Below are positions 1 through 64,000 of a stretch of DNA of 64,000 nt, in pieces. Source of the DNA: Deltaproteobacteria bacterium (GTDB taxonomy: Bacteria > Desulfobacterota > Binatia > HRBIN30 > JACQVA1); NCBI GenBank assembly GCA_016178705.1, contig JACOST010000030.1, positions 62,001 to 126,000 on the forward strand, given 5' to 3'. Below the pieces are notes generated by a model. That model ran no database searches, had not been told where the DNA came from, and saw nothing but the letters and a program-made list of their open reading frames with translations. Each line of letters starts with the position of its first letter. Position 1 is the stretch's first letter. Both the position numbers and the translations under genes were made by a program.

Positions 1-1
1 C

Positions 2-415
2 CGAGTGCTGCATCTCGATGCCGGTGCCGCGCGCACACGAGCGCAGACATTGCTGGCTCGCGTGGGACTCGCCGATCGCGCCGACGCGTACCCAGCGGCG
101 TTGTCCGGCGGGCAGCAGCAACGCGTGGCGATCGCCCGCGCATTGGCGATGGAGCCCGACGTGTTGTTGCTCGACGAACCGACGTCGGCGTTGGATCCAC
201 GGCTGGCCGGCGAAGTGCTAACCGTCATCGCTGACCTCGCGGCGGCCGGACAAACCATGGTGTTGGTCACGCACCAGATCGCCTTTGTGCGCCGGATCGC
301 GCATCGCGTGTTGGTGCTGGCCGACGGAATGATCGTCGACAGCGGCGCGCCCGCCGACGTGCTCGACCCGCCCCGCACCGCGGCGACGCGTGAGTTGCTC
401 GGGGTGGGCGTGTAG
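2..415 (+). CDS. ABC transporter ATP-binding protein, polar amino acid type (C-terminal part)
   Basis: The reading frame runs in from the left edge; about 137 C-terminal residues are visible. They carry the ABC signature [15 protein letters not shown], Walker B with the catalytic Glu ([12 protein letters not shown]), and the H-loop His in VLVTHQ. Walker A lies outside the window. The C-terminal pattern ([16 protein letters not shown] then [13 protein letters not shown]) is that of GlnQ/HisP-like subunits, which power uptake of polar amino acids at the inner membrane. The permease and binding protein should lie to the left; they are not visible. The substrate cannot be deduced. Confidence 0.88.
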
Positions 416-434
416 CGAGAAGTTCGAGCAGATC

Positions 435-516
435 GGCGTAGGGGCGACGCATGCGCCGCCCTCCGGATTGCCGGCGTACGATCAGAAGAGGGCGACGCAT
501 GCGTCGCCCCTACGCC
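435..516. repeat. Inverted pair of 29-bp palindromic units (MITE-like)
   Basis: Two 29-bp arms at 435-463 and 488-516 are inverted copies of each other with one mismatch, separated by 24 bp. Each arm is nearly self-complementary around the core GCGACGCATGCGTCGC. The element lies between the ABC ATPase stop and the ilvD promoter, so the hairpins could also limit transcription between them. It looks like a dispersed miniature repeat; no second copy of this family was seen in the window. Confidence 0.7.
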
Positions 517-556
517 TCAGCGCAAGAACCCGTAAGTTCTGACCCATGGCCTTCGA

Positions 557-585
557 TTGGCACCCGCGGCGCGCGCGTGTACACT
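557..585 (+). promoter_or_regulatory. Predicted sigma-70-type promoter of ilvD
   Basis: A -35 box TTGGCA (557-562) and a -10 box TACACT (580-585) are separated by 17 bp. The expected start of transcription, about 7 nt after the -10 box, falls on or next to the A of the ilvD ATG at 593. No Shine-Dalgarno precedes that ATG. Both facts suggest a leaderless transcript. Confidence 0.5.
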
Positions 586-592
586 ACGCTGC

Positions 593-2461
593 ATGAACTT
601 CTATCGCAGCCGCATCACGACCCATGGCCGCAACATGGCCGGTGCGCGCGCGCTGTGGCGCGCCACCGGGATGACCGACGCGGACTTCGACAAGCCGATC
701 ATCGCCATCGCCAATAGCTTCACCCAGTTCGTGCCCGGGCACGTGCATCTGCACGATGTCGGACAACGGGTGAAGAAGGCGATCGATGCCGCCGGTGGCG
801 TCGGCGTCGAGTTCAACACCATCGCTGTCGACGACGGCATCGCGATGGGACACGGTGGCATGCTGTACTCGCTGCCGAGCCGCGACCTGATTGCCGACAG
901 CGTCGAGTACATGGTGCAGGCCCACGTCGCCGACGCGCTGCTGTGTATCTCCAACTGCGATAAGATCACTCCCGGCATGTTGATGGCCGCGATGCGGCTC
1001 AACATCCCTACCATCTTCGTGTCCGGTGGCCCGATGGAAGCTGGTACCTCCGCGGGCACGCACGATGCGCAGGGGAAGCCGCTGCCACAGAAGATTGATC
1101 TGATCGACGCGATGGTCGCGGCGGGCGATGACGCCATTAGCGACGCGGCCCTGCTCGAATTGGAACGCTCGGCGTGTCCGACCTGCGGGTCGTGCTCCGG
1201 TATGTTCACCGCCAACAGCATGAACTGTCTCAACGAGGCACTCGGCCTAGCGTTGCCCGGCAACGGAACGATCGTGGCGACGCACGCCGCGCGCTGGCAG
1301 TTGTTCGCCGACGCGGCGCGGCAGATCGTCGCGCTCGCCAAGCGCTACTACGTCGACAACGATCAGCGTGTGCTGCCGCGCAGCATTGCGACGTTCGAGG
1401 CTTTCGAGAACGCGATGACGCTCGACATCGCGATGGGCGGCTCGACCAACACCGTTCTTCACTTGCTGGCCATCGCGCACGAGGCTGGCGTGAAGTTCAC
1501 GATGGCCGACATCGATCGTCTTTCTCATCGCGTGCCGAACGTTTGCAAAGTCGCGCCGTCGTCCTCGTACCACGTGGAGGATGTCAACCGCGCGGGCGGG
1601 ATCTTTACGATTCTTGGCGCGCTCGATCGGGGAGGCTTGCTCCATCGCGAGGTCGGCACAGTCCACACACCGACGATGGGCGCCGCGATTGATGCAAACG
1701 ATGTCCGGCGGCCGACGACGAACGAGGCCGCGCGCCGGCGCAGTCTGGCGGCACCGGGTGGCGTGCGGACAATCGTCGCGTTCTCGCAAGACAAGTACTA
1801 CTCGGAACTCGATAGCGATGCGCGCGCGGGCTGCATTCGCGAGGTCGAGCATGCATACAGCCAGGACGGCGGCCTCGCGGTGCTGCACGGCAACCTGGCC
1901 GAAGACGGGTGTATCGTGAAGACCGCCGGCGTCGACAAATCGATTTGGAACTTCGAAGGTCCGGCGCGCATCTTCCACTCGCAGGATGATGCCTGCGCCG
2001 CGATCCTGGGCGACAAGATCAAGCCGGGCGACGTGGTGCTGATCCGTTACGAAGGGCCGAAGGGCGGGCCGGGCATGCAGGAAATGCTCTACCCGACCTC
2101 GTACATCAAATCGAAGAACCTGGGTAAAGTCTGCGCATTGATCACCGACGGCCGGTTCAGCGGCGGCACCTCGGGGCTCAGCATCGGGCATGTGTCGCCC
2201 GAAGCCGCCGAGGGCGGCGCGATCGCGTTGGTGGAAGAGGGCGACCGCATCCGCTTCGACATTCCGAACCGACGCGTCGACGTGCTCGTTGATGCCGCCG
2301 AACTCAAACGTCGGCGGCTCGACATGCTGGCGCGTGGCGAGCAAGCGTGGAAGCCGGTCGGCCGCAATCGCCCGGTGTCGCAGGCGCTACAAGCCTACGC
2401 ACTCCTCACCACCAGCGCCTCGCGCGGCGCAGTGAGGGATGTCACCCAGGTGCGGAGTTAG
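593..2461 (+). CDS. ilvD: Dihydroxy-acid dehydratase
   Basis: This cytosolic Fe-S enzyme dehydrates 2,3-dihydroxy acids to 2-keto acids, the step before valine, isoleucine and pantothenate synthesis. The predicted product is 622 residues, close to E. coli IlvD. Iron-sulfur cysteines fall at residues 122 ([10 protein letters not shown]) and 195 ([10 protein letters not shown]), the same numbers as in E. coli. The C-terminal motif [15 protein letters not shown] is present. The ATG at 593 is chosen because homologs begin at this point; an upstream in-frame start at 557 would add 12 residues unlike the family. No other branched-chain genes are adjacent. See the promoter entry for the likely leaderless start. 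Confidence 0.97.
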
Positions 2462-2491
2462 GAATCGGGTGCCCGGCGGCGCTCTCTTGCC

Positions 2492-3745
2492 TTACGAGAA
2501 CAACAACCACGCGACGCTGATATACACCGGGGTCAGAATCGCGGTCGCCAACGCCGCGTAGACCAAGAAGCTGGGCATCTCGACCTTGGCGATGCCGGCG
2601 CCCTCGGCGACGGCTTTGACCAGCAGATTGGGTCCGTTACCGATATACGTGTTGGCGCCCATGAACACCGAACCAATACTGACGGCGGCCAACAGCATCG
2701 GCGCATGCAGCGCGAGTGCGCCGAGGTCGGCCGCGTGGCCCGAGTGCGCGGCGGCGAGACTGGCGAACAGGAGGTACGTCGGCGCGTTGTCGAGTACGCT
2801 GGAGAGTGCACCGCTCATGAGAAAGAGACCGATCGGACTGTCGACCGGTAGCCGTGGCGCGATCTGTTCGAGCGTGTGCAACGCCGGCACCATGGTGATG
2901 AAGATGCCGAGGAAGAGGATCGCGACTTCCTTGAGCGGTCCGTAGTGGAAGGTGTTGGCGTCGCGGACATCCTTCGCGGTGAACGCCAGCGACAGCCCGA
3001 TAAGGCCAGCGTAGGCTAGCTCGCGCCACGGGCTGGGTATCCCCACGGCCGAGCAGACGACGATCCCCGCGGCGACCAGCAGGTTGATCTTCCCACTCAC
3101 GCTGATGGCGGTTTCTTGCGCCGCATCGAGCGCGAGATCCTCGGGTGCTTCCCGTGCGTACTGTCGCTGATCCCACAACCAGAACGCCACGAGCAGGAAT
3201 CCGACCGCGAGCAGCCACGCCGGCCACAGCGTGAAGGTGAACGTAAACGGCACGCCATTGAGGTACCCCAAGTACAGCGGCGGATCGCCCAGCGGCGTCA
3301 GCAACCCGCCGGAATTCGACACGATCAAAATGAAGAAGATCACGATGTGCGTCTTGATGCGCCGCTCCTGATTGGCATCGAGCAGGGGTCGGATCAGGAG
3401 CATCGAGGCGCCGGTGGTGCCGATGACACTGGCCGCCACCGCGCCGATGGCGAGGAAGCTGACGTTGACCCACGGCGTCCCGCGCGGGTTACCCGAAATG
3501 TGAATTCCACCGGCGGTCACGTACAATGCCGAGATCAGCGCCATGAACGCGATGTATTCTTCGATCCCGTGCAGCAGCAGCGCGCGTTCGTGCGCACCGG
3601 GCGCGAGCAGGACCACCGGAGCAGAACAGCCGATCACCAACACGATCGGCGCGGCCGGGTGTTCCCAGATGTGCGGCACGATGAGCGGCAAGAGCGCGAT
3701 GCCGAGCAACATGCCAATGAACGGAACGGCGGGGAGAAATTCCAC
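2492..3745 (-). CDS. NhaD/citrate-transporter-like Na+:H+ antiporter
   Basis: A 417-residue integral membrane protein with about 11 hydrophobic segments. It belongs to the ion transporter superfamily that includes NhaD and CitM/ArsB. Typical features are the SNSGGLLTPLGDPPLYLG stretch near residue 150, with the conserved helix break T-P-L-G-D-P-P, and the matching second-half motif VLDNAPTYLLF with MGANTYIGNGPN near residues 313-360. This inverted two-half arrangement is typical of the fold. The likely role is Na+/H+ exchange across the inner membrane, but the exact ion is inferred. It starts with GTG and diverges from the NADH dehydrogenase gene, with about 100 bp between them. Confidence 0.8.
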   Translation of the reverse strand: MEFLPAVPFIGMLLGIALLPLIVPHIWEHPAAPIVLVIGCSAPVVLLAPGAHERALLLHGIEEYIAFMALISALYVTAGGIHISGNPRGTPWVNVSFLAIGAVAASVIGTTGASMLLIRPLLDANQERRIKTHIVIFFILIVSNSGGLLTPLGDPPLYLGYLNGVPFTFTFTLWPAWLLAVGFLLVAFWLWDQRQYAREAPEDLALDAAQETAISVSGKINLLVAAGIVVCSAVGIPSPWRELAYAGLIGLSLAFTAKDVRDANTFHYGPLKEVAILFLGIFITMVPALHTLEQIAPRLPVDSPIGLFLMSGALSSVLDNAPTYLLFASLAAAHSGHAADLGALALHAPMLLAAVSIGSVFMGANTYIGNGPNLLVKAVAEGAGIAKVEMPSFLVYAALATAILTPVYISVAWLLFS

Positions 3746-3849
3746 GGGAGTCTCTTGCCCAGAGAGAGTCGCTGCGTCAAGCCCGCTCCTCGCCGCTGCT
3801 CATCACGGCGCCGCATTGCGTCGCCGCCAAGTCGTGCCATAAGGAGCCG

Positions 3850-5172
3850 ATGGCGACACCGACGGCGCAGCACGTGGTGATCATCGGTGGGGGTTTTGGC
3901 GGCCTCTATGCGGCGCAGGCGCTCAAACGGACGCCCGTGGACATCACGCTGATCGATCGCCGCAACTTTCATCTCTTTCAGCCCCTCCTCTACCAAGTCG
4001 CCACCGGCGCGCTGTCGCCCGGCGACATCGCCTCGCCGTTGCGGGCGGTGTTGAAACGACAGGCGCGCACGCGCGTGCTGCTCGCCGAAGTCGTCGACAT
4101 TGATGTCGCCAATCGCTGCGTGCAGTTGCGCGATGAGGATGAGATGGTCCGCTACGATACGTTGATCGTCGCGGCCGGGGCCAGTCACCACTACTTTGGC
4201 AACGAGCAGTGGGCCGCGCACGCGCCGGGATTGAAGACCATCGAGGACGCGATCGGCATCCGTCACCGCATCTTGCTGGCCTTCGAAGCCGCCGAGCGCG
4301 AACCCGATCTGGCGCAGCGGCGTGCGTGGCTGACCTTCGCGATAATCGGCGCCGGGCCGACCGGTGTCGAGCTGGCGGGTGCGCTGGCCGAAATTGCCCG
4401 CCATACACTCAAGCGCGATTTCCGCACGATCAATCCCGCCGACGCGCAGATCATGCTGATCGAGCACGTCGAGCGGGTGCTTCCGCCGTACCCGCCGGTG
4501 CTGTCAGCGAAGGCCGCCGCGGTGCTGGAGCGCATTGGCGTGCAGGTGCGCACGCGCACGCGGGTCACGGCGATTGACGCCGATGGAATCGAGGTCGAGA
4601 GCGAGAGTCGCCGTGAACGCATCGCGACGCGCACCGTGCTGTGGGCCGCCGGCGTGCAAGCGTCGCCGCTCGGTCGTCTGTTGGCGGACCGCGCCGCAGC
4701 GCAGCTCGATCGGGTCGGGCGCGTGATCGTGCAGCCGGACTGCACCGTTGCCAATCATCCGGAGATCTTCGTGATCGGGGATCTCGCTCACCATGCGCTC
4801 GGCGGCGATCCGCCGCTGCCGGGTGTGGCGCCGGTGGCGATGCAGCAGGGGCGATACGTCGCCAACCTCATCGCCGCTCGATTGCGAGGCGACACGTTCT
4901 CGGCGTTCCGGTACGCCGACCGCGGCAGCATGGCGGTGATCGGACGTGCCGCGGCGGTCGCCAGCATCGCCGGCCTGCAATTCAACGGTGCGCTGGCCTG
5001 GTTCACGTGGCTGTTCGTTCACCTGATGTATCTGGTCGAGTTCGACAACCGACTGCTGGTGCTAGTGCAATGGGCGTGGAACTATCTCACCTGGAACCGC
5101 GGCGCGCGGCTGATCACCGGCGAGGGTCCAGCGCCGAGGGAAGTGTTACCACCGCCGAAGCCCCACGAGTAA
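3850..5172 (+). CDS. ndh: Type II NADH dehydrogenase (NDH-2)
   Basis: This single-subunit flavoprotein would oxidise NADH and pass electrons to quinone without pumping protons. The 440-residue protein has an N-terminal FAD site (VIIGGGFGGLYAAQAL), a second dinucleotide site for NADH near residue 165 (IIGAGPTGVELAG), and the C-terminal FAD contact VFVIGDLAHH. The last 60 residues contain an amphipathic, aromatic-rich region (WFTWLFVHLMYLVEF) of the kind that anchors NDH-2 at the membrane surface. AAGGAG sits 5 bp before the ATG. It is divergent from the NhaD-like gene. A related NAD(P)/FAD oxidoreductase using another acceptor is possible. Confidence 0.88.
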   Translation: MATPTAQHVVIIGGGFGGLYAAQALKRTPVDITLIDRRNFHLFQPLLYQVATGALSPGDIASPLRAVLKRQARTRVLLAEVVDIDVANRCVQLRDEDEMVRYDTLIVAAGASHHYFGNEQWAAHAPGLKTIEDAIGIRHRILLAFEAAEREPDLAQRRAWLTFAIIGAGPTGVELAGALAEIARHTLKRDFRTINPADAQIMLIEHVERVLPPYPPVLSAKAAAVLERIGVQVRTRTRVTAIDADGIEVESESRRERIATRTVLWAAGVQASPLGRLLADRAAAQLDRVGRVIVQPDCTVANHPEIFVIGDLAHHALGGDPPLPGVAPVAMQQGRYVANLIAARLRGDTFSAFRYADRGSMAVIGRAAAVASIAGLQFNGALAWFTWLFVHLMYLVEFDNRLLVLVQWAWNYLTWNRGARLITGEGPAPREVLPPPKPHE

Positions 5173-5280
5173 AGCCATAGTGGCTTCGAGTCATCCAGCC
5201 TGAAATAGCCAACCGCATCGACAATACGCGACCTCTCCGTTTCCGCCAAGTTGGGTGTAAGATAGCGCAGCTTCAGCGCG

Positions 5281-7083
5281 GTGCCGATCATGCGACTTGC
5301 GACAAAGAGTACGGTCATCCTAATCACGGCGTATTTCCTGATGCTCGCCGCGCTCGCCCTATGGATGGAATACCAGTTGCGGGCGGTTGCGAGCGCGCTC
5401 ATGGAAGGCACCGCTCGTTTAGTTGGCAGCGAGATCGCGGTCGCGATGTCGGAGTCGGCGCGGGCGCAGCTGCTTCAGGGCGATCCTGCGAGTCGTTGGC
5501 GGCTGACGCAACTCATTGCGGATCTCAGTCAACGATCCGATGTAGTGGCGGCGATCACCGTGGCCGACGAGAACGGCCTGGTCGTGGTGAGCGATGACCT
5601 GGAGATCGGGCAGCAGCTGGCGCTCCCCGATTTCATCTTTCACGGGAACGCGGGGGCGCAGTTCATCAGCTCGGACGCCCCGTTGGGCGGGGGACAGTAC
5701 CACCTGTTCGTGCCGCTGCTGCGCGAGGATCACATCGTCGGTTACCTGCGTCTGTCGCTGAACAGCGTCCGCATGGCTGGTCTGTATCGCCGAGTCCGAC
5801 ACCAGATCGTAGTGGCGGCATTCGCGGGTTTAGTCTGCATTGGGGCGCTGGGCATGGTGGTTCACGCTCAGCTCTCGCGGCGCGGCGCCGCGTTGGCGCG
5901 AACCGTGGAGGCCACCGTGCGCGGGGAGGCGGTACCCGAAGCCACTCGCGGCGACGAGTTCTCGAAAGTGATCGAGGCCGCGGGCAAGCTGGGGCGGGAG
6001 ATGAGCGCAACCCGCGAGCGCAGCTCGCAAGCGCAGCGTCGAATCAACGTACTCGCCGACTTTATGGACGTTGGCGTGCTGCTGCTCGGGCCTGACACCG
6101 CCTTGGAGTTCGCCAACACGGTGGCGCGCCGCCTCTTGAGCGGGACGGCGAACGGTGATCTCGAGCCCCGCTGGGGAGACCTCAAGCCCGTGCTCGAAGA
6201 GGCGCTGGCCAAATGGCGCGCCGGGGCGATGCCGACCCACCCCGTCGATCTCGACGTCCCCACGACTGGCGGTTTGAAGCGCCTGCGTTTTGAGCTGCAT
6301 CGTGCCGGCGAAGACGATCGGGAGGAGTACCTGGTCTTGGTGAAGGATTGCGATCTGCTGGAGGCCTTTGAAACGGACCTGCGGTTGGCGACGCAGATGC
6401 GTGGGCTGGCGCGAATTTACGGAGCACTCGCCCACGAGCTGAAGGCGCCCCTGGGGGCGATGGCGCTCAACATCGAACTGCTCAACGACGCGCTCAAACT
6501 CGACGACGGAACCGAACGCGATCTTGCCGAACGGCGCCGGCGTTATGCGACGGTGCTGCAAAGCGAACTGGCCCGCTTGAATCGCTCGCTCATTGCCGTG
6601 CTGGATCAGACAACCTCGCTCGGCGAGGCCCAGGAGCGATTTGATTTGCGCGATTTGATTCGGGATGTCGAAGCGCTCTTGACACCGCAAGCGAAGCATC
6701 AACGAATTACACTCGCAGTCGAGCTGCCCGATACCGAGTTCGCTCTCACCGGTCACCGTGACCGCTTGAAGCAAGCGCTGCTCAACATCGCGACGAACGC
6801 TTTTGAGGCGATGCCGGAAGGCGGCCGGCTAGAAATGACTCTGGCTGCACAGAACGGCCGGGCCACCATCGCGGTGCGCGACACCGGGCCGGGCATCCAG
6901 CCGGAGGTTTTGGCGACCATGTACACCATGTACGTCACTACCAAGAGAGGGGGAACCGGGATCGGGCTCTATGTCGCGCGCTCGGTGGTAGAGGCGCACG
7001 GCGGCGAGATTCGCGTCGATAGTCAGCTCAGTCAGGGGACGTGCTTCTCCATTTGCCTACCGCTCTCAGCGGTGGAGGTGTAG
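5281..7083 (+). CDS. Membrane sensor histidine kinase
   Basis: A 600-residue inner-membrane sensor. A first transmembrane helix lies at residues 10-28, a periplasmic sensing region of about 140 residues follows, and a second helix lies near residues 177-197. HAMP-like and PAS-like segments come next. The phosphoacceptor is probably His 385 in AHELKAPL. The ATPase domain has the N-box NIATNAFEAM and the DTGPGI and GTGIGL glycine motifs. The periplasmic domain matches no family I can name. It is followed 7 bp later by a sigma-54-type response regulator, almost certainly its partner. The start is GTG; an ATG three codons downstream (5290) is an alternative. Confidence 0.92.
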   Translation: MPIMRLATKSTVILITAYFLMLAALALWMEYQLRAVASALMEGTARLVGSEIAVAMSESARAQLLQGDPASRWRLTQLIADLSQRSDVVAAITVADENGLVVVSDDLEIGQQLALPDFIFHGNAGAQFISSDAPLGGGQYHLFVPLLREDHIVGYLRLSLNSVRMAGLYRRVRHQIVVAAFAGLVCIGALGMVVHAQLSRRGAALARTVEATVRGEAVPEATRGDEFSKVIEAAGKLGREMSATRERSSQAQRRINVLADFMDVGVLLLGPDTALEFANTVARRLLSGTANGDLEPRWGDLKPVLEEALAKWRAGAMPTHPVDLDVPTTGGLKRLRFELHRAGEDDREEYLVLVKDCDLLEAFETDLRLATQMRGLARIYGALAHELKAPLGAMALNIELLNDALKLDDGTERDLAERRRRYATVLQSELARLNRSLIAVLDQTTSLGEAQERFDLRDLIRDVEALLTPQAKHQRITLAVELPDTEFALTGHRDRLKQALLNIATNAFEAMPEGGRLEMTLAAQNGRATIAVRDTGPGIQPEVLATMYTMYVTTKRGGTGIGLYVARSVVEAHGGEIRVDSQLSQGTCFSICLPLSAVEV

Positions 7084-7090
7084 GACGATC

Positions 7091-8431
7091 ATGCCACACG
7101 CCCTCGTAGTCGACGACGACGCAAATTTCCTGCTCCCGCTTGCCGAACTGGTGGAGCGAGAGGGGTTCACCACGAGCGTCGCCAGCTCGCTCAAGGATGC
7201 GCGGGCGCTGTTGCGTACCAAGCCGCCCGATCTGGTGCTGCTGGATCTGTTTCTGCCCGACGGCAGCGGCATCGACCTGCTGCAAGAAATCGATCCGAGC
7301 AGTACCACCGAAGTGATCCTCACGACCGCGCACGCCAGTGTCGACACCGCGGTCGAGGCGCTGCGCAAGGGCGCCTCCGACTACCTTACCAAACCGCTCG
7401 ACATGGCGCGCCTGCGAACCGTGCTCGGCGGCGTGCTGCGCGCTCACGCGCTGCGCGAAGAAGTGGGCACCTTGCGTGCCGAGCTCCGCAAGCTTGGCCA
7501 TTTTGGCTCGCTGGTCGGCGCATCGCTGCCGATGCAGAAAGTCTACGATCTCATCAGTCGCGTCGCGCCGACTGATGCTACCGTACTGGTGACCGGCGAG
7601 AGCGGCACCGGCAAGGAGTTGGTCGCCGAGACCCTGCACGCGCTCAGCCGGCGGCGCAAGGGACTCTTCTTGCCGGTCAATTGTGGCGCCATCTCACCGA
7701 CGTTGATCGAGAGCGAGCTCTTCGGCCACGAGCGGGGCAGCTTCACCGGCGCCGACCGGACCCACAAAGGATACTTCGAACGCGCCGCCGGCGGCACAGT
7801 GTTCCTCGACGAGATCACCGAGATGCCGATCGAGCTGCAGGTGAAGCTGTTGCGCGTGCTCGAATCCGGCGCGGTGATGCGACTGGGTGGCGAACGGCCG
7901 CTGCCCGTCGATGTCCGAGTGGTTGCCGCCACCAATCGCGTCGCTGAGGATGCAGTGGCGCAAGGGAAGCTCCGCGAAGATCTCCTCTACCGTCTCAAGG
8001 TGTTTCCGCTGCAACTACCGCCGCTGCGGGAGCGAGGCGATGACGTCGAGCTACTCGCGGAGAATTTTCTCGCCTTGCTGAATAAGGCGGAGGGGACAAC
8101 CAAAAAGTTCACGCGCGATGCGATGCAGCAGCTCCGTGCACACAGCTGGCCCGGTAACGTGCGCGAGCTGAAGAACTCGGTCCATCATATCTTCATCTTG
8201 GCCGACACGGACATTGGCGTAGACAGCCTGCCGCCGAACCTCAGCGGGGCGACTGAGCCGACCGCAGCGAGCCTGCACATCAAGGTTGGCCTGCCGTTGG
8301 CCGAGGTTGACCGGCGGCTCATCCTGGCGACACTGAACGAGTGTCAGGGTGACAAGCGGCGGGCCGCCGAGATGCTGGGCATCAGCTTGAAGACGCTCTA
8401 CAATCGACTCAATCTCTATCGGGCGCCGTAG
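7091..8431 (+). CDS. Sigma-54-dependent response regulator (NtrC family)
   Basis: A 446-residue cytoplasmic activator. The receiver domain (1-115) has acidic residues V-D-D-D, the phosphoacceptor Asp 52 in LLDLFLPDG, and Lys in LTKPLD. The AAA+ domain has Walker A GESGTGKE, a sigma-54 contact loop written GSFTGA instead of the usual GAFTGA, and Walker B GTVFLDEI. A Fis-type helix-turn-helix ends the protein (RRAAEMLGISLKTLYNRL). The ribosome-binding site overlaps the end of the kinase gene, so the two are cotranscribed. Targets are unknown; no clear -12/-24 promoter was seen nearby. G-S-F-T-G-A occurs in some functional activators. Confidence 0.95.
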   Translation: MPHALVVDDDANFLLPLAELVEREGFTTSVASSLKDARALLRTKPPDLVLLDLFLPDGSGIDLLQEIDPSSTTEVILTTAHASVDTAVEALRKGASDYLTKPLDMARLRTVLGGVLRAHALREEVGTLRAELRKLGHFGSLVGASLPMQKVYDLISRVAPTDATVLVTGESGTGKELVAETLHALSRRRKGLFLPVNCGAISPTLIESELFGHERGSFTGADRTHKGYFERAAGGTVFLDEITEMPIELQVKLLRVLESGAVMRLGGERPLPVDVRVVAATNRVAEDAVAQGKLREDLLYRLKVFPLQLPPLRERGDDVELLAENFLALLNKAEGTTKKFTRDAMQQLRAHSWPGNVRELKNSVHHIFILADTDIGVDSLPPNLSGATEPTAASLHIKVGLPLAEVDRRLILATLNECQGDKRRAAEMLGISLKTLYNRLNLYRAP

Positions 8432-8474
8432 GGACGCCTGCTGGTTCAGGCGCCCGATGATGGTGGAAATCCGA

Positions 8475-8502
8475 CGGCGCCGGACGGTCGAGACCGGCGC
8501 CG
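8475..8502. terminator. GC-rich hairpin between convergent genes
   Basis: A perfect 8-9 bp stem (GGCGCCGG pairing with CCGGCGCC) surrounds a 10-nt loop, between the response regulator stop and the superoxide dismutase stop. There is no T tract on either strand, so it is at best a weak or Rho-assisted bidirectional terminator. Confidence 0.3.
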
Positions 8503-8566
8503 CCGGAACCGCGCCGATGTACCCGCACTCATTGTACACCTCCACGCGATGGGTTGGTGCCTCGCA

Positions 8567-9295
8567 TCAACAAGCGTGTCGGACGCCGGCGCGAACGACG
8601 TCGCGATCAGCGGAATCCGAACTCTCCGCTGCCGCAGCTGTCTGCGCGGTGTGATGGTTCCTTTGTCGTGCACCGGCCGGCCGGGTTAGTGGTCGAGAGG
8701 AAGAGGCGGCCGCGAAGTGCTCCGAAACCCGACGCCAGTTTACGGTATTCCACCAGTTGTGAACGTACTCGGCTCGACGATGCTCGTACTTGAGATAGTA
8801 AGCATGCTCCCATGCGTCGAGTGCCAGCACGGCCGCCGACTCCCAGTCTCTCGCCAGCAGATGGTCCTCGGCAGTCAGAATCGCGAGTCGTCGATTCGCT
8901 AGTTGCCAGACCAGCACAACCCAGCCGCCCGGCTCCAGGTTCATCGCGGCGGCCGAGAACTGCCATTTGAACGCGGCAAACGAACCAAAGTCCTCGCTGA
9001 GTTGGTCCGCCAGCTCATCGGATGGCTGGCCACTCTGATCTGGCCCCATAATGCTCCAATAGAGGCGGTGCAGTTGATGCGCCGACGTGAGCATCGCCGC
9101 GCGCTCGCAGAGTAGCTGTACGAGTAACAGGTCGCCGTTGTCGCGCGCCGCTTCCAGACGGCTTTCGGTGTCGTTGAGTGTATTGACCAGTTGTGCGTGA
9201 TGCTGGCCGTGGTGGATGCGCATCGTCTGTTCGTCGATCCACGGCTCCAGTGCACCGTAGCCATACGAGAGCGGTGGCAATGTGTGTCGCGTCAT
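8567..9295 (-). CDS. Fe/Mn superoxide dismutase with a long C-terminal tail
   Basis: This enzyme converts superoxide to hydrogen peroxide and oxygen. Metal ligands are all recognisable: His in MRIHHGQHH, His in HQLHRLYW, and Asp and His in LDAWEHAYYLKYEHR. The start ATG at 9295 places the conserved N-terminus (LPPLSYGYGALEP) correctly; longer upstream frames are not supported. The product is 242 residues. After the usual end of the fold there are about 45 extra Ala/Ser/Arg-rich residues of unknown role. The position that is often Gln in Mn enzymes reads T-A-E-D here, so metal preference is unclear. A small gene 37 bp upstream is probably cotranscribed. Confidence 0.9.
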   Translation of the reverse strand: MTRHTLPPLSYGYGALEPWIDEQTMRIHHGQHHAQLVNTLNDTESRLEAARDNGDLLLVQLLCERAAMLTSAHQLHRLYWSIMGPDQSGQPSDELADQLSEDFGSFAAFKWQFSAAAMNLEPGGWVVLVWQLANRRLAILTAEDHLLARDWESAAVLALDAWEHAYYLKYEHRRAEYVHNWWNTVNWRRVSEHFAAASSSRPLTRPAGARQRNHHTAQTAAAAESSDSADRDVVRAGVRHAC

Positions 9296-9332
9296 GTGCT
9301 TGACCAAGGTGCCGCGTCGGGGCCGCCGAACC

Positions 9333-9575
9333 TCAATGCGGCCGTACCGTAACCTCGACGACGGTCCCATCGTTCGCCAACCGTGACAGCCAGCGAGCCG
9401 CCGAGGCTTGGAAGACCTCTTGGTCCTCCGGATCAATCTTGAACTGTAGACGGACCGCGCCGGCCTCGCGCACTGTGTGCCGGACGTGCTGTTGCAGCGT
9501 CTGGACGTTGTAGCCGCTGACCTCGCCGAAAAAATGGAACGCGTCGCTGTCGGTGCGAATCACTGCATGCAACAT
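9333..9575 (-). CDS. Small protein of unknown function
   Basis: I do not recognise this 80-residue protein. It starts MLHAVIRTDSDAFHFFGEV and ends in a beta-strand-like VVEVTVRP. The pattern of short strands and two helices suggests a small alpha/beta fold, with no signal peptide, membrane segment or cysteines. A good Shine-Dalgarno (AGAGGAG) lies just before the ATG at 9575, which supports this start over one 26 codons upstream. It lies 37 bp upstream of superoxide dismutase on the same strand, so a role in oxidative stress or metal handling is possible but only inferred. A long hairpin precedes it. Confidence 0.7.
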   Translation of the reverse strand: MLHAVIRTDSDAFHFFGEVSGYNVQTLQQHVRHTVREAGAVRLQFKIDPEDQEVFQASAARWLSRLANDGTVVEVTVRPH

Positions 9576-9605
9576 GAGGTCGTTCTCCTCTTTGTTCCAG
9601 CCCGA

Positions 9606-9669
9606 AGAGCCCGGCGTCGGTGGACGCGCCCGGGGGGGATGAGCAACGCCCACCGACTAACCGGGCTCT
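9606..9669 (-). promoter_or_regulatory. Long two-part hairpin in the probable 5' leader of the 80-aa gene and SOD
   Basis: AGAGCCCGG (9606-9614) pairs with CCGGGCTCT (9661-9669), and GTCGGTGG (9616-9623) pairs with CCACCGAC (9650-9657). That makes 17 base pairs interrupted by a small 1/3-nt internal loop, closed by a 26-nt apical region. It ends about 30 nt upstream of the start codon at 9575. No T tract follows, so a simple intrinsic terminator is unlikely. It may be a leader regulatory structure or a protein-binding site. Confidence 0.45.
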
Positions 9670-9994
9670 AACGAGACGCACTGATGTGCAGACGCAACTG
9701 GTGTGCCAGAGATCGTGCCGAGACAGTATCGATGGCCCGTGCGCTCATCGAGGAGTTCGCACTCCGAGCGCGTGGTGCTTCTTTCAAACGGCCTGTAAGA
9801 GTTTCAACGCCGAGTTGGTCGCGTCACAAGCCGGGACACTGTACGGATCGACGAGGCGAATCAGAACGACCCACACGCGCAAGCCCATTGCGCGTGCATG
9901 CGGACGCACGGCTACGTAGACGACGCGACGCGGTAGCTAGAGTCTGACGAACGAACGGAGATCACGCGCAATTTGACGCAGATCCGGTGGCCGC
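9670..9994. other. Intergenic stretch without a recognised gene
   Basis: This stretch lies between the hairpin and the glycosidase stop codon. Open frames here are short, lack ribosome-binding sites and resemble no family. Nothing else was recognised. Confidence 0.5.
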
Positions 9995-11278
9995 TCACTT
10001 CATGAACCGCTTCACCACCTCGGGCGTCACGCGGCCGCTGCGTGCGATCTCGGCGAAGAAGTGTGCGCTCTGGCGCGGGCGACGGGCGAGAGTGTCTCGA
10101 TCGACGTCGATGAGACCGAACTTCGGACCGTAGCCGAAGTTCCATTCGAAGTTGTCCATCGCCGACCAGTAGAAGTAGCCGCGGATGTCGGCGCCGTCGC
10201 GGCGCGCGTGATCGACCGCGGCCAAATGATCGGCGATGTAGTCAACGCGCTGCCGGTCGTCGTCGAGGCAGACGCCGTTCTCGGTCACGTAGACGGGCAG
10301 ACAGGTGGCCGCCGCGCGCAGCAGCAGGGGAGGGAAGCCTTCGGGGTACACTTCCCACGCCATCTGCGTGATCGTGCGGTTGACGAAGTCGGCCGGCGCG
10401 GGACCGCCGGTTTCCGCATCGTATCGCGCGCGCGAGTAGTACTGCACGCCGACGAACGAGGACGACGCCTGCAAGCCGGGGATCGGTTCATCGGCACGGT
10501 CGGGGTAGCGAAACACACCGGTGCGCAACGCGTCGTAGCAGGCTCCGGTCGATTCGGCGTCGCGGCGAGCGGCGAGCGCGCGGTCGGCCGCCGAATCAAC
10601 GCGCAAAGGTTCGTGCGCCTGCACTGCCAGCGTGATGCCGATCCGTGGCGTCAACTTCGCGTGCGCCTTCACCACCTCGCAGACCTGGGTGTGGGCCCGA
10701 AACAGATTGCAGAGCACGGTCGCCGAGAGCGCGTGGTCTTGCAGCCGCGGCGGGAAGTAACCCCAGCGGTAGCCGAGCTCGGCGTGGACCGTCGGCTCGT
10801 TGATCGTACACCAGTGGCTGACCAGGTCGCCGTACTCGCGCGCGCACAGCTCGGCGAAACGGCGGAAGGCATCGAGGTTCGCGACTTTCGAAAAACCGCC
10901 GCGCCGGGCGAACCACACCGGCAGCGTGAAGTGATGCAACGTCACCCACGGCTCGAGCTGCAGCTCGCGCAACTTAGTGAGGACTTGGCGGTAGTGCGCG
11001 ATCTCGGCGCGATTGACCTGGCCTTCGCTCGGCTCGATACGACTCCACTCGATCGACAGCCGGTGCGCCGTGTGCCCGAGCGATTTGAACAGCCGAAAGT
11101 CGTCCGCGAAGCGACGGTAGTGATCGCACGCAAGGCCCGACGGCTCGATCGCGTTGGTGTCCGGCGCCAGCTCATGCGCCCACCAATCGTTGTGGCGGTT
11201 GTCGCCCTCGACCTGATGCGCGGCAGTCGCGCTACCCCAGACGAAGTCGGACGGAAACTCCAGCGTACGTTCGATCAT
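9995..11278 (-). CDS. GH1 family beta-glucosidase
   Basis: A 427-residue retaining glycosidase of family 1, likely cleaving beta-glucosides or beta-galactosides in the cytoplasm, since no signal peptide is present. The N-terminal signature FPSDFVWGSATAAHQVEG is complete. The acid/base Glu is in CTINEP near residue 160 and the nucleophile Glu is in YVTENG near residue 340. Length is close to the family norm of 440-480. The ATG at 11278 follows GAGGAGG with a 6-nt spacer. The first 15 codons and the leader are duplicated at 13848-13985, where the rest of the copy is missing. The neighbouring membrane protein may act on glycans, but a shared pathway is not shown. Confidence 0.95.
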   Translation of the reverse strand: MIERTLEFPSDFVWGSATAAHQVEGDNRHNDWWAHELAPDTNAIEPSGLACDHYRRFADDFRLFKSLGHTAHRLSIEWSRIEPSEGQVNRAEIAHYRQVLTKLRELQLEPWVTLHHFTLPVWFARRGGFSKVANLDAFRRFAELCAREYGDLVSHWCTINEPTVHAELGYRWGYFPPRLQDHALSATVLCNLFRAHTQVCEVVKAHAKLTPRIGITLAVQAHEPLRVDSAADRALAARRDAESTGACYDALRTGVFRYPDRADEPIPGLQASSSFVGVQYYSRARYDAETGGPAPADFVNRTITQMAWEVYPEGFPPLLLRAAATCLPVYVTENGVCLDDDRQRVDYIADHLAAVDHARRDGADIRGYFYWSAMDNFEWNFGYGPKFGLIDVDRDTLARRPRQSAHFFAEIARSGRVTPEVVKRFMK

Positions 11279-11381
11279 CGAGTGCCTCCTCAGATGGAGC
11301 GCGTCGGATAGCACGAAGCCGCATACACGCAAAGGTTCCTTCCTCTGCGGCACCCGCCCACGTGGAGCGCACGGATCGGAT

Positions 11382-11532
11382 GGCCTCCGCCCTAACCCTC
11401 CTCCGTCCGCGGAAGTGCTCACGGAGGAGGGAACTGGACGGCGGTGCTGCGACTCGAGATAGCACCGCAAGTGCGTACACGTTCCCTCCTTTGCGGCATC
11501 ACCCGCCGCGGAGGAGGGCTAGGGAGGAGGCC
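11382..11532. repeat. Palindromic element with 24-bp terminal inverted repeats (copy 1)
   Basis: The left end (11382-11405) and right end (11509-11532) are inverted copies matching at 22 of 24 positions. The consensus end is GGCCTCC, then CCCTA, then CCCTCCTCCG. The 103-bp interior is non-coding. A second, shorter member with the same ends lies inside the cyclase gene at 14919-15028. The layout is that of a non-autonomous miniature mobile element; no transposase is present. Confidence 0.7.
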
Positions 11533-11534
11533 TC

Positions 11535-11592
11535 CGATGCACGACTCACGAGTCCCGACTCACGATTCACCAATCACGAGCCACGGCTCACA
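11535..11592. repeat. Degenerate short direct repeats (ACTCACGA-like)
   Basis: Five or six imperfect copies of a unit resembling ACTCACGAG/T follow each other before the next gene. No coding frame or regulatory motif was seen here. It is probably low-complexity intergenic filler. Confidence 0.5.
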
Positions 11593-11634
11593 TGCTTGAC
11601 GGCGACAACCCTTGCCACATAGGACGGCGGCGTC

Positions 11635-13161
11635 ATGCAAGGTTCACGGAAGGTCGCACTCGCGGTCGCATCGCTGATCGCGCTGTTCGTTCCCTTCTTT
11701 TTCTACCCGGCGGTCACTCACCGGCTTCCGTTCGGGTACGGCGGGCTGTACGCGCTGATGGCGGAGGGGATTGCCGATCATCATTTTTTCCTCCCACTGA
11801 AGGTCCCGTACTACGGACCCGGCGGCTTACCGTTCGCGTATCCGCCGCTGTCGTTCTACCTCATGGCCGCGGTGACTCACGCCACGGGCATGTCGCCGCT
11901 GACGTACATGCGGTTCATGCCGCCGTTCGGTCTGGTTGCCAGCGTGGTGGCGATGTTCTTCCTCGCCCGTGCGATCACCGCGTCGATTCAGCAGGCGACG
12001 CTCGCGGCGGTCTTGTTCGGTATCTCGCCGACAACCTTCGAGCTTCAGGGAGACATCGGCGGGGTGTGTCGCGGCGTGGGATTGCTCGCGGCGCTCGTTA
12101 CCGCGACCTTGGTCTACCGCGCAGTGGAACGCGCCACGGCGCGCGACGTGATCCTTGCTGCCGTCTTGTTCGCGGCAACGATCCTCTCGCATTTCGCCTA
12201 CGCCGTGTTTGCCGCAGCGAGTATGGCGATGTTCGGTCTGCGGGCGATGTTCGGTCCGCGAGGGATGAGGCGGATGTGGGTGGTGGTCGTCATCGGAGTC
12301 ATTGCCGGCGTGCTCACCCTGCCGTGGTGGGTGTTGATGATCCATCGTCACGGCCTGCAAGTGTTCATGCGGATCGCCGACACCCACGACGGCATGGGGT
12401 TCGTCCGATACCTGACGGACCCGTGGGCGTTGGGCCGTTTGCTGGTTCGCTACGTTGTGGCGAACGGAACGCCGCTCGGCGGTGGCAGCGCGATTCTTGG
12501 CGTGGCGCAGCAGGTCGCTACCGGTGCGTGGTTCGTACCCGGCTGGCTGCTTGCCACCGCGCTCTTCAATGGAGGCGAGGGCGCACGCTTTGCCACGGTC
12601 GTGACCGCGCTGCTCAGCGCATCAATCCTCCGAGTGGTGTCCGAGTCGATGTGTCGTCACGCAACCTCGGAGACGCGTGCGACCGCGACGCGAGCGGTGT
12701 TCTTCGGGGTGCTCCTGCTGCTCTCGTTTGGCGCCGCGTTTGTGCACCATGCGAACAGCGTTGCTCCGTCTCTGTCGGAAGAGTTCCTCACGGTCGCCCA
12801 GTGGGTCCGCGAACACTCGCCGGTCAACAGCCGGTACCTGTTGGTGTCTGACGACGCGGCTCAGCATGAGATGATGACGTACTTCGCCCGCCGCGAACCC
12901 CTCGTCAGCTATTTCGGCGCCGAATGGACCGGTCGCTATCGCGAGCAGGCGGACCGGCAGAAGGAGATTGTGGAGTGCGCCCGTGAGCGATCCTACTCGT
13001 GCCTTGACGATTTCATCCGCCGGAACGATCTGGCGGTCGAAGTCATCGTCGGGCGAGTCGACCCCCGGCCGGAATCCATCGCCTCGCGGATCGAAGCCGA
13101 CGACTGGCAGCGCGTGTACGCCAATGCCACCTACGCAGTGTGGCAGCGGCAAGCGCGATAG
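11635..13161 (+). CDS. Multi-pass membrane protein, GT-C glycosyltransferase-like
   Basis: A 508-residue integral membrane protein. It has an N-terminal hydrophobic helix, about nine further transmembrane segments up to residue 375, and a soluble C-terminal domain of about 130 residues. The first outside loop (GGLYALMAEGIADHHF then FAYPPLSFYL) has the layout of lipid-linked-sugar glycosyltransferases of the GT-C fold. That suggests transfer of a sugar from a polyprenyl carrier at the outer face of the inner membrane. The catalytic acidic residue cannot be assigned with certainty. The start ATG follows GGACGG. It stands alone, divergent from the GH1 gene. A transport or unknown function is possible. 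Confidence 0.6.
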   Translation: MQGSRKVALAVASLIALFVPFFFYPAVTHRLPFGYGGLYALMAEGIADHHFFLPLKVPYYGPGGLPFAYPPLSFYLMAAVTHATGMSPLTYMRFMPPFGLVASVVAMFFLARAITASIQQATLAAVLFGISPTTFELQGDIGGVCRGVGLLAALVTATLVYRAVERATARDVILAAVLFAATILSHFAYAVFAAASMAMFGLRAMFGPRGMRRMWVVVVIGVIAGVLTLPWWVLMIHRHGLQVFMRIADTHDGMGFVRYLTDPWALGRLLVRYVVANGTPLGGGSAILGVAQQVATGAWFVPGWLLATALFNGGEGARFATVVTALLSASILRVVSESMCRHATSETRATATRAVFFGVLLLLSFGAAFVHHANSVAPSLSEEFLTVAQWVREHSPVNSRYLLVSDDAAQHEMMTYFARREPLVSYFGAEWTGRYREQADRQKEIVECARERSYSCLDDFIRRNDLAVEVIVGRVDPRPESIASRIEADDWQRVYANATYAVWQRQAR

Positions 13162-13259
13162 TAGGTTTCGTTGCGGAAGGTCTTTGGGTTACCTGCTCAG
13201 CGTCTGCGAGACCTGCGAGAAGCCGCCGTACCGGGCGCGTTCCCACGCCGCAGGCCGCA

Positions 13260-13517
13260 TCAGGCCCGAGCGGCGTCGTAGTCTGCGAGAGGAAACGTCA
13301 CCTTCTTTTTGATTCGATGGGCTTGCCTGGCGATTACTTCGAGTCGCTTGAAGACTGGCGCGTCATAGTACTGCTCGCCGCAGTGCGTGCACACCCAAGC
13401 GGGAACATGGTCGACGTAAACCGTCTGGCCCTTGAATGCGAACCGCGCCCTGACGGTCTGCTTGTCGAGCATCCCGTCGCAAAACTCACATCGCTCTTGT
13501 GGCCCGTTCTTGCTCAT
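13260..13517 (-). CDS. YgiT/MqsA-type zinc-finger antitoxin
   Basis: An 85-residue protein with two CxxC pairs (CEFC near residue 10 and CTHC near residue 43) typical of the YgiT-type zinc finger found at the N-terminus of MqsA antitoxins. The usual C-terminal helix-turn-helix is short or absent, as in many family members. It starts 3 bp after a DUF4258 gene, giving the toxin-first order known from mqsRA. The likely role is to bind and neutralise that partner and to repress the pair. Function is inferred from family and context. Confidence 0.8.
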   Translation of the reverse strand: MSKNGPQERCEFCDGMLDKQTVRARFAFKGQTVYVDHVPAWVCTHCGEQYYDAPVFKRLEVIARQAHRIKKKVTFPLADYDAARA

Positions 13518-13520
13518 TGC

Positions 13521-13799
13521 TTACTCCTCGACTGCATACGCCGTAATCACCAATAGCACGTCGGAGGCTAGAAATCGGCACACCACGCACGCACGCCGCC
13601 TGTCAGTGGTCTCGCCTGCCACTTCGTAACGAGTGCCGCGTGGGTCGCGCGTGAACACTTTGCTGATTCGTCCGCCGAGAATGACCCGTTCCACATCGGC
13701 GGACTCCAGACGATCGTCCGACATTTCATCGATCGCATGAACGCTGATGCGGTAGCGCTGGTCGGCGACTGCCTGCCGCATCCGCTCCAGTGCGTTCAT
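13521..13799 (-). CDS. DUF4258 protein, probable toxin
   Basis: A 92-residue protein with the DUF4258 pattern: an N-terminal helix, ISVHAIDEMSDDRLESADVERVIL, then beta strands ending in a hydrophobic VLLVITAYAVEE. Such proteins are often paired with YgiT-type zinc-finger antitoxins, as here, and are thought to be RelE/MqsR-like mRNA-targeting toxins. GGATGGAG precedes the ATG. The gene starts 48 bp from a truncated GH1 duplicate, suggesting the pair arrived at, or helped create, that junction. No activity can be read directly from the sequence. Confidence 0.75.
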   Translation of the reverse strand: MNALERMRQAVADQRYRISVHAIDEMSDDRLESADVERVILGGRISKVFTRDPRGTRYEVAGETTDRRRACVVCRFLASDVLLVITAYAVEE

Positions 13800-13847
13800 C
13801 GAGGCTCCATCCTACCTACGGCTGATCGCAGACACGGGCTCTGGTAC

Positions 13848-13985
13848 TCATCGCGTCGCGCTACCCCAGACGAAGTCGGACGGGAACTCCAGCGCGCGTT
13901 CGAGCATCGAGTGCCTCCCTAAAATGGAACGCGTCGGATAGCACGAAGCCGCATGGTGGCAAAGGTTCCCTCCTCTGCGACATCG
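13848..13985 (-). pseudogene. Truncated duplicate of the GH1 gene 5' end and leader
   Basis: An ATG at 13907 starts the codons MLERALEFPSDFVWGSATR followed at once by TGA (13848-13850). The first 17 residues match the intact GH1 start at 11278 except for two substitutions. Homology continues upstream through the Shine-Dalgarno and about 70 bp of leader (11279-11350 matching 13908-13985). The remaining 95 percent of the gene is gone and the DUF4258/YgiT pair begins 48 bp away. This is a relic of a duplication. Confidence 0.85.
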
Positions 13986-13997
13986 CTCGGCGCGACC

Positions 13998-14225
13998 CTA
14001 CTGGCACTGCAAGGTCACTCCGTCTGGGGTAATGCATTGACCGCTGCAGCAGTCGCTCGCGAGGACGCAGGTTGCCCCGGCGTCCAAACACGTGGGTGTT
14101 CCGGTGACGACTGGCGTGTTCGGAAGCATACCGTTTATGACGAGGTCCTCTCCGCCGCAGCCGATGAAGGCAATCAGCAGGCACAACCCGATGGTCGCGA
14201 TGGCCAGATGGAGTTGGGTGTTCAT
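13998..14225 (-). CDS. Small cysteine-rich lipoprotein
   Basis: A 75-residue protein with a lipoprotein signal: hydrophobic LAIATIGLCLLIAFIG then the lipid-accepting Cys and G-G. The mature part is only about 50 residues and carries six more cysteines in a compact pattern (TCLDAGATC, SDCCSGQC, QC). This spacing with adjacent cysteines resembles small disulfide-knot domains. It should be anchored to a membrane facing the periplasm or outside. AGGAGGT lies 11 nt before the ATG. I do not know a function; a secreted knottin-like binding module is possible. The start of the large cyclase gene lies 180 bp away on the other strand. Confidence 0.7.
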   Translation of the reverse strand: MNTQLHLAIATIGLCLLIAFIGCGGEDLVINGMLPNTPVVTGTPTCLDAGATCVLASDCCSGQCITPDGVTLQCQ

Positions 14226-14405
14226 TGGGTGGCCTACCTCCTGTATTCAAATCGAGTAACGAGTCACGTCCGCTTTCGGTTGACCGGAGTGGCATCTTCA
14301 TCCCACGCCGAACCGGCTCCTTGCGGCCGCTGTCTCGCCGGCTTTCATCCAGGCACACGATGCCGACTCACACTTGACAGTGTGGTGATCGATTTGGGAC
14401 AAGCG

Positions 14406-17400
14406 ATGCCCATGCCCTGTCCCCAATGCCAGCACGAGAACCCACCGGGTGCCAAGTTCTGCCTCGAATGCGGCGCGCGGCTAACGCTCGCGTGCGACCA
14501 ATGCGGCGCGCAGCTTCCGCCAGGTGCGAAGTTCTGTTTGGAATGTGGCGCGCAGATAGTAGGCAGTAGGCAGACGGCAGTAGACAGTTCCGATCCGGTT
14601 CCGCCCCTAACAGCTAACCCCCTAACACCTAACACCCTGTCTTCCGGCGAGCGCCGGCAGCTCACGGTGCTGTTCTGCGATCTCGTCGGATCGACCGAGA
14701 TCGCCGCGCAACTCGATCCGGAGGACTGGCACCGCATCTCGAAGGAGTACCAACAGGTCGCCGCGGCGGCGGTCACCCGCTTCGGCGGCCACGTCGACAA
14801 GTTTCTCGGCGACGGCCTGGTGTGTTTCTTCGGTGTGCCCGAGGCGCACGACGATGACGCCGAGCGGGCCGTGCGCGCGGGGCTGGCGATCGTGGATGCG
14901 GTGCAGACGTTGAACAAGCGCCTCCTCCCTAGCCCTCCTCCGTTGCCGGACATGGCAACAGAGGAGGAAATTCCGGTCCCCTCCTCTGCGAACATTTCCG
15001 TGAGCGGAGGAGGGTTAGGGTGGAGGCCGGTTCTCTCCGTCCGTGTCGGCATGCACACGGGATCGGCCGTGGTCGCCCACGGCGGGGGCGCGTCGCAGGA
15101 CGTCTTCGGCGACACCCCGAACATCGCGGCCCGCGTGCAAGGCGCCGCTGAACCCGACACGGTGGTAATCACCGCGGCGACGCAACGGCTCGTTGCGGGG
15201 CTCTTCGTCGTGGAAGATCGCGGGCCGCACTCACTCAAGGGGATTGCCGCCCCCGTCGGGCTGTACCGCGTGGTCCAGGCCAGCGGCGTGCGCGGCCGGT
15301 TGGCGGCTGCGGCGGCCGGCGGACTGACTCCATTCGTCGGCCGCGAGCGCGAGCGGCAGACGGTGGCCGAGGCGTGGGAGCGCACACAGGACGGCGAGGG
15401 ACAGGTGGTGCTCCTCAGTGGCGAGGCCGGCATCGGGAAGTCGCGCCTGGTGCAAGACTTCAAGGCCGGTCTCGCGCAGACGCCGCACACCTGGATAGAG
15501 AGCGGCTGCGCAGCCTACTACGACACCACGCCGTTCCACGTCGTCGCCGATCTGCTGCGGCAGGGCTTCGGCTGGGCGGCCGATCTCTCGACCGAGGCCC
15601 GGCTCGACGCCCTCGACCGGTCGCTCGCGGTGGTGGGCTTGAAGCCGGCACAGGCGGCGCCGGTGATCGCGCCGCTGCTGGATCTGCCGCTCCCCGAGGG
15701 CCGCTATCCGCCCCTGTTCCTGTCTCCCGAGCAGCAGCGCAAACGCTTGCTGGCGACGCTGGTGGCGTGGGTGTGCGGCGCGGCCCGGCTGCAGCCGAGC
15801 GTGCTCGTCATCGAGGATCTCCACTGGGTCGACCCCTCGACGCTCGAATTGCTCGGGCTGCTGGTCGAGCAGAGCGCGCGCGAGCCACTGCTGTTGGTGC
15901 TGACCGCGCGGCCGGAGTTCCGTCCGCCGTGGCCGCTGCGGGCGCATCACACGCAGCTCAACCTGAACCGGCTGACGAAGCGGCAGGTGCACGAGATGAT
16001 CGTGCGCGTGGCGGTGCGCGTAATCCCGCCGGGGGAGATGCTGGAGGCGCTGGCGGTGCGCACCGACGGGGTGCCGCTGTTCGTAGAAGAATTGACCCGC
16101 GCGGTGCTGGAGGCGGAAGGCGCCGCCCTGATGACGCGGGAGATTCCCGTGACCTTGCAGGACACGCTCATGGCGCGGCTCGACCGGCTCGGACCGGCGA
16201 AGGAGACCGCACAGCTCACCGACGCCGAGCTGGTGTATGTGCGCGGACTGCCGCCCGAAGCGACGTACACCTTCAAGCACGCGCTGATCCAGGACACGGC
16301 GTACGAGTCGCTGCTGAAGAGCCGGCGGCGGGAGCTGCACCGCGCGGTGGCGGAGGCGCTGACGGGCCGCTTCGCCGCCCTGGCCGAGGCGCAGCCGGCG
16401 GTCGTGGCGCAGCACTGGGAGGCTGCCGGCGAAACGGAGCGGGCGATCAGCGCGTGGCAAGAGGCGGGCGACCGCGCCAAGGATCGCAGCGCGATGATGG
16501 AAGCCGAGCGGCAGTACCGCCGTGGGCTGGCAGCGCTGGCGGCGCTACCCGACACGCCCGCACGCGACTCGCAAGAGCTGGCGCTTCAGATCGCGCTTGA
16601 ACCCGTCGTGAACGTCATCCACGGCTTCGGCTCAAAAGAGAACGATCCGATCAAACAGAGGGTGCGCGAGCTGAGTGCGCGAACCGGCGATACGCACCAA
16701 TTCGCATTCTCCCTGGTTATGGCGTGGACGCTCCCGATCGCCCGCGGCGAAGCGCGCGCCGCCTTGTCGTTGGCTGAGGAAGCGCTCGTGGCGGCCCGCA
16801 ACGACGGCGCCCACTTCCTCCTTGCCTGGGCACACTATGCCGTGGCGCAGTCGCAGTTTCAGCTCGGTGATCTCAACTCCGCAGGCGAGCACGCCGCGTC
16901 GGCGCTGCGGTTCTACCGCGAAGAAGACTTTCGCGACTGGCCAACCGCGCCTGGCGCCCTTGCGCAGGGGATTATGGCATCGGTCTCGGCGAACATGGGC
17001 TTCCCAGAACGCGCCCACGGCGAGATCGAGAAGCTGCTCGCGCTCGTGGAACGACTTCCGCTCCCGTCGCAGCGCGGTCTCGCGCTGGTTGGTGCGGCTA
17101 CCGCGCAAGCACAGCTCCGTCAGGCGAGCGCCGTTGTCGCGCACGCGGATCGAATCCTGAGCCTCGCGCTCGAACACGACCTGCCGCAATTCACCGGATG
17201 GGGACACGTCTTCCACGGCTGGGCGCTCGCCCTTCAAGGTGGACGTGAAGAGGGGATCGCCGAGCTGCGGGAGGGTCTTGCGGGCTACGCTGCCTTTGGC
17301 AATCGCGCTTCGGCCGGAGGGTACCTCGGCTGGCTCGCCGAGGCGCAGCTCCTGGGCGGGCAGGTCACCGACGGTCTCGCCACCATCGAGGAAGCGCTGA

Positions 17401-17708
17401 CCGCGGTTCCCGAAGAGCGCATGTTCATCCCCGAGCTGCTGCGCCTGCGCGGCGAGCTGCGCGCCGCCGCCGCCGGCGCCGATGTCGCCACCGTCGAGGC
17501 GAGCTTCACCGAAGCGATCACCCTCGCCCGCGAGATCGGCACCAAGCTCGTCGAGCTGCGCGCCACCACCAGCCTGGCGCGCTTCCTCGCCCGTCACGGC
17601 CGTACCGACGAAGCGCGCGCCCTCCTCGCACCGCTCTACGCCACCTTCACCGAAGGCTTTGACACCCCCGACCTGCAAGACGCCAAGGCGCTGCTGGCGG
17701 AGTTGTAG
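14406..17708 (+). CDS. Zinc-ribbon, class III adenylate/guanylate cyclase, AAA ATPase and TPR protein
   Basis: A 1100-residue signalling protein. Residues 5-47 hold two zinc ribbons (CPQC, CLECG, CDQCG, CLECG). The cyclase domain (about 83-300) keeps both metal Asp residues, 92 (FCDLVG) and 136 (FLGDG), and the Asn/Arg pair in PNIAARVQ, so it may be active. An AAA_16/STAND ATPase follows, with Walker A GEAGIGKS near 339 and Walker B VLVIEDLHW. TPR-like helices fill the last 500 residues. Two repeat-derived inserts lie at 14557-14638 (linker) and 14919-15028 (inside the cyclase domain). About 33 residues usual after the ATPase (between ETAQL and TDAELVY) are missing. The start could also be the ATG at 14412. 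Confidence 0.9.
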   Translation: MPMPCPQCQHENPPGAKFCLECGARLTLACDQCGAQLPPGAKFCLECGAQIVGSRQTAVDSSDPVPPLTANPLTPNTLSSGERRQLTVLFCDLVGSTEIAAQLDPEDWHRISKEYQQVAAAAVTRFGGHVDKFLGDGLVCFFGVPEAHDDDAERAVRAGLAIVDAVQTLNKRLLPSPPPLPDMATEEEIPVPSSANISVSGGGLGWRPVLSVRVGMHTGSAVVAHGGGASQDVFGDTPNIAARVQGAAEPDTVVITAATQRLVAGLFVVEDRGPHSLKGIAAPVGLYRVVQASGVRGRLAAAAAGGLTPFVGRERERQTVAEAWERTQDGEGQVVLLSGEAGIGKSRLVQDFKAGLAQTPHTWIESGCAAYYDTTPFHVVADLLRQGFGWAADLSTEARLDALDRSLAVVGLKPAQAAPVIAPLLDLPLPEGRYPPLFLSPEQQRKRLLATLVAWVCGAARLQPSVLVIEDLHWVDPSTLELLGLLVEQSAREPLLLVLTARPEFRPPWPLRAHHTQLNLNRLTKRQVHEMIVRVAVRVIPPGEMLEALAVRTDGVPLFVEELTRAVLEAEGAALMTREIPVTLQDTLMARLDRLGPAKETAQLTDAELVYVRGLPPEATYTFKHALIQDTAYESLLKSRRRELHRAVAEALTGRFAALAEAQPAVVAQHWEAAGETERAISAWQEAGDRAKDRSAMMEAERQYRRGLAALAALPDTPARDSQELALQIALEPVVNVIHGFGSKENDPIKQRVRELSARTGDTHQFAFSLVMAWTLPIARGEARAALSLAEEALVAARNDGAHFLLAWAHYAVAQSQFQLGDLNSAGEHAASALRFYREEDFRDWPTAPGALAQGIMASVSANMGFPERAHGEIEKLLALVERLPLPSQRGLALVGAATAQAQLRQASAVVAHADRILSLALEHDLPQFTGWGHVFHGWALALQGGREEGIAELREGLAGYAAFGNRASAGGYLGWLAEAQLLGGQVTDGLATIEEALTAVPEERMFIPELLRLRGELRAAAAGADVATVEASFTEAITLAREIGTKLVELRATTSLARFLARHGRTDEARALLAPLYATFTEGFDTPDLQDAKALLAEL
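14557..14638. repeat. Low-complexity insert within the cyclase gene linker
   Basis: Short repeats of TAGGCAG (14557-14584) and of CCCTAACA/CCCTAACC (14604-14638) are read through in frame as a Pro/Thr/Ser linker between the zinc ribbons and the cyclase domain. The same kind of sequence is normally intergenic, so it was probably gained after the domains were fused. Confidence 0.5.
14919..15028. repeat. Palindromic element with 24-bp inverted ends inside the cyclase domain (copy 2)
   Basis: The ends at 14919-14942 and 15005-15028 match the inverted ends of the element at 11382-11532 at 22-23 of 24 positions. The 110-bp element is translated in frame as about 36 Pro/Gly/Ser-rich residues (172-207) between helix AIVDAVQTLNKR and strand LSVRVGMHTG of the cyclase fold. 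No target duplication is obvious. Confidence 0.7.
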
Positions 17709-17858
17709 GCGCGTCGTCTGCGACACGAAGGCCAGCGGGCCCCCGTTCTGCGCTTCTGATTCATGCTGCGGTCTTTGTCGTCGAGGTCTGCCGCTGTGGC
17801 TTCCACTCGCGAGGCGTCAGCTCCAGCCCACCATCTCGTCCGATTCCGGGCGATGCAT

Positions 17859-17876
17859 GGTGGGCAGTGCCCACCC
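17859..17876. repeat. Short palindrome in the 17.7-18.1 kb intergenic region
   Basis: GGTGGGCA and its complement form a compact hairpin followed by CCTACGG. It lies in a 390-bp gene-free stretch between the cyclase and CoA-transferase genes that otherwise holds only the 17911-18001 repeat. Confidence 0.4.
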
Positions 17877-17910
17877 TACGGACACTCTCGATTTTCGTCT
17901 CGACAACAGG

Positions 17911-18001
17911 TTCCTCCCTTTGGAAAAGGGAGGTCAGGAGGGATTTGCCGAAGAGTCGATCAAGGAAATCCCCCTCGATCCCCCTTTTTCAAAGGGGGAA
18001 G
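17911..18001. repeat. Two-hairpin intergenic repeat (CCCCCTTTTTCAAAGGGGG type)
   Basis: The left half contains CTCCCTTTGGAAAAGGGAG and the right half CCCCCTTTTTCAAAGGGGG, each a hairpin. The segments between them are also roughly complementary (GGAGGGATTT against AAATCCCCCT). The whole can fold as one imperfect palindrome of about 90 bp. It looks like a dispersed non-coding repeat. No gene was seen between 17709 and 18098. Confidence 0.55.
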
Positions 18002-18098
18002 CTTCCACCGATCATCTTCAATCAATTCATCGGCACATCGCCCGCCGCGCGTGCGGATCGCTTTTGCAGCAACGCGCTGCGTTTAGTACACACCCAAC

Positions 18099-19292
18099 AT
18101 GTCGTCGTTGCCGCTCGAAGGTTTGCGGATTCTCGCGTTCACGCAATTGGGGTCGGGGCCGTTTGCGATGACGGTGCTGGCGGATCTTGGTGCGGAGATC
18201 ATCAAGGTCGAAGACCCCACGCTCGGCGGGGATGAAGCCCGCAACGTGCCGCCTGGCGCGCGCGACGGCGACTCGGTCTATTTCCAGTCGCTGAATCGCA
18301 ACGCCAAGTCGCTCACGCTCAATTTGCGCACAGCCGAAGGTCGCGCGCTGCTCCATCGACTCGTCCGCGTGTGCGACGCCGTGTACTCGAATCCCCGCGG
18401 CGATCTGCCGGCGAAGCTCGGACTGGATTACGCCAGCCTCAAGCACATCAATCCGAAGATCGTCTGCTGCGCCCTCTCGGGTTTCGGAAAGACCGGGCCG
18501 ATGCGCGCCGATCCCGGTTACGATTTTCTGTTGCAGGCGATGGCCGGATTCATGGACTTGACCGGCGACCCCGACGGACCGCCGACGCGCTCGGGGATTT
18601 CGATCGTCGACTTCGCCGGCGGCTTGATGTCGGCGGTCGGACTGCTCGTGACCCTCTTGCGTGCCCGCACCACCGGCCGCGGCGGCGACGTCGACGTCAG
18701 CTTGCTCGACACCGCCGTGTCGATGCTCAACTACCTCGCGGTGTGGGTGCTGAATACCAATCTGAAGGTCGAGCGCCTCCCCGACAACGCGCACCAGACA
18801 CTCGTGCCGTCGCAGCGCTTCGCGACCAAGGACGGCTACCTGGTCATTATGTGCATGAAGGAGAAATTTTGGACGCGTCTCGCGGAGCGGATGGATCTCG
18901 CGCATCTGCTCGACGATCCGCGGTTCCGTACGTTCGCCGACCGCTTTGCGCATCGCAACGAATTGATTCCGATTCTCAGCGACGTGATGCGCACGAAGAC
19001 CAACGAGCAATGGGTCACCCTGCTACGCGGCCACGTGCCATGTGCGGCGGTCGCGACGATCGAAGAAGCATTGCGCAACGAACAGGTGCTGGCGCGTGAA
19101 ATGGTGATCGACTACGAGCATCCGCTCTTCGGCACCGTGCGCCAGGTCGGCTGCCCGATCAAGATCGACGACCTCCCCCCGCGCTACGGCCCGGCGTCCG
19201 CCCTGGGCGCGGATACCAACGAACTCCTGAGTACACTCCTCGGCCTGGCGAGTGACGAGATCAGCACGCTACGCGCAGCCGGAGCGATCTGA
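18099..19292 (+). CDS. CaiB/BaiF family (class III) CoA-transferase
   Basis: A 397-residue cytosolic enzyme that moves CoA between carboxylic acids. Family marks are the N-terminal LEGLRILAFTQLGSGPFAMTVLADLG, the segment LGLDY followed by NPKIV and SGFGKTGP, and the catalytic Asp in ISIVDFAGG near residue 170. The C-terminal part has the usual ALGADTNELL ending. The donor and acceptor cannot be told from sequence. An acyl-CoA dehydrogenase follows on the same strand after a 275-bp repeat-filled gap, suggesting activation and then oxidation of an unusual acid. No Shine-Dalgarno is obvious; TACACA lies 6 nt before the ATG. Confidence 0.9.
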   Translation: MSSLPLEGLRILAFTQLGSGPFAMTVLADLGAEIIKVEDPTLGGDEARNVPPGARDGDSVYFQSLNRNAKSLTLNLRTAEGRALLHRLVRVCDAVYSNPRGDLPAKLGLDYASLKHINPKIVCCALSGFGKTGPMRADPGYDFLLQAMAGFMDLTGDPDGPPTRSGISIVDFAGGLMSAVGLLVTLLRARTTGRGGDVDVSLLDTAVSMLNYLAVWVLNTNLKVERLPDNAHQTLVPSQRFATKDGYLVIMCMKEKFWTRLAERMDLAHLLDDPRFRTFADRFAHRNELIPILSDVMRTKTNEQWVTLLRGHVPCAAVATIEEALRNEQVLAREMVIDYEHPLFGTVRQVGCPIKIDDLPPRYGPASALGADTNELLSTLLGLASDEISTLRAAGAI

Positions 19293-19304
19293 TGAAGAAG
19301 GATG

Positions 19305-19548
19305 TTCACCACAGAGGCGCAGAGGCGCAGAGAGCTTTGCAAAATGGCGGAGCTATCTTCCCAATCGTCATTCCGGCGAAGGCCGGAATCCAGGATCGAG
19401 GCGCACGACCCCGCCTGGATACCGGCTTTCGCCGGTATGACGGACCCACTGCCGGGATTTCTTGCGCAAAGGTCGCGCGGAGAAGCGGAGACCTCATTCA
19501 ATCTTGTCCGCTCAGGCTCTGCGTCTCTGCGCCTCTGCGTCTCTGCGT
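19305..19548. repeat. Nested inverted repeats between CoA-transferase and acyl-CoA dehydrogenase
   Basis: The outer arms are runs of CGCAGAGG units (19305-19334) and their complement CCTCTGCG/TCTCTGCG (19517-19548). Between them, 19366-19445 is a separate element made of two hairpins, TTCCGGCGAAGGCCGGAA and TACCGGCTTTCGCCGGTA, arranged as an inverted pair. A second copy of the inner element lies at 20870-20948. These look like non-autonomous dispersed repeats. Confidence 0.65.
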
Positions 19549-19567
19549 TTAATTCCGGTTCTCCTTC

Positions 19568-20746
19568 ATGGATCTGTCATTCTCATCCGCCGAAGAAGCC
19601 TTCCGCGTGGAGCTGCGCACCTGGCTCGCCGCCAACAAACCGCGTGACGAAATCGAGCCCGCATCACTCGCCGAGGAGGTGGCGTATCTGGTGGACTGGC
19701 AACGCCGGTTGCACAGTGACGGTTGGGTCGGCGTCCATTGGCCGAAGGCGTATGGCGGCCGCGGCGCGAGCGTCGTCGAGAACTATCTCTTCCAAGCCGA
19801 GATGGCGCACGCCAAGGCGCCGGAGATCATCAACCGCATTGGCGTCAATCTCGTCGGGCCGACGTTGATCGCGCACGGCACCGACGCGCAGAAGCAGCGC
19901 TACCTGGCGAAGATTCTCGGTGCCGACGAGATCTGGTGCCAACTATTTTCCGAGCCCAACGCGGGCTCCGACCTCACTGCGTTACGATGCAAAGCGGAAC
20001 GCGACGGCGATCACTTCGTCGTCAACGGCCAGAAGGTGTGGACCAGCTACGCGCAATTCGCGCAGTGGGGCATTCTGCTCACGCGCACGGACCCAACCGC
20101 ACCAAAGGCGAAGGGCATCAGTTTCTTGATCGTCGACATGCGGAGCCCCGGCGTGACCATCCGGCCGCTGAGACAGATGACCGGCAGCGACGAGTTCAAC
20201 GAAGTCTTTCTGGAGAACGTGCGCATCCCGGCCGACAACCTCGTCGGTGAGTTGAATCGCGGGTGGGAAATCGCGCAGACCACGTTGAGCCACGAACGCG
20301 GCACCTCGGCGCGTCAGCTCGTGGTGCATCGCATGCTGCTCGATGAGCTGCTCGCGTTGGCGCGAAAGCGTGCGGTCAACGGCGGGCGCGCGTCGGCCGA
20401 CCTCAATCTCCGCCAACGCTTGGCGCAGGCGGTGATCGAAGTCGAGTTGGTGAAGCTGCACAACTGGCGCACGCTGACCAATCTGCTGCGCCACGGCAAA
20501 CCCGGCCCGGAAAGTTCGCTGGTGAAATTGTTTTGGAGCGAGATGAGTCAGCGCCTGCACGACACCGCGATGGATCTCCTCGGCGTCGACGCGCAACTCG
20601 TCGCCGGCGATCCGCGGGCGATCGCCCACGGCCGCTGGCCGCGCTCGTATCTCTACTACCGCTCCGGCACCATCTTCGCCGGCACGTCGGAGATCCAGCG
20701 CAACATCATCGCCGAGCGCGTACTGGGGCTGCCGCGCGCGAAGTAG
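19568..20746 (+). CDS. Acyl-CoA dehydrogenase
   Basis: A 392-residue FAD enzyme that introduces the alpha-beta double bond into an acyl-CoA and passes electrons to ETF. Recognised parts are the N-terminal helical domain, FSEPNAGSDLTAL with the FAD-contacting strand domain (VNGQKVWTSYA), and the C-terminal TIFAGTSEIQRNIIAERVLG. The general-base Glu is not firmly placed, so the substrate class (short, branched or steroid side chain) is unknown. It is about 45-50 percent alike by eye to the gene at 53831-54976. No Shine-Dalgarno is visible before the ATG. Confidence 0.93.
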   Translation: MDLSFSSAEEAFRVELRTWLAANKPRDEIEPASLAEEVAYLVDWQRRLHSDGWVGVHWPKAYGGRGASVVENYLFQAEMAHAKAPEIINRIGVNLVGPTLIAHGTDAQKQRYLAKILGADEIWCQLFSEPNAGSDLTALRCKAERDGDHFVVNGQKVWTSYAQFAQWGILLTRTDPTAPKAKGISFLIVDMRSPGVTIRPLRQMTGSDEFNEVFLENVRIPADNLVGELNRGWEIAQTTLSHERGTSARQLVVHRMLLDELLALARKRAVNGGRASADLNLRQRLAQAVIEVELVKLHNWRTLTNLLRHGKPGPESSLVKLFWSEMSQRLHDTAMDLLGVDAQLVAGDPRAIAHGRWPRSYLYYRSGTIFAGTSEIQRNIIAERVLGLPRAK

Positions 20747-20869
20747 CGGGCGAAGAAGAATTTGCAACCGCCGATGGACGCCGATGTTCGCCGGTGGGAG
20801 ATTTCTGCACGCAGGGGACTTCACAAACCTCATGGATCTGGGCTTTCCAGAAGAACTCCCCGCAACGGG

Positions 20870-20948
20870 TCCGTCATACCGGCGAAAGCCGGTATCTAGG
20901 CGGGGATGCGAGCTTGAGCCTGGATTCCGGCTTTCGCCGGAATGACGA
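20870..20948. repeat. Dispersed two-hairpin element (second copy of the 19366-19445 family)
   Basis: GTCATACCGGCGAAAGCCGG begins the left half and the right half ends with CCGGCTTTCGCCGGAATGAC, which is its near inverse. The 79-bp layout and end sequence match the element at 19366-19445. It lies between the acyl-CoA dehydrogenase and amidohydrolase stop codons. Confidence 0.7.
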
Positions 20949-21001
20949 GAGGGACGTTATTGTGTCGAATTCCTCATCGGCGTTCATCGGCGGTTTCGTT
21001 C

Positions 21002-22702
21002 CTACGCACCGCCACGAAGGAGTCGACCGCCGCGCGCGTCGGTCTGTTTGCCGGCATCGATCAATACTTCGCCATTGACGATCACGTGCTCGACGCCGGT
21101 TGCGCGTTGGATCAACCGCGCGGCGCCGCTGGGGAGATCGTGTACGAGTTCGGTGCGCTCCAATCCGATGCGAGTCGGATCGAAGAGGACCACGTCCGCA
21201 GCCCATCCGGCGCGTAACTCGCCGCGTTCGCGGATGCCGTAGATGCGGGCCGGGACGCTGGTGATCAAGCGCACAGCATCCTCGATCTTCAGCGCACCGA
21301 GTTCGCGCACCCAATGGGCAAGCAGCGTACTTGTAAAACCCTGATCGGCGAGCGTGTCGACATGCGCGCCGGCGTCGGAGAGCGCGAGGATGCCGGCGGG
21401 ATGACGGATGAGTTTGCCGACGATCGTTTCGTCGACGTTCATCAGCGGAATACCGAACTGACACCCCAGATCGCTTTCGAGCGACAAGTCCAAGAGCGTG
21501 TCGATCGGATCGGCGCCGCGTTGGGCGCTGATCGCGGCGACCGAGCAATCGGTGTACGGCTGATGCGCGGCAGCCGGCGAGTAGCGGACGAACATCTGGT
21601 CCCAACTCGGCGCCAGCGCGGCGACGTACGAACCCTGCGGCGACATCAGGCGTAGCTCGTCGCGAAACGCTCGGCTGGCGAAGAGCCTCTTACGCTCGCT
21701 TACAGGCTTCTCGATGATCGGGCGCCAGATGGGATTGTTCATCACGGCGATGCCGGCGGTGTCGAAGCTGATGCGCACTTCGAGCGGTCGGCAGCCGACC
21801 TGCGGGTACACCGGCACGCCATCGCGTTGTGCGGTCGCCGCTTCCTCGATCAGTTCGAGACAGCCTTCGGGATCGAACGGGCTGTGCAACAGCGGCGCCC
21901 AGGTCACCGGCCGGCCGCTGGCCCGTGCCAGCTCGCCGTAGAACGCTTGGTCTTCGCGCTTGCTCTCGGTCGAACCGATCAAGTGCAGCGGCGCAACTTC
22001 GATGAGGCCACGGCCGAACTCACGCAACACGCTCGCGAGTGCGCGGATCTCGTCGCGCGGCGCGACTCGGCTCGGTACCGGCGTGCCATCGCCAAAGAAG
22101 TGCGTCGGTGACTCCGATGTGGCGAAGCCGCAGGCGCCGGCCCGCATGGCTTCGCGCAGCACGTCGCGCATACGCTCCATCTCGCCAGCCGTCGCGGCTC
22201 GCTCCGAGGCGGCCGCGCCCATCACCCAATAGCGAATCGCGCTGTGACCGATCAGCGCCGCGACGTTGATTCCAGGACGCAGGCGCTCGACCGCATCGAG
22301 ATACTCGGGAAACGTCTCCCACTCCCAGCGAATGCCCGCGCGCAACGCCTCAGTCGGCATGCCTTCGACGAACAGCAGCATGCGCATCAGCAACTCGCGA
22401 TCGCTGGGGCGACAGGGCGCGATGCTGAAGCCGCAATTGCCGACCACCACGGTGGTGACGCCGTGCCAACACGACGGCGTCAACGCCGGGTCCCACGACA
22501 GTTGGCAATCGTAGTGCGTGTGCACGTCAATGAAGCCCGGCGCTGCGACTAGCCCGTCCGCCATGATGGTCCGGCGCGTGGCACCACCGAGAGATGAACC
22601 GATCTCCGCGATGCGCCCGTCGCTGATGGCGACATCGCCGTGAAACGGCGGGGCACCGGTTCCATCACAAATCTGCGCGCCGCGGATCAGCAAGTCGTAC
22701 AT
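21002..22702 (-). CDS. Amidohydrolase, N-acyl-D-amino-acid deacylase-like
   Basis: A 566-residue metal-dependent hydrolase of the amidohydrolase superfamily. It has the N-terminal beta-sandwich strand YDLLIRGAQICDGTG, the metal site GFIDVHTHYDCQLSWDP, the family segment VVVGNCGFSIAPC, a His near LHLIGS, and the late Asp in LSDAGAHVDT. This resembles D-aminoacylases, which remove acyl groups from D-amino acids, but related dihydropyrimidinase-like enzymes look alike. AAGGAG lies before the ATG. It follows a GT9 gene on the same strand with a 129-bp gap, so an operon is uncertain. Confidence 0.82.
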   Translation of the reverse strand: MYDLLIRGAQICDGTGAPPFHGDVAISDGRIAEIGSSLGGATRRTIMADGLVAAPGFIDVHTHYDCQLSWDPALTPSCWHGVTTVVVGNCGFSIAPCRPSDRELLMRMLLFVEGMPTEALRAGIRWEWETFPEYLDAVERLRPGINVAALIGHSAIRYWVMGAAASERAATAGEMERMRDVLREAMRAGACGFATSESPTHFFGDGTPVPSRVAPRDEIRALASVLREFGRGLIEVAPLHLIGSTESKREDQAFYGELARASGRPVTWAPLLHSPFDPEGCLELIEEAATAQRDGVPVYPQVGCRPLEVRISFDTAGIAVMNNPIWRPIIEKPVSERKRLFASRAFRDELRLMSPQGSYVAALAPSWDQMFVRYSPAAAHQPYTDCSVAAISAQRGADPIDTLLDLSLESDLGCQFGIPLMNVDETIVGKLIRHPAGILALSDAGAHVDTLADQGFTSTLLAHWVRELGALKIEDAVRLITSVPARIYGIRERGELRAGWAADVVLFDPTRIGLERTELVHDLPSGAARLIQRATGVEHVIVNGEVLIDAGKQTDARGGRLLRGGA

Positions 22703-22831
22703 GTCGGCTCCTTCGTCGCGACTGGTGTCGCGCTAGATGCGTAGCGTTGTCAACCACTGGGAGAGGTCATCGACATGGAACGCCCAGCGCGCCCCTCGAT
22801 ATGCAGCGCCTCGATACGAAGCCTGCGGCTT

Positions 22832-23815
22832 CTACTCGGTGCCGCTACTCGGGGAAGCGGAGGTTTTCTTCACCGTTTCCCCAGAATACGTCCTTCCAAG
22901 CCCGGTTGCGATCGCGCGCGCGACTTGCTCGGTGGCGAGCGCATGCATGCAGAAGCGGTCGGGGCCGCAGCGCTCGCATGGCGCGGGCGCTGTGATCACT
23001 TCGACGCGCAGTCCCCGCGGCGCCCACGTTGCCGCATCGCTGGCCGGACCGAAGAGCACCAGCGACGGCGCGCCCACCGTCGCCGCGAGGTGGCTGATGC
23101 CGGAGTCGTTGCCGACATACAGTGAGGCGCGCTGCAGCAACGCACCGACTTTGCGAAGACTCGCATTGCGGACTAACGACACGTCGCTCCACAGATTGAC
23201 GGGGTGCTCGGTTTCCGCGGGACCGAGCATCACGATCACGTCCGTTCCCCGCGAGCGCAGTTGCCGCGCCAGGTCGGGGAAGCCTTCCCAGTTCTTGCGC
23301 GGCGCGCCGCTTCCGGGGTGGATCATCACAAACCGCCTCGGCGCGTTCTGCCGGCACCATTCGGCAGCCCAGGCTTCGTCGTCAGCGGTGATCCAAACAC
23401 GAGTCGGGGTCGGGGTCCGACCGACACAGCGCGCGTAGTAGTCGCTCGCATGCTCACCCGGTTGCATGCCGCGGAAACGATGGATGTGCACCTCGCCGCC
23501 GGAAGCCGCAGCAAGCCGTTCGGCGAAACGCGGATCGCCGTAGCCGCTCCACGAGTGGGCGATCGAGTGACCACCGAACAGCTTGCGCGTGTCGTCGCGC
23601 AGCGGTTCTGCCGCAAACAGATCGGCGACCTCGCGGCGGTGGATCGATGCGGTGCGAAACGGCCCCGGCTCGATTAATTCGAGCGCGCTGGGGTTTGCGA
23701 CCAACAACACCTCGCCGTCCTCGCACAACGCGAGAATGCTCGGCAACGCGCACAGGAAATCGCCGAGCGCGCCCGGGAACAGCACCAACAGACGCTGCGT
23801 ATGGTTTCGATGCAT
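22832..23815 (-). CDS. Glycosyltransferase family 9 (heptosyltransferase-like)
   Basis: A 327-residue two-domain GT-B enzyme. The N-terminus RLLVLFPGALGDFLCALP is the usual acceptor-domain start of GT9. The C-terminal domain has the donor-site motifs FVMIHPGSGAPRKNWE and LYVGNDSGISHLAATVGAPSLVLFGP. Such enzymes add heptose or another sugar to lipopolysaccharide core at the cytoplasmic face of the inner membrane, so the gene supports an outer-membrane organism. The C-terminal 15 residues are Ser/Lys-rich. It diverges from cysK with 61 bp between the starts. Confidence 0.88.
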   Translation of the reverse strand: MHRNHTQRLLVLFPGALGDFLCALPSILALCEDGEVLLVANPSALELIEPGPFRTASIHRREVADLFAAEPLRDDTRKLFGGHSIAHSWSGYGDPRFAERLAAASGGEVHIHRFRGMQPGEHASDYYARCVGRTPTPTRVWITADDEAWAAEWCRQNAPRRFVMIHPGSGAPRKNWEGFPDLARQLRSRGTDVIVMLGPAETEHPVNLWSDVSLVRNASLRKVGALLQRASLYVGNDSGISHLAATVGAPSLVLFGPASDAATWAPRGLRVEVITAPAPCERCGPDRFCMHALATEQVARAIATGLGRTYSGETVKKTSASPSSGTE

Positions 23816-23876
23816 GATTGAATTGACTTGAAAATCCGCTGCCGATATCTTTGCCGGGCTTCACCTACGGCGCAAG

Positions 23877-24809
23877 ATGGGAAAAATGGTAGCGAAGACT
23901 CCGATCGATTTGATCGGTGGCACCCCGGTGGTGCGGCTGAATCGACTCGCCGGCCCGCGCGATGCCGAGGTGTGGGGCAAGCTCGAATCGGCGAATCCCG
24001 GTGGCAGCGTCAAGGATCGCATCTGTCTCAGCATGATCGAGGATGCCGAACGCGAGGGCAGGCTCAAGCCGGGCGCGACGATCATCGAGCCGACGAGTGG
24101 CAACACCGGGATCGGGTTGGCCCTGGTGGCTGCGGTGAAGGGCTACAAGCTGATCCTGACGATGCCCGATACGATGAGCGAGGAGCGGCGCAGCTTGCTG
24201 ATCGCGTATGGGGCTGAGCTGATCCTCACGCCCGACAGCAAAGGCATGCACGCGGCGGTGCGCAAGGCGGAGGAACTGTTGCACGAGCACCCGGAGTATT
24301 TCATGCCGCAGCAGTTCAGCAACCCGGCGAACCCCGAAGCCCACCGGCGCACGACGGCGCAGGAGTTGTTGCAGCAATTCGAGCGCATCGATGCGTTCGT
24401 CGCTGGCGTCGGTACCGGTGGGACGATCACCGGCGTCGGCGAAGTGCTGCGCGAGCGGATGCCGGGCGTAAAAGTGTATGCGGTAGAGCCGGCGGCGTCA
24501 CCGGTGTTGTCCGGCGGCGAGCCGGGATTTCACAAGATCCAGGGCATCGGTGCGGGCTTCATTCCGGAGAACCTCAACCCGACCGTGTACGATGAGGTGA
24601 TCACCGTGAGCGACGAGGAGGCAGCGCGCTACACGCGCCGGCTCGCGCGCGAGGAGGGTTTGCTGCTGGGGATCTCGTCGGGGGCCAATTGCTGCGCGGC
24701 ATTGCGCGTGGCGCGGGATCTCGGCCCGGGCAAAACGGTGGTCACGATTTTCTGCGACACCGGCGAACGCTATCTGACCACCGACATCTACCAGGCCGAA
24801 GGCATCTGA
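23877..24809 (+). CDS. cysK: Cysteine synthase A (O-acetylserine sulfhydrylase)
   Basis: This PLP enzyme makes cysteine from O-acetylserine and sulfide. The 310-residue protein has the PLP Lys in [12 protein letters not shown], the substrate loop [12 protein letters not shown], the phosphate-binding [15 protein letters not shown], and the conserved [11 protein letters not shown]-like stretch (written [13 protein letters not shown]). The start may be the ATG at 23886. The stop overlaps the larE start codon by one base (TGATG), so the two genes are translationally coupled. That suggests cysteine made here may feed LarE sulfur transfer. Confidence 0.96.
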
Positions 24810-25678
24810 TGGCGGCGACCACAGCGACCTCGCTCGAGGCCAAGCTCGATCACCTGCGCGACACCCTACGCGTGATGGTTCGCGTGCTGGTCGCCTACTC
24901 GGGCGGAGTCGATTCGACCTTCTTGTTGCGCGTGGCTGCAATGGAACTCGGCGCGAATGCTGTGGCCTTGACGACGCGCTCACCGACGGCGGCGGATGAT
25001 GATTTCGATCTGGCCGTCATCCTCGCGCGCGAATTCGACGTGCGCCACATTGTGATCGACGCCAACGAGTTGGAGATTCCAGGCTACGCAGCCAACCCGA
25101 CGAATCGCTGCTATTTCTGCAAGAGTAATCTGTACGAAATTTGCGCCGCCGAAGCGCCGAGGTTGGGGATCGCGCACATCATCGATGGCGCCAACCTTGA
25201 CGACCTCGGCGACTACCGTCCGGGCCTCACGGCCGCGAGCGAGCACGCGATCCGCCATCCCCTGGTCGAAGCGGGATTGACCAAACAGGACATTCGCGAC
25301 CTGAGCCATGCGCTGGGGTTGCCGACCTGGGACAAGCCGTCCAGTCCATGTCTGTCATCGCGCTTTCCGTACGGCACGGTGATCACGATGGAGGCTCTTA
25401 AGCGCGTGGCGGGTGGCGAGCGATTGTTGCAACAACTCGGATTTCGGGAGTGCCGCGTGCGCTACCACGAGACCATCGCGCGCATCGAAGTGCCCGCGGC
25501 CGAGATCGCGCGCTTCGCCGAGATCAGCGTGCGCGACAGCGTCGTGCGCCAGTTCAAGGCGCTCGGGTTTCTCTACGTGACCCTCGATCTGCAGGGATTC
25601 CGCTCCGGCAGCCTCAACGAGGGGCTCCGCGAGTCTGCAGGTACCACTCCGCCCAACGCAGATCATCGGGCGTCGTAA
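24809..25678 (+). CDS. larE: ATP-dependent sacrificial sulfur transferase LarE
   Basis: LarE adenylates a nicotinate-derived cofactor precursor and gives up sulfur to make the nickel-pincer cofactor of lactate racemase. The 289-residue protein has the PP-loop AYSGGVDSTFLL, the pair NRCYFCKSNL, and SSPCLSSRFPYG, whose Cys matches the sacrificial cysteine region. Three cysteines could also fit the Fe-S type of LarE. larB, larC and a racemase are not in the window, so another substrate is possible. The last 16 residues lie beyond the usual end and overlap the 3' end of ispD on the other strand by 65 bp. Confidence 0.9.
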   Translation: MAATTATSLEAKLDHLRDTLRVMVRVLVAYSGGVDSTFLLRVAAMELGANAVALTTRSPTAADDDFDLAVILAREFDVRHIVIDANELEIPGYAANPTNRCYFCKSNLYEICAAEAPRLGIAHIIDGANLDDLGDYRPGLTAASEHAIRHPLVEAGLTKQDIRDLSHALGLPTWDKPSSPCLSSRFPYGTVITMEALKRVAGGERLLQQLGFRECRVRYHETIARIEVPAAEIARFAEISVRDSVVRQFKALGFLYVTLDLQGFRSGSLNEGLRESAGTTPPNADHRAS

Positions 25679-26312
25679 TCTTCAGGTTCGCCGCGTCACT
25701 CATCACGACTTGCACCGGCAGACCGAGGCGCTCGACCAGTGCGGCGTCGTCGGTTGCGATCACGCCGTCGCGACGAGCACGCGCGTGAGCGTCGCGCAGC
25801 AGAGCTGTGCGGAAAACTTGTGGCGTCTGCGCCAACCACACCGTCGAGCGCGGTGGGGTTACATGCACCAGGCGCTCGCCGTGGAGCAACTTCACCGTAT
25901 CGCGACTTGGTATCGCCAACAGAGCGGCTCCAATCTCAGCCGCAGCCTCTATTGCTGCTGCGAAGGCGGTCGGGGACACGAACGGGCGAGCGCCATCGTG
26001 GATTGCAACCAGCTCCGCGTCGGCTGAGACGGCGGCTAAACCCGCCGCCACCGAGTCCTGCCGCTCGGCACCGCCGGTGGCGTGCTGGATCGCGACGCGC
26101 CATGGCCCCGTTTCATCGAGTAGTGTGCGGAACCGATCGACGGCTCCTTCGGCGACGACGACAACGATCTGATTGATCTGCGTTACCTGCGAAACGGCTC
26201 GCAACGTGTGAGCGAGGATCGGGCTTCCGGCGAGCGGCAGAAAGACCTTGGGAAGCCCGGAGCCCATTCGGACTCCCTGTCCGGCAGCGACGATGATCGC
26301 AGTGACCTTCAT
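25614..26312 (-). CDS. ispD: 2-C-methyl-D-erythritol 4-phosphate cytidylyltransferase
   Basis: The third enzyme of the MEP isoprenoid pathway, joining CTP and methylerythritol phosphate. The 232-residue protein has the nucleotide-binding IIVAAGQGVRMGSGLPKVFLPL, VAIHDGARPFVS near residue 105, and the C-terminal NLKITTPDDLRWAE. The ATG at 26312 is chosen because the family begins there; an 18-codon upstream extension would run across a terminator hairpin. There is no Shine-Dalgarno, and the T tract of the carD terminator ends only 9 nt before the ATG. IspF is not adjacent. Confidence 0.94.
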   Translation of the reverse strand: MKVTAIIVAAGQGVRMGSGLPKVFLPLAGSPILAHTLRAVSQVTQINQIVVVVAEGAVDRFRTLLDETGPWRVAIQHATGGAERQDSVAAGLAAVSADAELVAIHDGARPFVSPTAFAAAIEAAAEIGAALLAIPSRDTVKLLHGERLVHVTPPRSTVWLAQTPQVFRTALLRDAHARARRDGVIATDDAALVERLGLPVQVVMSDAANLKITTPDDLRWAEWYLQTRGAPR

Positions 26313-26321
26313 GATCGATAC

Positions 26322-26355
26322 AAAAAAGAAGGGCCGGGGTTTTGCCCGGCCCTTC
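26322..26355 (-). terminator. Intrinsic terminator of carD
   Basis: On the minus strand an 11-bp perfect stem (GAAGGGCCGGG with CCCGGCCCTTC) and a 6-nt loop are followed directly by six T residues (26327-26322). This is the clearest Rho-independent terminator in the window. It lies 24 nt after the carD stop and 9 nt before the ispD start. Confidence 0.9.
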
Positions 26356-26378
26356 TCGAACTTCAATGCGCGCCCCGG

Positions 26379-26861
26379 TCAGTGCGCGAAGATATCCCGC
26401 AGTTCTTCCATGATCTTCTCTTCCGGGTGAGCGCGGGCAATCGACAGCTCCTTCACCAGCAAATTTCGCGCAGTGTCGAGCATCTTGCGTTCGCCGAACG
26501 ATAGCTCCTTGTCACCCTTCAGGACGAACAGATCACGGAGCACCTTGGCAATCTCCAGCACCGACCCGGTCTTGATCTTCTCCGTATACTCACGGTAGCG
26601 ACGGTTCCAGGTCTGCTGATCGATCTCCACGCGCTTTTGGCGCAGGATCTTATAGACCTTGCTCACCATGTCCTTGCCGATAATCCGCCGCAACCCCACC
26701 GATGCCACATTCTCGGTCGGAATCATGATGGTCATTTCGTTATCGAGGATCCGAAGCATGTAAAACGTTTTCTCGGTCCCGGAAATATTACGGGCCTGAA
26801 TGCTCTGGATCACGCCAACCCCGTGAGCCGGGTAGACGACCTTCTCTCCGACCTTGAACAT
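26379..26861 (-). CDS. carD: CarD family transcription regulator
   Basis: A 160-residue protein that binds the RNA polymerase beta subunit and stabilises open promoter complexes, best known from mycobacteria and myxobacteria. The N-terminal RNAP-interaction domain starts MFKVGEKVVYPAHGVGVIQSI; the C-terminal helical DNA-binding part includes WNRRYREYTEKIKTGS and ELSFGERKMLDTARNLLVKEL. The ATG at 26861 follows GGGAGG; an upstream start would add 17 unrelated residues. It has its own strong promoter and terminator, so it is a single-gene unit. Confidence 0.95.
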   Translation of the reverse strand: MFKVGEKVVYPAHGVGVIQSIQARNISGTEKTFYMLRILDNEMTIMIPTENVASVGLRRIIGKDMVSKVYKILRQKRVEIDQQTWNRRYREYTEKIKTGSVLEIAKVLRDLFVLKGDKELSFGERKMLDTARNLLVKELSIARAHPEEKIMEELRDIFAH

Positions 26862-26894
26862 CGTCTGGACCTCCCTGGCTCTGAAAAGTGCGTG

Positions 26895-26923
26895 ATTATC
26901 GCATTTAGACACTCTTGGGTCAA
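26895..26923 (-). promoter_or_regulatory. Promoter of carD
   Basis: On the minus strand, TTGACC (26923-26918) and GATAAT (26900-26895) are separated by 17 bp. Each box matches the sigma-70 consensus at five of six positions. The expected leader is about 25-27 nt and contains the GGGAGG ribosome-binding site. Confidence 0.65.
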
Positions 26924-27174
26924 ACTAGGTGCCGCTGTCTGAACTATCGCTAAGTCACTGTTTTCGTAGAAATTGATTCAATATGGCAAGCGGCACGCTC
27001 GTGCCGGGCCCGAAGGTGTTGGAGCGTGCTTATGGGAAGCCAGTCCGAAGCCACTCCAAATGCTGCGCGGGCGGGTTGGCGTCGCTGACCACCAACCCGG
27101 GAGGTCGTGAACCGCTTGCCGGCCTTCGATCGGCCATGTAGAGGGGCGGAACTCGAAGTTGTGCGGGGAGGGCA
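26924..27174. other. Intergenic region between carD and the RND gene
   Basis: This gap separates two divergent genes. Apart from the carD promoter at its left edge and a GGGGAGGG ribosome-binding site just before 27175, nothing recognisable was seen. No RNA gene or repeat was identified. Confidence 0.5.
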
Positions 27175-29520
27175 ATGCAGCGCTACGTCGCGTTCATCGT
27201 TCGACATCGGCTCGCCGTTGTCATCGGGGTACTCCTGGTAACAGGGTTGCTCGCGGCCCAGCTTCGCAACGTTCACTTGGAGATCCGCCGGCGGGCCTCG
27301 CTGCCACAGGATCATCCGTATGTGAAGATCCAGAATCGGATCTCCGACCTCTTCGGCGGCGAAGCCATCGCGATCGTCGGCGTGATCGCCACTCGCGGCG
27401 ACATCTACACGCCCGCCACGCTCGGCAAGATCTACCGCATTACCCAGGGGCTCCACGATACGGCCGGTGTGATCGACGCCAATCTCGTCAGCATCGCTGC
27501 GCCGAACGTCAAGGCGGTGGTCGCCGGAGCCGATGGAATGGATATTCATCCGCTGATGGAGACTCCACCGACGAGCGCGGAGGACATCGCCGCGCTACGG
27601 GCGGCAGTGCGGCAGGATCGGCTGTTCCGCGGCAACCTGGTCTCGGCGGACGAAACCGCAACCGTGATCGTCGTCGAGTTCGATGATCGGCTGACCGACC
27701 CGATGATTGCCAAGCACATTGAGGACGTCGTCGGCCCCGAGCGCGATGATTCCGTGCGCATCGCCCTCGCTGGCGCTCCAATTTTGCGCGCAGCGCTGGT
27801 GCACTACACCGCGCTCATCGGCGTATTGTTTCCAATCGCGGTGGTGGTGATAGGACTGATTCACTACGAAGCCTTCCGCACGCTGCAAGCGATGTTTCTG
27901 CCGCTGGTCACCGCCCTCCTCAGCGTCGTTTGGTCGCTCGGGATCATGGGGCTGAGCGGGCAGCCGATGGACACTTGGAGCGCGGTCACACCCGTCGTGA
28001 TTTTGGCCGTGGCCGCCGGCCACGCCGTGCAGATCCTGAAGCGATACTACGAAGAATACGCACGACTCGGTGACAGCGAGCAGGCGGTGATCCAGTCGGT
28101 GACCGCGGTCGGCCCGGTGATGCTCACGGCGGGGCTGATCGCCTCGGCTGGGTTTGGCTCGCTCATGACCTTCGGAGTCACCAGCGTCCGCGTGTTCGGA
28201 TTGCTGCTGGCCTCCGGCATTTTGAGCGCCCTGATCATCGAGATGACGTTTACGCCCGCCTGCCGGTGCTTGTTGCCGGCGCCGAAGCGCCGCGAGACGC
28301 AACGCGAGAGCCAGTCCCGCTGGCTCGATCGCGCGCTCGCCGCACTCGCTGACATCGTCGTCGCTCGACCCCGCACCGTCTTGCTGAGCGCAGCCGTGAT
28401 CGTCGCGGTGTCGGTCGCCGGCGCGCTGGTCATCCAGACCGACAACAGTTTCCGCTTCTGGTTCTCGCCATCGACGCTAGTACGGCAGGACGACACGCTG
28501 CTGAACGAAAAGCTGCCCGGCACCGCCTCGGTCCGCATCCTGGTCGAAGGGGACCGGGAGAATGTGATGCAAGACCCGGCGGTGCTGCGGGCGATCAGCG
28601 ATCTCGAGCAATTCATGGAGGCCGACGGAACCGTCGGCGGCGTGACCTCGATTGCCGATCACATCAAGCGCATGCACCAGGCGATGAACAATGGCGACCC
28701 GGCGTTCTACGCCATCCCTGACAACGCGCGGCTCATCGCACAGTATCTCTTCTTGTACAGCTCGGCCGCCGGCCCCGAAGGGCTGAGCGGGTTCGTCGAC
28801 ACGAACTATCAGCGCACCGTCATCCGCGGCTTGAGCAAAACCGATGGCGCCGCGTTCTCTCGTGATCTCATCGGCCGTCTGCAACGCTTCGCCGGCGAAC
28901 GCTTCCAAGGCTTGCCGGTGACGGTCGAGATTGCCGGCGGGACCATCGGCGTGCAGACCGCCATGAACGACGTCGTCGTACACGAGAAGATCGTCAACAT
29001 GGTGCAAGTGAGCGCGATCATCTTCGTCCTTTCTGCGCTCGTGTTGCGTTCGTTCGTTGGCGGCGTATTTGTGCTGATGCCTCTGGCGATCGCCGTGGCG
29101 GTCAACCTCGGGGTGATGGGATGGGCGCACGTGTGGCTCGACATGACCTCGGCCGCCATCACGTCGATGGGCGTCAGCATCGGCGCCGACTTCGCGATCT
29201 ACCTCATTTTTCGTATTCGTGAAGAGTGGGCGACCACCGGCACCATCGAGGCAGCGGTCCGCGCCAGCTTGCACTCCTCCGGTAAAGCGATCTTCTTCGT
29301 ATCGTCGGCGGTCGCACTCGGTTACCTGGTGTTGCCGTTCGCCGGCTTCAGCATCTGGACCCGCCTCGGCATTCTGACCGCGATCATCGTATCCGTCAGC
29401 GCCTTGGCCACGCTGACAGTGATCCCCGCACTCGCGCTGGTATTGAAACCACGATTCCTCGAACGCGCCGCCATGCCTGCCGTGGCAACCGAGCCGCCGC
29501 AGCGCAGAGCGGCCGGCTGA
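27175..29520 (+). CDS. RND/MMPL superfamily transporter
   Basis: A 781-residue inner-membrane exporter with two similar halves. Each half has one helix, a periplasmic domain of about 170-200 residues, and five or six clustered helices (about residues 205-370 and 600-765). The intramembrane segments PVVILAVAAGHAVQILKRYYEE and ITSMGVSIGADFAIYLIFRIREE are the paired proton-relay regions typical of MMPL/HpnN-like proteins. Substrates of this group are lipids such as hopanoids or acyl-lipids, but none can be assigned here. It faces the ketosynthase gene tail to tail. A strong Shine-Dalgarno supports the start. Confidence 0.88.
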   Translation: MQRYVAFIVRHRLAVVIGVLLVTGLLAAQLRNVHLEIRRRASLPQDHPYVKIQNRISDLFGGEAIAIVGVIATRGDIYTPATLGKIYRITQGLHDTAGVIDANLVSIAAPNVKAVVAGADGMDIHPLMETPPTSAEDIAALRAAVRQDRLFRGNLVSADETATVIVVEFDDRLTDPMIAKHIEDVVGPERDDSVRIALAGAPILRAALVHYTALIGVLFPIAVVVIGLIHYEAFRTLQAMFLPLVTALLSVVWSLGIMGLSGQPMDTWSAVTPVVILAVAAGHAVQILKRYYEEYARLGDSEQAVIQSVTAVGPVMLTAGLIASAGFGSLMTFGVTSVRVFGLLLASGILSALIIEMTFTPACRCLLPAPKRRETQRESQSRWLDRALAALADIVVARPRTVLLSAAVIVAVSVAGALVIQTDNSFRFWFSPSTLVRQDDTLLNEKLPGTASVRILVEGDRENVMQDPAVLRAISDLEQFMEADGTVGGVTSIADHIKRMHQAMNNGDPAFYAIPDNARLIAQYLFLYSSAAGPEGLSGFVDTNYQRTVIRGLSKTDGAAFSRDLIGRLQRFAGERFQGLPVTVEIAGGTIGVQTAMNDVVVHEKIVNMVQVSAIIFVLSALVLRSFVGGVFVLMPLAIAVAVNLGVMGWAHVWLDMTSAAITSMGVSIGADFAIYLIFRIREEWATTGTIEAAVRASLHSSGKAIFFVSSAVALGYLVLPFAGFSIWTRLGILTAIIVSVSALATLTVIPALALVLKPRFLERAAMPAVATEPPQRRAAG

Positions 29521-29575
29521 CTTCTAGCTAGCCGGAATCTTCCGCCTCGGGCCGATGCGCCTTGGGAGTTCGTCG

Positions 29576-30817
29576 CTACACGTTGCGCGGCTCGGACAAC
29601 ACCAGGTACGCGTTGACGCCGCCGTAGCCGTAGCTGGTCACCAGTGCGTGGCGGAGTCGCGCGGCACGGGCTTCGCCGGGGACGTAGTCGAGGTCGCACT
29701 CAGGATCGGCGATGTCGAGGTTGTTCGTCGGCGGAATGAGTTGGTGACGCAGGGCCAAGACAGCGGCAGCAGTCTGGAACGCGCCGGACGCACCGAACGG
29801 ATGGCCGAGTACGCCTTTGATCGAGCTGATTGGCAAACGCGCCGCGCACTCGCCAAAAGCGCGCTTGATGACGAGCGTCTCCTTGCGATCGAACGCCGGC
29901 GACGAGTTCGCATGCGCGCAGACGTAGTCGATGTCGGTCGCGCTCAACCTACTGCGGCTGAGCGCCCGATGCAGCGCCCGCGCTCCGCTGTCGCCCGACG
30001 GATCGAAGACGTACATCCCGCCCGCGTCGCACGACGCCGCGGCGCCGAGAATTTCGGCGTACACGGTCGCGCTTCGCCGCGTCGCCTGCTCCAGCGATTC
30101 GAGGACGAGTATGCAACTGCCTTCGCTCAGCACCATGCCGCTGTGCGATTGATCGAACGGGCGAGACGCGTGCTCGGGGTCATCGTTGATGGTCGACAAC
30201 TCCAGCGTACGGCTCATGCCGGCGATCACCATTGGGATCAGCGGGCTCTCCGCGCCGCCGGCAACGCACAGATCCAACTCACCGCTGGACACCAGCGCCG
30301 CCCCGTCGGCGATCGCTTGCAGACTGGCGGGGCAGCCGTTCGAGTGCGTGAGCTGCGGGCCCCTTGCCCCGACGGCGCGCGCGACTTCAACACCCGGCGA
30401 GTGGTTCGGCGTCGCATTGGCGATGAACGGATTCACGCGGCGCGCGCCGCGTTCCATCAAAATGCTGTGCTGCTGTTCCGCCTCGCGCCAGCCGCCGAGG
30501 GCGGTGCCCAGGCTGACCCCCATGAGATCCGCCTCGTAGTGCGCCGCCGGCAACCGCGCATCGCGCAGCGCGAGTTCCGCGGCGGCGAGAGCAAGCTGGC
30601 TGACATGTGTCGTGGTGCGCAGGGTGCGCGGATCGAGCAGGTCCTCGTAGCTCCGATCACGAACTTCGCCGCCGATTTGGCAGCCGTACGAGGTTGGGTC
30701 GAAGCGCGTGATTCGTCGGATACCGGAGCGCCGCTCGATGAGGGATTGCCAGAATGCCGCCACCCCGTTCCCGGTCGGCCCGAGCAACCCGATCCCTGTG
30801 ATCACGACACGCCGCAC
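29576..30817 (-). CDS. Beta-ketoacyl-ACP synthase (FabF/KS-like)
   Basis: A 413-residue thiolase-fold condensing enzyme that extends an acyl chain on an acyl carrier protein. The N-terminus RRVVITGIGLLGPTGNG is typical. The active-site Cys is in SNGCPASLQA, where most KAS II enzymes have T-A-C-A-S/T-G. The two catalytic His residues (CAHANSSPAFDRKET and GVLGHPFGASGA, with Lys in SSIKG) are present, so it should be active. A GTG at 30817 fits the family start and follows GGGAG; an ATG at 30853 is an alternative that overlaps the upstream gene. It is the last gene of an ACP, acyl-CoA dehydrogenase, ketosynthase operon and probably acts on that ACP. Confidence 0.9.
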   Translation of the reverse strand: MRRVVITGIGLLGPTGNGVAAFWQSLIERRSGIRRITRFDPTSYGCQIGGEVRDRSYEDLLDPRTLRTTTHVSQLALAAAELALRDARLPAAHYEADLMGVSLGTALGGWREAEQQHSILMERGARRVNPFIANATPNHSPGVEVARAVGARGPQLTHSNGCPASLQAIADGAALVSSGELDLCVAGGAESPLIPMVIAGMSRTLELSTINDDPEHASRPFDQSHSGMVLSEGSCILVLESLEQATRRSATVYAEILGAAASCDAGGMYVFDPSGDSGARALHRALSRSRLSATDIDYVCAHANSSPAFDRKETLVIKRAFGECAARLPISSIKGVLGHPFGASGAFQTAAAVLALRHQLIPPTNNLDIADPECDLDYVPGEARAARLRHALVTSYGYGGVNAYLVLSEPRNV

Positions 30818-30830
30818 GCACGCTCCCACA

Positions 30831-31973
30831 TCACAGCCGCAAATACCCTGCAACCAGATCCTTCATCAACTCGGACGGTCCGCCCCCGATACTCAGAACC
30901 CGCGCGTCGCGATACACGCGTGCGATCCAGTTGTCTTCGAGAAAACCAGAGCCTCCGTGGAGTTGCAGACAGCGCTCCACGACCCGCTGGACCATTTCGA
31001 AGACCTGAAACTTGATCATACAGATCTCTTTGGCTTCCACGTGTCCGTCGCGGTAGCTCTCGCAGACCGAGTGGACGAAGCGCTTCGCCATTTCAATCTC
31101 GGCAGCCATCTCGGCGATGCGATGACGCACAGTCTGAAGGCGAGAGAGGGGTTGGTCAAAGGCGACACGTTGCTGGAGATAGCCGATGGTGTCGTGCAAC
31201 ACGAGGTTAGCGAGGGCGACCGCACTGGCGCCACCCATGAGGCGTTCTTCGAGGATGTTTCGCGCGACGTAGAAGTACCCTAGGTTCGGCTTCCCCAGCG
31301 TCAGCCGCTTGGGCACGCGGCAATGATCGAATTCAAGCCACCCGGTCGGTGACGTGTGCATGCCGAGCTTGCGCAGCGTCTCCTTCACCCGGAATCCGGG
31401 TGTGTCAGTCGGCACGATCACCAGCGAGAGACTATTGATGGTGGCCTCGGGCTTGGTGCGGACGAGCATGATGACGAAGTCGGCGATCGGTCCGTTGGTG
31501 ATGTACTTCTTCTCCCCTGTTACGACCCAGAAATCGCCGTCATCTACGGCGGTGCATTGCACCGCACGCACGATGTCTGAACCGCCACTGGGTTCGCTCG
31601 ATGCGACGGCACCGACTTTTTCGCCACGGATCGCCGGGGCGAGGAATTCTTGTTTCTGCTCCTCGGTACCGAGTGTCGCCAGCAACGGCGGAAAGATGTT
31701 AGTCTGCGCAAGGATGCTGAGTGTGACCCCCATCATTTTTGATCGCGGCAGCTCCTCGGCCAACACGATGCTGTAGCCAAAGTCCAACTCTTGGCCACCG
31801 TACTTCCGCGCGTGAGTGAGGCCGAGCAACCCCTCGTGCGCCAGGTCGGAAAACAGGCTTCGCGGAAACGAGGCTTGCTGCTCCCACTCGTTCGCATGCG
31901 GAGCGAGGCGGTCCTCAACGAAGCCACGGACGCGCCTGCGGAATACCTCGTGCTCGGCGGAGAAGAGGCTCAT
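30831..31973 (-). CDS. Acyl-CoA (or acyl-ACP) dehydrogenase
   Basis: A 380-residue FAD dehydrogenase with EPSGGSDI, VTGEKKYITNGPIADF and the C-terminal QLHGGSGFLEDNWIARVYRDARVLSIGGG. The ending I-G-G-G replaces the usual I-Y-G/A-G-T. Its ATG overlaps the stop of the ACP gene (ATGA), so the two are translationally coupled. That suggests it could act on an acyl chain carried by this ACP, as in several secondary-metabolite pathways, to make an unsaturated chain. A role in plain beta-oxidation cannot be excluded. The order of mechanism is inferred, not seen. Confidence 0.9.
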   Translation of the reverse strand: MSLFSAEHEVFRRRVRGFVEDRLAPHANEWEQQASFPRSLFSDLAHEGLLGLTHARKYGGQELDFGYSIVLAEELPRSKMMGVTLSILAQTNIFPPLLATLGTEEQKQEFLAPAIRGEKVGAVASSEPSGGSDIVRAVQCTAVDDGDFWVVTGEKKYITNGPIADFVIMLVRTKPEATINSLSLVIVPTDTPGFRVKETLRKLGMHTSPTGWLEFDHCRVPKRLTLGKPNLGYFYVARNILEERLMGGASAVALANLVLHDTIGYLQQRVAFDQPLSRLQTVRHRIAEMAAEIEMAKRFVHSVCESYRDGHVEAKEICMIKFQVFEMVQRVVERCLQLHGGSGFLEDNWIARVYRDARVLSIGGGPSELMKDLVAGYLRL

Positions 31974-32248
31974 TGGTTCTCGCCCAGCGCGCAGCGATGG
32001 ACGTAGTCCACAATGGCACCGAACTGGTTGAGTTCCACTACCTGGATGGGGTCGATCTGTATATCGTACGCTTCTTCGATCGCGACTTGAAGTTCAACAA
32101 ACGCCACCGAGTGCATTTGAAGCCCGTCGTCCACCGTTGCTTCCTCGGTGATCCGTTCCAGCGGCACCTTGGCGATCTCGCAGACAAGGTCGGCAAGCTG
32201 CCTCTTCACTTCGTCCCGGCTCAAAACTGAGACTGCTTGATTCCTCAT
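31970..32248 (-). CDS. Acyl carrier protein with variant attachment motif
   Basis: A 92-residue carrier protein that would hold acyl groups on a phosphopantetheine arm. The helical layout fits ACP: EVKRQLADLVCEIAKVP, then the attachment helix. The modified Ser sits in LQMHSVAFVELQVAIEE, where most ACPs have D-S-L; here the Asp is His. The following VELQVAIEEAYDIQI matches ACP helix II-III. GGAGTTGAG precedes the ATG at 32248. It is the first gene of the operon and diverges, 108 bp apart, from the FeeM-like synthase. That is the FeeL/FeeM arrangement of partners, although the genes here are on opposite strands. Confidence 0.85.
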   Translation of the reverse strand: MRNQAVSVLSRDEVKRQLADLVCEIAKVPLERITEEATVDDGLQMHSVAFVELQVAIEEAYDIQIDPIQVVELNQFGAIVDYVHRCALGENQ

Positions 32249-32356
32249 CCACTCAACTCCACGCCGCAATTTCCAGCCCACAATCCGTTGCGGTTGCCCC
32301 GCGTCCGCTTGACTCGGCGGCCGGCGTTTGGGGAAGATACGGACGCGGTGGCGACT
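32249..32356. promoter_or_regulatory. Divergent control region of the acyl-signal gene cluster
   Basis: This 108-bp gap separates the ACP and acyltransferase start codons. It contains an inverted repeat CCGCAA (32264-32269) and TTGCGG (32288-32293), and a -35-like TTGACT (32309-32314) facing the acyltransferase with a poor -10 region 17-18 bp later. It must hold the promoters of both transcripts; an operator is possible. Confidence 0.4.
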
Positions 32357-33046
32357 ATGTCAAGCGACGGTAGAATTCCCGGAGGCCAGCCTAGGGACAC
32401 TTTTCATGGGCCGACTGGTGCGCCTGAGAGTCGAAACCGAGTTTGGCGGGTCTTACTTGGAAGCAAAGCCTCCCTGTCCGTGATCAGCGTGGGAGACCAG
32501 AACGATCGTGTTGATGCCATACGAGTAAGACGACAGGTCTATTGCACCGAACTTGGGTATCAAGGGGAGGAGGATGCCGTCGACCAGCGAGCTCACCTTT
32601 GTGTCGTAAGGACCAACGATGGCGAAGCCGTAGCTTCCCTGAGGATTGTGGGACCAGCGCAACGGCCGTTCGAGATCGAAACCTTCCGCTCGTTGGATGA
32701 GATCCTCCCGCTGGAGCACCGAGCCGCTGAGATCAGCCGCTTCTGCGCCCTGCCCGCATTTCGCAGCATCTCAAGTCTCGTGCATCTGGCCGCATTCAAG
32801 TTCGCATTCGGCCTGGCTGACTGCGAAGGGTTCTCTCACTTCGTAATATGGTCAAAGCCAATCCTTGCACCCATCTATCGCTATCTGCTCTTTGAGACGA
32901 TTAGAGACGTACAGTTCGAACACCCTGGGCTCGGGAACGAACGCCACGCTGTCCTCGTCCTCGATCTCCGTGACATCGTCACCAGATATCGGCAGACGCG
33001 CCCTGCACTGTGGAGTCTCCTCCCGCAGAGTGAGGAGCGGTCGTGA
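32357..33046 (+). CDS. FeeM-like N-acyl amino acid synthase / autoinducer-synthase-fold GNAT
   Basis: A 229-residue GNAT-fold acyltransferase. The N-terminal IRVRRQVYCTELGYQ, the Asp in EDAVDQRAHLCVV, the strand EAVASLRIVGP, and the signature AAEISRFCALPAFR match the FeeM group and the related PEP-CTERM/exosortase-associated acyltransferases, which share a fold with LuxI. Known members use acyl-ACP to acylate an amine such as tyrosine. The late HPGLGNERHAVLVLDL fits this group too. The ATG at 32357 is preferred, but the ribosome-binding site is weak. The stop overlaps the sensor-kinase GTG (GTGA), so synthase and sensor are made together. An orphan ACP lies 108 bp away. Substrates are unknown. 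Confidence 0.78.
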   Translation: MSSDGRIPGGQPRDTFHGPTGAPESRNRVWRVLLGSKASLSVISVGDQNDRVDAIRVRRQVYCTELGYQGEEDAVDQRAHLCVVRTNDGEAVASLRIVGPAQRPFEIETFRSLDEILPLEHRAAEISRFCALPAFRSISSLVHLAAFKFAFGLADCEGFSHFVIWSKPILAPIYRYLLFETIRDVQFEHPGLGNERHAVLVLDLRDIVTRYRQTRPALWSLLPQSEERS

Positions 33047-35202
33047 ACTACCAGTGGAGCATCCCGCTGCTCGCTGGACTAGCCAACGCTGCGCTCGGCA
33101 CATTCGTACTATTCAGAAATCCCCGTCATCCTCTGAACATCGCATACGCGTTCCTGGCCGGCTCGCTCGTTTTGTGGAATCTGAACATTTTCGGATTCTA
33201 TTTTTTTCGTGACGCGGCGACAGCATTCCAGTGGGCTAGGGCCTTTAGGGTCGGCACGATCATGTTGCCGACCGCAATAGCTGTGTTCGCCTACGTCTTC
33301 GCTGAGCGGCATGAGCGATGGAGTCGGTGGGTAGTAGGTCTATCGGTAGGACTGTCAGTCTTCTTGGTGGTCACAAACGCTTTTGATTTGGTCGTCGCGG
33401 AGGTCCGGTGGTTTGGTTGGGGGTACTACTCGATCGGGACACGTCTCTACAATCTTCTTGTCCTCAACTTCGTGCTTTCGGTCGCCTACACGGTAGGCAT
33501 CCTTTTGCGGGAGGTCAACTCAAGCGGTTCGCCGCGTAAGCGAGATCAAGCGCGCCTTTGGCTGCTGGCCGCGGCAGTGGCGGTACCACTTGGGCTGACA
33601 AACCTTCTCCCAGCATACGGCCTTCACGTCTTCCCCCTTGGCAATCTAGCGAATGTGGCCTACGTCGGCATTGTCGCGTACGCCATCGTTCGTCACCGCC
33701 TGATGGACATCGACATCGTCATCACCAAGGGTATGGCGTATGCGGCGACTGCGCTCGCGGTCATCGCGCCAACGTTCGGTCTGCTCTTGGTGATGCAGCG
33801 GGCGTCGTTCGGCCAGATCCATCCCGACTTCTCGTTCGCACTGCTGGCGCTATTGATCGGGGTCGGCGTGCTGTTTCCAACGCTGCGTCGGCGCGCGGAG
33901 TCAGGGATCGAACGGTCGTTCTTCAGGCAGAAGCATGAATACCGCGTTGCGCTGACCGCATTCACGCGTTCGATCGTTCGCATCCTCGATCGCGACAAGC
34001 TCCTCCACGAGCTGGCCGAGACCCTGACGGTCACACTCCAGCTCGATCGGCTCGCTGTTTGTCTGTTCGACGAAGGTGAGCATGCGTACACGGTGCGCCA
34101 TACGAGCGGGATCGCACCCGCCACGGGAGAGTTCGGCGACGAGGACGAGTTGGTCGTCATGCTGCGTCGGCGCGAAGATGTGGTGATGCGAGACGAGTTG
34201 GAAGCCACTGCCGACTCGATCGATCGCATCGCCGCAGAAACCTGCGCCCGCAACGGTTGGGAGGTTTGCATCCCGCTCACCGCGAGCGACCGGCTCATCG
34301 GCTTCATCGCCCTTGGCCGTAAGCGCAATCTCGAGGCCTTTTACGCCGAAGATCTCCAACTCCTCAGCACGCTCGCGGCCGAAGCATCGATTGCGCTCGA
34401 GAACGCCCGCCTCTACGAAGAGCTGAAGAAGTCGCGCGACATCATCGAGCGCACCGGGCGGCTGTCGGCCCTCGGCACCCTGGCGGCCGGCATCGCGCAC
34501 GAGATTCGCAATCCGCTGGTCTCGATCCAAACGTTCTTCCAACTCGCACCGCAGCGGCGACACGATCCGGAATTTTTCACCAGCTTTCTCAGCCTCACCG
34601 CCGGCGAGGTCGATCGCATCGGTGACCTGATCACCGAACTGCTGTCGTTCGCCCGCTCACCCTCCCATCGGGTCGAGGATGTCGACATCAACGACCTCAT
34701 CGAGCGCACCACGCTGTTGCTCGATCCCGAAGCCCGCAAGAGCCGGGTCAAACTCGCCCGCCTGCTCGCGACCGACCTGCCCGTCATCCGCGCTGACGGT
34801 GATCAGCTCAAGCAAGTGGTCATCAACCTCGTCCTCAACGCAATCCAGGCCACGCCTGCCGGCGGCACGGTCACTGTGCTGACGCGGCGCCACCGCCATC
34901 AGGGCAATCCGCTCTGCCAGATCGAAGTGCGCGACACCGGCGTCGGCATTCCGCCGAAGATGATCGAAGACATCTTCAATCCGTTCTTCACCACCAAAGA
35001 CAAGGGCACTGGCCTCGGCCTCTCCATCGCCCACCAGATCGCCACCGAGCACGGCGGCTTCATCACCGTCACCAGCGAGATGGACCACGGCAGTTCGTTC
35101 TACGTCAATCTCCCGCTCACGAGTGCGATCGACTCGCCCACGATCAGCGACGAGCCGGAGGCGGCACTGCCGCTGCGCTATGGCCGCATGGCCAAGCTCT
35201 AG
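33043..35202 (+). CDS. 7TM-GAF sensor histidine kinase coupled to the acyltransferase
   Basis: A 719-residue membrane sensor. Residues 1-225 contain seven hydrophobic helices resembling the 7TM domain found at the N-terminus of some histidine kinases; a further pair of helices lies near 230-285. A GAF domain follows (about 310-455). The phosphoacceptor is His 486 in GIAHEIRNPL, and the ATPase has NLVLNAIQATP, DTGVGIP and GTGLGLS. No receiver domain or response regulator is adjacent. It starts with GTG overlapping the synthase stop, so it probably senses the product or a related lipid. PrsK-like PEP-CTERM kinases have a similar layout. Base composition of the first half is lower in GC than the second. 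Confidence 0.88.
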   Translation: MNYQWSIPLLAGLANAALGTFVLFRNPRHPLNIAYAFLAGSLVLWNLNIFGFYFFRDAATAFQWARAFRVGTIMLPTAIAVFAYVFAERHERWSRWVVGLSVGLSVFLVVTNAFDLVVAEVRWFGWGYYSIGTRLYNLLVLNFVLSVAYTVGILLREVNSSGSPRKRDQARLWLLAAAVAVPLGLTNLLPAYGLHVFPLGNLANVAYVGIVAYAIVRHRLMDIDIVITKGMAYAATALAVIAPTFGLLLVMQRASFGQIHPDFSFALLALLIGVGVLFPTLRRRAESGIERSFFRQKHEYRVALTAFTRSIVRILDRDKLLHELAETLTVTLQLDRLAVCLFDEGEHAYTVRHTSGIAPATGEFGDEDELVVMLRRREDVVMRDELEATADSIDRIAAETCARNGWEVCIPLTASDRLIGFIALGRKRNLEAFYAEDLQLLSTLAAEASIALENARLYEELKKSRDIIERTGRLSALGTLAAGIAHEIRNPLVSIQTFFQLAPQRRHDPEFFTSFLSLTAGEVDRIGDLITELLSFARSPSHRVEDVDINDLIERTTLLLDPEARKSRVKLARLLATDLPVIRADGDQLKQVVINLVLNAIQATPAGGTVTVLTRRHRHQGNPLCQIEVRDTGVGIPPKMIEDIFNPFFTTKDKGTGLGLSIAHQIATEHGGFITVTSEMDHGSSFYVNLPLTSAIDSPTISDEPEAALPLRYGRMAKL

Positions 35203-36317
35203 TTGGATTCGGTCATGTGGGGGCATCGGGGGGTTCGATCACTTGGCTGCTTTTTCGTGTCCGAAGCCAACGGGTCTGTGCGCCAGTCTTCGATGATCTG
35301 ACGTACCCAGAACGGACGGGCCGTCATCACACCATCGACGCCGCGCGACAGGATTGTGCGTATCTCACGCGCCGACGCCTCACTCTCCTGATCGTCGAGC
35401 GCTTTGGCGCCTGGAAAAGACGTGATGAACACGTGAGCGGCGCCGTGGTGCTCATGAATGCCGTCAACGATGCTCTCGCCGGCAAGACAGGCGCCGTACG
35501 TTGTTTGGAGCGCGCGCCCTTCCACGTAGCACGCCACACCAAGGTCGGCCGCCAGTGATGTGAAGACGCTCGTGAGCGCGTCGAACCCGGTCGGATGGGC
35601 GCCAGCGTCCCACCATCGAAACGCTTCCAAGAGCACCGGCCATAGGCTGACGACGAGGATCTTCCGCGGCGGCCGGTGGGTTGCGCACCAGCGCTGCTTG
35701 GAGAGAATCCTCGCCAACTTTGGAACATGCCAGAACCATATCGATTCCTTCAGTTCGATATTCACGTCGGCGCAACTGTAGAGATCGAGGAACTCATCCA
35801 ATGTCAGCAAACGGCGATCGGGGTCGTGAGGAACCGCCGCGAGATTTTGGTCACACGAACAACAAGCGGTCTTCGGCCTCGGATCGGCGACCCAGGCTTT
35901 TCCCTGCAGCTCCTCCCGCCACGAGTACTGCCACATCCAACGGCGCCACCGTTTGCGCGGATCAGTGGGCTGGCCTTCGATGAACACTTTGTCGAGACTC
36001 GGCCCATGCCAGACAACAAACTCACCATCGAGCGTGACTTGCACGTCGAGCTCAAGAACGTCCGCTTGGGCACACTGGATGGCGTGATCGAATGCCCGTG
36101 GCGTGCTTTCGGCCACCTCCAGATTGCCACCGCGGTGAGCAAATAACAGTGGGACGCGGTGATGGGTAAAGATGGGATCGTACTGATTGCGCACGGCGCT
36201 GCCGGATGCCGCAAACAGCCCGCATCCGTTCAGAAGGAGCACTGCCGCGGTGGCGGCGAGTCGCAAACTGTGGGGTGTGAGCCGGTCGAGGATCGCCGGG
36301 GCTCCCGCCGACGTCAT
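35199..36317 (-). CDS. Lipoprotein with glycerophosphodiester phosphodiesterase-like domain
   Basis: A 372-residue protein with a lipoprotein signal (LRLAATAAVLLLNGC). The catalytic start LLFAHRGG, Glu in VAESTPRAF, and LELDVQVTLDGEFVVWHG match glycerophosphodiester phosphodiesterases, which release glycerol phosphate from lysolipid headgroups. The usual H-D of the last motif is H-G here, and there is a long insert with six Cys/Trp-rich positions (residues 120-170). The catalytic His residues remain. The stop codon shares the palindrome CTAG (35199-35202) with the stop of the sensor kinase on the other strand. It starts 43 bp from the M28 peptidase lipoprotein, divergent. Confidence 0.75.
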   Translation of the reverse strand: MTSAGAPAILDRLTPHSLRLAATAAVLLLNGCGLFAASGSAVRNQYDPIFTHHRVPLLFAHRGGNLEVAESTPRAFDHAIQCAQADVLELDVQVTLDGEFVVWHGPSLDKVFIEGQPTDPRKRWRRWMWQYSWREELQGKAWVADPRPKTACCSCDQNLAAVPHDPDRRLLTLDEFLDLYSCADVNIELKESIWFWHVPKLARILSKQRWCATHRPPRKILVVSLWPVLLEAFRWWDAGAHPTGFDALTSVFTSLAADLGVACYVEGRALQTTYGACLAGESIVDGIHEHHGAAHVFITSFPGAKALDDQESEASAREIRTILSRGVDGVMTARPFWVRQIIEDWRTDPLASDTKKQPSDRTPRCPHMTESN

Positions 36318-36360
36318 TCGCTTGTGCCCGCCAACCCCTTCGCGGTAGTTGCACCACGCC

Positions 36361-37437
36361 ATGCGACACGATCGTATTGTGCTTGCCACCGCACTGGCGC
36401 TCGGCGCCGCCGCCGTTTCTGGTTGTTTCACATACACTCGGTGTACGCCGAGCCCCCGAGTCGCGACGCCATCCGAGCAGCGCCTCGCCGCCAGCATGGA
36501 GCAACGTGTACAACGACTCGTACAATTCGAGCAACGGAATTTTCTCCAACCCAAGAACTTGGTTGCCGCCGCCGAGTATATCGAGGGTCTGTTCAGAGAT
36601 ATCGCCGTGGGCCATCCGTTCGTGCGGACGCAATCGTTCAGCATCACGCCGACCGGGAACACCTATCGCAACATCGAACTGGTCGTTGTGGGAACCGATC
36701 CCGACGCGGACGAAGTCGTGGTCGGCGCGCACTACGACTCCGATGGGTTGGAGTCGGGCGGGATGAACCCCGGCGCGGATGACAATGCCACCGGCGTCGC
36801 GGCGTTGATCGAGGTGGCGACAGTGCTGGCGCAACGACAACACCCGCGCACGATCCGTTTCGTGGCGTTCACCAACGAAGAGGAGCCGTTCTTCAAGACG
36901 CACGAGATGGGCAGCCGAGTCTACGCGCGAGAGTTGCGCCACTCCCAGGAGCCGGGGAACATCAAGATCCACGCGATGATTTCACTCGAGATGCTCGGCT
37001 ACTTCAGCGACGCCACCGGCTCGCAGTGGGGATGGCCGTTGCTTCCGTCGCAGGGCAACTTCATCGCCGTTGTGGGCAATTGGCAGTCGCGCGCATTGGC
37101 GTTTCGGACCGCCGATATGTTCTGCGAGTCAGAAACGATTCCCGCCTCGGTGATGGTCAGCTTCGGATGGCTCTACGGGATCGGATGGTCGGACCACTGG
37201 TCGTTTTGGCACGAGGACTACCCCGCCGTCATGCTGACCGACACGGCGACGTTACGCAACGTTTGTTATCATCGCGGTTGCGATGTTCCTGAACGCCTCG
37301 ATTTCGATCGGATGGCGCAAGTCGTCGGCGTAGTGACCGAGATGGTCGGGAGTTTGGCGGACGAGTATCCGAAGGCACTGCCGCGGCGCAGTTCGCGGCG
37401 ATCGGTATTTCCTTGCGTTACTCCGATTCGTGATTAG
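36361..37437 (+). CDS. M28 family zinc peptidase, lipoprotein
   Basis: A 358-residue exported aminopeptidase-like protein. The signal ends in AAAVSGC, a lipobox. Zinc ligands and catalytic residues are recognisable: His in VVGAHYDSD, Asp in PGADDNATG, the Glu pair in FTNEEEP, Glu in SLEMLGY, and His in GWSDHWSFW. Members cut N-terminal residues from peptides or deacylate related substrates at the outer face of a membrane. The ATG at 36361 is preferred over a TTG four codons upstream. It diverges from the phosphodiesterase gene, so both may share a control region; clpB follows after 39 bp. Confidence 0.88.
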   Translation: MRHDRIVLATALALGAAAVSGCFTYTRCTPSPRVATPSEQRLAASMEQRVQRLVQFEQRNFLQPKNLVAAAEYIEGLFRDIAVGHPFVRTQSFSITPTGNTYRNIELVVVGTDPDADEVVVGAHYDSDGLESGGMNPGADDNATGVAALIEVATVLAQRQHPRTIRFVAFTNEEEPFFKTHEMGSRVYARELRHSQEPGNIKIHAMISLEMLGYFSDATGSQWGWPLLPSQGNFIAVVGNWQSRALAFRTADMFCESETIPASVMVSFGWLYGIGWSDHWSFWHEDYPAVMLTDTATLRNVCYHRGCDVPERLDFDRMAQVVGVVTEMVGSLADEYPKALPRRSSRRSVFPCVTPIRD

Positions 37438-37476
37438 CTTCGTCGCAACCGCGTCACCCCGCAAGACGGAGCGAGG

Positions 37477-40061
<2,585 letters not shown>

Positions 40062-40086
<25 letters not shown>

Positions 40087-40931
40087 ACCGAATCGGTCGA
40101 GTCGTCCGGGTCGTCATCGCCGTCGTCAACGTCGGTCCACCGCGCCCCGAATCGGCGCCGATACATTTCGTAGCGCGCCAGTACGCGGCCGACGTACGCG
40201 ACCGTGTCGCGACCGTGGGCGCAGCCATTGGCGACGAGTTCCGGCCGCAGACAGATCGCCGGCTGCTCCAGCAACGGCAGGACTAGCTGCATCGACTCAT
40301 CCCACACATTCGGGTCGTAGCCCACGCGACGGGCCAGCCGTTGCGCGTCATGCAAGTGCCCCGGTCCGATGTTGTAGGCCGCAAGCACCAGCGCGAGGTG
40401 CTCACCGCCGTGGGACTCGGTGAAGGTCTCGCTCAACTGTCGCAAGTACTGTGCGCCAGTGCGGATGTTGTCTCCCGGTGCCTTGAATGCGCGCGCCCCA
40501 ACTGCTGCGGCCGCGATTGGCCGCACTTGCATCAGCCCGTAGGCGCCGGCGTCGCTCTCGGCAGTCGGATCGAAGCGCGACTCTTCGAAGATGAGCGCCG
40601 CAACCAGCCGCCAATCCAGCCCCTGCGCCTCAGCATGGTGGGCGATCAAGTAGTCGTAGGGCGACAGCGGCTGTGGACCGCGAATCAGCCGTGGCGGCGT
40701 GGTCTGTTGCGCAAGACTCGGGAGATCGACTTCCGCGCCGTCGACGCGAATGAACCAACCGCCGGCCTGTAGTGACCAGTGCGGATCATTGACGGATGCG
40801 CCACCGGTTGACGCGGGTGCAGTGGGCAGATGCGGTCCGGGGCTCGACCTGCCGAGGCTCAATGCGAGCGCCAGCGTCAACGCGGGAAGTACCTCGCCGA
40901 GTCTCCTCGATCCACGCCACATGGCCGACAT
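40062..40931 (-). CDS. Membrane-bound lytic murein transglycosylase (SLT domain)
   Basis: A 289-residue exported enzyme that cleaves peptidoglycan glycan chains non-hydrolytically. It has an N-terminal hydrophobic export segment, a linker, and a Slt domain with catalytic Glu in [14 protein letters not shown], then [13 protein letters not shown], and the substrate-groove motif [15 protein letters not shown]. The C-terminus is acidic ([11 protein letters not shown]). It resembles the catalytic half of MltF but lacks the solute-binding domain. The start ATG follows GAGG. The tail-to-tail overlap with clpB involves only the last eight codons. Confidence 0.88.
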
Positions 40932-41000
40932 GCTGCCCTAACCTCGCGCCGTAGCGCAAGCGACGCTATCCGGAATCATGATGATACAGGCGACAATCCG

Positions 41001-41030
41001 TTGACAGACTGCGCGTTTCTACCGTACCCT
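41001..41030 (+). promoter_or_regulatory. Possible promoter of the tetR gene
   Basis: A perfect -35 box TTGACA (41001-41006) is followed 18 bp later by TACCCT (41025-41030). The leader would be about 10 nt with no Shine-Dalgarno. The weak -10 keeps this tentative. Confidence 0.4.
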
Positions 41031-41047
41031 CTCCGCAGTTACCTCTC

Positions 41048-41659
41048 ATGACCGAGCCGCAGCCGAGCCATACTGCCGAAGCCCGCGAGAAAATTCTCGG
41101 CACCGCCGCGCGCTTGTTCGCGGAGCAAGGCTACGAAAACACCTCGATCTCTCAAGTCGCGCGCGCTGCCAAGGTGAGTAAGGCGCTCATCTTCTGGTAC
41201 TTCGAAACCAAGGAACAACTCTACCACACCGCCCTGCGCAAGACGCTGGAGCCCTACTTCATCAACGTCGACGACCTCGGCGGCCTCAACGAACGAGAAC
41301 AGATCGAACGATTGATCGAACTGTTCGCCGAGTTCGTACGCGAGAATGTCTACTCAGTGCGCTTCTTCCTGAGTCTGGTGCTGCAGGGCGAGCGGCAGCC
41401 CGATGAAGTGATTCGCCGCGTCAGCGAACTCTACGGCGTCTTCCGCAACTTGTTGGCTGACATCATCGAGAGCGGCCAGCGCCGCGGTGTATTCCGTTCG
41501 GATTGCAGCCCGCAACTCGATGCGGCGCTGATCATGGCCGCGCTCGATGGCGTTCTGGTGCAGAATTTCCTCAGCGCCGAGTTCGTCCACGAAGCGCAGG
41601 GACTGATCGCGCACCTCAAGACCAGTCTACTCGGGCGACTGCTCGCCGCGAGTCACTAA
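41048..41659 (+). CDS. TetR/AcrR family transcription regulator
   Basis: A 203-residue dimeric repressor. The N-terminal helix-turn-helix is standard (AREKILGTAARLFAEQGYENTSISQVARAAKVSKALIFWYF then KEQLY, together residues 12-60). The C-terminal ligand-binding part is helical, without a recognisable substrate class; FFLSLVLQGERQPDEV is typical of the TetR_C group linked to fatty-acid and efflux control. The neighbours are a lytic transglycosylase on the other strand and nrdJ, so no target is obvious. It may repress itself. Confidence 0.92.
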   Translation: MTEPQPSHTAEAREKILGTAARLFAEQGYENTSISQVARAAKVSKALIFWYFETKEQLYHTALRKTLEPYFINVDDLGGLNEREQIERLIELFAEFVRENVYSVRFFLSLVLQGERQPDEVIRRVSELYGVFRNLLADIIESGQRRGVFRSDCSPQLDAALIMAALDGVLVQNFLSAEFVHEAQGLIAHLKTSLLGRLLAASH

Positions 41660-41741
41660 TTCGATTTTGCGAAGAGGATGAAAAATAGGGCGGCTCTGTC
41701 CGCCTACGGTAGTCCTACGCAGACGCGGACACTACAACCGC

Positions 41742-41761
41742 GGGGCGCCCGAAGGCGCCCC
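41742..41761. terminator. GC-rich hairpin between tetR and nrdJ
   Basis: GGGGCGCC, a CGAA tetraloop-like loop and GGCGCCCC make a perfect 8-bp stem between convergent genes. No T tract follows on either strand, so termination would be inefficient or Rho-assisted. The rest of 41660-41896 holds nothing recognised. Confidence 0.35.
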
Positions 41762-41896
41762 GCCCGAGTCTGCTCGGCCACCACCCCCCAACCGCCGGGG
41801 AGTCCTCCGCCACACCACACCACCACCGCACTCCCCACGCTTGCCTGTCGCAACTGCTCGACCCCCGCCGAGCCAATTGCGACGACCTTCAGCGCC

Positions 41897-44641
<2,745 letters not shown>

Positions 44642-44671
44642 GTCTCCCTCCCCTGTGCCCCGCCTGCTGCT

Positions 44672-44719
44672 TTCCTTCATCTTGTGGGGGCCGGGAATAT
44701 GCACCACTACATATTGTGC
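44672..44719 (-). promoter_or_regulatory. Candidate NrdR box pair upstream of nrdJ
   Basis: CCACTACATATTGTGC (44704-44719) matches the NrdR consensus acaCwAtATaTwGtgt at 13 of 16 positions. A weaker site (44672-44687) starts 32 bp away, the spacing usual for tandem NrdR boxes. Both lie 31-78 bp upstream of the nrdJ start. The strong site also lies 80 bp from the divergent dciA-like gene. Confidence 0.55.
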
Positions 44720-44785
44720 TGTCAAGAAAAAAATTGCAAGCCGAGCAACTGCGGACAATCACTCGCATTTCCTGGCCCGAGGCAC

Positions 44786-44791
44786 TACCAT
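44786..44791 (+). promoter_or_regulatory. -10-like box before the dciA-like gene
   Basis: TACCAT lies exactly 7 nt before the ATG at 44799 and no Shine-Dalgarno is present. This fits a leaderless start. No good -35 box was found. Confidence 0.35.
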
Positions 44792-44798
44792 CGCGGCC

Positions 44799-45272
44799 AT
44801 GGGCGACCGTAATGCACGTCCCGATTTGCTCGCGGGCTTGTTGCCGACGGTGCTGCAGCGCGTCGATCCCGACCGCCAACTCCGCGCCTACGCGGTGTGG
44901 ACATGTTGGGATGAGGTAGTCGGCGACGCGATCGCCAAGCGCGCCCAGCCGGCGCGCTTTCGCAACGGCATCTTGTTCGTCACCGTCGCCAGTCACACGT
45001 GGATGCAGGAACTGCAATTCATGAAGGACGACATTCGCGCGCGCCTCAACGCGCGCGTGAGCGAAGATGGTCCGCCGGTCATCCGCGATATCTTCTTCGT
45101 ATCTGGTGCGGTGGAACCCCGCACACTCGTGACGACAGTCGGCACGCCAAGCCGCGTCAGCGAACGAAATGACCCGCCGCTACCCGTGTTACCCTCGTCG
45201 GGCGATACCAACTTCGACGCCGCGCTGACGCGCATTCAACGTGCCCGCGCGCGCCGCCGCATGCCGGAGTGA
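44799..45272 (+). CDS. DUF721/DciA-like protein
   Basis: A 157-residue protein with the DUF721 domain: LLPTVLQRVDPDRQLRAYAVWTCWDEVVGDAIAKRAQPARFRNGILFV in outline, then the strand TVASHTWMQELQFMKDDI and RINARV-like LNARVSEDGPPVIRDIFF. DciA proteins help load the replicative helicase DnaB in bacteria without DnaC. The C-terminal 60 residues are low in structure. It diverges from nrdJ, linking two DNA-precursor or replication genes around one control region. Converges with the dprA-like gene after 8 bp. Function is by family. Confidence 0.8.
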   Translation: MGDRNARPDLLAGLLPTVLQRVDPDRQLRAYAVWTCWDEVVGDAIAKRAQPARFRNGILFVTVASHTWMQELQFMKDDIRARLNARVSEDGPPVIRDIFFVSGAVEPRTLVTTVGTPSRVSERNDPPLPVLPSSGDTNFDAALTRIQRARARRRMPE

Positions 45273-45280
45273 TGCGCGAC

Positions 45281-46186
45281 TCACCGCCGTGGCACGACGA
45301 ACCGACGCAGATCGTTCAACTGTCCTTCGTCGATCGGCACCGCACCAGCGGCGACGAGGCCGGCGTTCTCGCCGAGCCAGGACAGGACGCACTGACCGCG
45401 ATCGAGTGCAGCGAAGCAAATGCGTTCGATCTGGCCGCCGGGCCGCGTGCTCACAGCGACGATGATGTCCGCGAGCGCGGCCACCAACTCATCGCGGCGC
45501 GGACCGTTGCGCGCGACCGCGTGATCGCGCAAACGAAACGGTGACAGCACCAACGTCCGCACCGCATCGAGCGCCGCACGCCCCGGACCGAGTCCGAACG
45601 GATCGCGATCGAGATGCCGGCCGAAGGCCGCGAACAGGCCGCGCTCAAGCACAATCACGCGCGCCGGCGCCGCACGCCCAAGTACGGCGGGGATGCGATG
45701 CGTCGCCTTCATCCCGCCACTCACGATGGCGAGACCTTGCGCGGCAGCGCTCTGCCCGATGCGAATGATCGCGGTCACCGCGCGTTCGGAAAGCCCACGC
45801 GAATTGAGAATGGCGAGTGCCGGCAGCGCGAACGCCGCACCGGCCCCGAGCGCGAACACCACGGGCGGACAGGGGTCTGCTCGTTCGCGCCAACGGGCCG
45901 GATACGCCGCGTCATCCGGCAACCATACGGCGACGCCGCCCCCGGCCATTTGTCCGAGCAGTTCTTGCGCCTCGCGGCGCAGGTCGTCGCGCTCCTCGCA
46001 GATGCGCCGGACCGCCGCCGCCGGCAGCGCGTAAGCGTCACGCAGCGGCGCTTCCGGCAGTCGAAAGAAATCCGCCAGCGCAATGCCGCGAACCGCATTG
46101 TGGTGCAGCACGCGCATGAGCGCCTTCTCGCCGACGCGCGGCAACTGCGACAACATCACGGCGGCTAACGCGGCTTCGCTGTCCAT
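45281..46186 (-). CDS. Divergent DprA/Smf-like protein
   Basis: A 301-residue protein resembling DprA, which loads RecA on incoming single-stranded DNA in transformation. An N-terminal helix-hairpin region (LSQLPRVGEKALMRVLHH) is followed by a Rossmann-like domain (LAILNSRGLSERAVTAIIRIGQSAAAQGLAIVSGG) and a late segment RNGPRRDELVAALADIIVAVST that matches the R-N-R-I region. The canonical V-G-S-R and G-L-A-R-G-I-D motifs are altered (LNSR, GGMKATH). It may be a diverged DprA or a related nucleotide-binding protein. It stands between dciA-like and thiI. No Shine-Dalgarno was seen. Confidence 0.65.
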   Translation of the reverse strand: MDSEAALAAVMLSQLPRVGEKALMRVLHHNAVRGIALADFFRLPEAPLRDAYALPAAAVRRICEERDDLRREAQELLGQMAGGGVAVWLPDDAAYPARWRERADPCPPVVFALGAGAAFALPALAILNSRGLSERAVTAIIRIGQSAAAQGLAIVSGGMKATHRIPAVLGRAAPARVIVLERGLFAAFGRHLDRDPFGLGPGRAALDAVRTLVLSPFRLRDHAVARNGPRRDELVAALADIIVAVSTRPGGQIERICFAALDRGQCVLSWLGENAGLVAAGAVPIDEGQLNDLRRFVVPRR

Positions 46187-46248
46187 TGTTCACTCTGCGC
46201 GCGGCGTGCTTCACTCTGGGCGGCGCAATTCGTGCCGCGCTGCTAACC

Positions 46249-47451
46249 TCAGCTCGCAGCGGCGAGCGCCTGCGGGTGGCGACCGGCGACGATTGGTTCG
46301 CCGAAGTCCACGACTTCAGTGTGGTCGAGCGCGTGCTGCACGAGCGCCGGAATGTCGAGCGCCGCCTCGGCTTCGGTGGCTTCCGCGATCGTCATGCGCG
46401 TTGCCGGGTGACGGGGCACGAAGAGCTGACAGCAATCTTGATCCGGTTGGATCGAAATCTCGTACGTGCCGAGTGCCTGCGCTTGCTCGCTGATCTCGTT
46501 CTTGTCCATGCCGATGAGCGGACGCAGCAGCGGCAGCTCAGTCGCATTGCCGATCACGGTCAGGTTCTCCAACGTTTGCGACGCCACTTGCCCGAGACTC
46601 TCCCCGGTCACCAGCGCCAGGGCGCCGACTTGCCGCGCGATCGCGCTGGCGATGCGCAGCATCATGCGACGGTACAACACGACACGAAACGGCCGCCGGA
46701 CCTGGGCGACGATGTCGCGTTGCACCTCGCCAAAGGCCACGAGATGAAGCCGCGACTCGAACTGATAGTCCGTCAACACACGCGCGAGTTCCGTCGCCTT
46801 GTCCCGACTGGCGCGATCTTGAAACGGCGCGCCGTGAAAATGCACGAACTCGACCCGGCAACCCCGCCGCATCATGCGCACGGCCGCGACGGGTGAATCG
46901 ATCCCGCCGGAGAGCAAGCTGACCACGCGTCCGCTGGTGCCGACCGGCAACCCGCCCGCACCGGGCAACGTGTCGAGCGAGAAAAACGCCTCGCGCGGCA
47001 AGATTTCCACCGTGATACGCAGCTCCGGGTGCTTCAAATTCACCGCTGCGCCGCTCTTCTCTTTAACTGCGGCGCCGATGATGCTGCTGATCTCAGGCGA
47101 CGGCAGCGGGAACGACTTGTCGGCCCGTTTGGTGCGAATCGCGAAGCTCGCAAACTGGCGACCTTCGATCGCCGCCAGGATGCCATCGATGAGGTCATCG
47201 ATGTTGCGCTCCGCGCGTTGCGCTAGCGCGAAGTTGGCAATCCCGAACACCTTGGGAAGGCGCGCGCGAATCGCCGGCCAGTCCGGGTTCTTGCCCAAGA
47301 CGACGACGACGCGGCCGGGCGCGACCTTCACTCGGCGCACGCCGGTGCCGCGCAGCGCGCGGCCGATGTTGTTGATCAGTTGCCGCACAAACATCGGCCG
47401 GTTGCCGCGCTTGAGGGCGACCTCGTGATAGTGCACCACCACTCGATTCAT
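46249..47451 (-). CDS. thiI: tRNA 4-thiouridine synthase ThiI
   Basis: A 400-residue enzyme that puts sulfur on tRNA U8 and can supply sulfur for thiazole. It has the N-terminal ferredoxin-like and THUMP regions (residues 1-170), then the PP-loop SLLSGGIDSPVAA. GESLGQVASQTLENL and the C-terminal DCCQLFVPRHPAT are typical. The rhodanese domain of the E. coli protein is absent, as in many bacteria, so the two cysteines in DCCQLF or a partner must handle sulfur. The ATG at 47451 is chosen because the family begins MNRVVVHYHEVALKRGNR. No Shine-Dalgarno; a -10-like box sits 8 nt upstream. Confidence 0.93.
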   Translation of the reverse strand: MNRVVVHYHEVALKRGNRPMFVRQLINNIGRALRGTGVRRVKVAPGRVVVVLGKNPDWPAIRARLPKVFGIANFALAQRAERNIDDLIDGILAAIEGRQFASFAIRTKRADKSFPLPSPEISSIIGAAVKEKSGAAVNLKHPELRITVEILPREAFFSLDTLPGAGGLPVGTSGRVVSLLSGGIDSPVAAVRMMRRGCRVEFVHFHGAPFQDRASRDKATELARVLTDYQFESRLHLVAFGEVQRDIVAQVRRPFRVVLYRRMMLRIASAIARQVGALALVTGESLGQVASQTLENLTVIGNATELPLLRPLIGMDKNEISEQAQALGTYEISIQPDQDCCQLFVPRHPATRMTIAEATEAEAALDIPALVQHALDHTEVVDFGEPIVAGRHPQALAAAS

Positions 47452-47459
47452 GTGCCGCG

Positions 47460-47468
47460 ACCATAGCA
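47460..47468 (-). promoter_or_regulatory. Extended -10 box of thiI
   Basis: On the minus strand TGCTATGGT (47468-47460) forms an extended -10 motif, 8 nt before the ATG. TTGCCG lies 19 bp further upstream as a possible -35. A leaderless thiI transcript is suggested. Confidence 0.4.
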
Positions 47469-47524
47469 CACTGGCCTTGCGGTTCGGCAAATGGACGGTG
47501 CTTCCGCAGTCCCGCGTCGCTTGG

Positions 47525-47530
47525 TAGCAT
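47525..47530 (+). promoter_or_regulatory. -10-like box before the TrpC-like gene
   Basis: TAGCAT lies exactly 7 nt before the ATG at 47538 and no Shine-Dalgarno is present. The -35 region is poor. This fits a leaderless start. Confidence 0.35.
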
Positions 47531-47537
47531 CGGCGCC

Positions 47538-48287
47538 ATGGATCGGCGCCGCTGGCTGCAAGAAAAGCGCGAGGAAGCCGGTGGGCTGCACGGCCTGCGG
47601 CTCAGTGAGATCACGCCCAGCCGGCGCGACTTCGCGCTCTATGTAGCGACCCAGCGTCAGGAACTCGCGCTGATCGCGCGGGCGCAGCGCGCCGACCCCA
47701 TCACTGACCAGACGTGGTCGGGGCGAGACCTCGTCGCCTTCGCTGTGGCCTGCGATGACGCCGAAGTCGCCGCCCTCTCCGTGGCGACCGACAGCCAGCG
47801 GGACGGATCGCTGGCGCTGCTACGGTCGGTAGCCGAGGCGACGACTGCTCCGGTCCTGCGCGACGATCTCACCCTCGATCCCAATCAACTCTACGACGCC
47901 CGGCTGCATGGCGCTGATGCTGCGATCTTTCCAGCTAGTGAGCTTGCGGCGGACACGCTAGTCGAATTAGTGCACCTCGCGAGTTCGCTGCACATGGCCT
48001 CTGTCATCGAGGTTCAGCGCGCCGGCGATCTCATGAAGGCGCTGGCGTGCGGTAAGGCGCTGATCGGCATCGACGCGGACCTCGACGCCACGCTGAGTTT
48101 GGCGAACGAAGTGCCATCGAATCGCACCGTCATCGCCCTGCGCGATCTCGGTACGCTCGCTGCCGTGCGCCGTTTGCGTACCCACGTTGACGCCGTCGTC
48201 GTCGGTCCGCTTTTGCTCAACTCCGACAACCTCAGAGACACAGTCGCTGCGGTCAATCAAATCACCCCGCGAATCACCACGCGATGA
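47538..48287 (+). CDS. TrpC-like (indole-3-glycerol-phosphate synthase fold) protein lacking catalytic residues
   Basis: A 249-residue protein clearly related to TrpC across its length: AALSVATDSQRDGSL against A-I-S-V-L-T-D, VLRDDLTLDPNQLYDARLHGADAA against L-C-K-D-F-I-I-D-P-Y-Q-I-Y. Yet residues needed for ring closure are replaced. E-C-K-K becomes R-A-Q-R, the catalytic Lys of C-K-D-F becomes Asp, I-N-N-R becomes I-D-A-D, and the S-E-S-G segment is lost. Only the Glu of T-E-V remains (IEV). It is probably not an active synthase; a changed reaction or a binding role is possible. Its stop overlaps the NUDIX gene start (ATGA). No trp genes are nearby. Confidence 0.75.
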   Translation: MDRRRWLQEKREEAGGLHGLRLSEITPSRRDFALYVATQRQELALIARAQRADPITDQTWSGRDLVAFAVACDDAEVAALSVATDSQRDGSLALLRSVAEATTAPVLRDDLTLDPNQLYDARLHGADAAIFPASELAADTLVELVHLASSLHMASVIEVQRAGDLMKALACGKALIGIDADLDATLSLANEVPSNRTVIALRDLGTLAAVRRLRTHVDAVVVGPLLLNSDNLRDTVAAVNQITPRITTR

Positions 48288-48829
48288 ATCAACCCGCGAT
48301 GACGCGAGCGGCGACGCGGGCGGCCGTACTGGTGCCGCTGTGTGTGATCGACGGCGAAGATCATGTCGTTTTCATCCTACGCAGCGCCGACGCGCCGGTT
48401 CACCCGGGAGACATTGCGTTTCCCGGCGGCCGCTACCACGCCGCGCGCGACGAAAGCCTCCTGGCCACCGCGCTGCGCGAGGCGGAGGAAGAAATTGGCC
48501 TGCGTGCCGGCGCCGTGGAGTTGCTACACGCGCTGCCGGAGGTGCGCACGCTCACGTCGAACTTCTTGGTCGCGCCGTTCGTAGGACGCATTCCGGAGCG
48601 CTACCCGTTCGCGCCCGATCCGCGCGAGGTCGCCGCAGTACTGACCATCCCGCTCGCCCAATTGCGTTTACCGAATGCGACTCAGTTGGTGCGCCGCCAC
48701 ACAACCGCCGGCACTGAAATCGACGTCCGCGCGTTCGTTGTCGGCGCGCACGTAATCTGGGGCGCGACCTATCGCATCACGGTCGAGTTGCTGCGCGTGC
48801 TGGCAGAGAGCGGCTTTCGCCGCAGCTGA
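48284..48829 (+). CDS. NUDIX hydrolase, CoA pyrophosphatase-like
   Basis: A 181-residue hydrolase. [13 protein letters not shown] followed by [11 protein letters not shown] is the NUDIX box in the form seen in NudL/UPF0035 CoA pyrophosphatases, which split CoA or its thioesters into phosphopantetheine and ADP. The upstream [16 protein letters not shown] matches the family signature. One extra residue lies between the glycine pair and the helix. It is translationally coupled to the TrpC-like gene. Its last 53 bp overlap the 3' end of the secreted repeat protein on the other strand. Confidence 0.88.
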
Positions 48830-50657
48830 CCAGCGCGTTGTTCGCCGCTTGCACCAGCTCCTCGACCGTCACGGTGTCGCTGTGATCGGCATCGAACTGC
48901 GGGCACAACGCGAACGGCGCGGTGTTGAGAGCGATGTTGACGCCGATGATGAGCTCGTCGACCGTCACCGACCCATTGCCGTCGCAATCCCCAACGCACG
49001 TCGCCGTGCTGGTTGGGCTGGCAGTTGCCGTTGGAATTGTTGTCTGCGTCGCCGTTGCGGTCGCAAACACAATCCCCGTACCGGTCGCCGTCAGCGTCAC
49101 AGTCTGGCTTGGATGCAAAGTGCCGGTTGGTGTCGCGGTGTGAGTCGCCGTAGGAGTCAACGTCTGAACGAGCGTCGTGGTCGGTGATGCACTCGGTTGC
49201 AGCGTTCCAGTGGCCGTGGGCGGCAGCGGGCCGGTCGGCGTCTGCGATGCCGTGCTGGTGAGGGTTCGGGTCGCGGCGGTCGTCGTTGTGCGCGTGGAAT
49301 TCTGGGTGGTCGCGACGGTGATCGTCGGTGTCCCGGTCGGAATCGCGGTTACGCTGAAAGTGGATGGTGCAGTTGGCGTGACCATCGTGGTTTGGGTTGG
49401 GGTCACCGTGAACGTGCTGCTGGAAGTCGGTGTCGCAGTTGCAGTCATTGTGACTGTCAGGGTGATCGTGGGGGTCGTCGTTGGAGGCAATGAACCGGTT
49501 GGCGACTGAGTTGCGGTGCGGGTGATAGTCGGCGTCATTGTCTCGGTGAAGGTCGAGGTGGAGGTTGCGCTGACCGTGAACGTGTTGCTGGGAGTCGACG
49601 TCGGCGATGGCGTTTCAGTGCGCGTAGGCGTCGGCGTGATCGTTGGCGTCAGCGTTGGTGGCGGCGAGCCGGTCAGTGTCCGAGTCGCTGTGCGCGTGAT
49701 GGTCGCTGTGGGCGTAGATGTCAGGGTGCGTGTGATCGTAGGCGTGCGTGTGACGGTCGGCGTGAGTGTGAACGTCCGCGTACGCGTAGCTGTGGCGGTG
49801 CGCGTTGGCGTTGGAGTACGTGTGCCGGTTGCGGTCGGCGGCGCCGTCGAGGTCGATGTGGGGGACGGTGTTATGCTGGCAGTTGCGCTCGCCGTCGGCG
49901 AAGGGGTTGCAACGACGATCACTACGCCGTCAGCGCCGCTGGTTGACAGGGCGTTCCCATCAACATCGCTCGCCCCAACGCCGAGGATGCTGAGAGGATG
50001 GCTCCCAATGGCGGCATCGGCCGCGATGCTGACGGTGCAGGTGTACAGCAGGAGCGCAGTGGGATTCTCGATCGGGGGATCGAAGAACATGATGACGGCC
50101 AGCCGCTCGCAGTCAACGCCCAGTTGGCAACCGATGGGAACGAAGAGGAACGGAGCCGAAGCGGGCACCGGCACGCCGGGCAGCACCGAACACACCGGCC
50201 CACCTAGTGCGTCCGCGGCAATCGGCGTGCTCGCATCGAGCGCGATATAGTGCTGGACCCCGCGCACCGTCGTGCTGGGCGCGCTGATGCTCACCCCGAT
50301 GGCGACCGACGTATTCACCGCGCCGCTCGCCAACCCGATCGCGAGCGACACTGGAGCACCCCCTGGTGTCGGCGCCGACGATGGTGGGTGGGCGCAGGCG
50401 TCGAAGGCAAGAAGTAGCGCCGCGCCGACTTCGAACGGTGCCACGACCCCGTTGTGATCGACATCGAAAGCCGGACACAGATTGACCGGCTGCGGTGTTG
50501 GCGCGGCGCTTATGTTCACGCCGCGCACCAACTCATCCACTGCGACGAAGCCGTCGCCGTTGCAGTCACCGACGCATGTGGGTTGCGCGTGGCTGAGGCA
50601 CGGCAGCAGCGCCGTCCACGTGATGAAGATTCCGACGCCGCGGACCAATCGGCGCAT
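48777..50657 (-). CDS. Secreted Thr/Pro-repeat protein with dockerin-like modules at both ends
   Basis: A 626-residue exported protein. A signal peptide (residues 1-25) ends in SHA. Residues about 28-88 carry a two-loop calcium-binding module ([16 protein letters not shown] ... [14 protein letters not shown]). A beta-rich domain of about 170 residues follows. Residues about 250-552 are a Thr/Pro/Ser tract with T-P-T-like units. A second module closes the protein ([16 protein letters not shown] ... [14 protein letters not shown]). The loops resemble dockerin type I or EF-hand repeats. The tract is probably a glycosylated stalk or wall spacer. The last 14 residues lie beyond the module and overlap the NUDIX gene. 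No sorting signal was recognised. Confidence 0.82.
49000..49910. repeat. Degenerate repeat tract coding the Thr/Pro stalk (first protein)
   Basis: About 910 bp of imperfect 6-12 bp repeats, of the GTCGGCGT/GTTGGCGT kind on the plus strand, encode the T-P-T-like stalk on the minus strand. Units are heavily diverged, so the tract is old or under drift. No CRISPR-like spacing occurs. Confidence 0.8.
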
Positions 50658-50726
50658 AGACGTGGCCCGCAGCTAAGCCTGACCCACCGCTGTTATTCAA
50701 CCGGAGAAAAACACGCCAGTCCCCGC

Positions 50727-51656
50727 TTACGACTGGCGCGCCAGCTTCACCAACAAGGCACGAGTGCGTTCGAGCGACGCGTGACCGTCGTCGCCAACGG
50801 CGAAGGGGGCGGCGAGAAATTCGGTCACTCCGCTCGCAGCGAGCTGCCGCAATTGCTCACCGACCGCGCTCTCGTTGCCGACGATCGCCACATCGGCCGG
50901 GCCTTCGGCACCCTCGCGATCGAGCATCGCACGATACGACGGCAACCCGCCGTAGATCAGGAACAACCGGCCGGCGATCTCGCGCGCGGCGGCAATGTCT
51001 TCGGTCACGGCGATCGGCAGACCGGCGATCACGCGCGGCTTCGGTCGCCCAGCCTTCGCGGCCGCGTCGTTGATGCGCGGGATGGTGTGGTCACGCAATG
51101 TTTTCGGACCGGTCATCCACGTGATGGTGCCGTCGGCTTCAGCTCCCGCTAGGGCCAGCATCTTCGGCGCCAGCGCCGCAAGCAAAATCGGGCACGGCGT
51201 CGCGCCAGGGACGGTGACATTCGCATTGACGCGGTACTCGCTGCCGTTGAAGCTGACGGTGCCGGCCTGAATCAGCGGCTTCAAGACGGCAAGGTACTCC
51301 TTCATGTGCGAGTACGACTTGGCGTACGAGAAACCGAACATGAACTCGATCACGACTTGATGCGACAGGCCGATGCCGAGCGAGAAGCGCCCGCCGCAAG
51401 CAGCCTGCGTGGTGAGGGCCTGCTGCGCCATAGTGACCGGGTGGCGCGGGTAGGTGGGCACCACGCCGGTACCGAGCGCGATGCGCGAAGTTTCGCGGCC
51501 GATGATCGCCAGCGCGGTCATCGCGTCGATGCCAAAGATGTTCGCCATCCAGGCCGACGCGAAGCCATCCGCTTCCGCGCGCTTGGCCTGCGCGACCAGA
51601 TCGTTGATATCCGCCGGCTTGCCGCCAATTTCCCCTACGCCGATTGCGATCTTCAT
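50727..51656 (-). CDS. LLM class flavin/F420-dependent oxidoreductase
   Basis: A 309-residue TIM-barrel oxidoreductase of the luciferase-like group. The start MKIAIGVGEIGG, the segment RIALGTGVVPTYPRHPVTMAQQALT, RFSLGIGLSHQVVIEFMFG, and the late VTEFLAAPFAVG match F420-dependent members common in actinobacteria and some uncultured phyla. Use of F420 rather than FMN is inferred. GAGAGG precedes the ATG at 51656; an upstream start would add 13 residues. The substrate is unknown. It stands alone between the repeat protein and a kinase. Confidence 0.88.
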   Translation of the reverse strand: MKIAIGVGEIGGKPADINDLVAQAKRAEADGFASAWMANIFGIDAMTALAIIGRETSRIALGTGVVPTYPRHPVTMAQQALTTQAACGGRFSLGIGLSHQVVIEFMFGFSYAKSYSHMKEYLAVLKPLIQAGTVSFNGSEYRVNANVTVPGATPCPILLAALAPKMLALAGAEADGTITWMTGPKTLRDHTIPRINDAAAKAGRPKPRVIAGLPIAVTEDIAAAREIAGRLFLIYGGLPSYRAMLDREGAEGPADVAIVGNESAVGEQLRQLAASGVTEFLAAPFAVGDDGHASLERTRALLVKLARQS

Positions 51657-51841
51657 GAGGTCCTCTCTCCCGCTGTGGTATGCCTCGGGCCTCATACTGC
51701 TTTGCCGCGCGGCACGCTACCAGCGCAGAACGCAACGGTTCCCCTTGCCACCATCCTTATTAGTCGCGACAAGGCGCTCTCGCTGCTTGACGAATTGAGG
51801 CTCGTTGTACTCTTCAAACTCGATCGCCGGCGCAATTTTTC

Positions 51842-51847
51842 TATTTT
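51842..51847 (+). promoter_or_regulatory. -10-like box before the cytosolic kinase gene
   Basis: TATTTT lies 8 nt before the ATG at 51856, in an AT-rich patch, and no Shine-Dalgarno is present before that ATG. This fits a leaderless start. Confidence 0.35.
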
Positions 51848-51855
51848 CAAACCGC

Positions 51856-53709
51856 ATGGATGGCTGTATGCTTTTGCCCATGGAACGTTCGTGGGTTTCT
51901 GCGGTGTTCCCCAAACTCAACGAGCTTCCTCACCCACAGCTCAATGCCGACATCTGGAACCGCAAGGGGCCATTGCCGGCTCGCCTGGTGTCGGGTGGCC
52001 GCTTCGTTGATGAGCTGCAATCGATTGGCGGCTGGACGGCCGACGAAGAAACCCTGCTCGCCGATCTGGCGGCGAGTCTGTCGCCGCACATCGATCAGAT
52101 TGCGCAAGTCTGGGCGGATCGCCTGCTCGGGATCGTCGGGCCGGCGTTGGGTGGCAGCCAGCCAGTGGCGGAATGGATGTCATCGGCCAATCGCTGTTTC
52201 CTCGATGATCTGTTGCGCAATCTACGCGCGCGCAACTTGGATGCGGTGTTCCAGGAGAACCTGGAACGCTACCTCGGTCTGTTGCAGGGGCAGTGCGGCT
52301 CGGACCTCAAACTGCGCTCGACGTTGTCGCAACTTTACAGCTCCCTGGAGATCAGCAGCGCCTTGATCACCGAGTGGGCATGCACCCTGTATGCGAACGA
52401 CGCGCGACTACCGGCGCTGCTCGCCGCCTACACGCGCGTCGCGCTGCATCTCGGCCAGATACTCGGCAAGGCCGCCGACGCCTATCGGGCGCGCGAGCAG
52501 CGGGAGACGTCGCGCGTGAATTCCTCGCTCTTACAAGCATCGCGGGACCTGAAAACCCGGCCGGCTTCGGCCGCGCTCGCACTCGACGATCTCCGTCACA
52601 TCATTGCGCAACGCCTGCGGTGTGACTCGACACTCGCCTTCGCGTGGGATGAATCCGAGCAAGCTTTCCTCAGTGTTACCAAACGCGAACGCGCATCCGC
52701 CAGCCTCGACGCAGTCCAGCCCCTGCGGGTTGACTCTACCAATTGCCCGATCATACAGGCGGTGCTCGGCGGCGATGTGGTCTCCGGCATGGCCGAGGAC
52801 GGCCGACTGCCGCGCGCGCTGATCGAAGCGCACCGTGTCGCCACGTACGCCTTGGCGCCGATTACCAACGCCGACGGCCAGCGTGTAGGACTGTTCGCCG
52901 TGTTGCGGCGCGAACGCGAACCCTTCAGTGTCGCCGATCGCCAGATCCTCGAAGGCATCGCGCAGCACGGCGGGCTGGCGCTCGAGAACGCCTCGCTGGC
53001 GGAACAGCTGCACAGCGCGGCTCGACTCAAGACCGATTTCATCAATTCGATGTCCCACGAGATCCGCACTCCGCTCAACGTGCTCTTCGGCTACCTCGAT
53101 ATCCTTGAAGACCGCCACGGCGGCGACGGCGATGACGGCGAGCTGCTCGATCGCATGCGCCGCAACGCGGAGCAGTTGCTCACGCTCATCGACACGCTGC
53201 TCGATCTCGGGCGCCTCGAACAGGGGCGGATGAAGTTGTGTATCGAGACCTTCAGCGTCGAACAAGTCTTCACCGAAGTGCAGCGTCGATCGAGCGCGCC
53301 GCGCGGCCTGACGTTTCGCTGTTCGGCGGATCCCGGCTTACCGGCGCTCACCAGCGACCGATTCAAGCTCGCCGACATCCTCACGCACTTGGTGGCCAAC
53401 GCGTTCAAGTTCACCGAGCGCGGACACGTGAGTGTTCACGCGAAGCGGGCCGGCGATGACAGCGTTGCACTGGAGGTCATCGACACGGGAGCGGGCATTG
53501 GCCCCGAGTCCCTCAGTGTCATCTTCGACTTGTTCCGCCGAGTTGGTCCGGTCGATCGCGGCGGCACAGGGGTGGGGCTCTACCTGGTCAAGCGGCTGAC
53601 CCAACTGCTCGGCGGCTACGTGAGCGTCGAGAGCCGACTCGGTTGCGGTTCGACCTTCCGCGTTGAGATTCCCGACGCATTCGCGCCCGCAATTCGGGCC
53701 GCGTCGTAG
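51856..53709 (+). CDS. Soluble GAF sensor histidine kinase
   Basis: A 617-residue kinase without membrane segments. Residues 40-220 form an all-helical sensor (DIWNRKGPLPARL, then LSPHIDQIAQVWADRLLG and more) that may be an RsbR- or globin-like domain; I cannot name it. A GAF domain follows (about 240-380). The phosphoacceptor is His 401 in NSMSHEIRTPLNVLFGYL. The ATPase has HLVANAFKFTERG, DTGAGIG and GTGVGLYLVKRL. No response regulator is adjacent, so it is an orphan kinase. Starts at 51868 and 51880 are also possible. Confidence 0.88.
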   Translation: MDGCMLLPMERSWVSAVFPKLNELPHPQLNADIWNRKGPLPARLVSGGRFVDELQSIGGWTADEETLLADLAASLSPHIDQIAQVWADRLLGIVGPALGGSQPVAEWMSSANRCFLDDLLRNLRARNLDAVFQENLERYLGLLQGQCGSDLKLRSTLSQLYSSLEISSALITEWACTLYANDARLPALLAAYTRVALHLGQILGKAADAYRAREQRETSRVNSSLLQASRDLKTRPASAALALDDLRHIIAQRLRCDSTLAFAWDESEQAFLSVTKRERASASLDAVQPLRVDSTNCPIIQAVLGGDVVSGMAEDGRLPRALIEAHRVATYALAPITNADGQRVGLFAVLRREREPFSVADRQILEGIAQHGGLALENASLAEQLHSAARLKTDFINSMSHEIRTPLNVLFGYLDILEDRHGGDGDDGELLDRMRRNAEQLLTLIDTLLDLGRLEQGRMKLCIETFSVEQVFTEVQRRSSAPRGLTFRCSADPGLPALTSDRFKLADILTHLVANAFKFTERGHVSVHAKRAGDDSVALEVIDTGAGIGPESLSVIFDLFRRVGPVDRGGTGVGLYLVKRLTQLLGGYVSVESRLGCGSTFRVEIPDAFAPAIRAAS

Positions 53710-53830
53710 ACGACGCCGCACGCGCACGCCCACGTCAGCTTGACGCGTGGTCGGCTGGGTTGCTATCGCCCATGAGCCCGGGATTTCGCCGCGCATAATT
53801 TTCCCACGCTGGAGCTGACCAGGAGCTGAA

Positions 53831-54976
53831 ATGGATTTGAGTTTCACCGCCGAAGAAGAGACGTTCCGCGCCAGGGTGCGGCAGTGGATCAAGGACAACG
53901 CCCCAAAGTCCGACGAGCGACGCGATCTCGAGGCGATGCGCACGTGGCAGAAGCGGTTGCACCACGGGGGCTACCTCGGCGCCGGCTGGCCGAAGGAGCA
54001 CGGTGGGGCCGGCCTGTCGCCGATGGAGCAAGCGGTCCTCAACGAAGAGCTCGCGCGCGCCAACGCCCCGGGTCCGATCAACGCCATGGCGATCTGGTGG
54101 GTCGGTCCCGCCATCATCAAGTACGGGACCGAGGACCAGAAGAAGCGCTTCCTCGCGCCGATTCTTGCGGCGGAAGAGATCTGGGCCACCGGTTACTCCG
54201 AGCCGGGCTCCGGAAGCGACATGGCAGCGGCAAAGTGCAAGGCGGAGCGCGACGGCGACGACTACATCGTCAACGGCCAGAAGGTGTGGACGACGCTCGC
54301 GCATATCTCAGATTGGTACTTCATCCTGGTCCGCACATCGTCAGAGGGGCCGAAGTGGGCAGGGCTTACGATGTTGCTGATCGATCTCAAGTCGCCCGGC
54401 ATCGAGGTGCGGCCGATTCGGCAGATCACCGGCGACAGCGAATTCAACGAGGTGTTCTTGCACGACGTGCGCGTGCCGGTGGCCAATCGGCTGGGTGCGG
54501 AGGGCCAGGGCTGGGAGGTCGTGAGTTCGGCACTGATTAACGAGCGCACGGGGATCGCCGGCTCGATTCGCGCGGATCAAACCCTCGAACGCATCGTCCA
54601 CCTCGCACACAAGCGCGGGGTGTCGGCGGATCCGGTGTGGCGGCAGCGCGTGTCGGATCTTGCGATCAAGACGCAGATCACCAAGTCGTTCGGCTTGCGG
54701 GCGATGAGCGATCAGCTCCACGGACGGATCAACATTCACATGTCGGCGGCGATGAAGTTGTTCTCGACCGAGCTGTCGCAACGCTTCTCCGAAGCCGGCG
54801 TCGACATGCTGGGCGCGTACGGTGAACTCTGGGAGGGCAGCACCCGCACTCCCGACTCCGGGCGCTGGCACTATCAATTCCTCTACGACAGGTCGATGAC
54901 CATCGCTGGCGGCACCAGCGAGGTTCAACGCAACATCGTCGCGCACCGCGTGCTGGGCTTGCCCCGCGGCACGTGA
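53831..54976 (+). CDS. Acyl-CoA dehydrogenase
   Basis: A 381-residue FAD dehydrogenase closely resembling the one at 19568-20746, from the shared start MDLSF to the shared end LGLPRG. It has YSEPGSGSDMAAA, VNGQKVWTTLAHISDWYF and TIAGGTSEVQRNIVAHRVLG. The wider group acts on short, branched or steroid side-chain acyl-CoAs. AGGAG precedes the ATG. It lies alone between a kinase and a large secreted protein; its electrons would go to ETF and probably to the EtfD-like oxidoreductase at 59344. Confidence 0.93.
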   Translation: MDLSFTAEEETFRARVRQWIKDNAPKSDERRDLEAMRTWQKRLHHGGYLGAGWPKEHGGAGLSPMEQAVLNEELARANAPGPINAMAIWWVGPAIIKYGTEDQKKRFLAPILAAEEIWATGYSEPGSGSDMAAAKCKAERDGDDYIVNGQKVWTTLAHISDWYFILVRTSSEGPKWAGLTMLLIDLKSPGIEVRPIRQITGDSEFNEVFLHDVRVPVANRLGAEGQGWEVVSSALINERTGIAGSIRADQTLERIVHLAHKRGVSADPVWRQRVSDLAIKTQITKSFGLRAMSDQLHGRINIHMSAAMKLFSTELSQRFSEAGVDMLGAYGELWEGSTRTPDSGRWHYQFLYDRSMTIAGGTSEVQRNIVAHRVLGLPRGT

Positions 54977-55046
54977 GGCGGCGACGCTGATATTGGGAGA
55001 CGTGCGCCGGTAGGGTGGCCCGGCGCCGTAGGGATGTTGCGATTCC

Positions 55047-58000
55047 TTAGCGAACGCTCACTGGCTGGGTCGAGCTAGCGCTGTGCCCTTGTCCATCCAC
55101 CAGGGTCGCTTTGTTCACGACCGTCGAGCCGCCCGCCGAAGCGGCGACGTCAACGATGACTTTGATCCGCTCAATGGCCGGTCCTTGGATCTCTCCTAGG
55201 CTCCAGGTGAGCATGCCGTTGAGCGCGCTCGTCGGCGCGGGGATTGCCGAGCGGTAGGTCAAGCCGGCCGGCAGATCGTTGCGCAGCACGATGTCCGATG
55301 CCACCGCATTGCCGAGTACGGTTGCGGTAAGCGTGTACGACAAGCGGGAGTCGGGTATCACATGACCGGGCCCATCGATACCGACACTCAAGTCACCGGC
55401 ACCAGGTTTGGTACCGCCGCTTGAACTCGCAGCGGCGCCGACCTGAGTCTCGGTGGTTGCGCGCGCCACGTTACCGGTCGAATCACTCATGGTGGTGCTC
55501 GCCGACAAAACGGATCCCGCCACAGCCTGAGCCGACACCTGTGTCTTTACCTTCACCGGGCCGGCCGGCACCGGCAGGTTGATCCACGTGAGGACTCCCG
55601 CTTGTTGACTGGTGGCAGGAGGAATGATGCTCAGTACGTTCGAATCGGCCGGTAGAGAGAGGGTCATTTCGTTGTTGCCGATAGCGTCACGGTATTGGAT
55701 CGAATACGTCACCAAGCGACCTGGGGCGGCCTTTGCCTGGCCGCGCAACTTGACGAACAAGCGGTCGCCACGATCAACGACGGACTGATTGTCGCAATAC
55801 ACCAGACTGCCAAGGCCATCGTTCACCGTGGCCGTGGCGTTGAGCTGCGCACCATCGGGAACCACTGGGGTGACGCGCGTCTTCACCTTCACCAGACCGG
55901 ATGTGTTGTTCAGATTCGTCCAGGTGAAGAGACCGCCGATCACGCTAGTCGCGGGCGGCTGGACCTTCAACACCTCGAGGTCGCTAATCGGGATCGATAG
56001 TGTGATCGTGTTGAGCGCCGAACCCCTCTGGTAGCGCGCGACAAACGTGATCTCGCGCTCGGGCCTGGTGAGTTGTTGTGCGTTGAGGGCGCACGAGAGT
56101 TTGTGCGGGTCAACGACGCCGCCACGTACGCGCAGTGGATCATCGACTACGGAGGGGGTCGGAAACTCGTCGCTCCGCAGGCTAGCGGTGTTGATCAGCA
56201 GCGTGGTTGGCGCCACACTCGCGTCGATCTGTGCCGAGATGGTTGCGGTGTTTGCCGGACCCTTGACGAGGGTGGCGACCGCGAACGTCACCGTGTTGCT
56301 TAAGATCGAGATGGTGACTGCGCTTGAGTCGGCGGCCGCGGCAACCAGCACTAAGCCGTCGGGGAGTTTGTCGCTGACAACTACGTTGTGGAGAACCGTG
56401 TCGCACGGGTTCGACCAGAGCAGTGTGTAGGTAATCAGTCCGCCCGGATTGGCGATGCCTGCGTGCACTTTGCGGATCAGTGGCCGGCACTGCGCATCAA
56501 CCGGTGTCGGGGTCGGCGTGGGCGTGCTGGTTCCCCCAGCGGTTCGGGTCGGAGTGAAGGTTGCCCCAGGCACGAACGAGGCTTCCGCATCGGTGTTGTT
56601 ACCCAGATCAGAATCGAACTCATTGCCGCCAACCGACGCCGTCGTGGTAAGGGTGCCCGGCCCTGTTGTGGTGACGACCACTGTAATCGTAGTGGTTGCG
56701 CCGGTTGCTAGCCCGGCCAGGTCGCACGTGACGGTGCCGTTGGATTGAGCGCAGCTTCCCTGGTCAGGTGTGGCGGATACGAACGTTACCCCCGGGGGCA
56801 GCGCCTGCGTCATGATCACACCTGTGGCGGCGTCTGGACCGTTGTTGGTGACAACGATGGTGTAGACGAGGTCTTGTCCGGCCGGCACAGGATCCGGGCT
56901 GTCAGAAATATCCACCATCAAGTCGATGACCGGGGTCGGGGTATTGGTCGGTGTCTCCGTAGGCGTACTGGTCGGCGTCGCTGTCGGCGTGCTGGTGGCG
57001 GTCTGTGTGGGTGTGGATGTCGCGGTACTGGTCTGCGTCGCCGTGGGCGTTCGCGTCGGCGTACTGGTCGGCGTGGCAGTTGCTGTCGATGTCGGCGTAC
57101 TGGTGGCAGTCTGCGTGGGCGTAGCCGTTGAGGTACTGGTCGGCGTCGCCGTGGGTGTCCGCGTCGGCGTGCTGGTCGGCGTCGCCGTCGGTGTCGACGT
57201 CGGTGTGTCGGTGGCAGTCTGCGTAGGCGTAGCCGTCGCGGTATCGGTTGGGGTCACCGTAGGGGTCTGAGTAGGCGTACTAGTTGGCGTCGATGTCGGT
57301 GTGGCCGTCGCGGTTTGTGTGGGTGTCGCTGTCGGCGTGGCCGTCGCCGTGTGAGTTGGCGTCGCGGTAGGTGTCGCCGTTGGCGTCTGGGTTGGCGTAC
57401 TGGTCGGCGTCGATGTCGGTGTGCTGGTGGCGGTCTGCGTTGGCGTGGCCGTCGGGGTACTGGTCGGCGTCGCCGTAGGCGTTCGCGTGGGTGTACTGGT
57501 CGGTGTGGCCGTCGGTGTTGATGTCGGTGTGGTGGTGGTGGTCTGCGTAGGCGTGGCCGTCGGGGTATTGGTGGGTGTCTGCGTGGGCGTACTGGTTGGA
57601 GTCGCCGTGGGTGTCCGCGTCGGCGTACTGGTCGGCGTCGATGTGGGTGTGGCCGTCGCGGTTTGTGTGGGTGTCGCTGTCGGTGTGGCCGTCGAGGTGT
57701 GAGTTGGCGTCGCGGTAGGTGTCGCCGTTGGGGTCTGCGTTGGTGTTGCTGTCGGGGTACTGGTCGGTGTCGCCGTAGGTGTCCGGGTCGGCGTCGATGT
57801 TGGTGTGGCGGTGGGGGTGAGGGTAGGCGTCCGCGTCGGGGTGAAGGTTGCGGTCCGATCGACGGCGGTGATCGTCTCAATCACGGTGCCGTAGTCGGAG
57901 TTGTAGTGATAACTCGAGCCGGAGAAATCGACGATGCTGAGCGTAACGGTTGCGCTGCCGGACGAGAGTATCTCGACCGTGTACGTCGTGACGACGGTGC

Positions 58001-58913
58001 CGCCAAGCTTCCCGGTGCCGCCGCAGCTCCGGTAGCTGGCGCTCGTCGGATCGTTGTTCCATCCGCACGCGTCGCCGTAGACTTTGTCGCCCGTTGCTCC
58101 GGACGGAGCGGTGTACGTCACCGAAGCCGATAGAATCCGGAAAATGATGTTCGGGAAGTTAACGAAAGCCTGCAATTGCTCGTACCCATTCGTCGCGGTG
58201 CTGGCCGTGGCGATGTACTGTACCGTGTCTCCGACGGTTACGGTGGCGGGACCAGTGATGCTCACCGATGAGTTGCGATTCTGAGAGACGAACTTCTCCA
58301 CGTACAACTCGCGCGGAGTGATCGTGCTAACCGTCCCGAGCCCGTCTGCCGTCGCGGTGATGTGGAACCGCCTGGTCGTGTTGTACGCCGCGCTGGTGCG
58401 GGTGATGACGACGTTGAAGTAGAAGTCCGTGCAGGCCCCGGCGGCAAGCGATGAGTGCGTGATGCTGGTCGCGCCGGAGAGATTGACGTTTGCATTGGCG
58501 GTGTCCCAGACGAAACCGCTGACTACGTTTGTTGCCGTGGCGTCGCCCGTGTTGCAGACGCGCCCCCCAACCGGATAGAAGTTCGGGCCGGCTGTAACAT
58601 CGTTACTGTCGAGTCCGATTACGTTCCAAGTCAATGGCGCTGGGAGTGTCGGTGGACTGGCCGCTGGCGGCGGCATGGTACTGATCGTCAGCACCGCGCT
58701 GGCGGCGGCAATACGCGGGCTCAAGGAAACTGTTGCTACGGCAAGCACGGCGCCCAAGCACAGTGCGCGCACGATATGAGGGATTCTTCGCGAGACTGCG
58801 AAATCACGAGAACCCTCGGCGTGGCCCTGGAAGCATCCATCATCAAACAGTACTCGGGCCGCGGGACGCGGGCCCTCTGTCGAGCGGTATCTTCTTTGCG
58901 GAAAGCTATGCAT
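55047..58913 (-). CDS. Large secreted DUF11 and Thr/Pro-repeat surface protein
   Basis: A 1288-residue exported protein. A long N-region precedes the export helix [17 protein letters not shown] (residues about 50-66), so the true start may be downstream. Beta-sandwich domains fill residues 75-350. Residues about 355-661 are a T-P-T repeat stalk. DUF11-type domains follow, the first as [30 protein letters not shown] in outline and the last ending [16 protein letters not shown]11 proteins usually lie on the cell surface. No cell-wall or PEP-CTERM signal was recognised at the end. Its stalk matches that of the other repeat protein. Confidence 0.82.
56929..57850. repeat. Tandem repeat tract coding the Thr/Pro stalk (second protein)
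   Basis: About 920 bp of repeats of the kind GGCGTACTGGTCGGCGTCG on the plus strand, in 12-bp and 36-bp higher-order groups. Repeats are better kept than in the tract at 49000-49910, implying recent expansion or gene conversion. Confidence 0.85.
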
Positions 58914-59343
58914 GGTGCTAACGATTCAGGAGGCCTCGATCGAGAATGGTCAGCAAGCCACATGCCGTCGTTTGCGCAGACACTCCGCACGCAACATGGC
59001 CAGGCACTAGGCAATAGGCTGCCGCGGATCGACATTTGTTGTCGCCGGAACTTTCGTGGCTTGCGCGCGCGAAGCCCGTCGGAAGCACCGTTTTCGAATG
59101 GAACCCAGCGGGCGGTCACTCTGAATTCGCGCGTCATCTGATGATCCAATGTGATCCAAAATCTGCACGATGCGCGAGACAAGTTTTGTCTCGCCCGGTC
59201 GGCTCCGTGGAACAAGTCGTTTGCGGATGGGATGCGAGGCCTGTGCTTCTTGCCTTGCGAAACGTGGATTCGGATCACCTCACCCACTATGCGCTACTCA
59301 TGATCCTGGCTGTCCTCGAACTTAGTCCGTCGCCGCTCGACGC
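58914..59343. other. 430-bp intergenic region with one hairpin
   Basis: No gene was recognised here. The one clear structure is a 9-bp perfect hairpin at 59174-59194 (GCGAGACAA, loop GTT, TTGTCTCGC). It has no T tract. The region upstream of 58913 must contain the promoter of the surface protein. Confidence 0.5.
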
Positions 59344-61380
59344 TCACGACTTCATCGAATTCGCGACCAACTCCATCACATCGAGGGCGCGGACTTTTTC
59401 TTCCACGCCTTTCCCTTTGATGCCGTCGTCGACCATAGTCATGCAGTAGGGGCAGGCGACAGCGACCACATCGGGATTGGTCTCTAACGCTTGCTCGACG
59501 CGGCGAGTGTTGACGCGCTTGTCGGGGTCTTCCTCGAACCACATCTTGCCGCCACCCGCGCCGCAACACATGCCGGTGCGACGGTTGCGCGCCATCTCGC
59601 GCAGCTCAAGGCCGGGAATCGTCCCGAGGATGTCGCGCGGGGCTTCGAAGATGTCGTTGTAGCGGCCGAGGTAGCAGGAGTCGTGATAGGTGACCGCTTG
59701 CCTACCGTTGACGGTGAACTCGATCTTGCCGTCGGCGATCAGTTGCTTGACGAACTCAGTGGCGTGCACGACTTGGAAATTGCCGCCGAACTGCGGGTAC
59801 TCGTTCTTCAACGTGTTGAAGCAATGTGGACAGTTAGTGAGGATCTTCTTCACCTGGTGGCCGTTGAGCGTCTCGACCGCCATCTGCGCCATGCTCTGGA
59901 ATAGATACTCGTTGCCGATGCGGCGCGCGGTCTCACCGTTGCACGGTTCCTCGCCGCCGAGGATCGCGAAGTCGACACCCGCTTGCTTGAGGATCTTGCT
60001 GAGCGCGATGGTGGTCTTCTTGTTGCGATCGTCGAACGAGCCGGCGCAGCCGACATAGTAGAGGTATTCGGCATCGGGCTTGTCGGCGAGCAGCGGAATA
60101 TCGAGGCCGTTGGCCCAATCGCCGCGCGTGCCGGCATCGATCCCCCACGGGTTGCTTTGCGTCTCCAGACCTTTGAACGTGCGGGCGAGTTCGGGTGGAA
60201 AGCGCGACTCTTCCTGCACCAGGTGCCGGCGCATATCGACGATCTTGTCGACGTACTCGATCAACACTGGACACGCCTCTTCGCAGGCGCGGCACGTCGT
60301 GCAGTCCCACAGTACTTGATCGTGAATGAGATTCTCGCCGACCACATTCACGCCGATGGTGAGCCCGCCATCGCCGTTGGCTTGCGCTTTGAGGACCTCG
60401 TCTTGATGCTCGTAGAGATAATCGCGCAGGTTGAGCATCAGTTGCCGCGGCGCCAGCTCCTTGCCGCTGTACGTGGCCGGGCACTGCGACGAACAGCGAC
60501 CGCACTCCGTGCACGAGTACATGTCGAGGATCTGCTTCCAGGTGAATTGGTTGATGTACGAGGTGCCGAAGGTGGTGGCATTCTCGAGATCCTGTTTCGA
60601 CAGCGCTCCGGTCGGTTCCAACTTCTTGAAGAACACGTTGAAAAACGAGGTGAGGACATGAAAGTGTTTGGCGAGCGGCAGCAAGTTGAGGAAGCTGAGA
60701 ATGATCAGGTTGTGTCCCCACCAGCCGAGGTCGCTGGCGAATTTGGCGCCCGAGTTGCCGAGCGGCGCCAGCAGCACGGCGACGAGGCGACTGATCGGTT
60801 GCCAGAAGCGCTCCTTCTCCGTCATCGGCTGTCCGGCCAGGTAGACCAGCCGACCACCATCGTATAGGTAGCCGGTGATCATGATCAGGCCGATGAGGGA
60901 AAGGATCAGAAACGCTTCCCAGTGCGAGTGGCCGCGCAGTCGATTTTCCGACGGCGCGTATCCGTAGAGGCGGGCGGGATGAGAGATGGCCCAGCGATAG
61001 AGCGCCACGCCGATCCAGAACAGCACCACCAGCTGCATGAGATCTTTCAAAAGCATGTACGGGCCGCCCAGCAGTGCGGGCGACATCAGCGGCAGATAGA
61101 AATCGGCAACGAAGCCGCGGGCGAACATCTGGATGACTTGCACGCCGAGGATGGTGAAGCCCCAGAAGATGAAGAAGTGCATCCAGCCGGCGGGTTGCTC
61201 GCCGGTGACGAACTTCTTCTGACCGAAAACATACACCAGCACGGCTTGGATGCGTTCCGGAATACGGTCGAGCATCGCGGCCGGGGCGGCCTTGGTGAGC
61301 ACCATCACGCGGCCATAAATGGTGCGGGCGAAGTAGCCCAGGAACGCCGCCAGCACGAGCGTAAACATCAGCGTATTCAT
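59344..61380 (-). CDS. EtfD-like membrane Fe-S oxidoreductase (heterodisulfide-reductase related)
   Basis: A 678-residue inner-membrane protein. Six or so helices in residues 1-270 form a NarI-like b-type cytochrome region with several His. Two 4Fe-4S motifs follow (CTECGRCSSQCP near 310 and CTTCRACEEACP near 375). Two CCG domains come after (YYVGCAGSFDD with EPCNGE, and HDSCYLGRYND with GMCCGAGGG). This layout matches EtfD/FadF-type proteins that take electrons from reduced ETF and pass them to menaquinone during fatty-acid oxidation. GGAGG precedes the ATG at 61380. etfAB is not adjacent. It would serve the three acyl-CoA dehydrogenases in the window. Confidence 0.85.
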   Translation of the reverse strand: MNTLMFTLVLAAFLGYFARTIYGRVMVLTKAAPAAMLDRIPERIQAVLVYVFGQKKFVTGEQPAGWMHFFIFWGFTILGVQVIQMFARGFVADFYLPLMSPALLGGPYMLLKDLMQLVVLFWIGVALYRWAISHPARLYGYAPSENRLRGHSHWEAFLILSLIGLIMITGYLYDGGRLVYLAGQPMTEKERFWQPISRLVAVLLAPLGNSGAKFASDLGWWGHNLIILSFLNLLPLAKHFHVLTSFFNVFFKKLEPTGALSKQDLENATTFGTSYINQFTWKQILDMYSCTECGRCSSQCPATYSGKELAPRQLMLNLRDYLYEHQDEVLKAQANGDGGLTIGVNVVGENLIHDQVLWDCTTCRACEEACPVLIEYVDKIVDMRRHLVQEESRFPPELARTFKGLETQSNPWGIDAGTRGDWANGLDIPLLADKPDAEYLYYVGCAGSFDDRNKKTTIALSKILKQAGVDFAILGGEEPCNGETARRIGNEYLFQSMAQMAVETLNGHQVKKILTNCPHCFNTLKNEYPQFGGNFQVVHATEFVKQLIADGKIEFTVNGRQAVTYHDSCYLGRYNDIFEAPRDILGTIPGLELREMARNRRTGMCCGAGGGKMWFEEDPDKRVNTRRVEQALETNPDVVAVACPYCMTMVDDGIKGKGVEEKVRALDVMELVANSMKS

Positions 61381-61487
61381 CGCACCCTCCGGGAGCACCA
61401 CCGTACCGGAAACTGGACGACTCCTAGGAGAATCGTTCCGCGTTTGCAAGGCGGTTCGGTGTGCTAATCGCGCGAGTATAGTGACTT

Positions 61488-61949
61488 ATGCGTAGCCCCC
61501 ATGGCTGCAATCGGATCGCTGGCGCCACGCTGCTCGTGGCGGCGCTTGCGCTCGGCGCCTGCACGCGCGGCCCGACCGTGGTCATTCTCGCGGCCGACAA
61601 CGCGACAGTGCGCGTTGAAGTCGTCAGCACACCCAGCGCGCGCGCCCAGGGTCTGATGTACCGCCGCGAACTCACCGCCGACGCCGGCATGCTGTTCATC
61701 TTTCCGGCCGACGGCGTGCAGCACTTCTGGATGAAGAACACGCTCATGCCGCTCGACATGCTGTTCATCGATCGCGAGCGCCGGATCGTCGGCATCGTCG
61801 AGAACGCGCGGCCAATGTCGACCGAACCCGTCGGTCCGGATACGCCCGCGCGCTACGTGCTCGAAGTCAACGGCGGCTTCGCCGCACAGCACCACGTTAG
61901 TACCGGCGCGATGGTGGAGTTTATCGACATCCCAGAAGGCGCAAGTTGA
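61488..61949 (+). CDS. DUF192 lipoprotein
   Basis: A 153-residue protein with a lipobox (LALGAC) and the DUF192 domain. Family marks are RAQGLMYRRELTADAGMLFIF and HFWMKNTLMPLDMLFID, the usual core of this small beta-rich domain. Function is unknown in general. TATAGT lies 5 nt before the ATG and no ribosome-binding site is clear. It diverges from the EtfD-like gene and faces the ferredoxin fusion gene tail to tail. Confidence 0.88.
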   Translation: MRSPHGCNRIAGATLLVAALALGACTRGPTVVILAADNATVRVEVVSTPSARAQGLMYRRELTADAGMLFIFPADGVQHFWMKNTLMPLDMLFIDRERRIVGIVENARPMSTEPVGPDTPARYVLEVNGGFAAQHHVSTGAMVEFIDIPEGAS

Positions 61950-61993
61950 ACGCGGAGTGCAGATTGCGGATGGTAGCTGCTAGCCAATCCGCA

Positions 61994-62794
61994 TCAGCCG
62001 AAAATCCACGCGCGCTTGCGCGCGGCGCCCGGAGGTTTCAGCTCCAAGCTGTCTGACTGTAGTGAGCGGTTGAACTCCTCCAGCGCGCGTTTCTGTTCTT
62101 CCTCGAACACCGCCAGCTCCTGTTGCCGCTTCGCTTGAAACGTCTCGAACGCATTCCGCCACTGGCTGTGAAAGTCGTGCAGCCGATGGTGAATGTGATT
62201 GTGCATCGTGCTGGTGATCACGTACGAACCGTTGCAGAAGGGGCAGTTGAACACCACGCCGGCGCGGAAGTGGCGGAACTCGACCGCGAACGCGCCGTGG
62301 CAATGGTGGCACTGGATCGGTACCTCCCATTCGCCAATCTCGGGCACGAACACGGAGGTCTCCGGGCTCGCGACCGGGGCCGCGGGAGCGGGCTTGGTGG
62401 CAGCGGCCGGTACGGGCGCAGAAGCCGGGGCGGGCGTGGGCTCACCGCCGTTGGTCGCACCTTCCTTCTTAAACCGCGACGGGAAGTCGGCACCGAACGT
62501 CTGCTCCGGGTGCAGCGCTTTGGCACGCTCAAGCAGGACCGCCTCGATCTCCGGAATCTTCGGATCGGGAATGCAGCAATCAACCGGACACACCGCCGCG
62601 CACGCTTCGTGATCGTGGAAGCCAACGCACTCGGTACACTTCTCGGGAACGATGTAGAAAATATCCGCGGCAATGCCGGGATGCTTCACGCCGTCAAGCT
62701 CCCACTCGACGCCACCCTGGTAGATCGCCGTGTTCGGACACTCGGGCTCGCACGCCCCACAGTTGATGCACTCGCTGGTGATAACGGTCGCCAT
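61994..62794 (-). CDS. Ferredoxin fused to a zinc-ribbon and coiled-coil domain
   Basis: A 266-residue fusion. Residues 1-80 form a two-cluster ferredoxin (CINCGACEPECP and the variant CTECVGFHDHEACAAVCP). A Pro/Ala-rich linker follows (115-148). A zinc ribbon comes next (CHHCHG near 161 and CPFCNG near 184), then a long helix rich in Glu/Lys/Gln (residues 205-250) likely to form a coiled coil. The usual ferredoxin of this type ends after residue 85. The C-terminal addition could tether it to a partner or RNA. GGAGG precedes the ATG. It lies between DUF192 and recO. Confidence 0.8.
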   Translation of the reverse strand: MATVITSECINCGACEPECPNTAIYQGGVEWELDGVKHPGIAADIFYIVPEKCTECVGFHDHEACAAVCPVDCCIPDPKIPEIEAVLLERAKALHPEQTFGADFPSRFKKEGATNGGEPTPAPASAPVPAAATKPAPAAPVASPETSVFVPEIGEWEVPIQCHHCHGAFAVEFRHFRAGVVFNCPFCNGSYVITSTMHNHIHHRLHDFHSQWRNAFETFQAKRQQELAVFEEEQKRALEEFNRSLQSDSLELKPPGAARKRAWIFG

Positions 62795-62876
62795 GCTGCC
62801 TCCGGATCGGATCTCGAATCGCGCGGCAAGCTACCATCGGCCACTGGCAGCGGCAACCACTCTTGTGTTGTGATCG

Positions 62877-63650
62877 TCATTCGCGCTGGGCCGTCAGATT
62901 GACGATCAATCCGACTGACTTCAGCGGGCGAGCCAAGTGCAGCGCCAGCAAGCGGCCGAGCAATTGCGCCGCCTCGTTGGCCGCGGTGGGTGCGAGGAGC
63001 TGCGCGCGCGCTTGGGCGAGCGGCGTCTGCTTGAGGGCTTCCAGACGCGCGATCGTCTCGCCGCTGAGCGCTAGCCACGACGGATCGCGCGATGGACAGG
63101 CGTCGCAAATCAGGTTGCCATGCATTGGATCGAAGTACACACGGGATTGGTCGCCGAGTGGTCGTCGGCACTGGAAACATGTTTCGAAATGCGGCTCGTA
63201 GCCGGCCAAGTGCAGCAGATGCAGTTCGAAGGTCCGCAAGAACGCCGCCGTGGCCGCGCCACGCTCCAACTCGGCAAGCCCGGTATCGAGCAGGTCGTAG
63301 AGTTCGGGCACCGCGTGGGCCTCGGCGGTCAGTTGATCGGTCAGCTCGACGAGATAGCTGCCATAGGCCAGCTTCATCGGGTCGCTGAAGGCCGTCGGCG
63401 CCCCGAGCAGGTCGCAACTTTCCAAGAACATGAGAGCCCCGCGCGGCGGCGAACGAAAATAGACGCGCACGCGCGTCAACGGATCGAGGCAGTTGGCAAA
63501 GCGCCGGCGCGAGTTTTTCGCGCCCATCGCAATGCCGCTGAGCTTGCCAAACTCACGCGTGAGGAAGGTGACGATCTTGTCGCTCTCACGATACGCGCGC
63601 GCGCGCAGAATGATCGCCAGATCGGCCTGCGTTGGCCGCATGCACTGCAC
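62877..63650 (-). CDS. recO: DNA repair protein RecO
   Basis: A 257-residue protein that helps RecR load RecA at gaps in single-stranded DNA. The N-terminal OB-fold starts QADLAIILRARAYRESDKIVTFLTREFGKLSGIAMGAKNSRRRF in outline. A helical domain follows and a four-Cys zinc site is present (CFQC near 179 and CDAC near 203). The start is GTG at 63650 or ATG at 63641. The promoter and start codon of grpE lie just beyond, divergent. Length fits the family. Confidence 0.93.
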   Translation of the reverse strand: MQCMRPTQADLAIILRARAYRESDKIVTFLTREFGKLSGIAMGAKNSRRRFANCLDPLTRVRVYFRSPPRGALMFLESCDLLGAPTAFSDPMKLAYGSYLVELTDQLTAEAHAVPELYDLLDTGLAELERGAATAAFLRTFELHLLHLAGYEPHFETCFQCRRPLGDQSRVYFDPMHGNLICDACPSRDPSWLALSGETIARLEALKQTPLAQARAQLLAPTAANEAAQLLGRLLALHLARPLKSVGLIVNLTAQRE

Positions 63651-63670
63651 CTAAGCACCGGCCGGTTACC

Positions 63671-63699
63671 TTGACAAGGCGGGGGACCGTCATTAGCTT
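63671..63699 (+). promoter_or_regulatory. Possible promoter of grpE
   Basis: A perfect -35 box TTGACA (63671-63676) is followed after 17 bp by TAGCTT (63694-63699). The leader would be about 50 nt. No CIRCE element or heat-shock sigma box was recognised, so heat control is not evident. Confidence 0.45.
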
Positions 63700-63756
63700 C
63701 CGCGCGCCGCATCGCCAGCCCAACCGGCTGCTCGCGACACGATCCCTAGGAGGCGC

Positions 63757-64000
63757 ATGAGTTCGGACGATACCTCGAAGTCCCCCGCACCTACGGACCT
63801 CGACCCCGCCAATCCGGTTCAAACGGAAGCCACGGAAGTTGATCGCCTCGTAACGGCGTTGGCGGCGAAGGAGACCGAAGCCAAGGACAACTACGATCGC
63901 TTCCTGCGCGCGGTTGCCGACCTCGACAATTTCAAGAAGCGGACGCAACGGGAGCGCGCCGAAACACTCCGCTTTGCCCAAGAACCGCTGATTCGCGACC
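63757..64000 (+). CDS. grpE: Nucleotide exchange factor GrpE (N-terminal part)
   Basis: The gene runs off the right edge; 81 residues are visible. After a disordered acidic start (MSSDDTSKSPAP) comes the long coiled-coil helix with the family mark YDRFLRAVADLDNFKKRTQR. GrpE dimers release ADP from DnaK and act with ClpB, which is encoded 24 kb to the left. AGGAGG lies 4 nt before the ATG at 63757, a strong start. dnaK may follow beyond the window. Confidence 0.9.
   Translation, partial: MSSDDTSKSPAPTDLDPANPVQTEATEVDRLVTALAAKETEAKDNYDRFLRAVADLDNFKKRTQRERAETLRFAQEPLIRD

Follow-up and report, generated by a model that had tools for sequence, protein, structure and literature searches.

In the LuxM/LuxN and CqsA/CqsS systems of Vibrio, the synthase gene is arranged beside the gene of a kinase, and both synthases and sensors belong to families other than those described here. 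In the parts of the literature covered, CqsS is presented as a membrane kinase receptor. The locus analyzed in this study lies in a window of 64,000 nucleotides (the whole stretch of DNA that was analyzed) and centers on a putative acyltransferase of 229 aa and a 7TM-GAF sensor histidine kinase of 719 aa, hereafter AT and HK. It resembles the Vibrio systems in that a candidate small-molecule synthase adjoins a membrane histidine kinase, whereas it differs from them in having genes for an acyl carrier protein (ACP), a ketosynthase (KS), and a dehydrogenase alongside, and no adjoining regulator.

Other systems share part of this design. Like the FeeM-type N-acyl amino acid synthases (PF21926), AT scores above the family cut-off, contains Glu125, and has an ACP gene nearby, but it is paired with a sensor kinase and its relatives from the same order lack the Glu. 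The profile of the AT family matches LuxI-type AHL synthases in the PDB (E 1.3e-8); in contrast with that type, the window's AT matches no LuxI-family model and its neighbor is a kinase instead of LuxR. The ingredients of PrsK/PrsR and the exosortase-associated acyltransferase are the same (acyltransferase, membrane kinase, and sigma-54 regulator), although AT and HK fall below those family cut-offs, HK belongs to a separate group, and exosortases are unlinked to the pair in the window's genome. Finally, ComQXPA of Bacillus also couples a polymorphic synthesis gene to a kinase receptor, according to the portions available of two reports (PMC4408185, PMC4008528), but its signal is a peptide, and the receptor divergence of HK is not exceptional against controls. 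Side-by-side genes for a synthase and a receptor kinase are known as an arrangement, but no description of a pair of the AT-HK type was found in the literature searched, which covered few subscription journals, and the function assigned here to this combination of families is putative.

Architecture of the locus

The features of the locus, with their coordinates in the window, are the following:

27175..29520, + strand: MMPL / HAE3-type transporter, candidate exporter (PF03176 above cut-off, TIGR00921 below; adjoins the cassette KS in 5 of 10 order genomes)
29576..30853, - strand: FabF-like KS (domain matches; Cys174, His314, His351)
30831..31973, - strand: acyl-CoA / acyl-ACP dehydrogenase (ACAD; Acyl-CoA_dh N, M, and C domains)
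31970..32281, - strand: ACP, divergent from AT (PF00550; Ser kept in 9 of 9 cassette ACPs aligned)
32357..33046, + strand: AT, putative acyl-signal synthase of the FeeM / Acetyltransf_5 type (PF21926, Pfam FeeM, 34.4 bits against a cut-off of 27; PF13444, 38.3 bits against 22.4; present in 10 of the 15 order genomes, counting the window's)
32729..32731, + strand: codon of Glu125, in the AEISRF motif of AT (aligned counterpart of the AHL synthase Glu and, by family, of the Glu that is catalytic in N-acyl amino acid synthases)
33033..33037, + strand: AGGAG, Shine-Dalgarno-like, for HK, within the AT gene (sequence)
33043..33046, + strand: GTGA stop/start overlap of AT and HK (sequence)
33043..35202, + strand: HK, 719 aa (HisKA_7TM, GAF, HisKA, and HATPase_c, each above its cut-off)
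33067..33711, + strand: N-terminal 7TM region of HK, HisKA_7TM, residues 9-223 (PF16927, 37.4 bits; hydropathy)
33988..34404, + strand: GAF domain of HK, residues 316-454 (domain match)
34471..34659, + strand: HisKA domain of HK, residues 477-539, with His486 at 34498-34500 (domain match)
34795..35121, + strand: HATPase_c domain of HK, residues 585-693 (domain match)

Most of what the earlier note had read from the pair was confirmed: AT is FeeM-like by its Pfam score and carries the A-E-I-S-R-F motif at residues 124-129, the GAF match of HK exceeds its cut-off, and His486 lies within AHEIRNP. The seven helices attributed to HK were recovered as seven hydrophobic segments inside the PF16927 region, but a simple hydropathy scan gave nine in all before the GAF domain. 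In alignments, homology of AT begins at about residue 30-40, and 32357 is a putative start. The GTGA overlap, also as described, suggests that both genes form an operon, four-base overlaps being a common junction type in operons. Nevertheless, the production of AT and HK in fixed ratio that had been deduced from it does not follow, because HK carries its own AGGAG upstream of the overlap. Third-position GC is lower in AT and the 7TM part (window 32357-33717) than in the remainder of HK (0.64 vs 0.81, Fisher p 2e-9).

Cys174, His314, and His351 of KS are presumably the equivalents of the FabF triad. No response regulator adjoins HK in the window. Matches to a sigma-54 promoter near AT and ACP were no better than those of shuffled sequences in the window and in six of eight other stretches; better matches, located within the ACP gene or where it starts, were found in G007 and G001, where 0 and 3 of 100 shuffles, respectively, were as good. 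Elsewhere in the window, at positions 5281-8428, an NtrC-like response regulator follows a 600-aa frame whose start is hydrophobic. The window's genome (G000) holds eight HisKA_7TM matches in all, seven of which fit the Pfam model much better than the window's HK does, and four matches are clustered in about 10 kb (C6:77528-86980). The same genome encodes an Acetyltransf_5 protein (OlsB-like) followed by a PlsC-type acyltransferase (L146 9724-11396), perhaps an ornithine-lipid pair.

Distribution of the pair within the order and beyond

Fifteen genomes of the order, including G000, were compared; they are kin, and their counts are not independent. AT was found in 10 of them, always with an HK of one clade directly downstream, and this clade, searched with an E-value limit of 1e-85 and seven scored candidates in each genome, was found in all 10 genomes with AT and in none of the five without it. 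The spacing between AT and HK is -4 in the window and -4, +5, +8, +9, +16, and +16 in other genomes, and -7 in G009 with the first ATG. A contig end cuts AT in G010, and in G001 the AT frame and the N-terminal half of HK are broken, with the kinase half open (L018 7497-10214). An AT-HK fusion in G001, where a 905-aa frame exists, was considered and rejected, as the AT and HK N-terminal frames are broken, by decay or sequencing error.

A cassette-type KS (at least 54% identity to the window's) was detected in 11 of the 15 genomes, G005 (at a contig start) being the one beyond the 10 with AT, and the four genomes without KS also lack AT; in G006, KS lies about 43 kb away from AT. Within the stretches examined, the ACP gene was found near AT, or with KS where AT is on a separate contig, in nine of the 10 AT genomes (not in G006), and ACAD in seven (not in G014, G003, or G006). 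An MMPL gene was located near KS in five (G000, G001, G006, G010, and G013) and was not found near the cassette in the stretches examined of the other five.

Outside the order, an HK of the window's clade was found in seven genomes of family f6, from the same class. AT adjoins HK, divergently, in five of these (G105, G459, G460, G462, and G463); in G461 both genes lie at contig ends, and in G458 AT is elsewhere and HK is near an MMPL gene and a regulator. A sigma-54 response regulator of one close family was found no more than about 5 kb from HK in all seven genomes, and an MMPL gene lies beside AT or one gene off in G459, G460, G461, G462, and G463. Counts of AT outside the order are lower bounds: the class profile search missed the ATs beside HK in G460, G463, and G105, which were found from the HK side. 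In family f115, a kinase from another clade, a regulator of the f6 regulator family, and AT stand in a row in two of the three genomes with AT, and in the third AT lies beside an MMPL gene and no such kinase was found. In the stretches examined of f6 and f115, no counterpart of the window's ACP, KS, or ACAD was found next to AT. Therefore, the adjacency of AT and HK, whose search in other genomes was set beforehand as a check, is not unique to the window's genome, and because it is conserved through the order and recurs in a different arrangement in f6, the pairing is more than chance.

Related 7TM kinases also occur in other settings. At none of nine loci read from families f8, f9, f113, and f114 (two of which, L249 and L252, hold little upstream DNA) was AT found beside the kinase, which in these loci lies beside or near other sigma-54-type regulators; the 79 named loci listed in a search with HK, a set without its near relatives, contain no AT. 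A FabF-like KS gene is directly upstream of a related 7TM kinase without AT at L242 (6921-8282) and L243 (6555-7820). Among nine phylum-wide matches scanned, eight, from other classes, pass the TIGR03694 cut-off, and one (G105) is OlsB-like, with a score under the cut-off of that family. MMPL-type genes also adjoin two of the eight TIGR03694 proteins (L135 and L143), so the MMPL link is not special to the cassette.

A candidate for the response regulator that the earlier note proposed to search for by co-occurrence was found near HK in 7 of 7 f6 genomes, but the window's HK has no neighboring one. The best match to the f6 regulator in the window's genome was rejected as a partner of HK, since it adjoins another kinase and G013, G007, and G008 hold nothing of similar score. 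In G010, the AT-HK pair is immediately followed by a 7TM-GAF-sigma-54 activator fusion (L167 5052-7442), which indirectly backs a sigma-54 output.

Glu125 and the divergence of AT and HK

A profile of 15 ATs matched AHL synthases in the PDB (3p2f, E 1.3e-8; 6wns, 1.3e-6; 6wn0, 4e-4), with GNAT acetyltransferases nearly as good (3e-7) and FeeM (2g0b) matched weakly (0.24); no LuxI-family model was listed for the window's AT at E up to 0.1. Glu125 belongs to an E-x-S/T-R-F motif that aligns with AHL synthases. Mutation showed that a Glu of this family is needed in Nas354, as stated in the part of PMC4897644 that was available, and judging from the motif Glu125 would be its equivalent. In an alignment of 15 rows, Glu125 was kept in the window's AT and in the seven class relatives, but each of the seven order relatives (G001 and G010, which could not be judged, are not among them) has another residue there (Q, Y, L, Q, Q, L, Q), with D73, D76, R96, Y174, and F179 invariant throughout. 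Among these seven order relatives, one passes the FeeM cut-off and two that of PF13444, and for the three from genus g6 no Pfam match appeared at E 0.1. In the AT tree, the window's AT stands apart and the seven other order ATs group together at 99/96. By its sequence, the window's AT looks like a competent enzyme, whereas the chemistry of its order relatives may have been changed or lost; the loss of Glu in the latter counts against a uniform synthase function. A single-sequence structure model of AT reached a mean pLDDT of 39, too low for a fold search.

Between three species of genus g6, ATs share 30-36% identity, against 64-75% for ACP, 75-86% for ACAD, and 80-88% for KS, AT being the outlier in divergence. 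For HK, identity in these species is 52-54% in the 7TM region, 71-74% in GAF, and 75-84% in the kinase domains; a step in HK identity lies near residue 160. The divergence of the HK N-terminus does not exceed the spread seen in 13 further HK ortholog pairs of G007/G008, several of which have identities as low or lower; these controls cover loci for 30 of 55 HisKA matches, with frames taken stop to stop, whose first blocks may include untranslated letters. A further control HK pair, from G000/G014, shows 36-70% identity in the N-terminal part. The sensor-region divergence of HK is ordinary, and receptor co-divergence as proof of an AT-HK link was dropped in view of the similar N-terminal drops in the 13 control pairs.

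Interpretation and significance

With a confidence somewhat short of even, we read the locus as a synthase-receptor signaling cassette for an acyl signal. Starting from the observed genes, domains, linkage, and co-occurrence, this reading predicts how catalysis, product, export, ligand recognition, and regulator would fit together. The divergent ACP, KS, and ACAD would supply a particular acyl-ACP, and AT, which is FeeM/LuxI-like, would transfer the acyl chain to an amine (an amino acid or similar), probably via Glu125. The MMPL protein may export the amphiphilic product or flip it out of the inner membrane, and the 7TM region of HK would bind it from the membrane or the periplasm, altering phosphorylation at His486. 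A sigma-54 response regulator would then receive the signal, its gene lying outside this locus in the genome of the window but near AT-HK in f6.

The logic of a synthase next to its receptor, put forward in the earlier note, gains from the conserved adjacency, the co-occurrence in the order, the recurrence in f6 with a sigma-54 regulator, and the ACP, KS, and dehydrogenase neighbors, but is weakened by the Glu loss in order relatives; on this logic, the kinase would sense the synthase product. Also counted against the cassette were the lack of a regulator beside the window's HK and of a sigma-54 promoter above chance, the 7TM kinases without AT in nine of nine loci, the missing MMPL in 5 of 10 genomes, the ordinary divergence of HK, and the pLDDT of 39.

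The main rival, which we regard as a real possibility, is a biosynthetic cluster for a lipid or secondary metabolite (an aminolipid or an N-acyl amino acid surfactant), in which HK would be a pathway regulator sensing an envelope or other cue and the product would not be its ligand. ACP, KS, ACAD, and MMPL genes are typical of such a cluster, AT shares PF13444 with the OlsB-like protein encoded beside a PlsC-type acyltransferase in the window's genome, and related 7TM kinases exist without AT. Nevertheless, no genome of the order was seen to have the HK clade and lack AT, and f6 and f115 keep AT, kinase, and regulator together with no window-like ACP, KS, or ACAD found beside AT in the stretches examined.

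It is improbable, in our view, that AT is in most of the order a former enzyme, retained as a partner that binds acyl-ACP and informs HK of the fatty-acid status. The replacement of the catalytic Glu in all seven order relatives, the five residues invariant across the 15 rows, and the ACP gene near AT or KS in nine of 10 genomes speak for such a role, but the window's AT and the seven class relatives aligned keep the Glu.

The earlier note also saw a possible link to exosortase biology, and Craig et al. (2011), as cited in the parts available of PMC4897644 and PMC7293339, connected synthases with PEP-CTERM. TIGR03694 is indeed the best NCBIfam match of AT, and HK matches PrsK (TIGR02916) at 186 bits; three loci from other classes of the phylum have a TIGR03694 protein next to or close to a sigma-54 regulator, exosortase-like genes exist in the window's genome, and the contig that carries AT in G001 also has an exosortase match, 34 kb away from it. 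However, both scores are well below the cut-offs (AT, 40.2 of 111.95 bits; HK, 185.8 of 300 bits), and a quick HK tree places nine order and two f6 HKs in a single group (SH-aLRT 100), separate from 28 PrsK-type HKs, 27 of which exceed the family cut-off. Every one of the 15 order genomes, also the five without AT, has exosortase matches, mostly partial, whereas G459 and G462 have AT, HK, and regulator but no exosortase match, and in G000 the exosortase-like genes are on other contigs, not near AT-HK. On scores, tree, position, and distribution, the assignment of AT-HK to a PEP-CTERM/exosortase branch with PrsK/PrsR was rejected as very improbable. That AT and HK are chance operon neighbors without a functional link is scarcely credible: four-base overlaps are common, but the linkage occurs in two arrangements and the presence of both genes matches across the order.

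Under the signaling cassette reading, the product of AT may be a fatty-acid-based small molecule, and the pairing would resemble, by analogy, known bacterial communication systems built from different protein families. A bolder proposal, which we consider less likely than not, is a new acyl-signal quorum sensing class, in which a 7TM-GAF kinase has as its ligand the product of a FeeM/LuxI-like synthase served by its own ACP, KS, and dehydrogenase. In an extension of this idea, PrsK-type kinases could respond to an N-acyl amino acid that the acyltransferases of their own systems produce. In the parts of the sources covered, N-acyl amino acids and their synthases are described as having a role that is not clear (PMC4897644) and the stimulus of PrsK as obscure (PMC1569441). 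A conserved locus, apart from exosortase genes, joins an enzyme of the N-acyl amino acid synthase type with a PrsK-like kinase, and both questions could be tested with two genes. To our knowledge, the families of AT and HK have no known use as a synthase/receptor-kinase pair; if true, the signaling cassette would add such a pair from families new to this use.
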